A stretch of 64,000 nucleotides of DNA, taken from contig VCJN01001647.1 of the NCBI GenBank assembly GCA_006384855.1, positions 1-64,000 on the forward strand. The letters are read 5' to 3'. Under the pieces are notes generated by a model. It ran no database searches. It had not been told where the DNA came from and saw only the letters and a list, made by a program, of their open reading frames with translations. Each line of letters starts with the position of its first letter. Position 1 is the stretch's first letter. The translations under genes were made by a program, and so were the position numbers. This document shows positions 1-64,000 of the stretch, piece after piece. The stretch comes from Tetraselmis striata. Lineage: Eukaryota > Chlorophyta > Chlorodendrophyceae > Chlorodendrales > Chlorodendraceae.

Positions 1-378
1 CTGCCTTGTGGTGCAGCTCTCAATAGCGCGGTATCGCTTGGTGGGTTGCGAGGAAAATGTCAAAAATAAAAAAACCCCCATTAAAATCTGCGCAAGCAGG
101 GGCTACAATTTCCCTGGTAGCACGGTCATCCGAGGTCGTAAAGGCACTTCATAGAGTTTTGGAAATAACAGGTCGAAGTCCAATGTCTGTGACAGCGTGT
201 GGTCACCACATGAGCATGGAACTTTACGCCAAGTGGATCTCGAAACCTGAAATACGGCGCCGTGACAGTGTGTGCCGTGTACACGTGCACGGACCACTCA
301 TATTTGGCACATGCCCCCCTTGAGCTATGCCCACGGCCGCCATGCCGGATTCCCCCTTTCACAACATTGTTTCCACCA

Positions 379-789
379 TCATTGACGCATCAAGGTGCAC
401 GCCATTGCCGTGTCACTCGCCTCACGATGGCGCGCTGTGAGCATGCGGTTATGCACTACTACAGAAACGCTTTCCCTACAGCAAGGAGGCCGCGAGAAAC
501 CTCTCCTGCCTGCGCATGCAGCGATGACAGCTGCATATTGTCCCTTATTTTGCCCGTTAACCAGCGGCATCGACACGTAGGACCACAACGCGAATAACCT
601 AACCACCAACCCCAAATTATTACGGTGATACGCCCACCGAGGACACTCCACAAACAAATGTTCAATAGTTTCAGATTCACTTCCACCACATGCAGGGCAG
701 TGTTCAAGGAACCGCTCAGACATGGCATGAATCCGGACCACTCGGCGGGTAGCGCTTGATCCAGGCCGTGAATGACCTAATTCAATGCC
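379..789 (-). mobile_element. LINE fragment, C-terminal zf-RVT zinc knuckle
   Basis: The minus strand encodes the zinc-knuckle segment found near the C-terminus of many non-LTR retrotransposon polyproteins. CPACGG is followed by the ETIEHLFVECPRW block, a C-x2-C, H-x4-C pattern. The frame stays open upstream through ELGHSRPGSSATRRVV, then meets a stop at about 790, so only a short tail survives. No reverse transcriptase core is seen nearby. This is a dead LINE 3' fragment in intergenic DNA. The zinc-knuckle spacing is seen directly; the family call is inference. Confidence 0.6.
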
Positions 790-2122
790 CTACGCGCATC
801 ATGGCGGATGGTTCTCATACCAAGGGCGCGATGTGATATGAGTACGGGGGCAGTGGTGTCCCACGTCTATGTATGCAGACGAGGGGCGCAATGTATGGTT
901 TTGAAGCGCTAGCGCCAGAAGCCCTGCTTTTGCTGAAATGAACGTGTTGACGGCAACGGCTACCGCGTGGCAATATCGGGTGTATCACGCTATCTCGGCA
1001 TTTCCCCCAAGGCGTACGGCCCTCAGTAACATGCATGCACGCGCGCACGGCCTCAGTGTAGCTGCGCATGGGCACGTCGATCGAATTCGCAAACCCCATA
1101 ATTATGTGGAGAAGTGTATGTATTTCGACCCTGTCTCGGTATATGTGTAGTTCGAAATAGATTTCAGATCACAGATTCATCCGCAGCATCTGCGACCCGA
1201 GATGTGCGATTACTGCCCGTCTTCGAATCCAGGTACGTTGTACTCTGGAAGAAAAATCGTCACAGATCATTTGCATCACGCTATTAATCTGCGACGTCAC
1301 ATATTTTACGTCTTGGGTATTCCGGGCCCGTCGGGTCTGCTTCCAGGCTGCGCCGCGCTCGCCGCCATCCCCTGCCGCGCCCCACCCATCGCAGCCCTCT
1401 CCCGCAAACCCCTGCCCGTTGCCGGGCCCTTTTGGCCACAGTGTGGCGGGTTCCCGACCGCCTCGCGGCGCCCGGCGCCCCGTATTAGTCCCAGGCGCAC
1501 GGATACTCACTCATCGTTAATTACCAGGTCTTACTGCCGAGAATTATTGCCGGCGTACAAGCGAAGCACGCGAGTAAAACAAATCACTTGCATGTTATCC
1601 GCTTTTCTCGCCTTATAGCCGCTACAAGCCATACCGGCTCCGTGCATTAATATTGTACAGTTGCCCATGCTCTAATTCACCCACACGGGCGGATGATGTC
1701 ACGGACGATGTCGGCTCGGACCCGTGCCGGTCGTCCTCCTGACTAGTGCCATTGCCGCAAGCAACGGCACAAATCAACTTCAGCACCGTCGAGCTAGCCG
1801 CGAGACAACACGGTTAGTACATGTCCCCAAGTCTCCCAGACCGGGACGCTCGTTGAGGATTGTTACCTCCTTGACGCTTCTCATACCTCGTCCGCGCCAT
1901 CCTCCCATCCGCGCGCGAGCGGACGGCGACAACGCTCGACGATAACGTCCATGCACGACTACAACCGCGGCTCTATGTGTTATAACCCCCACGTAGCCGC
2001 ACGCACGCGCACATGCTTCGTCAAGGTTTCAGTAATGCATGCGCGTGATTGGAATATTTATCAGCCACTCAACAGGAAGGGAGGTGGGAACTGCGGCCCG
2101 GGCGGACCGGCACGTGGCTCAC
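790..2122. other. Intergenic, no gene recognised
   Basis: Mixed-composition DNA with a GC-rich patch at about 1320-1500. The C-terminal end of the WDPCP-like gene should lie here, but no exon matching it could be recognised on the minus strand. Confidence 0.4.
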
Positions 2123-4739
2123 CTTGAATGCGACCTCCCCCCAGCCCATGTCCAGCAGTTTGGCCGTGTAGCGGCGCACCACCTGCTGCAGCTGAGCCTG
2201 CTGGGCGGCCGTAAAGGATGCCGTCTGCGGCCACAGGGTCGACAGCGTCTCGTCAATGAGCCCCATGATTGCGCTGGTGTCCGCGCCCCCAAAGCCGCCG
2301 CGCAGCATGTGGTCGAGCAGCAGCTGCATGCCATGGTACTGCGCCTGCCGATCCACCGCAAGCTCCACCTGCCGGGGGTGCACCGCCATCAGGATGCCAC
2401 CCGCGGCTGCACCGCTGCGAGCCAATGCTCAACCGCAGGAGCAGCTATGCTGTGTTGTGATTACTGCCCGGGAACGGGGATGGTGAGTGGGCAGTCACCA
2501 GGTTGAGCGCACGCAGCGGCTCGCCGTCACTGAGGTGCTGCGCTGTGAGCTCCTGCACACGCAGGCGGCCGCCGCTGACCCCGCCCACCGCCACCTGCGC
2601 CACGCCCACCGCAAACCCCTGCGGCCCAGAGCACGGGATGGCGAGTCCCACGAGCTCGTACAGCGGGCTGCGGTGCCCGTCTGCTGTCAGCTCCGTCACG
2701 GGGCGCGCCCAGTCGAGCAGCGGCGCCACGCCGCGCCGGTGCACCGCCGACGCGCCGCCCCGCGCCAGCACGCCCGCGATATCCACCTCATAGGACGGGG
2801 TCGCGCCGGAGATGCTGCACCCGGGTAGATCCGCCATCACCAGCAGCGGCTGCAGCGCTGCGTCCAGCATCGCCACCACGCCGCCTTCCAGAGCCGCCAG
2901 CACCACCGCGCCCAGCGGGTGCCATGCCAGTGCCTCCACCACGCGCCCGCCCGGAGCCACCGACTGCACCAACATCACAGACTCAGCCATCGCCAGTTGC
3001 CCCCCCGCCCCTCATGGCCCCGTTCTTCCCCTTTCAATGCAACATCGGCGATCTTGAGCAGAGCCGCAGGCAAGCACCTTTTTGGTGGCGTCGGCGCGGC
3101 TGCACTGGTGCAGAGCCATCAGGCCGTCGCCGGTGCCCACCACGAGCGCCTCGCCCTGTGCGTCCCAGCACCACGCCGTCACGCGCCCCGGCAGCTCCCC
3201 CAGCGGCGCGTTGTGCGTGGCGAGGATGGGCGCCGCCGCGCTGCCTGAGCTTCCCTCCTCCTCCTGCACCTCCAGCCGCACCGCGCGGATCCCTGCCAGC
3301 AAAACACCCCCCTTCCTGCTCAGACCAAACCCCCACACTGGGGAGACATGTCAAACTGGGTGACATCCTTACTGCATGGCCGTGCGTGGCTACCCACCGG
3401 CAGAGCGGGCGCCCTCCTCCGGCTGGGAAACACCCAGAATTCGGTTGGGGAACACCGTGCAGAAGCGAGCGCCTACACACCAGCACCAGGACCAAGGTGG
3501 AAGTTGGGGGGGAGGAGGGGGGGGAGCGGAGTGTCCGATCAACCCACTCTTTGTTCTGACCACAAAAGCAAGGGAGGGATGTTTACGCGCACTTTTAATA
3601 GGTACCATGGCTGTGGGAAGCTCCTCGCAGAGAGATTGCAAAGGGGCAGGAGGGGGGGGGGGGGGGGGGGGGGGGCAGTAATGATGGAGGAGCTGGGTGG
3701 TCACCTATGAAGGCGCTGCTGAAGGACTGCATGGGCCAGAGCTGGCGGTGCGGCTTGGCTGCCGAGGCAAACCATCCGCCCTGGCTGTGGCCAGCGGACG
3801 GCTTGGCGCTGATGCTGAAGAGGCGGATCTCGTCCTGCGACCGGGTGGCAGCACGGTATGGCAGTCAGCCTGCATGACCCGCCCCGCCCTGTGTCCCTGC
3901 CTGCTGTCTGGTGCTGCCAGGTCAGACGTGCGGCATTGTGACGGGGGCAGAACCTCCAGGCAGGTGAGCAAAATGTCGCCGCTGCAGTTGATGCTGATGT
4001 CCTGCGGCACGCTCTCCAGCGGGGCCACGGAATGCGGGCAGTCGCGCAGGCTGCGCGCATGGCGGGGGCGGGACATGCGCACGGCGGTCAGGCACGACCT
4101 AGGCCACGCGAGCATCGCATCAACTTGCGCCTGCAGCAGGCTCCGCGCGCACCTGAGACCGCGGGTGTGCCGCTTCTTGGCCAACACGTCGTACATCAGC
4201 ACCTGCGCGCCGCTGGTGTTGGGCGGCCGCTTCCCGGAGGGGCTGTTAAGGTTGGGCGCCGGCGTAAGCAGCACCACCACCAGGCCCAGCACGAGGTCCA
4301 CGCAGCCGGTGACCGCCACATAGGGCACGTCCGCCGGCCCGGGGCAGTACTCCAGCGGCGCCTCTGGCTGGTGCCCACTTCAGCATCGCACAAACGGACG
4401 CAAGCTCAGCCTGGCCTGCAACCCCCCCCCCCCCCCCCCCCTATCGCACAGTCATAGGCACATGTAGAAACCCCACCCCACCGAGAGGACAGCCTGAGTG
4501 GGGATACATCCCGTCTGTGCGGTCAACTTGGTCAAACGGAAGAGTCGTCGGCACGCCACACCTTGCCACGTTGCTCACGTCCCACTCCACAGTCGCGAGG
4601 TCATCCAGCAGCACAACGAGCCGCTGCTTGCGGGTTTGCAAGGGGCAGGGGTCAGCCCTCCCCCATCGCCCCGCCCCACCCGCCGCAACCCCAAAGCTGC
4701 CCCTGCCGCAAGCGACTGTCCGAACAGATAGCGAGCGCG

Positions 4740-4779
<40 letters not shown>

Positions 4780-4927
4780 GTCGCCCCACCTTTGTACAAG
4801 CCGTCTCATCCTTCCAAGCCATCGCGACGGGTGTGCGGTCTCGCGAGTGCGCCGGCGGCGCGCCCACCAGGCCGCCCACCCGCATGTAGAGGGACGGGAG
4901 CAGCGGCGCCATCTGGCCCAGCAACGC
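2123..4927 (-). CDS. WDPCP/Fritz-like ciliary planar-polarity effector (both ends missing)
   Basis: WDPCP (Fritz) is a beta-propeller protein of the CPLANE complex that acts at the ciliary base and helps recruit intraflagellar transport cargo. Eight minus-strand exons were placed, all with agreeing phases: 4927-4790, 4623-4579, 4361-4153, 4050-3954, 3834-3705, 3292-3078, 2963-2499 and 2368-2123, about 515 codons. Segments fall in the same order as in animal WDPCP: an AWKDETACTK block, a hydrophobic VTGCVDLVLGLVVVLL strand, SGAQVLMYDV, ISINCSGDILLTCLE joined to DEIRLFSIS, the blades RVTAWCWDAQGEALVVGTGD and ALAWHPLGAVVLAALEGG, then a C-terminal helical part (LLLDHMLRGG). The comparison is from memory of the human protein, not an alignment. 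The N-terminal part before 4927 and the C-terminal part after the AAG/GTGAGC donor at 2123 were not found. Some acceptors, notably that of the last exon, have alternatives. Confidence 0.68.
3652..3675. repeat. 24-nt G run in WDPCP-like intron
   Basis: Uninterrupted G run on the plus strand, so C on the transcript strand. It lies about 30 nt inside the intron that starts at the donor next to 3705. Confidence 0.95.
4731..4779. repeat. (GC)n(AC)n microsatellite in an intron
   Basis: Alternating GC then AC dinucleotides. It lies in the intron between the exons ending at 4790 and starting at 4623 of the WDPCP-like gene. Confidence 0.9.
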
Positions 4928-6130
4928 CTGCAAAAACTGCGGTAATGCGCACGCCTCGGTAGGCAACAGGCTTCTACGCTGCAGTTCGGGGGCAGCGCGG
5001 CAACCTGGAATTTCTATTATGAAGCTTGACGGTGGTACGGGGTATCTCACCCCCGCCCATGCTAGAGTCGCTACTATGTGCGTGCACAGTTACGCGCAGG
5101 CGCGCAGTGGCCGGCGGAGCCCGGCGGGGGGGGGGGGGGGGGGGAGTCACATACAGAACTGGTAAGGACAGGTACCAGTATTAAGGTACAGATACTACAG
5201 GTAGTTGGCTGATCGCTTTTTGCAGCTAGGTCATGTAACTAAAAGGTAAGCTAGTACTGCCAGCAAGAAGCGTGTGTATATACGCGCGCATTTAGTTCTA
5301 CATACAACAGATGGGGATTACAGTCGATACAGGTACGTCGCTACCGGTACCGGGGTTGTGCGTCGCCCCATTTCATGAAGCTGACTTGCCTTGAGCTGAC
5401 TTACCTTCTTAAGCTGACTAACAGAAATTCCGCCGGGTTCACGTAAGTTCTGCTTAACAACGGAAATTTAGTTAAGTTCTATTTGCCGGGACGTTAGTGT
5501 GTCGCGGAACAACGCTGAAGTCGACTAGCGTACGCCGAAGTTCCGCATCAGCTTCCGCAGCAATCCCTAACCAAAGTTCCGAAGTTCAGTACATTTCACC
5601 CGTATTGCGCGTAAATATGGATACCTGAGTTGTTTATCCCAGATTGGATCTCAGAATTGAGTGTGAGAGAGTGTTCAGGCTGCGGAACAGGATGAGTACG
5701 GCGAACCTCGCTCCACAAACTCCAATCTAACAGCCAAGACAGTGCCTGACACGATTGAGGTGTAAAACGAGTGGCATTTTTTAATTCGCAAGTGGATTTC
5801 TCTGTCCGGCACCCCCCCTGCAAGTTGGGCTTAACATTGTGTGGCAGCAGAAGGCAGCCATGACATCGTAGTTTGGGTCTCCGCAACAATTATGACACAC
5901 ATGGGAGGACGTGTATATGTCAGTAACCAAATCTGACGCTCATCTCTGCGATTACTATCAGCCTTCACCACCATGCTTAACATCGCGCACGAGCTATTGT
6001 TCTTATGCCTTCGAGGGGAGATTGGTCAATCGCGAAGGGTGTGTGGGAAAAAGAGAGGGAGCTGACATGAATCCCTGCCTGGTGTACAATTACTACATCA
6101 TCTGAAGCTGCGCGTGCTGTACGTATGCAA
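4928..6130. other. Intergenic, no gene recognised
   Basis: Contains a 19-nt G run at 5126-5144 and AT-richer DNA with many AAGTTC/AAGCTGAC-like short motifs at 5370-5600. The 5' exons of the WDPCP-like gene and the 3' UTR of the FYR gene should lie here, but neither is visible. Confidence 0.4.
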
Positions 6131-7766
6131 TCAGTTCTCCGTCTCCATGCACAGCGGATGGTCGTCCACCTGCTCGCTTGCGTTGGCGGCTGTCTCCCAC
6201 GCTGCACGGGGCGCGAGCCTCGCACTCAGAAAGCGCGCGAGCAGCTTGTTCCCGGCGCCGCCGTTCTCCATCTTGTCCCCAAAGTGTGTACTGATCATGG
6301 TGCACGCATCCCTCAGGCGCTCCTTCGGAGGGTAAGGCACCACAGGGCGGCTCGGGACTGCCGCGGAGGGCTCCGCCTTTTCGCCCCTTGGTGCGGTGCC
6401 CCCCTCCCCTGCCGCGCCGCCCTTGGCACCGCCTTCGTGCGCCGGGGGGGCTTGGCCCCCGCCAGGCGCAGCAGCGCTCCCGGGCGCTGACTTCCCCGCC
6501 CCCCCGGGCGCATAGGCTTGCTGCATGCGAGCCCGTAGCTTGTCCGCTCCAGGCAGCTCCTGCGGCCACACCAAATCAGGGTTTTCACATCACGCTGCTT
6601 GACATTACACCGATAGGCCCGTCTTTCTGGGAGGTTACAAACCTCGCGCTGCGAGCATTACATATGGGCATATGGAATTACCGGCCACTAGGCGGATTCG
6701 GTACAAGGTTGTCACGCACTGTGGCAACGTGTGTACAATGTCGGCACCCTGCTACTGAGAACCGGATCCGGATCACCTCACAGTAGGCGAATAATTGTTG
6801 TTCTGCTGCGATCCCATGTATCATCGCACTGCCCGACTGCGGCGCTTTACCGGCAAATGCACCCTTAGGGCATTCTAACTACATGTGGGTGGGGAACCAC
6901 CCCGGTAGGCAGTAGGTTAGGCGGTAGGGTAGATAGGGTCGCATGTGCTGATGATAGCATTCGCAATATATGACCGCCATATGGGGTAATCCTTAATATA
7001 TTACCAGACGAGCTGGCCACACATGGTCGCTACTTCGCGTTCACTGCACCCGAGCGTCCCCGTACGGCGCACATAAGAATTTGGCCATCAACCTCATCAG
7101 AGCTAGCGTATCCCTGCCGCGAGTGCACATGCACGTATGTCGCCCGCTACGAGAAAGTGCGCGCTCCTCACGGACTCAAGAGCAGCAGCCATGAGGAATA
7201 GCCAAGCGCGCGGCCTCACCTGGATCATCTGGGCGACCTGGGGGTTTGCAAACCCAAAATACTCCGGTCCTGACACATTGGGCAACTGCTTGCCCTTGTG
7301 TGAGGGGTCGCTGGCCGCCTTGAGAATGGCTACTCTCTGAACAATTTGTGCCCATACAGATGTTGCCGAGTTGCCTGCGGGGCGGCGGGCAGTCAGTTCA
7401 GGACTGTACATCGTCCACACAAATCACCATCAAAATCCCGTTGCAACATGCTCAGGCATAGGTACTGATGGATGGATATACTAAAAAAACGGGCGCACCA
7501 GTGACAGGCGTGCTAGGCGAGTCTTCGGCGGTCAGCTTGAACAATGGTGCGTCGCCCCCGTCCAAGATCTCGCATGTGTAGGGCACCCGGCGGTGCGGCA
7601 CAGTATACGAGGCATACATGCGCTGTGACCGAAAGCCAACGGGCAGCATGTAGTTCTTCGAGTGGAAGCCGGGTCGGTCCACCACCAGCTTTCCCAGACG
7701 GAGAACAGATGCGCTTGGCCCTAGTTGAATTGGCAGTTGTGACTGGCCAGGTGTGCCCGTGCTGGC
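6131..7766 (-). CDS. FYRN-FYRC domain protein (3' part of a chromatin-associated gene)
   Basis: The FYRN and FYRC modules pack together and occur in chromatin proteins such as MLL/Trithorax methyltransferases, JmjC-FYR demethylases and TBRG1. Three minus-strand exons give 283 residues with consistent phases: 7766-7499, 7374-7220 and 6559-6131. FYRN shows LGKLVVDRPGFHSKNY, LPVGFRSQRMY and YTCEILDGG. FYRC shows TSVWAQIVQRV, SGPEYFGFANPQVAQMIQ and, across the last intron, ELPGADK. The tail is low-complexity Gly/Ala/Pro, then a basic-acidic segment ending METEN and a TGA at 6131-6133. Splice sites are CTG/GTGCGC, CAG/GTGAGG and CAG acceptors. No catalytic SET or JmjC domain is seen. N-terminal exons must lie upstream; they may be those at 8.5-13.2 kb on the same strand, or the gene may be a separate small TBRG1-like one. 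Confidence 0.82.
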
Positions 7767-8469
7767 CTGCGCTTCTAACCTACGAGTACGGCACACCCGG
7801 TGAAATCGCAAACATCGAGTCAGATCCCACTTCAAAGACTACGCGCAGATAATCACGACAAGAAGTTAGTATCCGGGGAGCTACTAATGCAATCATCCTG
7901 TGAGCCCGCCCACATTCACCAGGCAGGGGGGCTTATTCAGGCAGAATGACAATATAGTTGGGTGGACCTTGTTGGACGGCAGCGAATTATTATTAAGCAT
8001 ACCGGGGTATCCCTTCGGGAGTTTGTTGGACAAAAGTATTGCAGGAACGTGTGATCCGGCGGCGGGCCTTGGCAATAAGCTCAGGCGGCGGTGAGGCGTG
8101 CGTGCACGGCGGCTGGCGAATGCATTTGTTTTACCTCCTGGACCACGGATCGGCATTAAGTGCCCATTAATAACCAAGATTGTGCGCCTGAGCCGGGCCG
8201 GGAAAACATCAACGTATTGAACTCTAGCCGCCGCCCAATCGCATGCATCGGTACTTAGCCGCCCAGTCTATCGATGCGTCGATCTTGAGCCGCCGGTCTA
8301 TCTCCTAGACCCTAGACTCCAAGAGATACCCTATCCGTTGAGACGTCGACCCATCAGAGTAATGTGAGTTGAAGGAACTCGCTTCTCGTGGAACCAAACT
8401 CGTACGGATTTTCCTGTGTGTTTGCGTGTTGGGGGGGGGGGGGGGGGGGGAGGGGGGTTGCACTTTGGT
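7767..8469. other. Probable intron or intergenic gap
   Basis: No coding signal recognised. A 20-nt G run lies at 8431-8450. The stretch separates the FYR exons from the upstream unidentified exons on the same strand. Confidence 0.4.
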
Positions 8470-11400
8470 TTCTTGGTCCCTTCTTGCGTCGGATTTGTCT
8501 TAAGATCGGCGATGGATGCCTTGACCGCCTCGGCGAGTTTCTGTGCCAGTGGATGCAAGACACTGCCGTCAGTGGCGCAGCCGCACGATGCCGTAAAGTT
8601 GTGCCAGCGCAACAATGGGGGCTGCTCTGGCCGAGCACATTCAGGCGGATCGTGCACCTCGTGGCCGGGTGAGACGTCGCTGTATGCCTCCGCCGCCGTC
8701 CCCAACTCTGCCCAAGCCTGCGCATACAACTGGCGACGCTGCTCCGGGCTAGCGACACCGTTGTGCAGCAGCACTCCCGCGTTGGACCTTGTGTGGGTCT
8801 GCGGCATTGGGGACGTGGCCACCAGGGGGAACGGGATAGTCAGCCTGCTTCCAAAGATACGACGTACGCGGCAACTGCGCCAAGATACATCTGGGGGAGG
8901 TGGGCGCATCCAGGAACATGCAGACATGCCTGCAACGCCAGTAGCAATGGAACCATTAAGGATATTGCAGCCTCCGGGATGTCAGCGCCCTGGAATGCAG
9001 CTGGAAGGGGCGCAGGCAAAGGGGTAAGGTACAGATACGGAAGAAGTGCCATGCCCAGCTGATGCCGCTCAGGGTAGAATCTTGGGCAGGTGGCGCAGGA
9101 TGCCGGCATGGCCGCGCGAGATACACACCATGGATGGGACCCAGCAGCGCCCCGAGCGCAGGCTTTGCGTCGATGACGCTCTCCTTCACCTGCAGCCAAG
9201 AGAGCGGCACACATCAAAGGTCGCAAATCTGGCCGGATCATGCATAGGGGTAAAGAGTAGTGTGCACATGCAGCAGTCTGCGCACCATCAGGGGGAAGCA
9301 GCGTGTGAGGCGCTCCAGCCGCCTGGTGGTCAGGATGCGCTTTCGGGACGTAGAGAGGCTGACATAGTCTGCAAAGTAGCAAGGATAGCAGCAAAGAGTC
9401 AGAATGAAGAAAAATTATCACATTACATCACATTTGCCTGTGCCTGTGCCTGTGCGAACGAGCGAGCGTCATAATTAATGTCACTTGTAACGGGCTTGGT
9501 TCAAATTAGGAAGACCCAAGGGGGGGGGGGGGGGGGGGGGGGCACCTGACTCATTCAAAGCCGGCTCGGCACATGGCAGCAAAGGCAGCGGTGCAGGCAG
9601 GGCCGCCATGCCGCTACCAAGAGCCAGCTCCTGAAAGGGCTTCTCCCGAAACGCGGCCAGCTTGTCAGCCGTGGGCATCAGCTGTGTTGCCTCAGCTGCT
9701 CGTGATGGTCGGCCGGCCGGGGGGAGGGGGGGGGAGGGGGGCTTAGTATGCAGGGCATATGATATGTGATAGGTGACAGCAATATACTGAGCAAACAAGG
9801 GAATACAGAGGAGGGGGTAAGGCGGGGGTTTCACATTGGACATCGCCGCTGGCTACCGTAGGACATAACTCCAGCAGGAAGATGCCGTCACTGCTGCCCC
9901 AGGCGCTCAGGATGTGGGTTGCTTTCCCTGCAGCCGCAGCCGGCGAGCCTGCCGCCGCAAGCAGCCCCTGCTGCCCGGCGTGTCTGAGGTAGCTCGTCAG
10001 GCTGTCCACCGAGTGCGCATTGGAGCCCACGAGGCACACCTGACGCGGGCGGCAACGGCGTAGACATAGAAAGCATGGGTGACTGGAGGCAATGAGGCAA
10101 AATCGCGGCATTTGTCACCCTCAACAACTGTCTCACTCCACCACAACAGCCAACCGGAGCTGTGGGTAATACTATGCTGAAGTACAGCCTGGCTGCTTGC
10201 ATATCTGTGAGTGCTGGCGCGACAATGAGAGATCATAATATCATCATTGTCAAGCTGGCGCCGCGTGCAGCCTATGAATACGACCTTCGTCACAGTTCCG
10301 CGCTGGTTATGTCTGAACCTGACGCACGGCAGGTTGGGCAGGTTTGCAGCGTTATCCAGCGCTGCGTCGGCACCTGGCGGTTTCAGCGGTGTCCGGGTGA
10401 AGGAGTACTATGGGCGCGATTATAGTGACAGCGTGACATACTCCACAGTGCTCAGTGGCTGGGGAAGCTGGTGCCCCTTCCACGCCTTTGCCTGGTGACA
10501 GTGCCAACTGCCTGTGGCTATCTCATCCAGTGAAACGACTTTTGACCGTCGCCAGGATTGGACACCACCCGCTTTTTCCTCCATGGGGGAGCGGCGCCGG
10601 ACAGAAAAGTGCAGACTACCGCAGAAGTAGGCAGCCGAGCTGTGCCCTGTGCGCATGACGGCGTAGTGGGAGACTGCCTGCACTGCGCACCTGCCAGATG
10701 TGCCGCACTGTCCGCATGCCGGGCGCCTCGGCGTTGGGCACTGGCAGCCAGGCAAAGCCCTCCGGCAGGCGCGCCTCCTGCTGGTCGCATGGCTTGCACT
10801 TGAGGGCCATCGTGTACATGTGTTTCCTCCCGTCGTCTGGGTGCCCCTTCTTGGGCTGTCCATGCGGCGTTCGCTTCACGTTCATGGGGATGCCGTCCAA
10901 CATCGCGGTGTCCAGCCCCAGGTGAGTGTCCGCCAACGCCACCGCTACCGCTGTTGGAGAGACCCCAAAGGGCAATCCCAGAACCAGGGGAGACTCGATT
11001 CAGGCCTGCCCAGGGTGGATGTGACCAAGGGAGAAACTGTACACTTGGGCCACGAAAAACGTATCTGCTCGTTTCGCTTTGCCGCCTTTAAGAAACTAAA
11101 CAAAGCATCCTGTTCTGATTGCGTGCGCTGAAACTGCGTCTGCTAAAACAGTTGCTCGGTACACGCAGGTTTCAACAACATGACGATTTCTGAGTCCAGC
11201 GGGGAAGGAGAGTGGGAGGTGGCACTGGGTTGTTATCAGGTAGTTTAAAGTGCGTGGGTACTTCAAAATGGATGGCGGACATAATACACGCACACGCAGA
11301 TTTGCACCTGTCAACACGGATATATGTATGCTGCAGGGTGGTAGTATATTGGGATTTGAGTACCCGCTGTTCCGAATAAGGAATGCCCTATTGACGAGAT

Positions 11401-13216
11401 GACTGCACTTAGAGCGCAGCCCTTAATAATGGATATATGGTATCATCATTTCTGGGGTGCGATACTGGTCCTTACATGGCCATGGAGTGTTTGAAGATCT
11501 GGCATTGGAGACTTCTGTGCTTGAGGAATCGTTTCAGAGTGAACTATGTGTCGATACTACCGAAACCATTTTAAACATAGGGAGCGCACTTACCCGGCAG
11601 CTGGTGCGCTTTGGTGCGGATGGCCGTGACAGAGCAGAACCTGGTCTTGTGGATGCAGGAGGCCGTCTCCCCGAGCTGGATGTCGCTCGGGTGGAAGGCC
11701 TCCCGCTGTGGGGACAGCGGCTCAGAGGCGCCGGTGACGTCAACCTGCAGGAGCACCACGTCGCAGCGCGCCAGCGGCCAGGCGGTGGGGCTGTTGTCTG
11801 GCGGGACGCAACGCGGCAACAACGCCTCAGCAGCAGGCGAGCCAGCATGTGTCATACAGCCTAGATGATTAATGCAGGGTATGGCAGTGTGTGTTGGATT
11901 GATATTCTAGGATTTATAGGGCTTTGTTGCGTATATGGTATTATATCATAGGGTGCAGGCAATAGGAATAACAATAAATAGGTGCTCTGGAGTCTGCATC
12001 AATGCGTGGCATCAACGGCATGGCAATGGCATTACGCGGGTGTCAACAAACCCGTTGTTATCGTTCCACTGGGGGTACTAGCTCCAGGAACATTCGCGAT
12101 GGGTCCGCTACCCGTCCGTCCAAAGATGACCTCTGACAGGTGGAGTAGGAGTGGAGTAGGCTCTAATGTTCTCACCACCCCGTCGGAACACTCGCAGAGG
12201 AGCTGCAGTGTCACTGGCTTCAGGGCTTATAAGGGTTTGTTGGGTTTCAGGGCGCCTGACCTGCTACGTCCAGCATGCCCGTCAGCTTGTCCAGCACCAT
12301 CTCCACGGTCGGCCCTGCAGATGCGGCATACAGGAGGGCGCAGAGCTTGATTGAGACCCTGGCTGAGGGGGCTACATTGCGAGCCGGGGGCGGCATGTAT
12401 GCCCATGGGCATGCAGGCCCACGCTGCCATGTGGCAGGCGGTGGCGGTGGCGGCAGCACCTGCCGGTGTGCCGTCCCCCTCGTAACGCAGCAGAATGATG
12501 CGCCCGCGGCCCGCCTGCCCCGCTGGGGCGGCAGCCCCTGAGCCGGGCTCTGCGCTATCACGGTCCTTAGCATCGCCGCCGTCCATCAGGCAGTCCAGCG
12601 CCTCTGTCCAGCGGAGATCGACGGAGAGGGCCCAGGGCCGGCGCGGGGTGTCAGGCCTCTGGGCAATGTAGTGCAGCGCAGCGCACCGCCCACTGGAGGC
12701 ACAGTCCCCAGCGGGCCCTCATGCGCGGGGATGTGGCGGCAGCGGCCCCACCTGGCAGCGCTTCTTTCCAGTCGAGGTGAGGCGTGGCGCAGGGGGCGGC
12801 CTCCTGCGCCTGCACTTCGCTGAATGCGTCGGCCAGGCGGGTGGGGCCCTGCGCCTCGGGCGACCACGAGCACAGCTGCAGGCTCGTCCCCTCCTTGCCC
12901 GCCACCAGAATCACCGCCTGTGCGGAGGCGGCGGGCGTCTCAGTCAGGACTGCTCAGAGGCTCGCCTGACAGGGGGCCGCTGGAGGCGACAGGTTGGGGA
13001 AACAGAGGGTGGGGGTCCCTCCGCCCGCACACCTGCTGCGACGTGTCGAAGGCCTGCAGCAGGCCGAAGTACTTAAGCGCGGCATCCGTGCCAGCGGCGT
13101 GCGCGTTGAGCAGGCTGCCACTCTCCTCGTCCACCAGCCCCTCCAGCCCGGGGGCCTCTGCGCTGGGCACGCCCGCTGCGGACACGTCGCTGCCGTCCAG
13201 GACCAGCACGGTGCGC
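8470..13216 (-). CDS. Unidentified multi-exon gene (possibly the 5' part of the FYR gene)
   Basis: I do not recognise this protein. Minus-strand exons with agreeing phases include 13216-13033, 12917-12752, 11797-11594, 10950-10691, 10407-10285, 10039-9857, 9690-9546, 9368-9268 and 9189-9129. Further exons lie at about 12720-12260 and 8750-8480, where boundaries are unsure. Typical segments are VLVLDGSDV, LKYFGLLQAFD, AVILVAGKEGTSLQLCSW, GRIILLRYEGDG, CDVVLLQVDVTGASEPLSP, LADTHLGLDTAMLDG, KVCLVGSNAHSVDSLTSYL and SRKRILTTRRLERLTRCF. The strand-like pieces near the N-terminus could be a beta-propeller. An ATG-bearing first exon was not found. One splice at 11594 is a textbook G/GTAAGT. G/C runs sit in the introns (9520-9542 directly follows a donor). 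An SMG8-like identity was considered and not supported. Confidence 0.55.
9520..9542. repeat. 23-nt G run abutting a splice donor
   Basis: On the transcript strand the donor at 9546/9545 reads GTGCC and runs straight into the C tract, so the homopolymer starts at intron position 4. Confidence 0.85.
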
Positions 13217-13944
13217 CTATAGGGGGGGGGGGGGGGGAGGAGCTCCTTTGAATGCCCATTGTCTTCCCGAGCTGCCCAGGCACTAATGGCTCTCCTTTTG
13301 ATTTGATGTGAATGCATCCGTTATTAGGTCGTCTGTCGGCTGTGTTCTCTTCCTCCGAGCTGCATATCCTTGCTATTTCATATGCGCATCATTTACATTC
13401 CCAAGCATTATACCCGTAGGAGACACGTAGTCATCGACCGGATGAGCGTCGCTGCCACGAGTATTCGCTATTCCGTGGAGGAAGCAGAGGTGATATTCAC
13501 CAGTGTAGGCTGCGGAACGGGGCTGAGGCGGGAAGGCGTGGGGGTAACCTCGCCGGCCCGCTGAGCAGCCCCAGCCCCACAAGCGCAGGCGCCATTACTC
13601 CGGCAGTGCCAGGCGTCTTAGCCGTTCCACACGTCCCGGCCAGCACTCCTGGCACTGTGGGCGTCGCTGCGCTCGGAGGAGGCGCACCGCCAAAAAATAG
13701 GTGGAGAGGTCGTTCTAGCTGCAGAGCTACCACACATCTACGGGCACTGGTTGCATCTGTCGGCGCGCTCACCCGAGGTGGGAATCATCACGACGGTGAT
13801 GGGTACAAGTCCTCACCCATGGTTGGAATCATCGTCTGGTCCTCCCCTGACGCGTACGCGCCGCGCGCCGGCAGCAGTAGCAACACGACGATGACGTCTC
13901 CGCGAAAACTCACGAAATCCACGCGAAACAAATTTAGATGTGGT
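13217..13944. other. 5' flank of the unidentified gene, no gene recognised
   Basis: Begins with a TATAG acceptor and a 16-nt G run (13222-13237) that would act as its pyrimidine tract on the minus strand, so a further upstream exon is expected but not seen. The rest is AT-richer, with a GC-rich patch at 13520-13690. Confidence 0.35.
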
Positions 13945-14066
13945 ATTTACCCAAGGAGGCACTGTTTGCCAAAGAATGTCAGCTCGCTTACATCGAAGGC
14001 TAAGACAAGAACCACAGGCTTGGCCTGGGTGTCTCCTAGCGCAAAAGATGGTTGAGGGTGGGTGGG

Positions 14067-14243
14067 TGCGCGAGCCGGTTGAGGCGAGCGCAAAGCAGAG
14101 AGTGCCTGTGCCCGAGGGTGGACCCCTCAGGTCATAGTGCTGGTGCGGGCCGGCAGGCCTTAGTCCGTGCGCCGACCTCGGGGGTCGTGCGCAGTACAAC
14201 ATAGCTAATGTACTGTAAACCTCTAGATGACTACATCTGACCA
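14067..14243 (-). repeat. A2 internal direct repeat of the YR retrotransposon
   Basis: Second copy of the 177-bp A repeat. It is flanked on both sides by the short B sequence starting ATTTACCCAAGGAGGC: 14243-14275 (B1) and 13945-13975 (B2). This gives the split-direct-repeat arrangement. Confidence 0.85.
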
Positions 14244-14300
14244 TTTACCCAAGGAGGCACTGTTTGCCAGAGACGAAAGCCAAAGGCTAGCACAGGAAGC

Positions 14301-15430
14301 TTAGGCCGGCGGCCGGACGGGGACGAGCCAACCGAAGAACCTCCAGGCCGCAGGAGTCGGGCGCATGGTCGGGTCGATGTACTTCCCGGTGACCACCTCG
14401 CTGTTCTTCGACCAGTCGCCCATGTGTTTGATGGCCGGCAAGGGGACGCCGACGCAGCTTGCTGCGGAAGCGGCACCCTTGCGTAAACTGTGCGATGTCC
14501 ACTTGAAACCGGTGGGAGGTCGGGCGCCTGCCGCCAGGTAGGCTTCCCGCAACCACTCGGTAAGAGTGGCTGAAACCGACCAAGTGGCGGAAGACTCCAG
14601 CGGGGAGATGCTCCAGAACTTGGGCGGCGGGCTGGCGCCGTAGAAACGGCGGCAGTAGGCGTCGCGACTGACGGTGTACCAGTCCAGCAGGTCAGCGAAG
14701 TCCGGAACGGCGGCGATGGGCAGAGTTATCAGGGGCTTAGCGGAAACCCTCGTACGCTGGTCGCCTTTCTGTTTGCGGACGTACAGTAGAATGCTTCCGG
14801 ACGGCCGGTCGACCAGTAAATCACCGGTCTCGCAGCTAATGCCGGACTCCGCGCGGCACAGGAAGACGTACGCCGTAATCGTCGCGAGCGCGGCTCTGAA
14901 AGCGCGGATGTCCGCAATATTAGCGGGTTCCCACGCCAATGTCTTCCGAAATCCAATCGCGGTGTTCAGGATGTCGGCCGCCACGGGCGCAGGTAGGGCG
15001 ACGCGGACGTCTTCCGCCGCAAGACGCTCTTGCTGGATAGCCAGGCTGCGGCGCGCGTCGGCTACCATTTCGCCGAGGGCGACAGGCTGGCGTTGATGGT
15101 CGCGGAAGTACTTGTTGATGGACGAGTAATACTGTTGAAGGGACTCCGCGCCGACGGTACCTTGCAAGCCTAGCCAGGCAGTGTAGCGGACGATTGTGCT
15201 GGTAGTAGCCTGCAGCGGGCGTAAGCCTTCCTGCTCGCAGAAAGTAGCGAAAGAGCGCATGCCGCTGTCGTAGTTGCGGTAGGTGCCGGCCGCCAGCGAA
15301 CCCGTAAGCAACCCGAGCGCCGCTTGACCAACGTCGTCGGTCCCCAACAAAGACCGGAGCTCGGCCGCCATTGATGCCGACCAGGGCGCCTCCGAGCCGG
15401 CGCGCGCGGCAAGCCGGTAGCGCGCGTGTC
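14301..15430 (-). CDS. Tyrosine recombinase domain of the YR retrotransposon
   Basis: The frame is open from 17522, but recognisable recombinase homology begins near MAAELRSLLGTDDV. It has an N-terminal SAM-like part (TYRNYDSGMRSFATFCEQ) and a catalytic part with the expected residues: Arg in VFLCRAESG, HSLRKG (the HxxR motif), the MGDWS box, and a Tyr in GKYIDP as the likely nucleophile. The enzyme would integrate the circular cDNA by strand exchange. Upstream of the domain the frame runs antiphase to the RT ORF, so most of its length there is probably an overprinted shadow. Confidence 0.8.
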
Positions 15431-15456
15431 GAGTGTGGGACAGGCGGCCCGGGTAT

Positions 15457-15516
15457 TGCACACCGTACTGCACACCGTACTGCACACCGTACTGCACACC
15501 GTACTGCACACCGTAC
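15457..15516. repeat. 12-bp minisatellite within the retrotransposon
   Basis: Five perfect tandem copies of TGCACACCGTAC. The unit length is a multiple of three, so a frame across it keeps open and reads a four-residue repeat (QYGV). It lies at the border between the RT/MT-like frame and the recombinase domain. Confidence 0.9.
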
Positions 15517-15547
15517 TGCAGCGACGGCTGTACGGTCATAGCCCGGC

Positions 15548-18091
15548 CTAGCGACCCCCGGCGGAGGTGCAGCCATGCCGGCGTGGCAGCCGAAAAGCCA
15601 CGACGCTCCAGCCGGGCAGTCCGACCCCCGCGCGCGTTCCCCGCCGCCCAGGAAAGAAGAGGTCGCGGGTAGGCGGGTAGACAATCGTCTCGGTGGCGAG
15701 GTCTTGCAGCAGCTGGTACCAACGCCGTCCTGGCCAGTGCGGTGCGATGACCGTGGCGGCCGCGCCCGACTGTCGCAGTTTGTCCGCCAAATCGTCCAAC
15801 AAACCCCACGGAGGATTGCAATAATTGCGCTCCCTGCGCCAGAACTCGTCCGGCAAATGGAGCGAATCCACCGCTTCGCAATGCGGGTCGCGCCAGCGGG
15901 AATTGTACCGTGGAAGTTGCGTATTTTCCATTGACGCAAATCTGTCGACGGTGTGCGGACCCCACAAGCGCTGCAGGTACGCGAATATCCGCGGATTGAG
16001 CTGCCAGTCGGAGTCGTCCAGCTCCCTGCTGAGTCGGTCCGCCCAAACGTTGGCTGCAGACTGGATGTATCGGGGCCTGATGGAGATGTCGTGGATATCC
16101 AGGAGGTGCCATAGCTTGCGGAGCTCCTCCATCATGACGGGCGACCGAGAGGTAAGGTTGGTCAGCGCTGCCACCACGGCCGTGTTGTCCTCGTGCAGTA
16201 AGACGCGCCGTCCTCGGAGTTGCGGCAAAAATGATTCGACCGCGTGACGTACCGCGCGAAGCTCCTTCCACGTGATGTGATGCGAGCGGTCGTCCTCGTA
16301 CCAGAAGCCGCGCGCCTGGTAAGCGCTGTTGTTGTTCAGCACAGCCCCCCATCCGTACGAGCTGGAGTCCGCGTGAAGATACGCGGTCTCCACAGGCTTG
16401 TACATAGAGCGACCGTTGTGTTGCGCAGGTACCTGGGTCCACCACTCTAGGTCGCGGCGCAGCTGGTGTGTCATCTTGACGCGCCCGCCCCAGCCCTGCC
16501 GGGTTGCGAGGACGCAGTGCAGCTCTCGCAGAAAGAAACGGGCCGGCGTAACTGCCAAGTACAGGAACTGCGCCTTGCCCGCAAAGGACGCCAGCTGCCG
16601 AGCTGGGAGCCAGCGCTTGTCGGAGGCTGCGCGGCCAAGGAGCGAACGGGCGGCCTTGGCTAGCGCGATGAGCTTCTCCTCGGGGGCGCGGAACTCGCCG
16701 CGCTTCAGGTCGATGATCAGGCCCAGGTGAGGGCCGACCTGGGTGGGCTCCCAGACTCCCTTGTTGGGGTTGCGCAGCAGGCCCAAGCGGTCCAGCAAGG
16801 TGCTTAACCGGACGCGTAGCTCCAGGGCTGCCTCGCGGGAGTCCGCGAGGAAAAGGAAGTCGTCCATATATGGTAGGAGCCGCTCGCCTCGCCAGCGAGT
16901 GTTGCGCAGGAAACGGCGAGTAGGCTTGGACGGGGCCGTGGGAGGCAACGCTGGGTCGCGCCGCTTCAGGGGCGTCCGCAGGTAGTCCGTAAAGGCCGCC
17001 GTCAACTTGCAGAAGTAGTACGACGAGCATGTCCAACCCATCGGTAGGCACGCAAGTCGCCACAGCTCCCCTCGGTAGTTCACGGTAAAGAAGTCGCGGT
17101 CCTCCTCCCGAATCCCAAGGGCGTAGTAGCCATCGGCCAGGTCCATCGACACGAACCAATCCCCCGCGCGCGCAAGGTGCCGCAGGTGCTTGAGCGTTTC
17201 GTAGGACATCGTGAAAGTCTTGCACCACTTGTTGAGCTCCCGCAGGTCGATGATGAGGCGCCACTTGTTGGTGCCGGGCTTGGGGACTAGAAACATTCTG
17301 GATACCCACTTGTTGCAGTGTCCGCGCTCCCACGCGCCAATCGCCTCGAAGCGGGGCAGTTCTGTAGCCATGAAGTCCAGTTGTGCCTGAGTGGCGTCGC
17401 GCATAGAGACGCCGTGGTTGTAGGGGTGAGGGCGTCGCCCGTTCTTGAAGCGTATTCGGACCCCTTGGCGGATCCAACTCAAGACTTGTCCGCTCGCGCC
17501 GATGCTTTCCAAGTCGCGCCATCTTCTCCGCACGCGGTGTCGCATGTAGAGGGAGGTAGGCGTACAGGAGTCGGCGCGGCGGGCCACACCGTCACTTGGT
17601 GACCTTGGCCTTGGCCTTGTCGGACGCTGCGGCCGTCGCTGCGGCCTTCCGCGCCGCAGCGGCTTGCTCGCGTTGCTTGCGCCTCTCGGCGGACTCCGTG
17701 GGGGCGGGCTTGTCGGGAGTAGCCTTGGCGAACGCGGCTGCGGCACGGGCCTTGCCTGCTGCGGAAAGGCTGATCTCGAGGGTCTTGTCGTCGAACGCTC
17801 GGCGGAGTTGGTCGAGTTGCCCGGACACGGCGATGCGCCGTGGGGTGCAGAACTTTGCGTGGGCGAGCTCGGCGAAAACACGGTCCGCCTCGGTAGCCGT
17901 TGGGCCATTCTTGGCGAGCTGGAGGTAGCCCAACCGGGAACGGGTGGCCTCCTCCGTCGCCAGGTGGGTGCGGTAGCAGGCGCGGAGCTCGGCAAGGGCC
18001 GCAGCCTTGCCTGCCGGCGTAGCAGACTCGGTCGAAAGCGACTCCAGAGCGCAGCGCATCGCCTCGTTGGCGCAGCTACTGAAGAAGGCAT
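15548..18091 (-). CDS. Reverse transcriptase-RNase H-methyltransferase-like ORF of the YR retrotransposon
   Basis: 847-residue frame; its first ~190 residues overlap gag in another frame, so the functional start may lie downstream. RT motifs in order are KWRLIIDLRELNKW, DLADGYYALGI, LPMGWTCSSYYF and the catalytic YMDDFLFLAD box. The RNase H part shows LHADSSSYGWGAVL, ITWKELRAV, LHEDNTAVVAALTNLTS and ADRLSREL. After it comes the domain typical of DIRS/PAT elements, with CNPPWGLLDDL resembling the catalytic [DNS]PP[YFW] motif of adenine methyltransferases. The order RT, RH, MT-like is known for the family; methyltransferase activity is inference. Confidence 0.85.
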   Translation of the reverse strand: MPSSVAAPTRRCAALWSRFRPSLLRRQARLRPLPSSAPATAPTWRRRRPPVPGWATSSSPRMAQRLPRRTVFSPSSPTQSSAPHGASPCPGNSTNSAERSTTRPSRSAFPQQARPVPQPRSPRLLPTSPPPRSPPRGASNASKPLRRGRPQRRPQRPTRPRPRSPSDGVARRADSCTPTSLYMRHRVRRRWRDLESIGASGQVLSWIRQGVRIRFKNGRRPHPYNHGVSMRDATQAQLDFMATELPRFEAIGAWERGHCNKWVSRMFLVPKPGTNKWRLIIDLRELNKWCKTFTMSYETLKHLRHLARAGDWFVSMDLADGYYALGIREEDRDFFTVNYRGELWRLACLPMGWTCSSYYFCKLTAAFTDYLRTPLKRRDPALPPTAPSKPTRRFLRNTRWRGERLLPYMDDFLFLADSREAALELRVRLSTLLDRLGLLRNPNKGVWEPTQVGPHLGLIIDLKRGEFRAPEEKLIALAKAARSLLGRAASDKRWLPARQLASFAGKAQFLYLAVTPARFFLRELHCVLATRQGWGGRVKMTHQLRRDLEWWTQVPAQHNGRSMYKPVETAYLHADSSSYGWGAVLNNNSAYQARGFWYEDDRSHHITWKELRAVRHAVESFLPQLRGRRVLLHEDNTAVVAALTNLTSRSPVMMEELRKLWHLLDIHDISIRPRYIQSAANVWADRLSRELDDSDWQLNPRIFAYLQRLWGPHTVDRFASMENTQLPRYNSRWRDPHCEAVDSLHLPDEFWRRERNYCNPPWGLLDDLADKLRQSGAAATVIAPHWPGRRWYQLLQDLATETIVYPPTRDLFFPGRRGTRAGVGLPGWSVVAFRLPRRHGCTSAGGR

Positions 18092-18647
18092 AGCAGCCTA
18101 GGTGCAGGTACTCGTCGTACGCTGCCTGACTCCGCTTATCCGCGAGGGCGCGGGCGGTGTCGTCGGTCAGGGTCCACAAGCGGGGCTCGTCGACGTCGCG
18201 CGGGGGGCGCTCCAGACCGGGGGGGATGACTCGGCCGTAGTAGGCGAAGTCGACGTACTCGAGCTCGTTGTCGGGTGCGTCTAGCTCAGCAGGAACGGGC
18301 TCTCGCGCTCCTTGCTCACCACCCTCGGGCGCAGGCGTGCCCGCGGGGTTGGCTGGCTGGGTACCTTCGGGAGGAAGCGGGTTAGTGGGGGGGGCGAGTC
18401 GAGCGAGCAAGGCAGCCGTAGCAGCCTCAAACTGCCCGGCCAGCCGCTTCTCCAGGGCTTCCGCTTGGGCCGTCAGGCGTTTCTCCAATTCCGCGACAGA
18501 TGCCGCCGTGGCGCCGCCCGGGGCGTCGTCCGCTAAGGCGTCTTCCGGTACAGGGCGAGGGGGCATCCTGCTGTCGCGGGGTGGGGAAGGTGTAGCGTCT
18601 CGGGACGCTGAGGCTCGGGTCCGAGTCGGCATAGAGTAAGCTGACAC
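17592..18647 (-). CDS. Gag-like ORF of the YR retrotransposon
   Basis: 351 residues. The N-terminus is rich in Pro, Arg and Ser, followed by a predicted coiled coil (SVAELEKRLTAQAEALEKRL), a Pro/Gly-rich spacer, a helical middle part and a Lys/Ala-rich tail (KQREQAAAARKAAATAAAS). Position at the 5' end of the element and composition fit the nucleic-acid-binding, particle-forming ORF1 of this group. No zinc knuckle is seen. It overlaps the start of the RT frame, as in other compact elements of the group. Confidence 0.65.
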   Translation of the reverse strand: MSAYSMPTRTRASASRDATPSPPRDSRMPPRPVPEDALADDAPGGATAASVAELEKRLTAQAEALEKRLAGQFEAATAALLARLAPPTNPLPPEGTQPANPAGTPAPEGGEQGAREPVPAELDAPDNELEYVDFAYYGRVIPPGLERPPRDVDEPRLWTLTDDTARALADKRSQAAYDEYLHLGCYAFFSSCANEAMRCALESLSTESATPAGKAAALAELRACYRTHLATEEATRSRLGYLQLAKNGPTATEADRVFAELAHAKFCTPRRIAVSGQLDQLRRAFDDKTLEISLSAAGKARAAAAFAKATPDKPAPTESAERRKQREQAAAARKAAATAAASDKAKAKVTK

Positions 18648-18676
18648 TCTGCTCGACTGCTAGAGTCGAGACTGCT

Positions 18677-18853
18677 TGCGCGAGCCGGTTGAGGCGAGCG
18701 CAAAGCAGAGAGTGCCTGTGCCCGAGGGTGGACCCCTCAGGTCATAGTGCTGGTGCGGGCCGGCAGGCCTTAGTCCGTGCGCCGACCTCGGGGGTCGTGC
18801 GCAGTACAACATAGCTAATGTACTGTAAACCTCTAGATGACTACATCTGACCA
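18677..18853 (-). repeat. A1 terminal direct repeat of the YR retrotransposon
   Basis: 177 bp beginning TGCGCGAGCCGG (plus strand) and ending CATCTGACCA. It matches 14067-14243 over its whole length by eye. It forms the 5' end of the element in its minus-strand orientation. Confidence 0.85.
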
Positions 18854-19479
18854 AATAATTAATAATCCTTCATAATATCCTTCATAATCCTCGTCAATAT
18901 GAATACGATGTCATTGTTGTTATTATGAATTATATTATGCTGTAATATTACTAGTACTGATGTTGCTTAGCGACTACTTGCTGCTAAATAACGTAACACA
19001 AATGGTCGCGCGCGCTCTGCGGATGAAACCCCCCCCCCCCCCCCCCCCCCGCGCCCCGCTCCCGATGAAGACAAAAACTATTTCTGTATAAAAATACGAA
19101 GAAATAGCGACTAAATCTTCATAACGATAATGCAGAATGGATAGCGACTACATAACGAAGACTCCGACGTGAAGGTGCATAGATAATCGGATGTTTGCTA
19201 TTCAAAATAACTACCTTCTTATTATAATAAAATGAGGTTTTCCGATACTGTGAACTGAAAACATGAAAGACTAAACCTAATGTTTCCCGTATGCTAACGG
19301 TGGTTTCATCCGGTTAAGTTACCGATACCACCATGTTTTTAATGTATGGGCCGCCCCATCGCCCGAGAGGCATGCCTTCCCGGTCGGGGAGCTACTTAGG
19401 ACAACCAATTGCTAGCTCGCATGCCATGTCTCAGCTCGCGCTACTACCGTCTTCATCGTCTGCGAGCTTCACGTACACA
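18854..19479. other. AT-rich spacer next to the retrotransposon
   Basis: Begins with AATAATTAATAATCC-type sequence, then a 22-nt C run at 19029-19050. No gene is seen. Confidence 0.5.
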
Positions 19480-19790
19480 TGCACGCGGCGCCCGCCGCCA
19501 TGCGGCATCGGCCCACAAGGAGCGGAGGATCACGTGATCGGCAGCCATGGCGGCTCCACGCACCCCCACCTTCACGTGGTGAAAGCTGATAACCCCTGAG
19601 ACCTTTGCCCGATTGGGTACGGCAAGGAGCTGAGCGGGGTGGCCGGTTGTGGCGGGTCCCCGGATCTTGCGGAGACCGGGGAGCCCTACGGGCGGCTTTT
19701 CAAATAACACTCGTAGTCCCGGAAGCGCATTCTGGCGCCGCCGGGCAGCAACCATGTATACATACGGGGGGCTGCTAAAAACAAACCATG
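19480..19790. repeat. Dispersed repeat R1, copy 1
   Basis: About 310 bp that matches 23340-23655 in the same orientation by eye, including the shared blocks GTGGCCGGTTGTGGCGGGTC and CCGGGGAGCCCTACGGG. It ends near CCGCCGGGCAGCA. No coding content is recognised. It may be a SINE-like or MITE-like element or a piece of a larger transposon. Confidence 0.7.
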
Positions 19791-19794
19791 TACG

Positions 19795-20412
19795 ACATCG
19801 GCCTTGAGCCGGCCTCTCCGAGCGAGATTTGCCTATGGGTAGTGGGGAAGCAGGGGGTGTACGACTCGGACGGGGGCAGCCTACTTACGAGGGATGTTCG
19901 AAGTATAATCGTGTTCTCGTACCTCGGTACGACCCGCGACCGAACTGTAGAAGATCTGCCGTACCTCCCCCCCACCCCCCCCCCCCACCCAACACACCCG
20001 TATATACGTGTTCCACATGTGAATCTTTGAATCTCGGCCTAGTACAGCGGAGTGGTGTTCGGCGGCGTCCTGCATGTGACCCGTTCGAAACACTACCCGG
20101 GAAACCCTCAGCCGTCCCGTGGGAGCGGGCGAGGGCGGCGAGCGCGAGGAGACGGGAGCCCGGCACTTCAAGGTGGGGCAGGCGTTCGGGGGTGGAGAGG
20201 CCAGGCATGGAGGTGACTCAAAGGCCAAGAGACATAAGCCAGAGTGCTGCCCTCAGGGAATCGCGGCCATGCAACGGGAGGAGTCAGCTACCGGCAGCTC
20301 GGTCTTACTATGGACGGGCGGCTACGACGATTTGGCGCGCTGCGGCGGAGAACGCCGGGCTGGCGAGCCGGACCGGCATGCCGGCCACAAAGCGAAGAAA
20401 CGTGCTAGAAGG

Positions 20413-20445
<33 letters not shown>

Positions 20446-21255
20446 CCCCCTTTAGTTCCTCTCGGGGACACTACCGCGAGGAGATCGGGCTGGTGCGATG
20501 GAGGCAAAAGCGTCGGACCGCGGTCGAGGCGAGCGGACCGCCTCAGCCTTCGAGGCGAGGCGATTAGCGCCGTGACCGCCTGCGAGATATTTTCAGCGAT
20601 GGCGGCAAGTGGAACCAAGGCGCAGCATGGCGACCGTAAACTGCGCGGTGCCGGTGAATTACTTATAGAAAAAAAGCCTTTTACACGGCGGGGGCGGGGC
20701 GAGTACCGCATTGGTAATCCCCGTAATGCCAATAAGCGGTAGTCGCTCGTACTGGCGACTACCCGTAGTTATCCGGAACATAGCGTGCGTATTGGGCGAA
20801 TAGCCGATTTGTTTAAGTCTTGTCCGTGATAATTTCGTGTAATATTCTGATACATCTAAAACCGGATCTCGCAATTCCCTTCTAATAGCTTCTAGACATC
20901 AAGACGTTTGTTCCAAGAACGCCATTTACAACATCGCAACCCCTTTCCATTTTCCAGTTTTTTTCTTCAAGTTATTTACAACGGGTATATTTCGTAGCGC
21001 TTTCGCAGTTGTGGATTTGTAAGCCTAAATAATACGGCAATTAATATCCATTGAGTACGTATTTATTAGACTGTGAGAATACCACTTCTACCGATATTAC
21101 GTGGTGGAAGGAGGTGGGTAAGGAAACGGAAGAGGATGTCCGGAACTTTGAGCTGTAATTACTACACTATACATGTGTTCCCTAGCTATATAATATGGTT
21201 AGAGATAGTATGCCATAAGAACAACTCAGTCTGAGCGGTGGAGAGTAGCATGCTA
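19795..21255. repeat. Dispersed repeat R2, copy 1
   Basis: About 1.4 kb, colinear in blocks with 24870-26045. Shared blocks include GACGGGGGCAGCCTACT, ATAATCGTGTTCT, CCTAGTACAGCGGAGTG, GAAACCCTCAGCCG and CACGTGGTGGAAGGAGG (last block approximate in this copy). A 30-nt G run sits in the middle (20414-20443). Open frames in it (for example 19829-20455 plus) have no recognisable domain and carry the G run as poly-Gly. It starts directly after R1, so R1 and R2 may be parts of one larger element. Confidence 0.7.
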
Positions 21256-21359
21256 GAACGATGTAGTCAATTTCGATTTCAATTGTGCACACCGGTTCGA
21301 GTAGGTGCTCGATTCTGAAGACCGCAAACGGGTCTCAAATCCGAGATGTGTAGTTGGCA

Positions 21360-21465
21360 ACACATCTCGTACATTTTGGGTACGTAGCACGCGCTACGTG
21401 CGTATTATCAGCACACATCTCGTACATTTTGGGTACGTAGCACGCGCTACGTGCGTACTATTAGC
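21360..21465. repeat. Two tandem 53-bp units with an inner inverted repeat
   Basis: Units at 21360-21412 and 21413-21465 are near-identical. Each contains ACGTAGC-ACGC-GCTACGT, a perfect 7-bp hairpin with a 4-nt loop. Confidence 0.85.
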
Positions 21466-23339
21466 AAGTGACCGCTCGCGCTCCTCGTCCCTCATCATCC
21501 CGCCGTCAGCCACAAGACGAGGCACTTGAAGGCCACCATATGCCTACGTTTGCGCGCTGCTACCGCGGTATGCGCATGACGATGGTGCCGGCCGGTGTGT
21601 CCGATCGGCATCGGTGGGACGGGGTGGGTTGGCGAGGCCGGTGGTCACGTAAGCTCTGAGTTTCGATCAAATGACGTTGTATTTTTTATATTAATATATT
21701 TTACATTACGTTATATTTGACTGTATGAATCGGATACCAATCACTACTCGTACTTGTTTTGGTTTGTTGCATCTCAGGATTTTGCCCCCGCTGCACATGG
21801 CTTAAACCCCACGAGGATTTCATTTAGCGGGTACTCAAGGAACCGGTAAGTGCGCGCGAGGGACGCATGGTCTGATCACGTCCGCGCACCATTCGACGGT
21901 GCGAGTCGTCGTGCCACGCACTACCTTGCGTTACATCATCGGCGGCGACAGACAGTCCCTCGGTAGTGTAGATTTCCCAACCCGTGCTTCCGAATCAAGG
22001 GGGTTCCCGGTCTTGGCATGGCTTCGCAACCTTGACATATTGTTGTTGGGTGAACATGCGCATGTCACGGAACTGAAGCTGGGGTACCCGTTGGGGGGGG
22101 GGGGGGGGGGGGGGTAAACCTCAACACCCGAAGCCGAGTCGGAGTATGGGCTACCGTGGGCTATCGATGTGGAGCACCGTCTCGCAATGAATAACCATGG
22201 CCGCGGCCGACTATTGAAGTTTATTTAGGTGTGGGACGCACTCGGTACCATGGCCGTTAGGCGTCGCAACTGCTAATGACGGTATCTACTACGCCGGCTG
22301 CGACAAACTAGCGCAGACGAATGAGTACGCCGGAACGGGGTAGCAAGGAAGTCATCAATCGATATTGATCGGCGGATACAAGAACCATACCGTCTGGCTC
22401 GGCATCAGCCATCCCACTCGCGCGTTTGTTCTCGTCGTCGTCAGGCCGGGGGATCTCTCATACGGTGAGCCGTTATTCCCTAATTCCCATGCAAATGTTT
22501 GCATTCGCGCACGGGCTACCACTTGCGCCCTCGTGATGTACTTGCTGCTCGTTCGTGCTCGTTCGCCGCCCCATGGCCAGCCCCATGTCAGCCTTGCACA
22601 ACCTTAGACACAACCCGACTACTCCACAACGCCATGGCACACACCGTTGTGGTGGACGGGCGCCTCACCCTAGGCCTACCAGTGCACCCGGAAGCTACAT
22701 ACTGAGAGCAATCCCGGCCGGCTATGACATCTATCAGCGGACGTCCGAGGACGTGGCCCACACACGGTAAGTTCCTGAGATGTTGGCAACGCAAAATTCA
22801 CGCCACTTGATGTCCAAGGGCGGGAAGCTCTAAAAGACACACTAATAAGCACGGCGGGGCGAAGGCGCTTCTGGGGTGCAAGCGTCCAACATCACGCGCC
22901 ATGAGATATTCCTAGGGCAGCGCCGCAGCAGATCCGATGACGCATGCGTTCGCAAATAGCACGCACAATGGGACGTCACGCCGTACATCAAAGTGACCGT
23001 GATTGATGCCTTATGTGTCTCCCAATTCCCGAACCACCGCCCAAGGCCATGTGAGCCGGCTCTGAGGGCGGGACGTGAGAGGTTCAAGGATGGCGTGGCA
23101 TGATGCACCAACGCTCACTCCATTCCATACCTGCGCTGGCCGAACGCTTCGGGCCGAAAAGCCCGGCACGCTTAATCTCAGTCGCGGTTGGGATAGGCGG
23201 CCGCCTAGGGGAACAAGGCAAGGCTACCGACTGAAATTGACCGCTTCCGGAGGTCGCTCAAGGGCCCGGAGTCGCGGTCGCATGCACAATGACAAAGTGA
23301 TGGTCGCAAAACCTCTCCGGCTCGGCTCACCTTGCTAGA
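21466..23339. other. Intergenic, no gene recognised
   Basis: Mixed-composition DNA with a 22-nt G run at 22093-22114. Short open frames only, with no family motifs. Confidence 0.4.
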
Positions 23340-23655
23340 ACCCGGCGCCCGCCGCCAGGCAGTGGCCCACCAGGAGCGGGGGTCCTTGGTGCGGCAGACC
23401 CGCCGGCACCACCGCATCTCCACGTGGCGAAAGCTGGCAACCCCTAAGACCCGTGCCTGGCCGGGTGATGCGGCAGGGGGCTGAGCGGAGTGGCCGGTTG
23501 TGGCGGGTCCTCGGATCATGCGACGACCGGGGAGCCCTACGGGGGCCTTTTTTAAATAATAGTTGTAGGCCCGGTAACGCCCGCTTGCTGGCGCCGCCGG
23601 GCAGCAGGCATGTATACGGCGGCGGGACTGCAAAAATAAGTAATTCGTGTACGAC
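23340..23655. repeat. Dispersed repeat R1, copy 2
   Basis: Second copy, with many substitutions and small indels relative to copy 1, which suggests an old duplication or independent insertions. Confidence 0.7.
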
Positions 23656-24869
23656 CTTCACGGCGCACCCAACGGTTGCCTAATCAGAGCTATAGGGAAA
23701 CATACATTTTGCGGTTCGTTATTTAATACTCTAGAATAGCGTATCATGTTTATTGCTTATTTCTTCGTATATTCCGCTCGTGCGTTGCGTAGCAGTGCTC
23801 GAAAACAGCCTCATGCCGGCCGCGCAACCGCGGATGGGCAGTCCCCGTTCGGCTCACGGAGGGGGGCGATGCTCACGGCCTCTTGCCCGAGCCGAACGGG
23901 CACCGCCTGCCCTGGAAATAGGATAGGTCCATAACCTTTCTCATAGGGATGCTATACGAACATTGAGCTAGAGGTCGGGTCCAGGGACGGTGCTCCATGT
24001 GCCCCCGATTCAAGAAATCGTCCGATCATGGAACCCGCATTTTCGGAAATAAACCCTCGGCCTCAACCTTTGCCGTGGGGGCGCATGGGAGCTCTCTGCG
24101 TATCGATCGTATGATAGCTAGTAGAGGCCAAACCGCATGGTGACGCCCGTTGGCGGTCAGTTTACGGTCAATCTCAGTCAGTGCCGGCCCGATGGGCCCA
24201 ACCGACCCGGATTTTCCGCGCTCTCGGCCCTCTCCCGCATATGCATCCCCTGCCACCTGCGGCTTACTATTTAGTCCGCCATACATGTACCCTTCCATCG
24301 CCTAGCTCTTAGGGGTGCGGTAGAGCCCATGAGTGGCCCATGAGGTGGTCGGTGCGCAGTGCCCATCCCCCCCCCCCCCCGCCCGTTTTTCAGCCAAGAA
24401 CGGGCTGAATGGGGGGCAAGTCAACCACGACCCCAAGATGAGTGATCGACGCGCCATCCATCTACCTACGCCTACCGAAGGCCACTATACCCATATGCTA
24501 GTGATAGACCAATATGGGTCGATGCGTCTGCGTGTAGGTGCACCGGGAGCCGATGGAGTGACAGGTAGCTGTGATAATCTTTGGAAATAGCGGAAATACG
24601 GTTATCGGGCGCAGGTGAGACACGGGCTGAATCGCTGAATGATTCTTCATCCGTGTCTAACCAAATCCAAAACGACTCGGCCCATATCCCACCAGTTGCC
24701 CATAAGGGCACATGGGTGGTGGTCTAGAGGTTCTCGTTCACGTCGTGCGCGCTGCTAGTGGCCGACTCGGGGTGGGATGAGGGTGGTCCTTGTACGGGTA
24801 CATGAGACACCATACGCACGCTATATCGCCGATTTTAAACACCGTGCGGGTACCGCTGTGTTGGCCTTT
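23656..24869. other. Intergenic, no gene recognised
   Basis: No coding signal. A short C run lies at 24367-24380. Confidence 0.4.
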
Positions 24870-26045
24870 GCGTTGGCCTCTCTGAGACCCGCCTTCGGGT
24901 GGGGAGGGGGAATGTACGAATTGGACGGGGGCAGCCTACTCGCGAGCAGGGTCGTTCGAAATATAATCGTGTTCTTGTACCTTGTACGACCCGCGACCGA
25001 CCTGCAAAAGATCTGGCGTACCCTCCCCCCCCCCCCACTTACCCGTATGTGTTCCACATGTGAATCACTCAAATCCCGGCCTAGTACAGCGGAGTGTTCG
25101 GCGGCGCCTTGCGGCCGACACGTTCGAAACACCGGGAAACCCTCAGCCGCCCCGTGTGAACGGGCGAGGGCGGCGACCGCGAGGAGACTGGAGATGGGAG
25201 CCCGGCACTCAAAGGCGGGGCGGGCGTTTGGGAGCGGAGTGGCCGGGCATGGCAGCGACTCAGGGGAGCCAAGAGACAAGAGCCGGAATGCCCCGCGGGA
25301 CGAGTCGCAGCCATTCAGCGGGAGGATTTAGCTGGCGGCCAGCTCAGTCCGACCATGGACATATGGCTACAATGACGAGGCCCGCTGCGGAGGCAAGCGG
25401 CGCGCGGGCGAGCAGGATAGGCATGCCGATCACGGAGCGACGATACGCGGAACCGGGGGGGGGGGGCGGGGGGGGGGGGGGGGGGGGGCGGGGGGGGGCT
25501 TCCCCCCCCCCCCCCCCCCCAAGTCCCTCTTTGGGATCCTACCGCAAGAGCTCAGGCGGGGGAGATGGAGGCAGCATGGCGGACCGAGCGGCCGATAGAT
25601 GCCGGCGGACCGCCAAAGCCGGCGCGGGGGGGGGGGGGGGGGGGGTGGCGATCGGCGCCGCGACCTGCTGGATATTTTCAGCAATATGGCGGGGGGTAGA
25701 GCCAAGACGCAGCACGCGACAACCGAAGACTGCGCGGTGCCGGTGCATTGCCGATGTACCGGCAGGAAAATCTTTTCGGGGGCGGGGCGAGTAATTAATG
25801 CATTCGTAATCCCCGTACTTCCAATTAGCGGCAGTCGCTCGTATTATTAGCGACCGCCCGTAGTTCTCCGGAAATAACATAGCTACTGATCACGTGGTGG
25901 AAGGAGGCGGGTTCGGAACGAAAGAAGATGGCTGGAACCTTGAGATGTAATTGTACTATTTGTGTCCCCTACTATATGGTTACAGATGGCGGCATGCCCT
26001 AAGATCAACTCAGTTTGAGCAGTGGAGAGCAGCATACTAGCACTA
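24870..26045. repeat. Dispersed repeat R2, copy 2
   Basis: Same block order as copy 1, again with long G and C runs in the middle (25457-25520 and 25627-25645). Its right end lies about 50 bp from the decayed YR-type retrotransposon that follows, so it could be the 3' part of that element or an insertion next to it. Confidence 0.7.
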
Positions 26046-26094
26046 TACGTTGTGCGGGTGGGGGCACATCTCCGAGAGGAGCGGGTACCACTAC

Positions 26095-28060
26095 TCGTTT
26101 GGAGACATGATTGCCGATAAAGTTATGGGGGGTGCACCAATTACATTCGCAACGCCAGGCAACGTCGGAGAGGCGAAGGGCGTCGATGGCCTCGCACCGC
26201 GGGTCACGCTAACGGGCGTTGTAGCGGGCGGACCATGGGCGCTTTCGGACGTTGCGAGGCGGTTGATGGTGCAAGCGCCCCTCTTAGCAGTGAGCGCGGC
26301 TAATCGATACGGGTTAAACTGCCAACTGTCGCCGTCAGTTTCGCGATGACTAAGGCGGTCAGCCAAAAACGCCACGAAACGGATGTAGCACACGGAAAGG
26401 GTATGCAATACCCCGCGTGTCAATGAGGTGCTCTGTTTCGCGCACCTCGCCTATGACACGCGGAGAGCGAGAGGTGAAGTTGGTGAGGACGCTGACAATA
26501 AACGCTTGGTTATCCTCGTGCAAGCGGATGTTACGGCTCCGGAGCATATGGGGGAAGGAGTCGGTAGCCAGCCGGACGGCTTCAAGCTATTTCATGGTAA
26601 TGTGCGAAGAGCGGCCATCGTCGTACCCGATGGCGTTCATTCAGAACGGCGCCCCAACCGTACGACGAAATGCCGACGTGCGAGTGACTAGTTTAGACAT
26701 GGCGGTTGATGAGGCGACCGTTGTGTCGGGTGAATACGTCGACCCACCACTGCATGTCACGTTCGAGCTGGTGGGGTAGCTTGACGCGACCGAATCAAGA
26801 GTCGCGAGCCGGTCTTATTTTGGGCACATCATGCAGCTCATGGAGGTGGAAATGGCTGAAAGCGATGGCCAAGTAAAGAAAGTGGCACTTGCCCGCAAGG
26901 GCGGCCAGTTCGCGAGCAGACAAATGCTTGCGGTCGCGTTCCACACGTTGGATCATGCGTTTCGTCGTACGAGCAATGACGGCAAGGCTCTCAGCGGGCG
27001 AACGAAGAGTAGGCGAGCCTGTCGTGCCAATTTCTAATCCCAAGTAAACGCACATCAGGGTGGGCTCCCGGACGTTTTTGTTGGGTGCAGCATGCCAAGC
27101 TCACCCCGAGAGCTAGCGTTTGATGTAGTCGCGCTGCTAGATGGCCTCAGCCTGAGTCCGATGCGCTAGAATCATGAAATCGTGCGTCCATGTAGGGCAA
27201 TATGCGCAGGCATGCCGAATCGGCGGGGGACTGATGTGCAGTCCGCTTCAGTCCGGTTGCGACGCAATGCCCTAGTGAAGACGCTGGTGAACTGCCAGAA
27301 GTAGTATGGGGATAACGACCAACCCATGGCGGAACGGCAGGCCAATCGGTATAGAGTGCCGCGGTAATCGACCGTGAAGAAGTCATTGCCCGCACGTGCA
27401 ATTCCAACTGCGTAAAACCTATCATGCATGCCCATTTGCATAATGTAATTCCCAAGGCGTGCCGTATATTGCGCAAGTGCGATAGCGTCTCGAACGAAAG
27501 ATCGCGCGTCTCAAGGTAGCAACGGTTCGGGGTCGGAGGTCAAATGAAGAGCATGCATTTGTTTGTTCCCCGCTCAGGATTCGACCAGGAGCAACTAGGG
27601 CACCCATTTTGCGCAATAGCCTCGCTCTCACGCCCCAACGGCCAAGAAGAGAGCCACTTCACCGTCCATACACTCCAGCTAGGCCGGATTAGCATCCTCC
27701 ATTGACACCCCCTGATGGAAATTAAGAAAGGGGGCGGCGAGCCCGCCGTCCAAAAACGAAATGCGTACATCTCTAGAGATCGAGTTGATAACACGGCGAT
27801 TCGCACTAGAGGCCTCCCAATTGCCAAGATTACGATGACGGGCGAGATGTCTCATAAAGGGGAAGTCGGGGGTAAATGAATCCGCGCGATGGATGTCGCG
27901 AGGGGGCGAGCAGAGCGCCATGTCGCCCCAATAGCCCTCGCTCTCCGCGTCGGCGTAAGTAAGGTCCACGGTATGCGGCGCAATAGAAGTGCCGCGGCAT
28001 GGGAGTAGCCATGTGCCATTGGGCGCTGACTTGGGCACTAGCAGTTTAGTGCCACTTTGC
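26095..28060 (-). mobile_element. Decayed DIRS/PAT-type retrotransposon (RT-RNase H part)
   Basis: Minus-strand fragments match the RT-RNase H ORF of the whole-looking element at 14-19 kb in the same order. They include an HQGVSMEDA block, DFFTVDYRGTLYRLAC, MGWSLSPYYFWQFT, ELAALAGKCHFLYLA, LHEDN with LTNFTSRSP, and ADRLSHRE with a following WQFNP. The element is clearly broken many times over and no recombinase or gag part was recognised, so it is an old fossil of the same superfamily, more diverged than a recent relative would be. Its 3' side abuts repeat R2. Confidence 0.8.
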
Positions 28061-30960
28061 TTGTATAACTCGTATGCGCACTAGCTAGCCGACGGGAATG
28101 CAGCGGCATGCGTCCCAACAATCGGCGCGCATCTCGACTCTCACCTACGCCAAGTATATAAGGGCTAGTACATATTGAAGCATGCCCACGGGAGTCAAGG
28201 GCAACCATGGGTCAATAGTGACCAGCACTGATCGAAGGGCTTGGCCCTTGTTCCGCTAAGTGGGAAACAAAGAGCTGCGGCTTCATCCTCTCCTCCCGTC
28301 GTTGGGCGAGTAGTGAGCATCTCTTTTGCATGTAATAGTTAGCGCGTTGCCGCCCGCACTTACGGGTCCAGAAACCACACATTCAAGTAGCCCAAGCGCT
28401 TTAAGGGTGTGGCGGGGTGGGTGGGGGGCGAAAGGCTACGCTCACCGTCGTACATATTGAATGGCACGATGGCGGAAGCAGACCGGCACCGTGCGCGGCA
28501 AGTAAATTGCCGCGACTTTGATGTGGTGCGCTCGATGGAGCATGCCACGGCAAATGAGAGTGGACCGGTCGGCCGCCTTGAAGGCATGTGGTGGTCCTGG
28601 ACGGCCTCCGTAAATAGACATGCGCGCGCACACGCGCACTAAGGACACCGTACCAGAGCTGTCCGGCAGAGTTGGAGAAACCACAGAAACTTGAGTTTAT
28701 ACAGACGATGAGCATTGTACAAAAAACGCCCGTACCGGATTTCACGAGTACCCGTACCGGATTAAATTATTATTCGCGCACTGCTACTACGACGATTACC
28801 GTATAGTCGCTAATAAGACGACCGATCGAGACAAGAAAAGTATTAACCGTGTGTCATCCGCGACCCACATACCGTTTTGCGACTACTAGTGACACTACCT
28901 TTATAATAACACTCGGGGCCCCTGCCCCTTTTACTATCAAGGTTAGTTGGTAAAATACCAACACGCTTGTTTATGGCCCCTCCCCGATCATGTTCAATAT
29001 TGATAGGGGTGAGTTCATTAAAGCCCGGCTCATTGTCAGTATTGCCACCGGCATTGAGGTATTGTCACCGCCGACGCTTGCGATTTCTGCCCCGCGGTGC
29101 ACCCCGCCGCGCAACCCGTTGTACACCCGGAGTCGCTCACGTAGCAGTCCGCTCGGTCGGCGAGGCCGGCCGATAGGCGGCGTCGACTCGGGCCGGAAGA
29201 CAAACAACTAAGAGTGAGCAGTTGTGAGCGCGAGTTATCGGTCGACCACCCCCGAAGGGAGGCGCTATTCATCGCGGAAGCGAATTCGATTAACGTCCAC
29301 CGCCTCGAGTCTGGCAAGCAGTCTGAGACCCGAGCCATGATCCACCACCTAGAGCAAGGCGTCACGCTGCCGGAGCAGCAGACCACGTTAACCGGAGCAG
29401 CAACGTGCCCAAGGGAAGCAGTTGGCCGGCATCTCCGAGGGAGGGCCGGCCCTACCAACCACACAAACATCGGGTGCTCAACAACAAGACGCACCACGCA
29501 CAAGCCCCCGCCTCTCCCCGGCGGAGGCCAACAGCCCGGCACCGCAGCGTCTCTAACTGTCCCCGAGCCCATCAACCCCATCGGTACAAGCCCATCACCG
29601 CAAATGGGGCCTAGCACCGCGGGCGGGACGCCTCGGCTTCCTCTGCATGGGCTATGTGGGCTCTGCTGGTGGGGAAGGGGTATGTGGAGAGAAGGCGTCC
29701 ATTGGGAGCATTCTAGCAGAAGGCGAGAATACTATATGGCCCCATTTTGACGAAACATCATCGCGAGCAAGCCTGTCAGGTCGGATTTGCGCGCTGGAAA
29801 ATACGGCGGCTTTCAGCACAGTTATCGTGGCGCAAGTTATGTACAAGAACTCAAAGTAATAATACGGTTATAAATATCACACCAAAAAATGTTGATGATA
29901 TGGCCTTGCTCATATTATCTCTCGCGCGCGCATCTGCGCGGGGATTGGGCGTCAGAAGGAGCAACGCGAGTAGCCACTTGCTCGCCACCGATGTAAGCAT
30001 CATCGTGAACAGATGGCGCTCGCATCAGCTCAGCTCAGCAAACTAGGGGTGACGTGTTGGACGCTTCAGTACGCGCCTGCACTTGACACCGCCGCAACCT
30101 GGTACAATACAAGTAGCAACATAGCCCCACCCCCCCCCCCTTCGGGCCCAACCCTTGCGTCAGGGGGCAGCGGTCGGCGGTGGTAGCAAGGGGAGTTCAA
30201 GCCGGGTGTGACGAGCAAAGGGGACCCGCTGCGAAGGGCATAAATTTGACCGATATTGCACCGATTTCGCCGCCGCCGCATTCAAAATGCAAACATGGTC
30301 AGGCTTAACAAAGTCTTTGCTTTCTCAAAGAGGGCCGCTAGTCGGAGCAGCAAGCTTGTCTACATAGTGGTTGGGGGTGCGTGGTGCTATAGTTCTCGCT
30401 GACCTCTGGTGTGGAGTGCGCCGTCTCGAGTCTCGGTACATACGGCATGTGGCTTCACCCCCCCTGCGCTGAACTGGTTCCCATTTGGCGTCTATGATAC
30501 GATGATGAGGACGTATGGCATGTGCGGAATGATCACGTGCATAAATCGCAACCATTACAGTCTTGCCGGCCCTCCCCTCTGGCCCTAGCCGGATTGTAGC
30601 GGATGGCAGCTACCAGTGCATTAGGGGGACTGGCCAAGGTTGTATGAGGTCCCTTCGGCACGAGGAATCCCTTGCCATATGGATGAATCGGGTATTTTGC
30701 AGGGGGGCAAAATCATAAAGGAAAATATTAAGGGGGGCGGTCATATGCCCGCCAGCTGAGGGACATGGCATTCAAAGGTTTGCTCGCTGCGCGCTTTTAT
30801 AATTGAACCCTAGGCGGTTTCGTGCCGCCAGACGGCCGGCATAAGACGGCTGGCATATCAAAGACTAAGCAGAAACAAAGTTGTCAGAAATTGCGAATTT
30901 CAAATTATACGCGTGCGATGAGTACTTGTCGCGTACTTTTGGGATTTCATGCACATGCAT
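28061..30960. other. Repeat-poor unassigned DNA, only doubtful open frames
   Basis: The longest frame (29214-29750 plus, 178 codons) has a polar helical start (ALFIAEANSINVHRLESG) and a Pro/Thr-rich rest. It resembles degenerate transposon ORF1 material more than a host gene, but no domain is recognised. Nothing else is seen. Confidence 0.35.
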
Positions 30961-32210
30961 GTACATAGTTCCCCTACTTCTTGGGTTGAGCGGAGGAAAA
31001 GGAGAGCCGCGTCCGAAATCGCCTGGAATACGAGAGAATTGATACCGGTCGCAATACGGTTATATCACGGATTTTTAGGCGTCCTCCGTCCGTCCTCTGT
31101 CCTCCGTCCTCGTGTGCTGCGTCTTCGTGAATGAACCGTCATACGTTCGATCTTTGCTCGTTTGATTTCTAGGCACTCCTACCACAGTCCGTTAAAACCC
31201 TGCGACTAAGACGAATCTATCGTGAATCATACCGGAAACATACTGCAAAAATCGCGAATGTCCTCCGTCCGTCCTCCGTCATACGCGTTTCGTGTATGAA
31301 CCGTCATACGTTCGGTGTTCGGTCGTTTGATTTCACGGTACAGGTACGAGGACGGTAAGGTTCTGAATGGATGCGCGTGTATTCTAGCCCATGGCACGTC
31401 ATATATTCGTCTGAAACGCCAAAATAACGCGGTACCGCAGCGCGTTTTTACTGCTGAATCAGCAAGCGAGACTCGCCCTCTTTATTTATACAGCGACTAT
31501 ATATACGGTGGTAGTATCTACTGGCGATGGGGGACATAGCTTTCCTTTGCTGCCGTATTATTAGCTGATCGTTTTTGGTCGTCACTATATGTACTTTTGA
31601 TTGTAATGCAAATGCAAAAGATATGAAATTTTGGCGCCCACCAACAGCAGCGGCCCAACGTGCTTTTTCAATATATTCCCGTACCTCTTGGGTTGAGCGC
31701 GGAGGAAAAGAAGGACCGCGTCTGAAATCGCTTGGAATATTGAGAAAATCGATACTGTTTACAACACGGTTTTATCACGGATTTTAAGGCGTCCTCCGTC
31801 CCTCCGTCCCTCCGTCCTCCTGCATCTTACGTGCTTCGTGTATGAACCGTCATACGTTCGGTATTCGCTCGTACCGTCGTCCTACCGGTAAAAGCAGTTC
31901 TATATTGTATTCATTACCAAAAGAAAAAAAAAGCAGTTCCCCTACCTCTTGGGTTGAGCGGAGGAAAACGAGACCCGCGTCCGAAATCGCCTGGAATATG
32001 AGAGAATCGATACCGGTTCCCCTACCTCTTGGGTTGAGCGGAGGAAAAGGAGAGCCGCGTCCGAAATCGCCTGGAATACGAGAGAATGGATACCGGTCGC
32101 AATACGGTAAACAATGGGAAACAACGGTATTACAAGTCAACACTACAAGCCGGCAAAAAGCGGCCCGCATCCCCCACCAGGCTCAACCCAAGAGGTAGGG
32201 GCACCTCCAC
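30961..32210. repeat. Field of interspersed short repeats
   Basis: A unit of about 95 bp, starting CCCCTACCTCTTGGGTTGAG and ending near GATACCGGTCGCAATACGG, occurs at about 30970, 31677, 31937 and 32022, with an inverted end copy at about 32178-32200. A second unit, CGTGTATGAACCGTCATACG plus flank, occurs near 31130, 31290 and 31840. Between them lie runs of GTCCTCC(GTCC). The spacing is irregular. No ORF and no CRISPR-like regularity is seen. It could be the remains of a satellite or a nested tandem element. Confidence 0.75.
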
Positions 32211-33218
32211 AATCCCCGGCGCGAAGCGCCGCTTAGTAAAACATGATTATCGGTAATTTCCACGGCGGTGGCACGCTCTAGAGAGGACGGTGCCGGTAGA
32301 GAGGGAAGTAAACACGCATCGCGTACGCGAGTAGTGCAAGGGGATGATAATACCCTGAGTAAAACCTAGTAAACTTGTACCGGTGCCCCGGGAACTACAT
32401 TGAATATTCTGGACACTGCTGACGCGGCTACAGGCCAGGTTTTTTTCCGCCCCCGGGACAGGACTGGCACCAGTGAAACCCTTGCAGCGTCTCTACGACG
32501 GCCATTTAGGCAGCAATCCAGTTACGGAAAGCCCTGGGTAGGCGACGCTCCGTTATAGCCAGCAAGCAAATTACAGGCCAGGGTACTGACGACATCATTT
32601 GCCGCTGGGTACTCCTATGTATGAATAGTCACCTCCGCAGCACACCATCTGTAATTCACTTCGCACAATCTCACAACCATCAAGTCTCTTGACGACTCCA
32701 AAACCTGTTCTTTCGTAGCGAGACCCTCTTCTCAACTGGCGTCCCGCCACATAAGCAGTCCTTACTCGTATCAGTACCCCGTCTGACCGAGCGGGGGTCC
32801 TATTGCATGATGTAGCGACTACTAGCGGGTAGTCGCAACATATGTACACAGTAACTGATGATTACCGGAATGTTACATCAATATTAACATTTTTTTGACG
32901 CGCTACTTTGCAGCCCGCACGCAGCGCCACTTCACGTGCGGCCGCCCATATGATTATTTTTACAACATCGGCCCTCAGATGTCCAACGCCCCGACAGGTA
33001 CAGGAACCCTCTCTCACCTCGTGTCGGAACTATCCAGCGCCAAAGACAAGGTGAGGGACGTCGTACTTCTGTAAACAACCCAAAGGGGCGCAACATCTAC
33101 ACGGAGCCCTCACCTACCAAGCGAATGACAGAGCTCGCTATTAGACATGAAAGCCCGAAATCCACTGTGGTGTGGTGTGGAAGTTATCGGTCGTTGTAGG
33201 TGGCTGTGGTGATGTTGA
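32211..33218. other. Intergenic, 3' flank of the tail-anchored protein gene
   Basis: No coding signal. It holds the presumed 3' UTR of the minus-strand gene at 33.2-37.0 kb. Confidence 0.4.
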
Positions 33219-36200
33219 TCATCTACTACGGGATGCAGCAGCCAGCCAGCCGCCCGCAAAGCCCACGAGCCCGGCAGCCAGCGCCACCCCAAGGTAGCTC
33301 GACCCCGGGGCGGCATCCTCCAGGCCTGCCAGGTACGGCAGCAGCAGCCCCGGGGGCGCCGCCTTGGCCGGCGCGGTGGCGACCGCCTCGTCGACGGCCC
33401 ACTCCTCGTACCCGGCCTGCCCCCCTCCATGCTCCTCTTCCTCCTCCCCATACTCCTCCTCCTCCTCCTCCTCCTCTTCCGCTCCAAACTGCCCCCGCAA
33501 CTCCGCCAGATCGGTCGTGAGTTGTATCTGCAGCGGGGCAGCGAGGCGACAGCAGCGTGAGGCGCAGGCCGGCGCCGTGCAGAGCATTCTTGCGCACACT
33601 CACACCCTGAGGAGCAGCTTTGCTGCCGAGTGCGTCAACACCTCACTCGCGCCCAATTCTCAGGCACAAATATAAGCGGCAGCCAAATATATTTTGTTAA
33701 ATTAACCCCAAAAGTGCGCGAAGGGTGGCGTGATGTGTAGGACTGCATGTCGTGTCGGTATGTATGGGAGCCACTGCAATTTGTTGCCACTTTGGGCACG
33801 TAAATGGCGGTGGATCAGAATGTTTTGGGGACTGCGACACGTTAGCGGTGGCAGAGAGACACAGGTGTCCGCTGGTGGTGGTGATGGTGAGGGGATGCCC
33901 ATGCCGGAGGGAGCAGGTGGTGGTCCATGGGAAAGGGGGGGGGGGGGGGGGGGACTCTAATCGAGCATGGAGTGGGAAAGTAGGAAACAGGGGAAGTGGT
34001 GTGTGTGTGTGTGTGTGTGTGTGTGTCGGTGGATGAGTGGGTGGGTGGGTGTGTCTGTGGTTGTATCTCCGTGTGTTGCTGGGTTGGGTGGGGTACGATG
34101 GGGGAGGGAGGTGGGGGGGTTCGCACCAGGCTCTCCAGCTCCTGCGCGTCCAGCAACGTCTGCTCCGTGACATCCACGTGCCTCAGGATGTTGAGGAAGT
34201 GGCCAATCTCCGCCGGCGAGCCTACCGGGCACGCAGATACAACGCCAGCCCCAATCAGCAAGGGGGTCACAGGGAGCAAGCGGGGGGTGCCCGGGGGGGG
34301 GGGGGGGGGGGGGGGAGGGGGGGCTGCCGCCGCACCAAAGGCCAGCTCCAGCTTGCCCCACACCGCGACGCGCGAGGTGCTGTCGACCCACATCTGCTTC
34401 TGCAGCCCCCGCATCGAGTACAGAAACTCCATGCCCCGCGACACCTGGGCGCGGAGGGGGGGCGGACAAGGGGGTGAGGGAGCAGCCAGGGGGAGCGGCA
34501 GCCGCCTGTCTGCTGCACGCTGCCCTCACGCAACTCTCTTTCACGAATGTGCAGATCCTGAGGTGCACCTTGAGCCGGTACGAGGTGAAGCCGGGGCACT
34601 TGCTGCGGAACTTTGGCGACGGCGGCTCATAGCGCAGCGTCAGCATGAGGTCGCACTCCAGCACGCGGGCGCCTGGGTGGCAGAGGGACACCGCGAGTGG
34701 GGGGGGGGGGGGGGGGTGAGGGTGGGACGGTGCGGTCCGTCAACAAGCGCCAAAGAGATACGGGTGCCGGCGCGGAGACACCAACACTGCGCACAGGAAC
34801 CTGCCCGACCTGCCAGAGGTCAAACATGGGCGAGATGGCACAGTGGGACCCGCGGCGAATGTCCCCACTGGTCGCATGCACCCCGGATTTGAGTATCTGG
34901 TGTTGACATGGTGACATGTTGGTGACATGCTCAGGATGGCTACCGCGAGATACCATTCCGGTGGGCTTGCCGATCCATAAATACAAATGGCTGTCTTACC
35001 ACACCGCGCCGATGCCGCCTTGGTGCTTCCGCGGCGTGTTCTGTTATATTTCGACTGTGTTATCGATGTTTCCTCTCAGGGGGGGGGCAACAACCATCAC
35101 TACGCCCCAACCGGAAGTGTGTTTCCGGTGCCTCTGTCCACCTGCCCAACTCGCGATGCAGCTGGAAGCCTGAGAGGATCCATGCCGAGCGCTGAGCGCA
35201 ACACGGGGTCGCTGCCTCTGCCGGGTCGCTGCCTATGGGCTGGGATATGTACGCGGGCCTCGTTGGCGCTTCATCGGGACACCTCCATGGCTTGCGACCC
35301 GGGTGCTGGTCCCCTGGATGTGCGAATCAACCCAGTGTGCCCCTCCCCCCCCCCCCCCCCCCCAAACCGTACCTCTCCCCTTCTGGGCCAAATTTACTGT
35401 CAGGGGGGGGGAGGGGGGTCGAGGGGGGATAAGAGGAGCTTACCTGTGCCGGCTTGGGGTGACGTCGGGGGGCTATGGTCGCCCGCGACCGCCCACTCCC
35501 TGGCCATCGGTAGCTCCACGATGTACCTGGCACCCGCAGGCAGCGGGCGGATGGGGGTTGGCATGGAGGGGGGGGGGGGGAGGGGGGGGGGGGGGGGGGG
35601 GGAGAAGCTGGGCGCTGCCCGCTGGGGGGAGGGGCATAGGCAATGCAGTAGCGGGGGCGGCGGCTCACCCGAAGAACTGGAAGGTGGGGCGGTGCACCCC
35701 GCTGGCTTTGATGATCTGCTCCACGATGAAGATGCGGCGGTAGCCTGCGCACCGCAGTGCGAGCGTCATCAGAGTTTGGGAGGGTGTCCTAAAATGGACA
35801 TCAGAGATGGAAACATTGAATACATAATCCGTTTTGAATGACCATTGAAAACAATCAGTTTTGTGTTCTCAGTGGCAGCGCCTAAGCATGCAGGGACTGG
35901 CGGACTGGCTGGATGGCGGGGGGGTTACGCCGCACCCGCGGAGGTGAAGATGGCGGGGCTGGGCTCCACGTCGATGCCCATCACCAAGCTGTCCTCGCCG
36001 CCGCCGCCGCTGCCGCCGGATGCGTCCATCGCCGCCTGGCTGTGCCCCGACGCCTCCTGCGCGCCGCGCTCCGTCGGGTCGTCGAAGCCGTCCGCGTCGC
36101 CGCCGTCCTCCTGGATCTCCAGCTCCTCGTCGTTCATGTCTGGCTCGGCCGCGAAGCCGCCGTTCTCCTGGCGGGAGTGAGGGGGTCAGGGGAGGAGAGA

Positions 36201-36953
36201 AGAATGGGGGGGAAGGGGGGGTGGGGGGGGGGGGGGGGGGGGGGGCATGTCCACACGGCGCGCGTCGGGCTGGGAATGCAATGGTGTGACTGGCTTGCTC
36301 CTGTGGGCTGCCATTTTGGCTCTGATGAAGCATGGTAATGAACCTGGGGAGGGAATAGAGGCTGCAAGGGGATGGCGGCGTGCAGCATGCCACGATGAAT
36401 GCAGGGAGGATGGGGGTATGGGGGCCGGCATGGAGGGCTGGGGGAGGGAGGGGAGGGGGGGGAAGGTTGGCAGCCGGAGTAGAAGGTCAGCAGCCGGGGG
36501 ACAGCGGGGAGAGCTGTCCCCCCTCCGTACCCCTCCCAACCCATCCATACCCCGCTGTAAGCCCCCCGCCACCGCCGCATGAGTTGTGTTCCCACTGGGA
36601 TGGGTCCATGGTTGCTCGCGGTGGGGGGGTGGGGGGGGGGGGGGGGGGGGATCCCCCATGTGCGCTCCGCGTGCACATACGGACGGTGATGCATTCATGC
36701 AACACCGCAAGGGGTAATGCTCCTCCAGGCGCGCTTATGCACTCGGCAAGTACCGCCTCCCCTCCCCCACATCCTCCTCTCTCTGACTTTATACACCCCG
36801 CCTGCCTCCCCGGTAGTAAAGGCGCTGTGCCGTAGTAGGCGCGCTCCTGAAGAGGGTCTATCCGTGCGAGGATCGAGTGCGAGGGGGATGATGGTGTGGG
36901 GGGGGGGGGGGGGGGGGGAGGGGCACCTGCGCGGGCACAGCGCCGTCCGTCAT
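33219..36953 (-). CDS. Unknown tail-anchored membrane protein, 344 residues, complete
   Basis: I do not recognise the family. Eight minus-strand exons give one continuous frame with every intron phase agreeing: 36953-36927, 36167-35936, 35744-35669, 35526-35444, 34672-34569, 34444-34336, 34221-34127 and 33527-33219. The start is the 9-codon exon MTDGAVPAQ. An acidic region follows (MNDEELEIQEDGGDADGF), then a folded middle part (GYRRIFIVEQIIKASGVHR, YIVELPMAREWAV, LECDLMLTLRYEPPSPKFRS, GMEFLYSMRGLQKQMWVDS, EIGHFLNILRHVDVTE). A Glu-rich stretch at about residues 255-280 precedes a single C-terminal hydrophobic helix (YLGVALAAGLVGFAGGWLAA) ending in SRSR. One helix at the very C-terminus with a cytosolic domain implies post-translational insertion into ER, mitochondrial or plastid outer membrane. 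Nearly every intron contains a long G/C run. It is divergent from MCM3. Confidence 0.75.
34000..34026. repeat. (GT)n microsatellite
   Basis: GT dinucleotides in the last intron of the tail-anchored protein gene, next to a 19-nt G run (33935-33953). Confidence 0.9.
36898..36918. repeat. 21-nt G run abutting a splice donor
   Basis: On the transcript strand the first intron of the tail-anchored protein gene starts GTGCCCCTCC and continues as a C tract. Confidence 0.85.
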
Positions 36954-38560
36954 TTGGCGCGATGTGTGTCGCGTCGTTGGCGCGAAGGGAGTTGGTTGTT
37001 GAGATTCGAGCCCCGCTCGCGCGGTGTGTGTGGGGGAGGAGGGAGGGTGAGCGGCTGAGAAGCGCCGCCTGCTCGATCCCTTTGCTTCCTGAGTGCGCGT
37101 AGCTAGATCGACAGAGGCCGTATAGATAGAGGGGGCGTCACGGGGCACCCGGAGGGTTCAGTGCTGGCGGCACGTGATGGGTGGGTGAATGACTGGCGGT
37201 GACGGGCCCGCTACGGGGGTACGGGTACACTAGTTCTGGCAAATCCGGGTTGTGGAGGTAATACCCTAGCAAGACCCTAGTATTGGGTTACACGTGACCT
37301 ATAGACCTCAAGCCCTATCGCCGCCCGCTGAAGACGGACGCGCGGTGACGACGCGGCGAGCTGGGCGCTAACTAATGTACAAGTACAACAATTCAAATCT
37401 CCCTATATTATGACAGTGTAAGCGCTACATGGCTGTCGCGCGCGCACTCGCACGGATGAGATGCAGGGAGTACTTTGTGATGTGTGTGATTTGAATTCAA
37501 ATATAGATTTCAGAGACGATGGTGAAGCGCCTTCTTATTGTGATGCACGCGCACAGGCGTCGCGCCGTCCGCCCGCACTGTGCTCATCCGCGCGCAGTTC
37601 GGCACATCAGTCTCCACTCTCTCGCAATCAACCTCCCAACGCCGCGCCGACAAGTACCTACCGCTTGCTCCCGGCAGAACAGCCAACCCAACAGGTGCTT
37701 ACTCGCAAGCTGACACCCCCTCCCCTCCTGTGCCCCACCCTGCCCCGTCGAACACGGTATCCCCCTCTATACTGCCTCCGCCACCGGGTGTGTGTGTGGG
37801 GGGGGGGGGGGGGGGGGATCCGTTAGTGGCGCGCCCACCGCCGCCCGCCGCTCGACTTTGCTAGCTAGCTACGCTAATCGTACGGTCTGACGGAACCAGG
37901 GTGGCGACGCGGCCGCACCTCATTCTCCCTTCCCTGCGCCGGGAACGGTATATGCGCCACTTCCCTGGTCCATCGGCCGAGGGAAGAAGGTTTGGAGGCC
38001 CGGCGGCGGGGGGGGGGGGGGGGGGGGGGTCAGCCTCTCACGCCGCCAGTCTCCCGCGATCTGCGGCGTGCTGTCGCCTCGCCACCCTGCCGCCTGTTTC
38101 GAGTGGGAAACCCCCTACTCTCTACCTCCCACGGCCAGGCAAAGTTTCACACGCACCCGTTCGTCTGGCCCATCCCCGGTCAATCATCCTGTTTCTCGCG
38201 GCCGAACCCCCGGATCGCCCTCTGCAGCACGCTCGGCCGTGTCGAGCTCCCCCCGCAACCGCCAACCCTTCCCTCGGGCAACCTTGTAGTTCATCAGCCC
38301 TCTTCAAATTTTGCGAGCTCGAAACCCCTTCCCCCCCCGACCGAGAGCCCGCTCAAATATGAGACCCTCGCCGGCCCGCCATCGATGCGTCCATGCAGTC
38401 GCGTATGGAGGACGTAGCGAGGCCCCGCTGCCTGCGATCGCGTGTGTCCGTGAGTTGGGACGCTGTCGTTGACAAGCCAACCCCGCCCCCCCCCCCCCCC
38501 CCCTCTTGCATCGCGCGGGTAGTGCTGTGGCAGGGCGCCCAGCGAAGCGAATTGGTCGCC
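36954..38560. promoter_or_regulatory. Shared divergent upstream region of the tail-anchored gene and MCM3
   Basis: The two start codons face away from each other with about 1.6 kb between them. The stretch contains G runs at 37798-37817 and 38009-38029 and a C run at 38485-38503. The last is followed by TTGCATCGCG and a CAG just before the MCM3 start, so part may be a 5' UTR intron. No TATA box is identified. Confidence 0.4.
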
Positions 38561-41736
<3,176 letters not shown>

Positions 41737-41863
41737 GCAGTCCCGCCAACACGACCAAGACCCCCCCCACCCCCCCCCCCTTTTCTTCCTCATCCTCCTT
41801 GTAGTGCTAGTTCCCGGCACAGCAATCTGGCCTCTGCTCAATAGTTACCAGCAAAGGAGGCAT

Positions 41864-41868
41864 TGTAA
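41864..41868 (+). terminator. TGTAA poly(A) signal candidate of MCM3
   Basis: TGTAA lies 128 bp after the stop codon. UGUAA is the usual polyadenylation signal in chlorophyte green algae. The pentamer is short, so chance occurrence is possible. Confidence 0.4.
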
Positions 41869-44800
41869 TTGATGCCGTGTTGTGACTCGTTTCTTTCTGC
41901 AAGCCCCTGAGCGGCCCAAGTCGCAAAGGGTCATTATTTCTTCTAGGCAGAGGGGTGGGGGGAGGGTGCTGCCTGTGCGGCTTTGCGATTCACTGCGCTC
42001 AAGCACAGGTGATTGCCACGGCGCCGTCGCCCATCCATTGACTATCCATCAAACCCGCTCCTCGTTGCTCACCGACACTCGTTGCCGTGCTTCCAAGTAA
42101 TGTGGTAGCGTTCGCTGGCCAAAGTGTTCAAATGCGGACGCCCCCCTTGGTTTAAGCGACGTCGTAATCCTTGCTCAGGCAGCCAGCACAGCAGTAGAAA
42201 AGTCATCAGAAACTGAACGCCAAAACGGTTTCTCTTGAGAGTATTCGCACTCTGTGCATGCATGCATGAGATAATATCGTTATTTATTATGATGTGACTT
42301 GTTCTGTGCAAAAGAAACGGAAAGAGACATGACGGTTGTACATACTGCTACTCGCGTCACCCTACATGATTATGCTTTAGTTACCGCAGCAGGCCGCTTG
42401 CTCCGGGGTGCAGGGGTCTGCCCCGGGGTGCATAGCTCACATCAATGACAGAGCACGTCCAGCACAGAAATGCACGCCCATATCCTCGATCAGAGACCAC
42501 GCTCAGTCGTTTAGAATTCATGCTCCGAAACCACATATGATAAAACTACACGTGTAATAATATGTATGTAAATCTTATTATTTACATGTATGTTTAAACG
42601 GCGATGGACGATATAAAAACGACAATACTGCAACTGCGATGTGACATTGTGACGACTGAATACACTACACGCGGCGCGCGCCGGGGCTGGGACTATATAC
42701 TTATCCACAAAATAACGACCTCGGCATTTTTTCATACAGCCACGCACGGGTGATACATGTATAATTCATACAATGTACATCCATATATACGACCTTCGGC
42801 AGCAGCAGTACGAGGCATTAGCGCCTACTAACGCAGCCCAAATGCACAATGTAATACTATAATACTAATTAATATGTAACAATTATGTTATTCGTCGCAG
42901 CGTGTATACGTGTTATTGCTGCGGCATGCTGTACATACAATTATACAGTAGCAGCAGCCAACAAGTAGTGGTGTATTATATACCACTCGATTGTTACGGG
43001 TAGTGCCGAAGCAATATGCGATAAGAAGCAACACCACGCTAGGCTGTCTGTCAGAGCACAACTGTAGACGAATCAAACGAGCCATAGCGAACTTTTTTAA
43101 TATTGCAAGCCGGGTTTGATCGGTCGCTCGTATATAATAAGGGTTCTTAACTTTATATTTGTATGTTAGTCGCGTGGCGCCTGTAGCATATCGATATTGC
43201 TTGCTTGATGTACAATATTTTGTGATTCTTGTTGCAAATCCGTAAATCGTCGCCGCGCCGCGTTTCATCAGTGCACGGCACGAGTTTATGTATTGCTTAC
43301 TGTTACCCACGTACCGGATGACAAATAATCAAATTTATTCGGCTTACTTGCTGCGCTGTGCCAGCACACACGCATACATACTTGCATGCACTACAATGCA
43401 GACGTGTCAGCTGCATATTAACTATAACATTGTGAATGCAGACTCATATAGCGTTTATGGCTTGTGTAGTGGTCTACTGGCCGCAGACACGCACATGAAT
43501 GATATTTGCATCCATCAGAGTAGCAGGGCTGCATGCTATATGGTCTACGCACGACCCTATGCGGCTTCATGCAGCCGGGGCGTAATGAGCCGATTGGCCT
43601 GGTTCGCCCAGGAAACGAAATTTTCAAATTTAAAGGAATGATAATAATCGTCTTCATCCATGAGACTGCAATCACTCTAGGCAATATGCCGTATGCGGCG
43701 CATTGGAGTCGTTGCAGCGTCGCGGCAACATTATTTCAGCATTAGCCAGAAGGCATATTCGGGTAGTACGACTGCGGGGCATGTCAGTAGTCTGGCGGGG
43801 TGGTGTGTGTGCTGTGCGCAATAATTATACTGTGTAGATACATGAATACTAACTACTATACTGGCTAGGCGGGGTACAACATGTCATCCAATCGGGGTCG
43901 GGTGATGCCTTTTAGCAACCCTTAGGTCTCTGGGATGGGCGCCCCTAGCCACCACCATGCCATAACATAGTACTGGGGCAAGGGGCCGTTTTGTATCGAC
44001 GATATTGATTGATTTTGCATTGTGCGCAACCGTTTATACAATTATCACAGTCCACCTATGTCCATCATGTCTGCGCAGCGCTAGACGTGCATAGCAGGCG
44101 CTGCGCACTAGCACACCAGCGCTCGTGGTGACTCGCTGCTGAATGATGAAGATTTGACGGATCTCGATTATGGCACGGCCATTCTGCACTACTGTGGTAC
44201 TGCCGCGTGAGCTCATAAGTCGGCGCTACTACTCGCGTTTTCAAGGACGTCATCATGGCAGAAAATATATAACTACTGCGTAAGTGCTACATAGAGGCGT
44301 GCAAGTAAACAACATGCTGCCCCGCTCCTGCAACTTTGTAGGTGGAAGAGACGTGAGCGGGAGCAGGAGGACGGCAGCCTACATCTTACAATATGAGGAA
44401 CCTTTGGGCGTATGGCGGCTGCTGATTGTATCTTTCGGAAACGCGATTAAGAGACACGAATCGTGCTAATGCATCGTCATGCTGAACCCACACTACGCTT
44501 ATTGGCGTTCGTATCGCATGCTAACGAACCACCACTACTACTCTTGCTAGACATGGGTGCGATGGGCACTGGCTGTGTTGACACCAGTGTTAGTGCACTA
44601 CTGCATACGTACAGGTAGCCAAGGTATGTTTTAGTACTTAGGCACATATCATCATTGATGGTCCGCACTAGCACAGCGCGCGCGCACTACCCAACACCGC
44701 TTCGCCTGCCCATAGGAGCGTTCGGTGCCCCGGGCCGGCTTACTTCTCTGTAACCAGCCACTCTCCGTGCTTCACGCTTCCTTCCACAGTCCTCAGCTCG

Positions 44801-46115
44801 CGCCGGGACCCGCACATGGCGGGTTAGTAGGGACGCGGCGCCACTATTGCTGCGGACAGCCTTGGCCTTGGGCAGAGTTATGCGGGGATGATGTGGCCGC
44901 ACGCTGGTGTGACATGCAACAGGTACAGCAGCATGTCCTTATATACGAGCAACACTATTATATAGAACTACCGTAGAAAGAAACGGTCTGCGCATAAACA
45001 ACATTTTCGACCCCCACAAAGAGGGAAAACTGTAGAAACGGAGAAATAAACCAGAATACATCACGCATACGTAACGACGAATACTCCGGGGCAACGGAGC
45101 AAAACACCCATTACTTTTTGGCCGCGCGGGCCGCGTATTTAATTCTACCGGTATACCGATAACATTTATATAAACATATACACACACACACACACACACA
45201 TATATAAACCTGCACTGTCGGTAGCTGCTGTGCAATGAATCTCCAGTACCAGCATCCCCTCGCTGGTAGCACCGCGCTCCTGGTTGGGGCTGCTGACTAT
45301 ACAAATATACAAGTGACGCATTTAGGCTTACCATGAAAGCCGCGACAGTCACCCTTCCGTGCGAAACCTCTTGCTGCTATTGGAGCCGTTCCTGTGCTTG
45401 GTGTGCCTGACGAGGGACGATCACGAGCAGCAGTGTGTGTACTACAGTGCGTTGCTGGTAGCCAACGCGGACTGAAATCGCCCGTGACAACATATGTCTT
45501 TCCGCTCACCAATCCCTTTCAATTATCGACGTATTCAGCATCTCCATCACAGCTCTTGCGACTATCAATGTGAATGTGACATGGCGTCTCTAGAGTCCCA
45601 AGAGCAATTGTTGCACCACCTATGTATCGCACACTAATGCCCCGGTATGCAGAATGATTGCCAGCCGCCCCTCAGCTGGCGAGGATGCGCTGCAGTGGGC
45701 CCTAGTTACCATCGCTCGGCTAAACGAGGCACTGCCAAGCGCAACCCGCTGCGCTGTGCTGTCGCCGGACGGGCGTCATCGGCCCAAGGGGCCAGGGAAG
45801 CCCTGGGTTGCCGCCCCCGCGGCATGGCATGCGCCAGTGAACTGGGCACAGCGCGGGCGCCGGCATCGGAAAGCCAAAGGGTTGGGCGCAAGGGCGGGGC
45901 AACAGGAGGCGCAATCTGATGTGCTTCACGCAAAGCCCGTGAGCAGCCAACGCCGTGGAACACACGGCCGGTGGCGGTTTAGCCGCGGCATAGCACGCCT
46001 CCCTCCCTAGCTAAGGGACTGACGATGTTACACGGCTAATGGATGGTGAATGCGCCGCCGGCGAGCGGGCAGCATGGCAGCTGCGATGGCGGCAACGTGG
46101 CGGGGCTATGCGCCC
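41869..46115. other. Intergenic, AT-rich, no gene recognised
   Basis: About 4.2 kb with only short open frames lacking motifs. It includes an AT-rich core (42500-43450), a CA microsatellite (45180-45200) and a GC-richer island (45650-46010) whose open frame is unassigned. Confidence 0.45.
43889..43945. repeat. Dispersed short repeat R3, copy 1
   Basis: CGGGTGATGCC, then TTTAGCAACCC, also present at 61909-61955 in the same orientation with a few differences. No coding content. Confidence 0.6.
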
Positions 46116-49100
46116 TCACTTTTTGGCGCGCAACTTGGCGAGCTCCGCCTTGAGCTTCTGGATCTCGCGCGTCTCAAAGCTGCGGCTGTTCTCGTTGGTG
46201 ACCTGCCGATGCATGGGGCAGGTGCGGAGGGGCATGTTGGCCGGCATGGTGGCTGCACACACAGTGTCTGATTGCGGAGGGTGGCAGGGAACAGGCGGGG
46301 CTGAAGGGGGGAGACACCGATCCCATGAGACCTGGGAGACACATCCGGGTGCCGCCCGATGAACGGTAACCCGCAATACTCGTCTCTTTTCACAAGTTGC
46401 ATTCCTTGCCCGCTGGGTCGAGCGGTGGTCTCTTGTATCAAAGGTCACGAGTTCGGTTCCTGGATCTCCCAATTGGGGCAATATCGACCCGGCGTGTCCT
46501 GGGTTTCCCCGGTTGACGCATTAGCCCGAATGAGGCAATGGTCTACGGGCTATGCCAGACCTACTATGACTGCAGTTGGCGCACGAGGTCAAGTGCTGGG
46601 GCCGATGACCCGGGCGGGCGAACTTAACTCTTTACTTTCACCACTCTGTAAGCGGGCTCGCATGCCACCTTATAAATGGGATATAAGAACAGTTGCTATG
46701 CAATTGTCTAAACTCGACCTCCCACAGGCCGAGTGGGTTTGCTGTTCACAATGTTGTACGTAGCGCGCCAGAGCCCGCCGCACTTGCACATGCATACTCG
46801 TACACAAGCTAGGTAACGGACCGGGAGGGGAGGGGGGGGGGGGGGGGGGCAATGATCTTGTGACACCTGATTCACACACAGACACAGACACAGACACAGA
46901 CACAGACACAGACACAGACACAGACACACACGGGTGTCGCCGAACCCACGGGAACCCTCGACAGCAGTCTCTAAGTGGGCCTGCATGAGATCTATAATAA
47001 GAACAGTGCATACGTATCGCGACTAAACAATTGTCGAAATCCGACCTCCCACAGGCCGGATGGGTTGCTGTTCACCTTGTTGGATGTGCCCGGTGCGCGA
47101 GAGCCCGCCGCACTTGCAGATGCTTAATCATAGAAGTGTGTATAAGCGATGCATAAACGGCAGTCGCTGAGCGGGGCCGGATGGATGGCGCAACGGGCGC
47201 CAGGCATGGCGGAGGCCCCCCCTGACCTGCTTCACCCGCGTCGCGTAGTCCAGCGAGCTCTTGGTCTCCGCGGCGTCCGACGCCAGCGGGCTGACGTTGA
47301 CGACCATCAGCGTCTTGGCATTGCCGCCCAGCGAGTCGCTCATGAGCTGCGTGAGCTTGTGGTTGCGGTACGGCACGAACGACTCCCCGCTCGTCAACGC
47401 CGCCACCACGTCGCCCAGCGCGGACAGCGACTTGTTGATGGCGCGCGCCTCATCCAGACGATCCTGCCGCCACGGCACAGACCACGGGCACATCTCAACA
47501 CTTGATATGTCGTATGGGTTCAAGTTATTATATGTCATTTCTAGGATTTGGGCTCTGTTGCATTTAGGTTCCAGATGTTTTGGTACCTACAGGGTTTATT
47601 GTGTATCTTCGTGTCTCAAATCATCAAGCGTGTCAGCTTGCACCAGGTCAGACTACAATAAAAGCCATTTTCTAATGGAATCGATATTGGAAAAGTGTGG
47701 CAGACCTATCGTTTTCACGCACTGACCGCTCTGCTCTTCCGAAGGCCAAGACAACCTTGACATATTGCTACTCGAGCTGACAAAAGGGAAGGAAAGAGAA
47801 GCAACTCTTAAACTTGCTGGTCGGTATATACACTCGAATGGCGAATGGATGGGTTGGGCGTGGCAGTGGCGATGGTAGCCGGCCGTTGTGTCACCTTGTC
47901 GTTGATGGCACCCGAGCGCCCGACGCGCTCGCTGCCCGCCAGGTCCACGAAGGTGAGCTTGCTGTTTGACTTGGTGCCCAGCGTCAGGTTGGTATGCTCC
48001 ATCAGGATGGTGAAGACGAGGTGGGAGCGGGAGCTCTACGCAGTGGTGGTGGTGGTGGTGGTTGGTTGGTTGGTTGGGAGAGAGGGGGGGGGGGGGGGGG
48101 GGGGGCATGCGCAGTACTTGTCAGTCGACCACGTAAATGTGGCACCGGAATCAGCAACAAATGCTCCGAAACCACGAATCGCGAGAGGGTGGTTTTGGAG
48201 CATGGCGGCTCCGAAACCATATCCGTCGCGGTCCGTGCATCGAAGCCAGATACACAGTATTCGATGGCAGTTTCGACCTTGTATGAACACAGGACCCCTA
48301 CCGCTGTCTCAAAAGCACACATGCCTACATTGGTACCTTACATATAACATACATAACATACATAACACTATAGGAGTGAATTAGGGCAGAGGGGTCCTGA
48401 TCCTTTACTAACGGGCGACATAAGCGGATGGCTGTAGCCATCCGCACAGCTGGCAGTGGTTAACATCCCCAATGGCCAGGACTGCCGCAAAGTATCGAGT
48501 CCAGCAGCACGTTGGCGGCCCCACCTCGGAGTTCATCTTGGTCGCGGCCGTCTTGCGGCCCTCCAGGCCGGTTTTGAACGCTGCCGCCAACTCCTCCTGC
48601 GACGCCACCGCCACCACACGCGCCCCGTCCACGAGCACCGCCCCGTTGGCGTCGCGCTTGATGGCTAGCTTGCCCGAGGCGGAGGGCGCCAGCAGGTCCA
48701 GCAGTGAGTCCTGCGGGGGTGAACACCAAGCAGCGCGGCCACACATCCTTGAGCCACCGGTCAGCATAGGCAAGTCAGAGCATCATCGCAGCCGAGAGGC
48801 ACAACGAGGGCATGGGGGGGGGGGGGGGGGGGTGTAAAGACAGGCTGGAGACATTGTGATAAAGGTGGCGACTGAGGGACTTGTCTCCGGATGGTGGACA
48901 TGAATAGCGTGGATGGATAACATGAACGTGGATGGTGGCATCAGTAAAGGAATAGCAGGGCGCACGTCACTGCTTTCGGATGTGGTCTCAAAGTTGTTAC
49001 TAGCAGGGATACACAAACCGGGCACGCGTTGCGTGGTGTGCGCATTAGAGCTTGATGGCCTGATCGCCCCCGACCATCCATGGCGACCGACCAAGCGGGC

Positions 49101-49530
49101 ACGGCGACTAAGACTACGCAATACTGCGTACACTACAACATGCCAGTTGCCCCGAGCGACCATGTGGAGAACTCCCGGACGGGCGAACTGAATCAGGGCG
49201 AGCCATGCCCTAAGCGCCACCCAATTGACGTGACAAACATAGAAGGCCATCGCCGCACACCTGCCGAAAGGTCGAATGCCGAATGCGTGATCAACATAAG
49301 GCGCTCGGCGCCCTTACTGCTTACTTCAATGAAAGAACCCAGCCTCGTACCGATACTCTGATAGACATCCACCATCATCGCGGAAGGTAGTATAGTTTGT
49401 GCAACACAGCGATAGTACAACACATTACAGATATGTATCGCATGTCGGACCACGTACTGCGTTTAAGGGTGGCTGCTTTGCCATGTATCATCTACTCAAT
49501 GGCAAGATGCTGCTGCTATCCGAGTGGCAG

Positions 49531-49576
<46 letters not shown>

Positions 49577-50170
49577 AAAGGGGGGGGGGGGGGGGGGGTG
49601 AAGGGGCTCATCACCTGGTACAGCTCCAGCATGTAGCATGACACCTTCATCTCCACCGCCGCGTCTGCCGCCTGCGCAAAGATGCCCTCCATCGCGCGCG
49701 GGATGATGCCGGGCGCGGCGGCGGTGCCGGTGATGGTGTGCGTCTTGCCGCTGCCTGTCTGGCCGTAGCAGAAGATGCACACGTTGTAGCCGTCGAAGGC
49801 GGACTGGAGCAAGGACTGCATGGGGAAGTGAGGGGAGTGTCAGCAAAGGAGGGGGTACCTGGCCAGCAGGTGGCTAGGCACACTACACAACTCTGGCAAC
49901 AGTACCCGTAGCGGTGATGATGAAGGGGGGGGGGGGGGGGGGGGGGCAATCGAAGAGGCACACGGGATTCGGCGAGAAAGCGGCCCACACATCCTGACAT
50001 TCGCCCATAATTATCCATTGATTGCACTTTTGATTGAGAGGCGAAACTTCGGGCTGCAGGGTGATAGGTCCAGGGGTGAAGCACTGATTCCGTTAAGGAT
50101 CTGCAACATCACAAGCACGCACCTGGGGGCGTTGGGTTGCACACCTCACGGGCACATGCGGACATGTGAG

Positions 50171-50227
<57 letters not shown>

Positions 50228-52588
50228 AAGCAGCCACACACGCGCACACACACACACAATCCAGAATTCTCGAGCTAGCCGAAGCTGATGCGTGTCGCGC
50301 ATATGCGGAAAAGGGTTCCACAGCAGCTGGCCGCGGCAGAGCAGTGATATGACACAAACGGTCGCTGAGCGCTGATACGGCGTCAGTCAATAAGCACGGC
50401 GGTCCTGGATTGGGCCTGCGGCTCGCGGGGGTTGACCCACACGTGGCGCACCTCCGTCTCGGCGTACACCTCCTCCTGGGAGGCCGCCGGCACGAAACAG
50501 GTGTCGAACTCGTACTTGCGGGGTTGTGGGGCGCGCCCGTCGTCAACGGACAGCGTGAACTCGTCCTTCACCTGGCGATGGCGGGCGCCCACGGAACAGC
50601 GGGCTCTTAGCCTTGCAGCGCAGGAAACCTGTCAGGGCGCATGGACGGCCGCGCCGCACCTAATGCCTAATTGGCGCTAGCTGGCCTCCCGCTATACTGT
50701 CATGTCTTGTTCATGCAGTTGACGGAACCATCTTGGTGATATATCCGAGCTATGGAGATAGTGTCAACCTAATATGTGAGTACCGCCACCAACGCCAATC
50801 AGGGAAGATAAGGACATCTGGTGAAATAAGCCTCAAGTTGAGCATGCTTGCAATCTAAGATCCGCTCTAGTTCCACCACACTTCCATCAACATGTGACCT
50901 ACCTAGAAAGGGGGGGGGAGGGGGGGACACATTCCCCAAAATTTGCCAGACCACACCGAGTATTGAGAACGGAATTCTGGGCACGGTGTGTCAGAAACAA
51001 ATGATTGGTTTGGGATCTGCAGACAAGTTGCATGGTACGGTTGAGCATATGAATATAGAGTGGATGGACCTATACAGTGACACAACCTCTTTAATGAACA
51101 CTTGGGGCCCCTACCCCCTGTTCACTATATGGGCGCGTTCACCTCAGGGGTATAAATTAAAGTACCATCACACTCATTTATACCCCCCCTGTTTAGAATG
51201 GGGGTGGGTTCATTATAGGGGTCAATACATAGGCATGTGTCATTGTATGTGCATTGCACACTGGTTGAGCACAGTACCAACATGCACACCCCCCCCACAC
51301 CACCACCACGACATTGCGCCAAGGGAACGCACCTCCACCGCCGCATCCGCGGCCTCCTCGGCGCGGCCGTTGCCCACGATGGCCGGCCTCACGCGGCACA
51401 TCACCCGGATGTTGCCCTTCATCTCACGGATCTGGTTGTAGGCCTTCTTGCGCAGGATGGCCTCCTTGCGCAGCTCCAGCTTGAGCGACGCGGCGGCCTT
51501 CTCCGCCGCCTCCACGCGCGCCTGCCAAAAAGAGCACAGCAGCCACCGTCAGAGCGCGCCGGCTGCTCAGGGGTATCCAGGGGCCCCGGGGTGCCAGCCG
51601 CCGCACCTTGTAGTCCTCCGCGGCTGCGGCGCTCTGCGACATGCAGGCCAGCTTGCCCTGGGCGCGGATGAGGCACCAGTCCAACGTTCAGGCACGATCC
51701 GTCAGACAACGCTGACCACGAGTCCCGGGGGAAGGCACCACTGCAGCGTGACAGCATGTCCAGAGCGCTGCATGCGTGTGCTGTATGCAGATGGATAATA
51801 GCGGAACATTCTAGCAGAAACAATAAAAAGACACGCGCATCGCAGGGTTTATTGCCGCCATCAATGCTTGTCTGGGTTTCTTTCGGGAACTTGAACCATG
51901 AAACACTGCACAGAATGTGAGGGAAGAAACAACATCTCATATCCGACCCCTCCTCCCCCCCTTCCTCTCACCTACCAAGACCGCAGGCCCATAAGCAAGT
52001 GGCGCAGCAGACATAGACAAACAGCCAGACCAATACAAACACACAAAGTGTTGTATGCAGACCGACGCACGTACGCAGCCCCGTGTTGTCACGAGGCCTC
52101 AAATTGCCTTGCATACCACCGATCTACGAGTATAGGGATTTTATGTTAGGGTTCAGCACTATATCTTTTGTCTGCCTGTGCCTGCTGGCTGGTTGAGCCA
52201 ACCATCGCGCCTGGGATCAATAAAACTGCGCCGGCGCCCTCGGCAGGATGCTGGCTGCGGACAACTGAGCTGATGGGACGGCCTAGTGTGAAATAGTCTG
52301 CGGGGGGGGGGGGGGGGGGGGGGGGGGCACCTGCATGGCCGCCAGCTCTGCGTCTTTGGCCGTCAACTTGGCCTCCGCATCCGCGACGCCCTGCGCCTTG
52401 TCCTGGCCCGCCTCCATCACCTGCACGCCCGACCGCAGACATGTCAGCCGGCTCCAGTGGGAGTTGCCACGCCATGGGGTTTCGCATGCTGGCGTACATG
52501 CAGGAGCCAAATCAGAATGAAAGCCGCCTGTAATTAGTTATGCATCTGCTGTGATGCACACACTCTGGGATGACACGCATCCAGTGTT

Positions 52589-52638
<50 letters not shown>

Positions 52639-53505
52639 TTATGGAAGAAATGTGAAACGGTGGATACAATTCAGAAAGCACCCCGGTGTTCTCAAGACAT
52701 GAGGCAAAACAGTCCCCTGTTCACGAAACCTGCAAACCCAATGGGGTGTTCCCGGTAGTTCTGTGCCCCCCCCCCCCCCCCCCCCCTTCAACTCGCAAGT
52801 CCTGTTGGCAGGAGTGTCTATTCGTAGCATTATTGCAACGCGTGGCCATTATGCAGGGCTATGCCGTGGCGCCACGACTGCAGCTCACAGGGCGTCCCAC
52901 GATGCGCCAGGGCTTCCCCTGCCACGCAGGGCCTGCGCACCGCCCACCGCCAGGCGCCGCACCTGCATCTCCAGCTGCCCCACGAGCGCCCTCAGCCGGC
53001 GGACCTCCGCCTGCGCGCCCTCCAGCTGCGTCTGCGCGGCCGCCAGCTGCCCGCGCATGCGCTCCACCTCCGCCTTCAGCCGCTGCAGCTCCGCCGAGTC
53101 CACCGCGCTCTGCCGCGGCACAGCCCCACACACAAGAGTCACTCCGACCATACGTGGGGACACCAATCAGGCTGTTGGCGGCATTGCTCGCATCTATGGG
53201 CTGGAAGGAGTGACGGCTGGCAAGGTGTTGGGGCTTGGAATACAGCGAATGGGACTGCGTTGAACCTCCTACATGGAGTGGCCCGGCCATCCCCCCCCCC
53301 CCCCCCCTTCCTCCGTTTCCCTGTGCCCCGCCAAGGGAAGCACAGCACGCAGCGCTCACCGCAGGCGCCGAGGATGCTGCCGCGGAGGTGAGCGCCGCCT
53401 CCGCCGCCTCCGAGCGCTCCTCCGCCGCCGCTCTGGACGCGGACAGCGCCTCCGCCTGCGCCTCCAGCTCCGCGATCTGCGCCATGAGCTCCTTGATCTT
53501 GCGCA
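46116..53505 (-). CDS. Kinesin-14 type C-terminal motor with preceding coiled coil
   Basis: Minus-end-directed microtubule motor of the kinesin-14 family, recognised by a C-terminal motor joined to a neck ending [14 protein letters not shown]. Exons: 53505-53360, 53109-52963, 52420-52331, 51657-51607, 51521-51333, 50571-50452, 49815-49615, 48710-48525, 48035-47895, 47463-47227 and 46202-46116; after the first, all join in phase 0. Motor motifs in order are [19 protein letters not shown] (P-loop), ESSRSH (switch I), VDLAGSERV (switch II), [11 protein letters not shown] and [19 protein letters not shown]. The sequence resembles the KCBP branch ([16 protein letters not shown]), but no MyTH4-FERM or calmodulin-binding tail is seen; the protein ends about 20 residues after the motor ([12 protein letters not shown]). 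Upstream exons are heptad-rich coiled coil. They probably continue into the VHS-GAT exons at 54.2-59.0 kb. Confidence 0.9.
46405..46660 (+). mobile_element. tRNA-like SINE candidate in the last kinesin intron
   Basis: A TGGGTCGAGCGGT box A-like and a GAGTTCGGTTCC box B-like segment lie about 36 bp apart, as in a tRNA-derived pol III promoter. The intervening anticodon arm does not pair well, so this is not a working tRNA gene. An unrelated body of about 190 bp follows. Confidence 0.35.
46671..47122. repeat. Direct duplication of about 125 bp within an intron
   Basis: 46671-46795 and 46988-47122 share ATAAGAACAGT, CGACCTCCCACAGGCCG, TTGCTGTTCAC and AGAGCCCGCCGCACTTGCA. The copies have diverged and flank a minisatellite and a G run. 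Confidence 0.75.
46873..46930. repeat. (CACAGA)n minisatellite
   Basis: About nine 6-bp units, CACAGA, in the last kinesin intron. Confidence 0.9.
49533..49573. repeat. (GT)n microsatellite followed by a G run
   Basis: GT repeats, then a 19-nt G run at 49580-49598, within 45 bp of the splice donor at 49615 of the P-loop exon. Confidence 0.9.
50173..50226. repeat. (GA)27 microsatellite
   Basis: Uninterrupted GA dinucleotides in the kinesin intron between 50452 and 49815; CT on the transcript strand. Confidence 0.95.
52591..52638. repeat. 48-nt C run
   Basis: The longest homopolymer in the window; G on the transcript strand, in the kinesin intron between the exons ending at 52963 and starting at 52420. 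A second C run follows at about 52767-52786 in the same intron. Confidence 0.95.
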
Positions 53506-54168
53506 CTGCCAGGCCCTTAACAGGGATGGGGGCACATCCGGCACACCATCCGCCGGGGGGGGGGGGGGGGGGGGGGGGGGAGAGAGCAAACTCAGCGGCA
53601 TGTCTCGCGGGCTAATTTCAGCATCACCCTCATTAGCAGCCGCCGGAGCCATTGTGGCTCCCTCGCCATCATGCCACTACATGCAGCCGTTGCACGACCC
53701 CTCCCCCCTGAGGATTCGCATCAATTCGATTCGCATCAACTTCCGATTGCACCCGAAATCCATCTGCGCGACATATTTGCGTTTTTTCCTCAGATGATGT
53801 GACGATGTTGGAATCGGCGCGTTTTATCGCGTATCACCAATGTCACACCTCGCTGCAGAATAATGATATCACCTCTCTTCCTTCGTGATATCCCCCTGCA
53901 GCATCCGCGGCACCATTCGCAATCCTTAATGTGCCGCCTCACCACGTCGGCGGGCAGGTAGCCCGTGATGGCGGGAGTGCGAGTGCGCTGGAGATAGGGC
54001 GAAATGCTACTGAATGCCCATACCTGCCAGCACCGAGCACAATGCGGGTCTCCCTGGTCAAGCACAACACCACATGCGGTACGAACACACATCACCCCTC
54101 CTCGCCCCCCCAACACACACAAAAGGTGCCATGTGCCCGGAGAGGCGGACCCCTCCCGGGCGCCGAAC

Positions 54169-57100
54169 CTTGGTGTTGTTTATCTCCGTGGAGTGGGCGG
54201 CCGCCATGCCCGCCAGCGCGGCCGCCTTGTTGGCATCCGCCGCCGCGAGCTGCTGCCGCAGCGCCTCGCACGTCGCCTGCAGCTCCGCCGCCTGCTGGCG
54301 GGCCTCTGCCGCCGCGCCGCTGCCACTGTCCACCGCGCCCAGCGCCTGCAGCACGTCCAGCCCCACCTCCTCCGTGTACGACTCCCGACTGCTCCCGCCT
54401 GCGCCGCCCAGCGAAGCGTCAGGGGCGGGCCGCACCCCGTATGGCCGTCACGACACCCACAGGGGCGGCGGTGGCCGTACTGCAGTGCTATTGTGCCTGG
54501 GTCGCTGCCCGCATCAGGACTAACTTCAGGGGCCCCGCGTCAAGCCCCTGCCTTGCTGGACATCAAACACAACACTCCACTGCCATCTCCTTCAACCGTG
54601 TTCAGAGAATCGACCAAGACATCCAAGGTACATGTGATGGTAGGAACACCAGTTTTGGGGAGAATGTAAGGATCTCTTAACAGACTGAAAAAACAAGGTT
54701 TTGGCCCCGCCATGCACTGAATGATTCTCCCTCCCCTCTTTACTAATGGATGGAGAAAACAAAAGGGGGTGATGGTAAGCGGCGCACCGGTGCCGGCGGG
54801 GGCGCGGTCACTGATGTCCAGTGACAGCAGTGTCTGCCAGCGCTTCAGTGCATCCTGCCGGGGAGGGGGGCGGCACCGCACCGGCGTCAGCGTAGCAGCG
54901 GGACAGCAGGAGGGTGCGAAGATGTGCCGCAGGGCGGGGCAGTAGGTGGGCAGCGGGGCGGTGCCTGGAGGTCGTCGTTGGTCTGCAGCAGCTGCCCCAG
55001 CGTGGCCTCGTCCTCCGTACAGTCCTGCAGCATCGACTCCACCTGGCCTCCCCAGCTGCCAGGTGGCGTGAGCACTCAGCCACGGGAGACAGGGTAGCAC
55101 CAACCCTGTTTGAGGAAGTGCAATGGCGGGGAGGCGTTCGGGGCTGGGGAGGTTGGGGGGGGCAGGGGAGCGCACTCGTAGCACTTCTCCGCCTTAACGG
55201 CCGCCTTGACCAGCATCGCCTGCACGTCCTCCGCCGACCTCTGCCCTGTGCGCTGCTGCTGCGCGGCGTCAGTGCACACATGGATGGCCTCCCGCAGGCT
55301 CTTCACGTCCTGCGCGCACTGCGCCACCTGCCAGGCACGTGGCGGGGTGGGGGGGGGGGGGAGTTGGTAGAGCAGATGGGAAGAAACGGAGAGGCAGGGT
55401 CTGGGCGGAGCTAACGCAGGGTTCAGCCAATGGCCAGCGGGGTGCGGTAGAAGGGTGGCAGGCCTGACCCTGGCGGCCGTTCTGGCGGTGGTGGTAGCAG
55501 GGGCGGGGCTCGACTGGGGCGACGGCGAGGCATTCTGGAAAGAGGCACTGCCGGCACCACCGCGCAGCGAGCCTGCGAGGCACAACCAGGGGCAGTCGCT
55601 GTCTCAGCCCAGGTTAGGCGGAACTTGCTCGACAGAGCCATTCCGGGACCCAACGCCCCCCGACTGACTGAGCCCCCCGAGCCCATCCTAGGGCTCAGTT
55701 CAGCCCCTGCAGTCCGACCTTGAGCCAGAAATTGGGATGGAGTACCGTCAAAGGGTCCCAGGCTGATCTTAACTTGAATGCAGTTCAGTTCCGAAACCAC
55801 AACGTCAGGCTACACCGGACTGAACGGACGGAAGGTCAGCCCCCCCCCCCCCCCCCCCCCCCGGCCCCCCCATCCACACAAACACGCACTTGGTGGCGAC
55901 TCGCTAGTGGGGCAGGCAGCTCGTGAAATAGACGCAGCCCCCTGCCAGAGCGACCCTCGCTCGGCCACCGGACTGGTCGGGCCTGATACGCACGGCGCAC
56001 CTGCGGGCGAGTCCGGATTGGAGGGCGGCTGAGAACCGTCGTCGCGCCCCTTCCTGCCGCTGAAGAGCCGCATCGGGACCTCCTCTGCGGTTGGAGCGGC
56101 TGTCGGCTGGGGGAGAGAGCCGGCGGTTAAGCTGCCTGGGTCAACGGCACGCCTGCGCGCTGGGGTATCGGGCAGCGCGGCTGCGCCGCGGTGTGAGGTG
56201 GTGAGAGGCCGAACGTTGCGGTGACCAGCTGATGGAGGGCGCGGCAGGCCAGATCAGATATGGGTAGTCGTGCTGGTAGGTCGTCGGATACCGGTTCGTA
56301 CAGGGACAGGTGTGACTCGTTTCATCGTGCGACCGGTACCGCGCAACTTGTGCCGGTATATTTCCTTTTTGGTACAGGGAGAGCGTCAAGAGAAAGAAAG
56401 CACGGAAAGTGTGCCGGTATCGACTACCCGTAGCGACTACCTATCTGTCCCTGTACTCCTGCTTCCCAACCACTGTACCTTTTGATAGTACCCGGGTACC
56501 GGAAGCGGCAGAGCTGAGGTACGCTAGAGTCGCTAGTCGCGACTTGGCATTGCTGTCGACCGCGCCATGTACGACACGCGTACGACTTAATATAGATATG
56601 AGAAGAGCCGACATATAAAAAAACTGATTCATAAATGATGGGAAAATGAGATTACCCCTGCTGTCATCATGCAAGAAGTGGCGCTCATCACTTTATTTCC
56701 GGAAGCAACTGAAACATCTAGCATGTTTCATTTGAGAGCCCTCCATAACGTACAATACCGAAATATGATGTACATACCGTGATAGAATGCGTGCTGGGCC
56801 GGTTCAATTATTTGCGTAGCACTGCACATTGCTGATTGCTGCGATGCTGTCGGAGTCGCTATCGCCCAGCACATCAAATCAATTCCCAAGTTCTGAAATA
56901 GTCGGTACTAAAAACAATTTTGACCTGAACCAGCGGTAAGAGTACAAAGATTACTTGTGATGGGTTTGCTACGAGTACGGTACGGTACAGGGATAGGGTT
57001 TGCTACAGAATGAACGGAAAGTATCGAGGAAGGGAAGCAGCCTAAGTTAAGGATTACTCATATCAGTATGTGGAGCGCTACAAATAACCGAGCATGTACC

Positions 57101-58995
57101 CCCCCCCCCCCCCCCCCCCCCCCCCGCTTTCACTGTTTTCCCGGTCGCCTGGGACAATGGGGCGGCCTCCTAGAGGCGGCCGGCGTTGCTTTCACTCTGA
57201 AGAGGTTCATGATGTGGTACATAGTACATAGACCAAATGAAGTCTGAGCATAGCCTGAGACCAAATGAAGTTACTTTCTAATTAATCTCAGTTGGTGTTT
57301 CTGCATGCATCAGGAAAGTGTGGGAGATAAAGAGATAGAAGAGAATGTGGCGCCATGCTGCGGTTTAAGGGCACTCTGCCAATGCTCGTTAAAGCATAAC
57401 CAGTGATCGTGTGATGAAAGGATGACCGCCGTTGATAGTGTGATGAAATGGTAACAGCCGCACCCACCAGCAGATTTAAGAATCAGCAGGTCTTCGTGCT
57501 AACGATGGGCAGTTGATCAGTAAGCATGACATGGACGTGGCATGGCAGCACTCACCATCGTGTGGAGGAACGCGGGCTTTGAATGAGGAGAGTTGCACAG
57601 AGCTCGCTGGGCGCAGGGTGCTCCCTCTGATGGTAGAGGAGGGATCGCCCCCAATGGGCGCAGGCTTCATCACCCCGCACTCCTCCGACTGCAAATTCCA
57701 AGCGCGAAGGGGGGATACACCACCGCCCAGAAAGAGAGGCACTTTTTGCACGCCACGGCCCTTCAGCGCCTCCCCATGCGGCTGCGGCTGCCGGCTGGTC
57801 TCGAGCAGGCGGCCCGCGTTGGCCGCGTTCTCTGCATCGATGCCACTGCCCATCCGTGCAGCAATGAGTGGCCCCGATGGTGACCGGCTGGCCACCGAAT
57901 CCAGACTCAGCACCACCTCTCCATCCTTGAGCGTCTCCATCCGAATGCCGCCAGGCTTTCCCATGGTGCTGCTGCCCAGAGCTCGCATGAAATCTACCCC
58001 AGGCTCAAAGCCATACTGCGCGAGCAAGAGGAGCAGCATGCCTCAGTCCTCTATTCATCAGTCCCCTGGCATGGCGCATGCCGCAGTCATATCTGTCTCC
58101 TGCGGCGTCTCAGGGTGATGGTGGCTGACGCAGGTACATCGGCGATTGCAGGTGGACTGACGCTCCGCGTACACGCACCTCCAGGACTGGCCGCGCGATG
58201 GTATACGGGATCGGCACAGCAACATGCTTCTGCCGAATTTCGTAGCAGGCCTGCTCGTACACGTGGCCCATGTCATCACCCCTGCAGCGGGACAGCACCC
58301 GGAGGTTTTAGGGCTTGAGAGAGTGAGGATATTCACTGTGGGGATAGCGTGGGGTCATACAAATTCGTTTCCATCGGAATAAGCGTGCTTGTATCAGCAT
58401 ATCTGTGATGGGCAAGGATGATCAGAGAGGCTGTCTTAGCGGTGCGTGCCTGAAGGTGAATGCCCAGTTGGCGCACAGCTGGACGGCTGCCTGCTGGACA
58501 CGCACGTCATTGATGCCATCACGGCGCGCTGACCCATTGCTGTCACTCGTTGCAGTCGCCATCTGCACAGGCAACAAGGCCGTGAGTCTCCCAGAGGAAG
58601 GACGGTACACTTGCCACTGCAGCATGGGGCGCTGTGCGCAGTTGGGCCCTCACTCGGATGAGACGTGCCGGCCATCGCAGCTTGTTGCCGCACACGCATA
58701 TGCACATTTCATGGAAGTTGAGCACCAGCGTATCGAGGACCTGAAATAAGCAGCGTTTCAACCTCCTGCATGTTGTCACCATTCCTGGCTGTTTTCATGA
58801 TTAGCACGGCACGCTAGAGGCGATGAGGCACTTGCGCACCGTCAGGCTCTCGAGCGCCGTTGGTAGGTCTGGTGATTTGACCCGCGGTTTCAGCGCCATC
58901 AGCACATCGGCGTAAAGGTCTATCCTCTCCCGCTGGCTCCTCAGTGGCACCATCGCGATGCAATGTATCAGGTCCGACACGCGCTCCCAGCTCAT
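54169..58995 (-). CDS. VHS and GAT domain exons, probably the N-terminal part of the kinesin gene
   Basis: VHS and GAT domains occur together in endosome/trans-Golgi adaptors (TOM1, GGA, plant TOL) that bind ubiquitinated cargo. Eleven exons join with every phase agreeing, 558 codons: 58995-58813, 58740-58654, 58562-58450, 58281-58179, 58015-57556, 56084-56001, 55572-55469, 55327-55176, 55055-54965, 54854-54788 and 54398-54169. VHS: SWERVSDLIHCIAMVP, VLDTLVLNFHEMC, VQQAAVQLCANWAFTFR, HVYEQACYEIRQKHVAVPIP. A Ser/Pro-rich linker follows. GAT: VKSLREAIHVCTDAAQQQ, MLVKAAVKAEKCY, MLQDCTEDEATLGQLLQTND, then DALKRWQTLLSLD. The last exon is already coiled coil (ATCEALRQQLAAADANKA). Two introns (58449-58282, 54964-54855) use GC donors. 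No stop or 3' end is seen before the kinesin exons begin 660 bp further on. The first VHS helix may need an exon upstream of 58995. Confidence 0.75.
57126..57555. other. Intron DNA within the VHS-GAT gene
   Basis: Part of the 1.5-kb intron between 57556 and 56084, with a C run at about 57100-57125 on its left. No other gene is seen in it. Confidence 0.5.
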
Positions 58996-59164
58996 CTGCC
59001 CATCATCGCTCCCGCTGCGCGTGCCCCCATCACGTCAGCCACACTGCCGGCAGCCAAAGGCTCGCCCACCGAGGGCGCAAGTAGCATGATGCCATAAATA
59101 TCATTCGTCGGAATGAGAGATACCTGAAAACCGCATCCAAATGCTCCAAAACTCGCGTCTGTCT

Positions 59165-59165
<1 letters not shown>

Positions 59166-59197
<32 letters not shown>
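59166..59197. repeat. 32-nt G run upstream of the VHS exons
   Basis: C on the transcript strand. It lies just upstream of possible first-exon sequence of the VHS-GAT gene and could serve as a pyrimidine tract. Confidence 0.9.
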
Positions 59198-59198
<1 letters not shown>

Positions 59199-60066
59199 GC
59201 GGGAGGGGTCGCGGGACCGAAGCTTAGTCGCCCACGACGCAGCAGGAGCCGACGGTGGGGCGTGTCGGCGCATGCACCCGTACCTTCTTCGCAGAGTTGT
59301 CCGCTTTGCGACCCCTGGACATCATACGCAGAATTGCTTGCAGGTCCTGGACAGGCTGAGACGCGACTCCGGGGACTCGCATGGTGCTGCCGATAGCACG
59401 ACGATAGCTGGCCTATGGAAGGCCGATGGCCTTCTCTCCTTGTCGCGCCTGCGATACCCGCGCTACGAAACCCCCGGTAAGTGTACCTGTACTAGTCGCG
59501 AAAGGTTAATAAGCCTGCCCGCCGCCCGTTCCGCGTTTATGCGTGTATGCCCTGGTGATGTGGCTCTGCGGTTGTTGAGCAGTGTTCGTGCCAGCTTCCA
59601 GTTGCCGACGCGATGTGCGCCCCGCCGTGGGTTTGGCAGTTCCCGACAACCCGGGACACCAGGAGTATTGTTTTGTATTTGCCCGCCCGGCGTCGGCGCC
59701 ATCGGCGAGTGGCGCGCGACTGCGTCGTCTATATCAACCGCCCCCCGAACCGGCGCGGCGTTTCGCGTTCTGCTGATGCTACCGTCCGAGAACCCGGATA
59801 CCCCTGCTGGTACGAGGACTCCGCCTGTAATCGTCTCCCGATAGTGTGAATTACAAAAATGCGATTCGCATATCCACATGGAGTACAGCAGGGTAATATG
59901 AGAACCATACATAGAAGAGGGGCCTTCCGGCGGCTTCTGTCCTCTCCCTCCCAGGTGAGCCCTGCCCTTGTGTTTTTTTCTCCTTCTCGGTACAAGGCAT
60001 GCAGGCCAGTGTTGAGGCTGCTGGCGTGGAGTTCCCTCGGCTTGGGCGATCGCGCACGCTGATCAT

Positions 60067-61015
60067 GTGGCACGTTGCTCTGGGGCGGGCGACTCCAATC
60101 ACGTCACACACCAGTGGGCGGCACATGGCCTTTCCAACGTTTGCCACGACGTTAAGTCCGCCCTAGACGTGGGTGTCCAGATCCTCACGGACCCGTCGGT
60201 AGTGCTTGTTTCTCTTCCAAAGGGCAGCGATGGTCGGCCGGCCGATGTTGGGATTTTTGGGTGTGAATGTATGATGGTATCCGCGGGAACACGGTTGCTG
60301 TCGATACCACCATTGCCCCTATCCTTGGCGCGTCAAGCTCGGATCCAACGACTGCATTACGGGCCGCAAAGCGCCACAAAATCCAAAAGTATGACGAGGG
60401 TGTCCGAAATGCCGCCGGCATGCCTCGCTTTGTTCTTTTCGCCATCTCCCAGTTCGGCTCGGTGGCCCTGCACGCTGAGGCCTTCTTGGTGGAGCTCGCG
60501 AAAGCTAGCCACACGCACACTGGCCAGAAAATCGGCCAGCTCTTGTCTGCGTGGCGCCGCCGTTTCTCTTTGCTCATCAACATGGCGCATGCAGACGACC
60601 TTCTTGGCGGGGTTGCGGCGGCAGCGCGGCACGTGATTGTGCTCATGCGCCTGCGTCACGTTGCTCGTCAGCATGACTGTTGCTATGACCTAGGTCATCG
60701 GCTGCAAGCGCACTCGCCGCGGCTGATGGCCCACCCTTGGGAGGTGGCCCCGTTGGTTTCCTGTTTCCATTTCGGTTTTTTCTAGTTGTTCCTTGGCTTT
60801 CAGTGTTTGCCGGGACCGTTTGGCTCCTTGGCGACTTTGTGGCTGCCTGGTTCTCATGGCTCTTCCTTGGTACTTGGCTCCCTGGCCTCCTGCTTGACCC
60901 ATGGTTTCAGGCGTATATCTCTCTTTTGCTGGCAACCTTTCACAGTTGCTTTTAGTTCTGCTTTTAGTGTGCATAAACTGATGTAAGAAATGAAATAAAT
61001 ATCTTCTTCTACCGC
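60067..61015 (+). mobile_element. LINE 3' remnant with restriction-like endonuclease domain
   Basis: The plus strand carries the C-terminal endonuclease-like domain known from many non-LTR retrotransposons of algae and protists: SDGRPADVGIFG, then NTVAVDTTIAPILGA, then KYDEGVRNAAG and HTGQKIGQLLSAWRRRFSLL. RPAD and the D-x-T pattern fit the PD-(D/E)XK active site. The motifs lie in two frames that switch at about 60270, so the copy has a frameshift. The upstream RT is not recognised, although 59230-60066 may be more of it. The ORF ends at 60785. A hydrophobic-coding, T-rich tail and an AATAAA at about 60996 mark the likely 3' end. Confidence 0.6.
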
Positions 61016-62085
61016 GCCGGTACCTGTACGGGTGGGAGCAACCGGGATTAGCGACGTACAAGGGAATAGGACAATATAATAATTCTTGCAACTACCCGAA
61101 TACACATACTAAGGATTACCATATACGAAAACGCCATCAAGACGCAGCGACTATCCTACCCATGCAGGTACCGACATGCGGCGCACGGGCACATGTTCGT
61201 TTTTCTTCACTGTATTTACCAATTATCATATTTATGGGTGGCCTATGTTATATTAAGGGGTGCCACAACAAATCCACGTGGATGACAGCATTCTAAATGT
61301 CCTTTTCTGGGTACTCGCACACCCCTTGCCAGCATCTCGTGCCTACTTTCTTGTCTTAAGTTCGGGACAGCAGCATATGAGAACACAAAATGAGCCATAA
61401 GCAATAACGTTTATATACAGCACTGTATGATGAGTACGATCCCAATAGATAGAGGGTGTAGGAATCGAAATAATAGCATACATATGTACATATATATGAA
61501 TATATATACATATATATGAATATATATATATATATATATGCTATTATATATTTGCTATTATATAAATATATATAAGTATATATATATTCTCACTGCCGCG
61601 CTAATAGATCAGCATACACGAGTGGTGCCTAGTACGAGCACCACAGCGGTGTGCCTCCTGCAGTCTTCTGTCTCAAAGATACCAGCTATGTTTACAGTTT
61701 AATCATTAGTACCCTCGTCGCCAGTATCTCTTGATATTGAGCTCGGAATGATTGGAGCTGGAAAGTTCCGGACATCTGCCTGCTGGTACATCACAATCAC
61801 GGCGAATTCCTGCCTTGCACCGGCGCTGCCAAAGCGCCAATTATAGGCAACTAATAGCAACAGCAGAGACAAGATATTTACAGTTTAGCCTAGGGCTACA
61901 GCTAGACACCCGATTGGGGCGGGTGATGCCCTTTAGCAACCCCCAGGCTGGGCGTGTTTAAGCATACCATACAGTTTAGCAACCAAGAGTTGCCAAAAGT
62001 CACAACTATTTGCCGAATCACGGTTATTGTCAACTGTGTTGATTTCTAACTTTCTCCCTAGAAAGCGGTGGCACCTCACGATTAC
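61016..62085. other. Intergenic, AT-rich, no gene recognised
   Basis: Contains a TA-rich microsatellite at about 61480-61590 and repeat R3 at 61909. It includes the presumed 3' UTR of the secreted protein gene. Confidence 0.5.
61909..61955. repeat. Dispersed short repeat R3, copy 2
   Basis: Matches 43889-43945: GATTGGGGCGGGTGATGCC and TTTAGCAACCC. Confidence 0.6.
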
Positions 62086-64000
62086 TTACTTGAGTTTACG
62101 ATTGCGGAAAAATGGGAAAGGCCTGCTTGTGTCATAAAACGGGTCGCCGCTGCTGGGCACCGGGCGCTGCTGTTGGGTCATGGGCTGCTGCTGGCTGGGA
62201 GAGCTGCTCCAGCTGGGCGCGAGGCTCCTCCAGAAAGCCCACCAACTGTACAGCATATTCATGTTTCCGCCATCGAGGGTGAACGCATCAGGCTTCGACA
62301 TGCCGAAGTTGGGAGAGTCCATGCGGTCGTCGAACATGTTGCCGGGGGGGGAGGCCACTGGCGGAGGCGTGCGTGGGGAGGGCAGCTCGCAGCGCCCGGA
62401 GTTGGACAAGTCTGCGGCCTGCAGAGATGCGGGAAGCCCGCCTCCGGCAGAGATGCCGACCACCCGAGCACTGAACGACAGCACCTTGACAAAACCAATG
62501 CCGATGCGACCATCCTCAAAGAGAGCGATCTGGAAGTCGTTGCGGTGGAAGGGGCTGCCAAACTGCGGCACGTTACGGAACGTGATCACGACGGTGTCGC
62601 CAGTCTCCTTCCATGAGACCTCGGACTCGCTGTCTGGCGCCAGATCCGAGAGGAGCCCAGAGATGCGCGGCTTGTCAAAGTGCAGCACGGCGAGATCAGC
62701 GCCAGCGAAACTGGCATCCTCTCCGTCCCCGAAGGTCACGTAGCCATTGCTGGCCACGTACGCAGACGTGTACACCTTGCCTGGAGCACAGCAGCGCCAG
62801 ATCGTGTGAGCAAGATTGTGAAGTACACGAAGGGTACAATCTCAATGCGGGAGGGACAGTGAGGCAAGGTGACACGCTTGGTCCGCAACGGTCACTGCGT
62901 ACCGAAGAAGGGGAAGTTAAAGTTTCGGAAGGTGATCTTGACCACACTCTCATCCGTGAGGGGCAGCGCTTCGCTGCCGTATGTGTCGATTGGGAACACT
63001 TTGCCGCCCGTTGTCTTGCAGACAGTGTACTCTGACATGCCCAAATCGCCTGGCGTGAAGGTCAGCGATGTGCCCTGGAGATCGAAGGTTGTCCCCCGAG
63101 GAAAAAACTCGACGGGAGGCAGCGTCGCCTGGTACTCCTCCATGGCTTGAGACAACAGACCGTCGGCACATTTCAGTTCAGCTCACTCATTCACTCATGG
63201 AATCTGAAGTGTAGGCATGCAGCAAGTCGATTGGAAACAAATCACCAGATAGAGGGAGAGAGCTTACCAGGCTCAGACTCGGGCGCATATGTGGGACCAG
63301 AAAACGGCTCCAGCGACAAGTCCGGTGTGGATGACCCCAAACCCTCGGTCGTGGGAGGTGCGGAGGTAGTAGGCAGAGGGACATCAGCAACCTCAGCAGT
63401 GGTTGGCGCCGGGGTGGTGGTGGCGGCGTCCTCAACCATGTCTTGCCCCGGAGTGGCGGCGTCGTCCTGAGGGCCAAATACCCACCCTGCATCGGTCCAA
63501 TACCACCTCGGTATGGACGACTCCGAGGTTGGCTCAGGGGTGGTGGTGGGGACCGCCTCCTCGGTCGTGGTTGGCTCAGGAGTGGTGGTGACGGCCTTCT
63601 CAGTCACGAGTGGCTCCGGAGTGATAAACACAACCTCCTCAGTCACAGTTGGCTCAGGGGTGGTGGTGGGGACCGCCTCCTCGGTCGTGGTTGGCTCAGG
63701 AGTGGTGGTGACGGCCTTCTCAGTCACGACTGACTCCGGAGTGATAAACACAACCTCCTCAGTCACAGGTGGCTCAGGGGTGGTGGTGGGGACCGCCTCC
63801 TCGGTCGTGGTTGGCACTGGAGTGGTGGTGACGGCCTTCTCAGTCATGACTGACTCCGGAGTGATAAACACAACCTCCTCAGTCACAGGTGGCTCAGGGG
63901 GGGTGGTGGGGACCGCCTCCTCGGTCGTGGTTGGCTCAGGAGTGGTTGAGACGGCCTTCTCAGTCACGACTGGCTCCGGAGTGATAAACACAACCTCCTC
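62086..64000 (-). CDS. Secreted protein with Thr/Pro-rich repeats and nidogen-like beta domain (5' end outside the window)
   Basis: Three minus-strand exons with agreeing phases: 64000-63268 (open to the window edge), 63145-62903 and 62780-62086. The first encodes a mucin-like stretch of about 40-residue repeats rich in Thr, Pro, Glu and Val (TTPEPTTTEEAVPTTTPEP). Then comes a beta-rich domain of the kind found in secreted and surface proteins: VKITFRNFNFPFFG, joined to VYTSAYVASNGYVTFGDG, KPRISGLLSDLAP, VSWKETGDTVVITF and FQIALFEDGRIGIGF. The tail is low-complexity Ser/Pro/Gln and ends RNRKLK before the stop. Thr/Pro repeats suggest O-glycosylation and a cell-wall or extracellular-matrix role. 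A signal peptide should lie outside the window. Confidence 0.8.
63531..64000. repeat. 120-bp coding minisatellite
   Basis: About four tandem copies of a 120-bp unit (40 codons), each containing GACCGCCTCCTCGGTCGTGG and AACACAACCTCCTC at the same spacing. The copies differ by a few substitutions and continue past the window edge. Confidence 0.95.

Follow-up and report, generated by a model that had tools for sequence, protein, structure and literature searches.

The 64,000-nucleotide window, from contig VCJN01001647.1 of Tetraselmis striata, carries on its minus strand (59382-46116) a gene of 23 exons in one open frame. Its spliced product of 1061 residues is organised as a VHS domain, a linker, a GAT domain, a coiled coil and a C-terminal kinesin-14 motor. 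The sequence-only reading had described eleven VHS/GAT exons lying upstream of a kinesin-14 motor on the same strand and joined to it in phase, with no stop before the kinesin coiled coil. We indeed found these eleven exons at 58995-54169, followed by eleven kinesin exons in a single stop-free frame. That exon set was incomplete, however, because one further exon lies at its 5' end. Twenty of the 22 introns are bounded by GT-AG and the other two by GC-AG.

The exon missed by the earlier reading, exon 1 (59284-59382), opens with an ATG at 59382, which is a likelier start codon than 58995, and encodes an N-terminal lead into the VHS domain; it is in phase with exon 2, has a GT donor and is identical in a second genomic copy of the gene. 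The VHS domain continues through exon 2 (58840-58995), which encodes VHS helices and the Trp equivalent to STAM1 W26, exon 3 (58654-58740, the core with VLDTLV), exon 4 (58450-58562, VRVQQAAVQLCANWAFTF, with a GC donor) and exon 5 (58179-58281), which ends the C-terminal helix at VPIP. The linker comprises exon 6 (57743-58015), whose opening YGFEPGVDF resembles by eye the FxxGxDF motif of several relatives, exon 7 (56001-56106), where MRLFSGRK marks a possible internal start at 56073, and exon 8 (55469-55572), which runs into GAT. The first part of GAT is encoded by exon 9 (55176-55327), a putative ubiquitin-contact helix (LGQLLQTNDDL, by analogy with GGA3) by exon 10 (54965-55055, GC donor), and the end of the domain (ALKRWQTLLSL) by exon 11 (54788-54854). 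The coiled coil begins in exon 12 (54169-54398), whose last residues are EINNTK. Intron 12 (53516-54168, GT..AG, kept in the second copy) forms the junction between the adaptor and kinesin halves. The coiled coil resumes in exon 13 (53360-53515) and extends as a stalk through exons 14-16 (53109-52963, 52420-52331 and 51657-51607); exon 17 (51333-51521) holds the stalk end, the kinesin-14 neck and the motor start, and exons 18-23 (50571-50452, 49815-49615, 48710-48525, 48035-47895, 47463-47227 and 46202-46116) encode the motor, a short C-terminal tail and the stop.

Our first model, of 1121 residues with exon 6 extended to 57556, served as the query for early homologue searches, including the one that listed 120 matches, and as the basis of alignment A2. 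It was abandoned because, in the added stretch (57742-57556), the two genomic copies differ by five amino-acid replacements and by no silent substitution, so that this stretch looks non-coding; exon 6 probably ends at 57743 and is followed by an exon starting at 56106, which is also the arrangement of the JGI gene model. That model (P0001) starts among VHS residues and reaches the motor. Over its 976 residues it agrees with our 1061-residue model, and it leaves out exons 1 and 3, the beginning of exon 2 and the last part of exon 4. Between the two copies all 44 splice dinucleotides are the same, 15 of the 1061 residues differ, and indels number 0 in 3186 exon bases versus 69 in 10081 intron bases. 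The VHS exons 1-5 show four changes in 186 residues and appear constrained, since dN is 0.0095 against a dS of 0.0383.

Pfam, the check that the sequence-only reading had proposed, identified the motor of the first model without difficulty (Kinesin, E=1.5e-101) but was weaker for the adaptor half. GAT was matched at E=6.5e-6 in the first model and E=4e-5 in the refined N-terminal half, its scores in Tetraselmis (26.7, 23.1 and 24.2 bits) all falling under the curated cut-off of 31, while VHS reached E=0.27 over 30 residues of the first model (11.5 bits against a cut-off of 29.8) and was not listed for the refined half. A phmmer search of the Tetraselmis VHS piece against solved structures matched no VHS domain, and genome-wide Pfam searches for VHS and GAT listed other loci but not this one. 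Profiles built from relatives, Tetraselmis excluded, gave a clearer answer. The VHS profile (A4, ten rows, P0011 kept) scored 68.3 bits over model residues 34-177 and the GAT profile (A5, nine rows, P0011 excluded) 63.3 bits over residues 348-441, far beyond the best scores among 500 shuffled N-termini (4.6 and 7.1 bits, respectively), so neither domain is a chance match. Against solved structures, the family VHS profile recovered HRS (3.9e-18), STAM2 (5e-16) and TOM1 (2.1e-13), and of 11 matches of the family GAT profile the eight best were all GGA1 or TOM1 GAT constructs, at modest E-values of 0.0023-0.028. The predicted structure of a Bryopsis relative (P0002), which also contains coil and motor, shows eight helices over residues 17-156 in the VHS region (pLDDT 72-92 by blocks from residue 21) and three helices (258-288, 294-323 and 328-353) in the GAT region, where the helix count, packing aside, fits the domain. 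Foldseek with the full P0002 model was uninformative on VHS and GAT because the best 50 of 1270 rows show kinesin motors.

The same architecture recurs in related algae. Nine other proteins (P0002-P0010), including those from Bryopsis, Apatococcus, Pycnococcus, Mesostigma and Chlorokybus, can be aligned over both halves within a single chain. They come from both main green lineages, chlorophytes and streptophytes, so that the separate loci which would have argued against a fusion were not what we found in P0002-P0010. Among P0001-P0010, Pfam placed VHS over its cut-off in seven of ten and GAT over its cut-off in one and more weakly in seven; it gave no GAT in P0003 and P0009 and no VHS in P0010. 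P0011, from a Pedinophyceae alga, has a Pfam VHS match at E=0.0036 and no GAT by Pfam. A Chara braunii protein (P0129) matched with 747 bits but consists of repeated kinesin pieces in which no VHS-GAT head was seen on reading, and it was excluded from the alignments and tree. The only matches to a search with alignment A2, besides the Tetraselmis protein itself, were eight kinesins without VHS or GAT. Taken together, the sequences make it almost certain that VHS, GAT, coiled coil and kinesin-14 motor are combined in a single protein, and the fusion very probably represents a genuine type of motor, apparently not described before, and not an error of gene reading.

The motor is C-terminal (about residues 718-1034 of 1061 by Pfam), is directly preceded by a neck motif and retains the catalytic and microtubule motifs of kinesins. 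The closest solved motors are KCBP (3h4s, E 7.3e-96) and KIFC3, with E-values in the range of 7e-96 to 5e-75; below these, from 1.2e-63 down, kinesin-1 and kinesin-3 motors are interspersed among further kinesin-14s (claret, KIFC1, Kar3 and Ncd). Trees were computed from 61 of 227 proteins, hand-picked and mainly kinesin-14-like with few other kinesins sampled. P0127 was dropped from the first tree, its motor piece being too short, seven long-branch outgroup rows were omitted from the second, and P0130, a 575-residue fragment without the VHS-GAT head, was used in trees only. In the second tree, computed on motor sequence alone, all 12 rows of the family fall into a single clade with support of 100/100, and the family adjoins KCBP with weak support (64/18). 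The family is a kinesin-14 subfamily conserved in the green lineage, and its motor clade extends across chlorophytes and streptophytes. By analogy with other kinesin-14 proteins, its movement would most likely be minus-end directed.

Base composition shifts along the gene, GC3 being 0.67-0.77 in the VHS exons versus 0.90-1.00 in the kinesin-half exons. Such a shift might be expected if a VHS-GAT adaptor gene and an adjacent kinesin gene had been wrongly joined both by the exon reading and by the JGI model; the GAT-to-kinesin acceptor is moreover AAG, when nearly all others are CAG, and elsewhere the same genome has a VHS-GAT gene with no motor nearby. However, the 54169/53515 junction sits within a motif conserved among the relatives, as removal of intron 12 restores VKxxAVxRIKELM, and the relatives, including P0010, an MMETSP transcript ORF marked complete, carry both halves in one chain. 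We therefore consider a wrong joining extremely unlikely, and the alignment of relatives over both halves rules out two unrelated genes. The lower GC3 of the VHS exons bears equally on whether the Tetraselmis protein starts at 56073, as a GAT-coil-kinesin, with the VHS exons forming a separate gene or a second isoform. This would suit the in-frame ATG in exon 7 and the 1.6-kb intron upstream of it, but relatives have the VHS and GAT regions in one protein, the start of exon 6 is by eye like their FxxGxDF, and the VHS exons look constrained; a protein beginning at 56073 is improbable as the account of the locus. Still, because the lower GC3 coincides with an in-frame ATG after that intron, a VHS-less form may exist.

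As a rule, motors and cargo adaptors are distinct proteins that are connected through linkers and regulators. In this family, a module for endosomal cargo sorting and a motor of the minus-end type share one chain, on both sides of the deepest divergence within green plants. The claim of the sequence-only reading that no kinesin with this architecture had been described was too strong with respect to VHS alone, since TbKIFC1 of Trypanosoma brucei, a published C-terminal kinesin, has a VHS domain at its N-terminus (PMC7479354, PMC4560804); for VHS-GAT-kinesin, our literature searches found no paper. TbKIFC1, as published, shares with the Tetraselmis protein an N-terminal VHS domain and a C-terminal motor, and both are described as required in APOL1 transport from endolysosomal membranes (PMC7479354, PMC4560804). 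Unlike the Tetraselmis protein, it comes from a protist that is distant from the green lineage, and GAT is not mentioned in the main text of PMC7479354 as available to us. No trypanosome protein was noticed among the 120 matches listed in the homologue search or in a later search. In a 2006 survey, the legend of Figure 11, on domains in kinesins of 19 species, names VHS (PMC1434745); within the accessible part of that paper this is the sole mention, and the tables, which include Chlamydomonas, are without VHS. KCBP is the closest solved motor both by sequence and by structure of the P0002 model (Foldseek, best 50 of 1270 rows) and likewise has a C-terminal motor with a short tail behind it, but the Tetraselmis protein lacks the MyTH4-FERM tail of KCBP and belongs to a family that forms its own clade in the motor trees; a true KCBP (P0023) is encoded, too, by the Pedinophyceae alga that has P0011. 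TOLs have clathrin-binding motifs after GAT. The Tetraselmis protein has VHS and GAT in the same order as TOM1/TOL proteins, but it is not a TOL, because a long coiled coil and a kinesin motor come after GAT. By analogy, it may nevertheless bind cargo in the TOL manner, TOM1/TOL adaptors being described as binding ubiquitin and membranes (PMC12051064).

It is a good inference that the VHS-GAT head ties ubiquitinated cargo to minus-end transport, as the sequence-only reading had suggested. The protein would most likely act as a dimeric minus-end-directed motor, whose paired VHS-GAT heads would recognise, on endosomes, membrane proteins tagged with ubiquitin, anionic phospholipids or both, so that the bound carriers would be pulled to microtubule minus ends. 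The GAT positions equated with GGA3 L276, L280 and D284 are L, L and D in nine of 11 rows, and in GGA3 the L276A change is reported to weaken ubiquitin binding (PMC2760529). In the VHS domain, ten rows have a residue at the position of STAM1 W26; nine of these keep the Trp, but seven of the ten have a polar residue where STAM1 has L30, leaving the putative VHS ubiquitin site half kept. This polar position would agree with a head that serves lipid or protein binding, autoinhibition or mitotic targeting in place of ubiquitin or endosome binding, as would reports that the TbKIFC1 VHS domain binds anionic lipids, more so with cholesterol (PMC7479354), that no TbKIFC1 was observed in the endocytic compartment (PMC4560804) and that several plant kinesin-14s function in division (PMC1434745). 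The retained GAT contact positions, together with the retention of both parts of the TOM1/TOL-type cargo module, argue the other way, and we hold a head of this kind to be somewhat unlikely. A membrane or endosomal cargo is fairly likely, and we consider a dimeric minus-end motor of a conserved subfamily, with VHS-GAT heads carrying endosomal cargo, to be the best combined explanation and a reasonably probable one; as to whether ubiquitin is the main cargo signal, we lean very slightly against. If the head does bind ubiquitinated cargo, the fusion would provide a direct, genetically simple link from a ubiquitin sorting signal to microtubule transport.

A single early fusion between a kinesin-14 and a VHS-GAT adaptor of the TOM1/TOL type would be the simplest explanation of the architecture. 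Cytoplasmic dynein is not known from the green lineage in question, and the fusion would also bear on how endosomes move inward in these algae. More tentatively, the ancestor of green plants might have possessed an ESCRT-0-like kinesin-14 with a built-in VHS-GAT receptor that hauled ubiquitinated endosomal cargo minus-endward, standing in for the absent dynein; it would have persisted in many chlorophytes and in early streptophytes, with losses perhaps in land plants and Volvocales. The family would also bear on whether the VHS-kinesins of green algae and trypanosomes arose separately. Elsewhere in the Tetraselmis genome, whose assembly measures 224 Mb, weak Pfam VHS and GAT matches (C744/C1270) probably represent an ordinary TOL-like gene.

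The protein encoded by this locus is a kinesin-14 of a conserved green-lineage subfamily that carries a TOM1/TOL-like VHS-GAT head. Its 23 minus-strand exons, rebuilt from the sequence between 59382 and 46116, form one continuous frame, and proteins of the same design were found in related algae, so the proposal of a sequence-only reading that VHS, GAT, coiled coil and kinesin-14 motor belong to a single protein is borne out. The window is situated on contig C1332 of an assembly of 224,097,584 bases. Eleven exons at 58995-54169 match the description given by that reading, but a twelfth, upstream exon (exon 1, minus strand, 59382-59284), where the start codon likely lies, had not been counted. 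Protein search also retrieved P0001, a 976-aa JGI gene model tagged Tetstr1, which we take to stand for Tetraselmis striata, a chlorophyte by taxonomy look-up. It agrees with our model wherever both have sequence. Missing from P0001 (TSEL_018831.t1) are exons 1 and 3, the beginning of exon 2 and the last part of exon 4, which costs it much of the VHS domain and leaves the rest broken up; Pfam lists no VHS for it. Many introns contain long, nearly pure runs of G or C (for example at about 57100-57125, 52590-52640 and 48815-48830), some of them near splice sites.

The locus is present twice, at 46116-59382 of the window and on contig C1583 (G000:C1583:13519-25542; loci L026-L027). Our first gene model (1121 aa) treated 57742-57556 as coding; this was rejected and the JGI splice adopted because the two copies differ there by five amino-acid changes and no silent change, and the refined model has 1061 aa. 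Base-by-base alignment revealed that all exon lengths are unchanged between the copies, and that the refined model's 44 splice dinucleotides, two GC donors among them, are all identical in the C1583 copy. No indel was observed in 3186 exon bases, whereas the 10081 intron bases contain 69, a rate that would predict about 22 in the exons. Across the whole coding frame dN is 0.0067 and dS 0.0442, with corresponding values of 0.0095 and 0.0383 for the VHS exons 1-5, 0.0126 and 0.0546 for the linker and GAT, and 0.0033 and 0.0466 for the kinesin half. Several other kinesin loci are also doubled with the same or near-identical scores, on contig pairs such as C332/C2788, C861/C845 and C964/C12. The doubled loci suggest that the assembly includes both haplotypes.

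The step from 54169 to 53515, at which the two halves might have been separate genes, looks like a true splice junction: it lies inside a motif common to Tetraselmis and the Bryopsis relative P0002, and the match runs through it. The motif is present in varied form in the other relatives, with the weakest likeness in P0010. The start of exon 6, YGFEPGVDF, resembles by eye FERGLDF (P0002), FQQGLDF (P0003) and MEPGIDF (P0006), and these motifs never share one column in either of our alignments, A1 and A2.

When the joined protein was checked against Pfam, as had been proposed, the motor was clear and the head was not. The first model matched Kinesin at E=1.5e-101, GAT at E=6.5e-6 (26.7 bits against a cut-off of 31) and VHS at E=0.27 only; with the refined N-terminal half, GAT was matched at E=4e-5 and VHS was not listed. 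A phmmer search of solved structures with the Tetraselmis VHS piece returned a single match, due to chance, and none to a VHS domain, and genome-wide Pfam VHS and GAT searches listed other loci, the VHS-GAT kinesin locus not among them. Among the ten proteins P0001-P0010, seven exceed the VHS cut-off (P0002, P0003, P0004, P0005, P0007, P0008 and P0009), P0006 falls just under it, and P0001 and P0010 have no VHS match. For GAT, P0010 alone passes the cut-off; the matches in P0001, P0002 and P0004-P0008 are weaker (E 0.34 to 2.4e-6), and P0003 and P0009 have none listed. A further relative, P0011, gives VHS at E=0.0036, under the cut-off, and no GAT.

Profiles built from the relatives, Tetraselmis excluded, recognised both domains. 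The VHS profile A4 (ten rows) scored 68.3 bits at residues 34-177 of the Tetraselmis model, and the GAT profile A5 (nine rows, without P0011) 63.3 bits at residues 348-441, while the best of 500 shuffled N-termini reached 4.6 and 7.1 bits, respectively. Against solved structures, 12 of the 15 VHS-profile matches were VHS domains of HRS, STAM2, STAM1, TOM1, GGA and TOM1L1, the other three being chains with designed helical repeats (E 0.016 or worse); the eight best of 11 GAT-profile matches were GGA1 or TOM1 GAT constructs at modest E-values (0.0023-0.028). An AlphaFold2 model of P0002, built from an 11-row alignment (overall mean pLDDT 68.6, pTM 0.40), predicts eight helices over residues 17-156 and a further three over 258-353 (pLDDT by block mostly 77-92); beyond these come a coil longer than 200 residues and the motor.

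The relatives were collected by two protein searches, with the Tetraselmis model and with Mesostigma P0008, each listing 120 of more than 2000 matches. The same architecture, which the sequence-only reading had suggested looking for, occurs in P0002 (Bryopsis), P0003 and P0005 (EukProt models), P0004 (a JGI sequence), P0006 (Apatococcus), P0007 (Chlorokybus, judging by its tag Chlat1), P0008 (Mesostigma, judging by its tag Mesvir1), P0009 (Pycnococcus) and P0010 (an ORF from an MMETSP transcript, marked as complete, its VHS-type region recognised by alignment only). P0011, from Pedinophyceae, is alignable along its length, but without the GAT ND pair. Mesostigma and Chlorokybus are streptophytes by taxonomy look-up. 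The Tetraselmis query placed all family proteins above the first KCBP, and so did P0008, except for P0009, which is absent among the matches listed; such lists can therefore miss members. No VHS-GAT kinesin from land plants or Volvocales was among the matches listed, though KCBPs of both were present, suggesting that it may have been lost in these groups.

The Tetraselmis motor keeps its motifs, PYRNHKLT among them, and is preceded by a kinesin-14 neck. By sequence search its closest solved motors are KCBP and KIFC3, while the scores of other kinesin-14s, such as KIFC1, Kar3 and Ncd, lie in the range of kinesin-1 and kinesin-3. In motor-only trees, the 12 family rows, which include the headless fragment P0130, form one clade, both in a quick tree of 60 rows (SH-aLRT 100) and in a careful tree of 53 rows (100/100). 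Because this clade holds chlorophytes and streptophytes, the motor subfamily is older than their split; most simply, the fusion predates it as well.

The long coil would be expected to yield a dimer with two VHS-GAT heads. At the GAT positions that we equate with L276, L280 and D284 of GGA3, all three taken here as ubiquitin contacts, 9 of 11 rows have L, L and D; the exceptions are P0004, with V in the first position, and P0011, with I in the second and S in the third. In GGA3, L276A impairs ubiquitin binding (available portion of PMC2760529), and STAM1 VHS uses W26 and L30 for ubiquitin (available portion of PMC6659632). The equivalent of W26 is Trp in 9 of the 10 family rows with a residue there, but 7 of these 10 rows have a polar residue at the L30 position. 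Judging from these residues, GAT is the likelier ubiquitin binder of the two. In TOM1 and plant TOL adaptors, VHS and GAT bind ubiquitin and membranes (accessible text of PMC12051064). The family VHS may, by analogy, serve lipid binding as in the trypanosome kinesin TbKIFC1, whose VHS was shown to bind lipids (PMC7479354, in part). However, TbKIFC1 is reportedly not localised in the endocytic compartment (PMC4560804, in part), which counts against too close a parallel. What we propose on cargo, direction and cellular place of the VHS-GAT kinesin is what we infer.

The architecture is unusual, although the earlier statement that no described kinesin has it was somewhat too strong, as TbKIFC1 already has a VHS domain. 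Full-text search of the papers in the PMC library found no paper on a kinesin-14 with VHS and GAT or on a VHS-domain kinesin in green algae, and, judged mostly from titles and the opening lines of abstracts, none describing a kinesin with a GAT domain. Among the papers listed, judged in the same way, a kinesin with VHS appeared only in the TbKIFC1 papers (PMC7479354, PMC4560804) and, as a bare mention, in the legend of a 2006 kinesin survey (PMC1434745) without readable species; an earlier mention of the VHS-GAT kinesin is possible.

The assembly has another VHS-GAT gene of this subtype, on the minus strand at G000:C2074:48975-46140 (loci L028 and L031). It scores 65.9 bits with the family VHS profile, and its GAT pieces carry CSEW and LLEANDALAGQLRRW. 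The family motor profile gave no match within 28.0-49.8 kb of that contig. This gene may represent a paralogue or a partner of the VHS-GAT kinesin, in either case motor-less, or an adaptor of the type that gave rise to the fusion. At G000:C744:55879-60427 and G000:C1270:19789-24341 (L029 and L030), Pfam VHS and GAT match weakly, on the same strand and about 4.3 kb apart; these are two near-identical copies of what is probably the ordinary TOL-type adaptor of Tetraselmis. Next to the kinesin gene, an adjoining minus-strand gene at 62080-64000 of the window shows by eye Thr/Pro/Glu-rich tandem repeats, followed by a secreted-looking domain.
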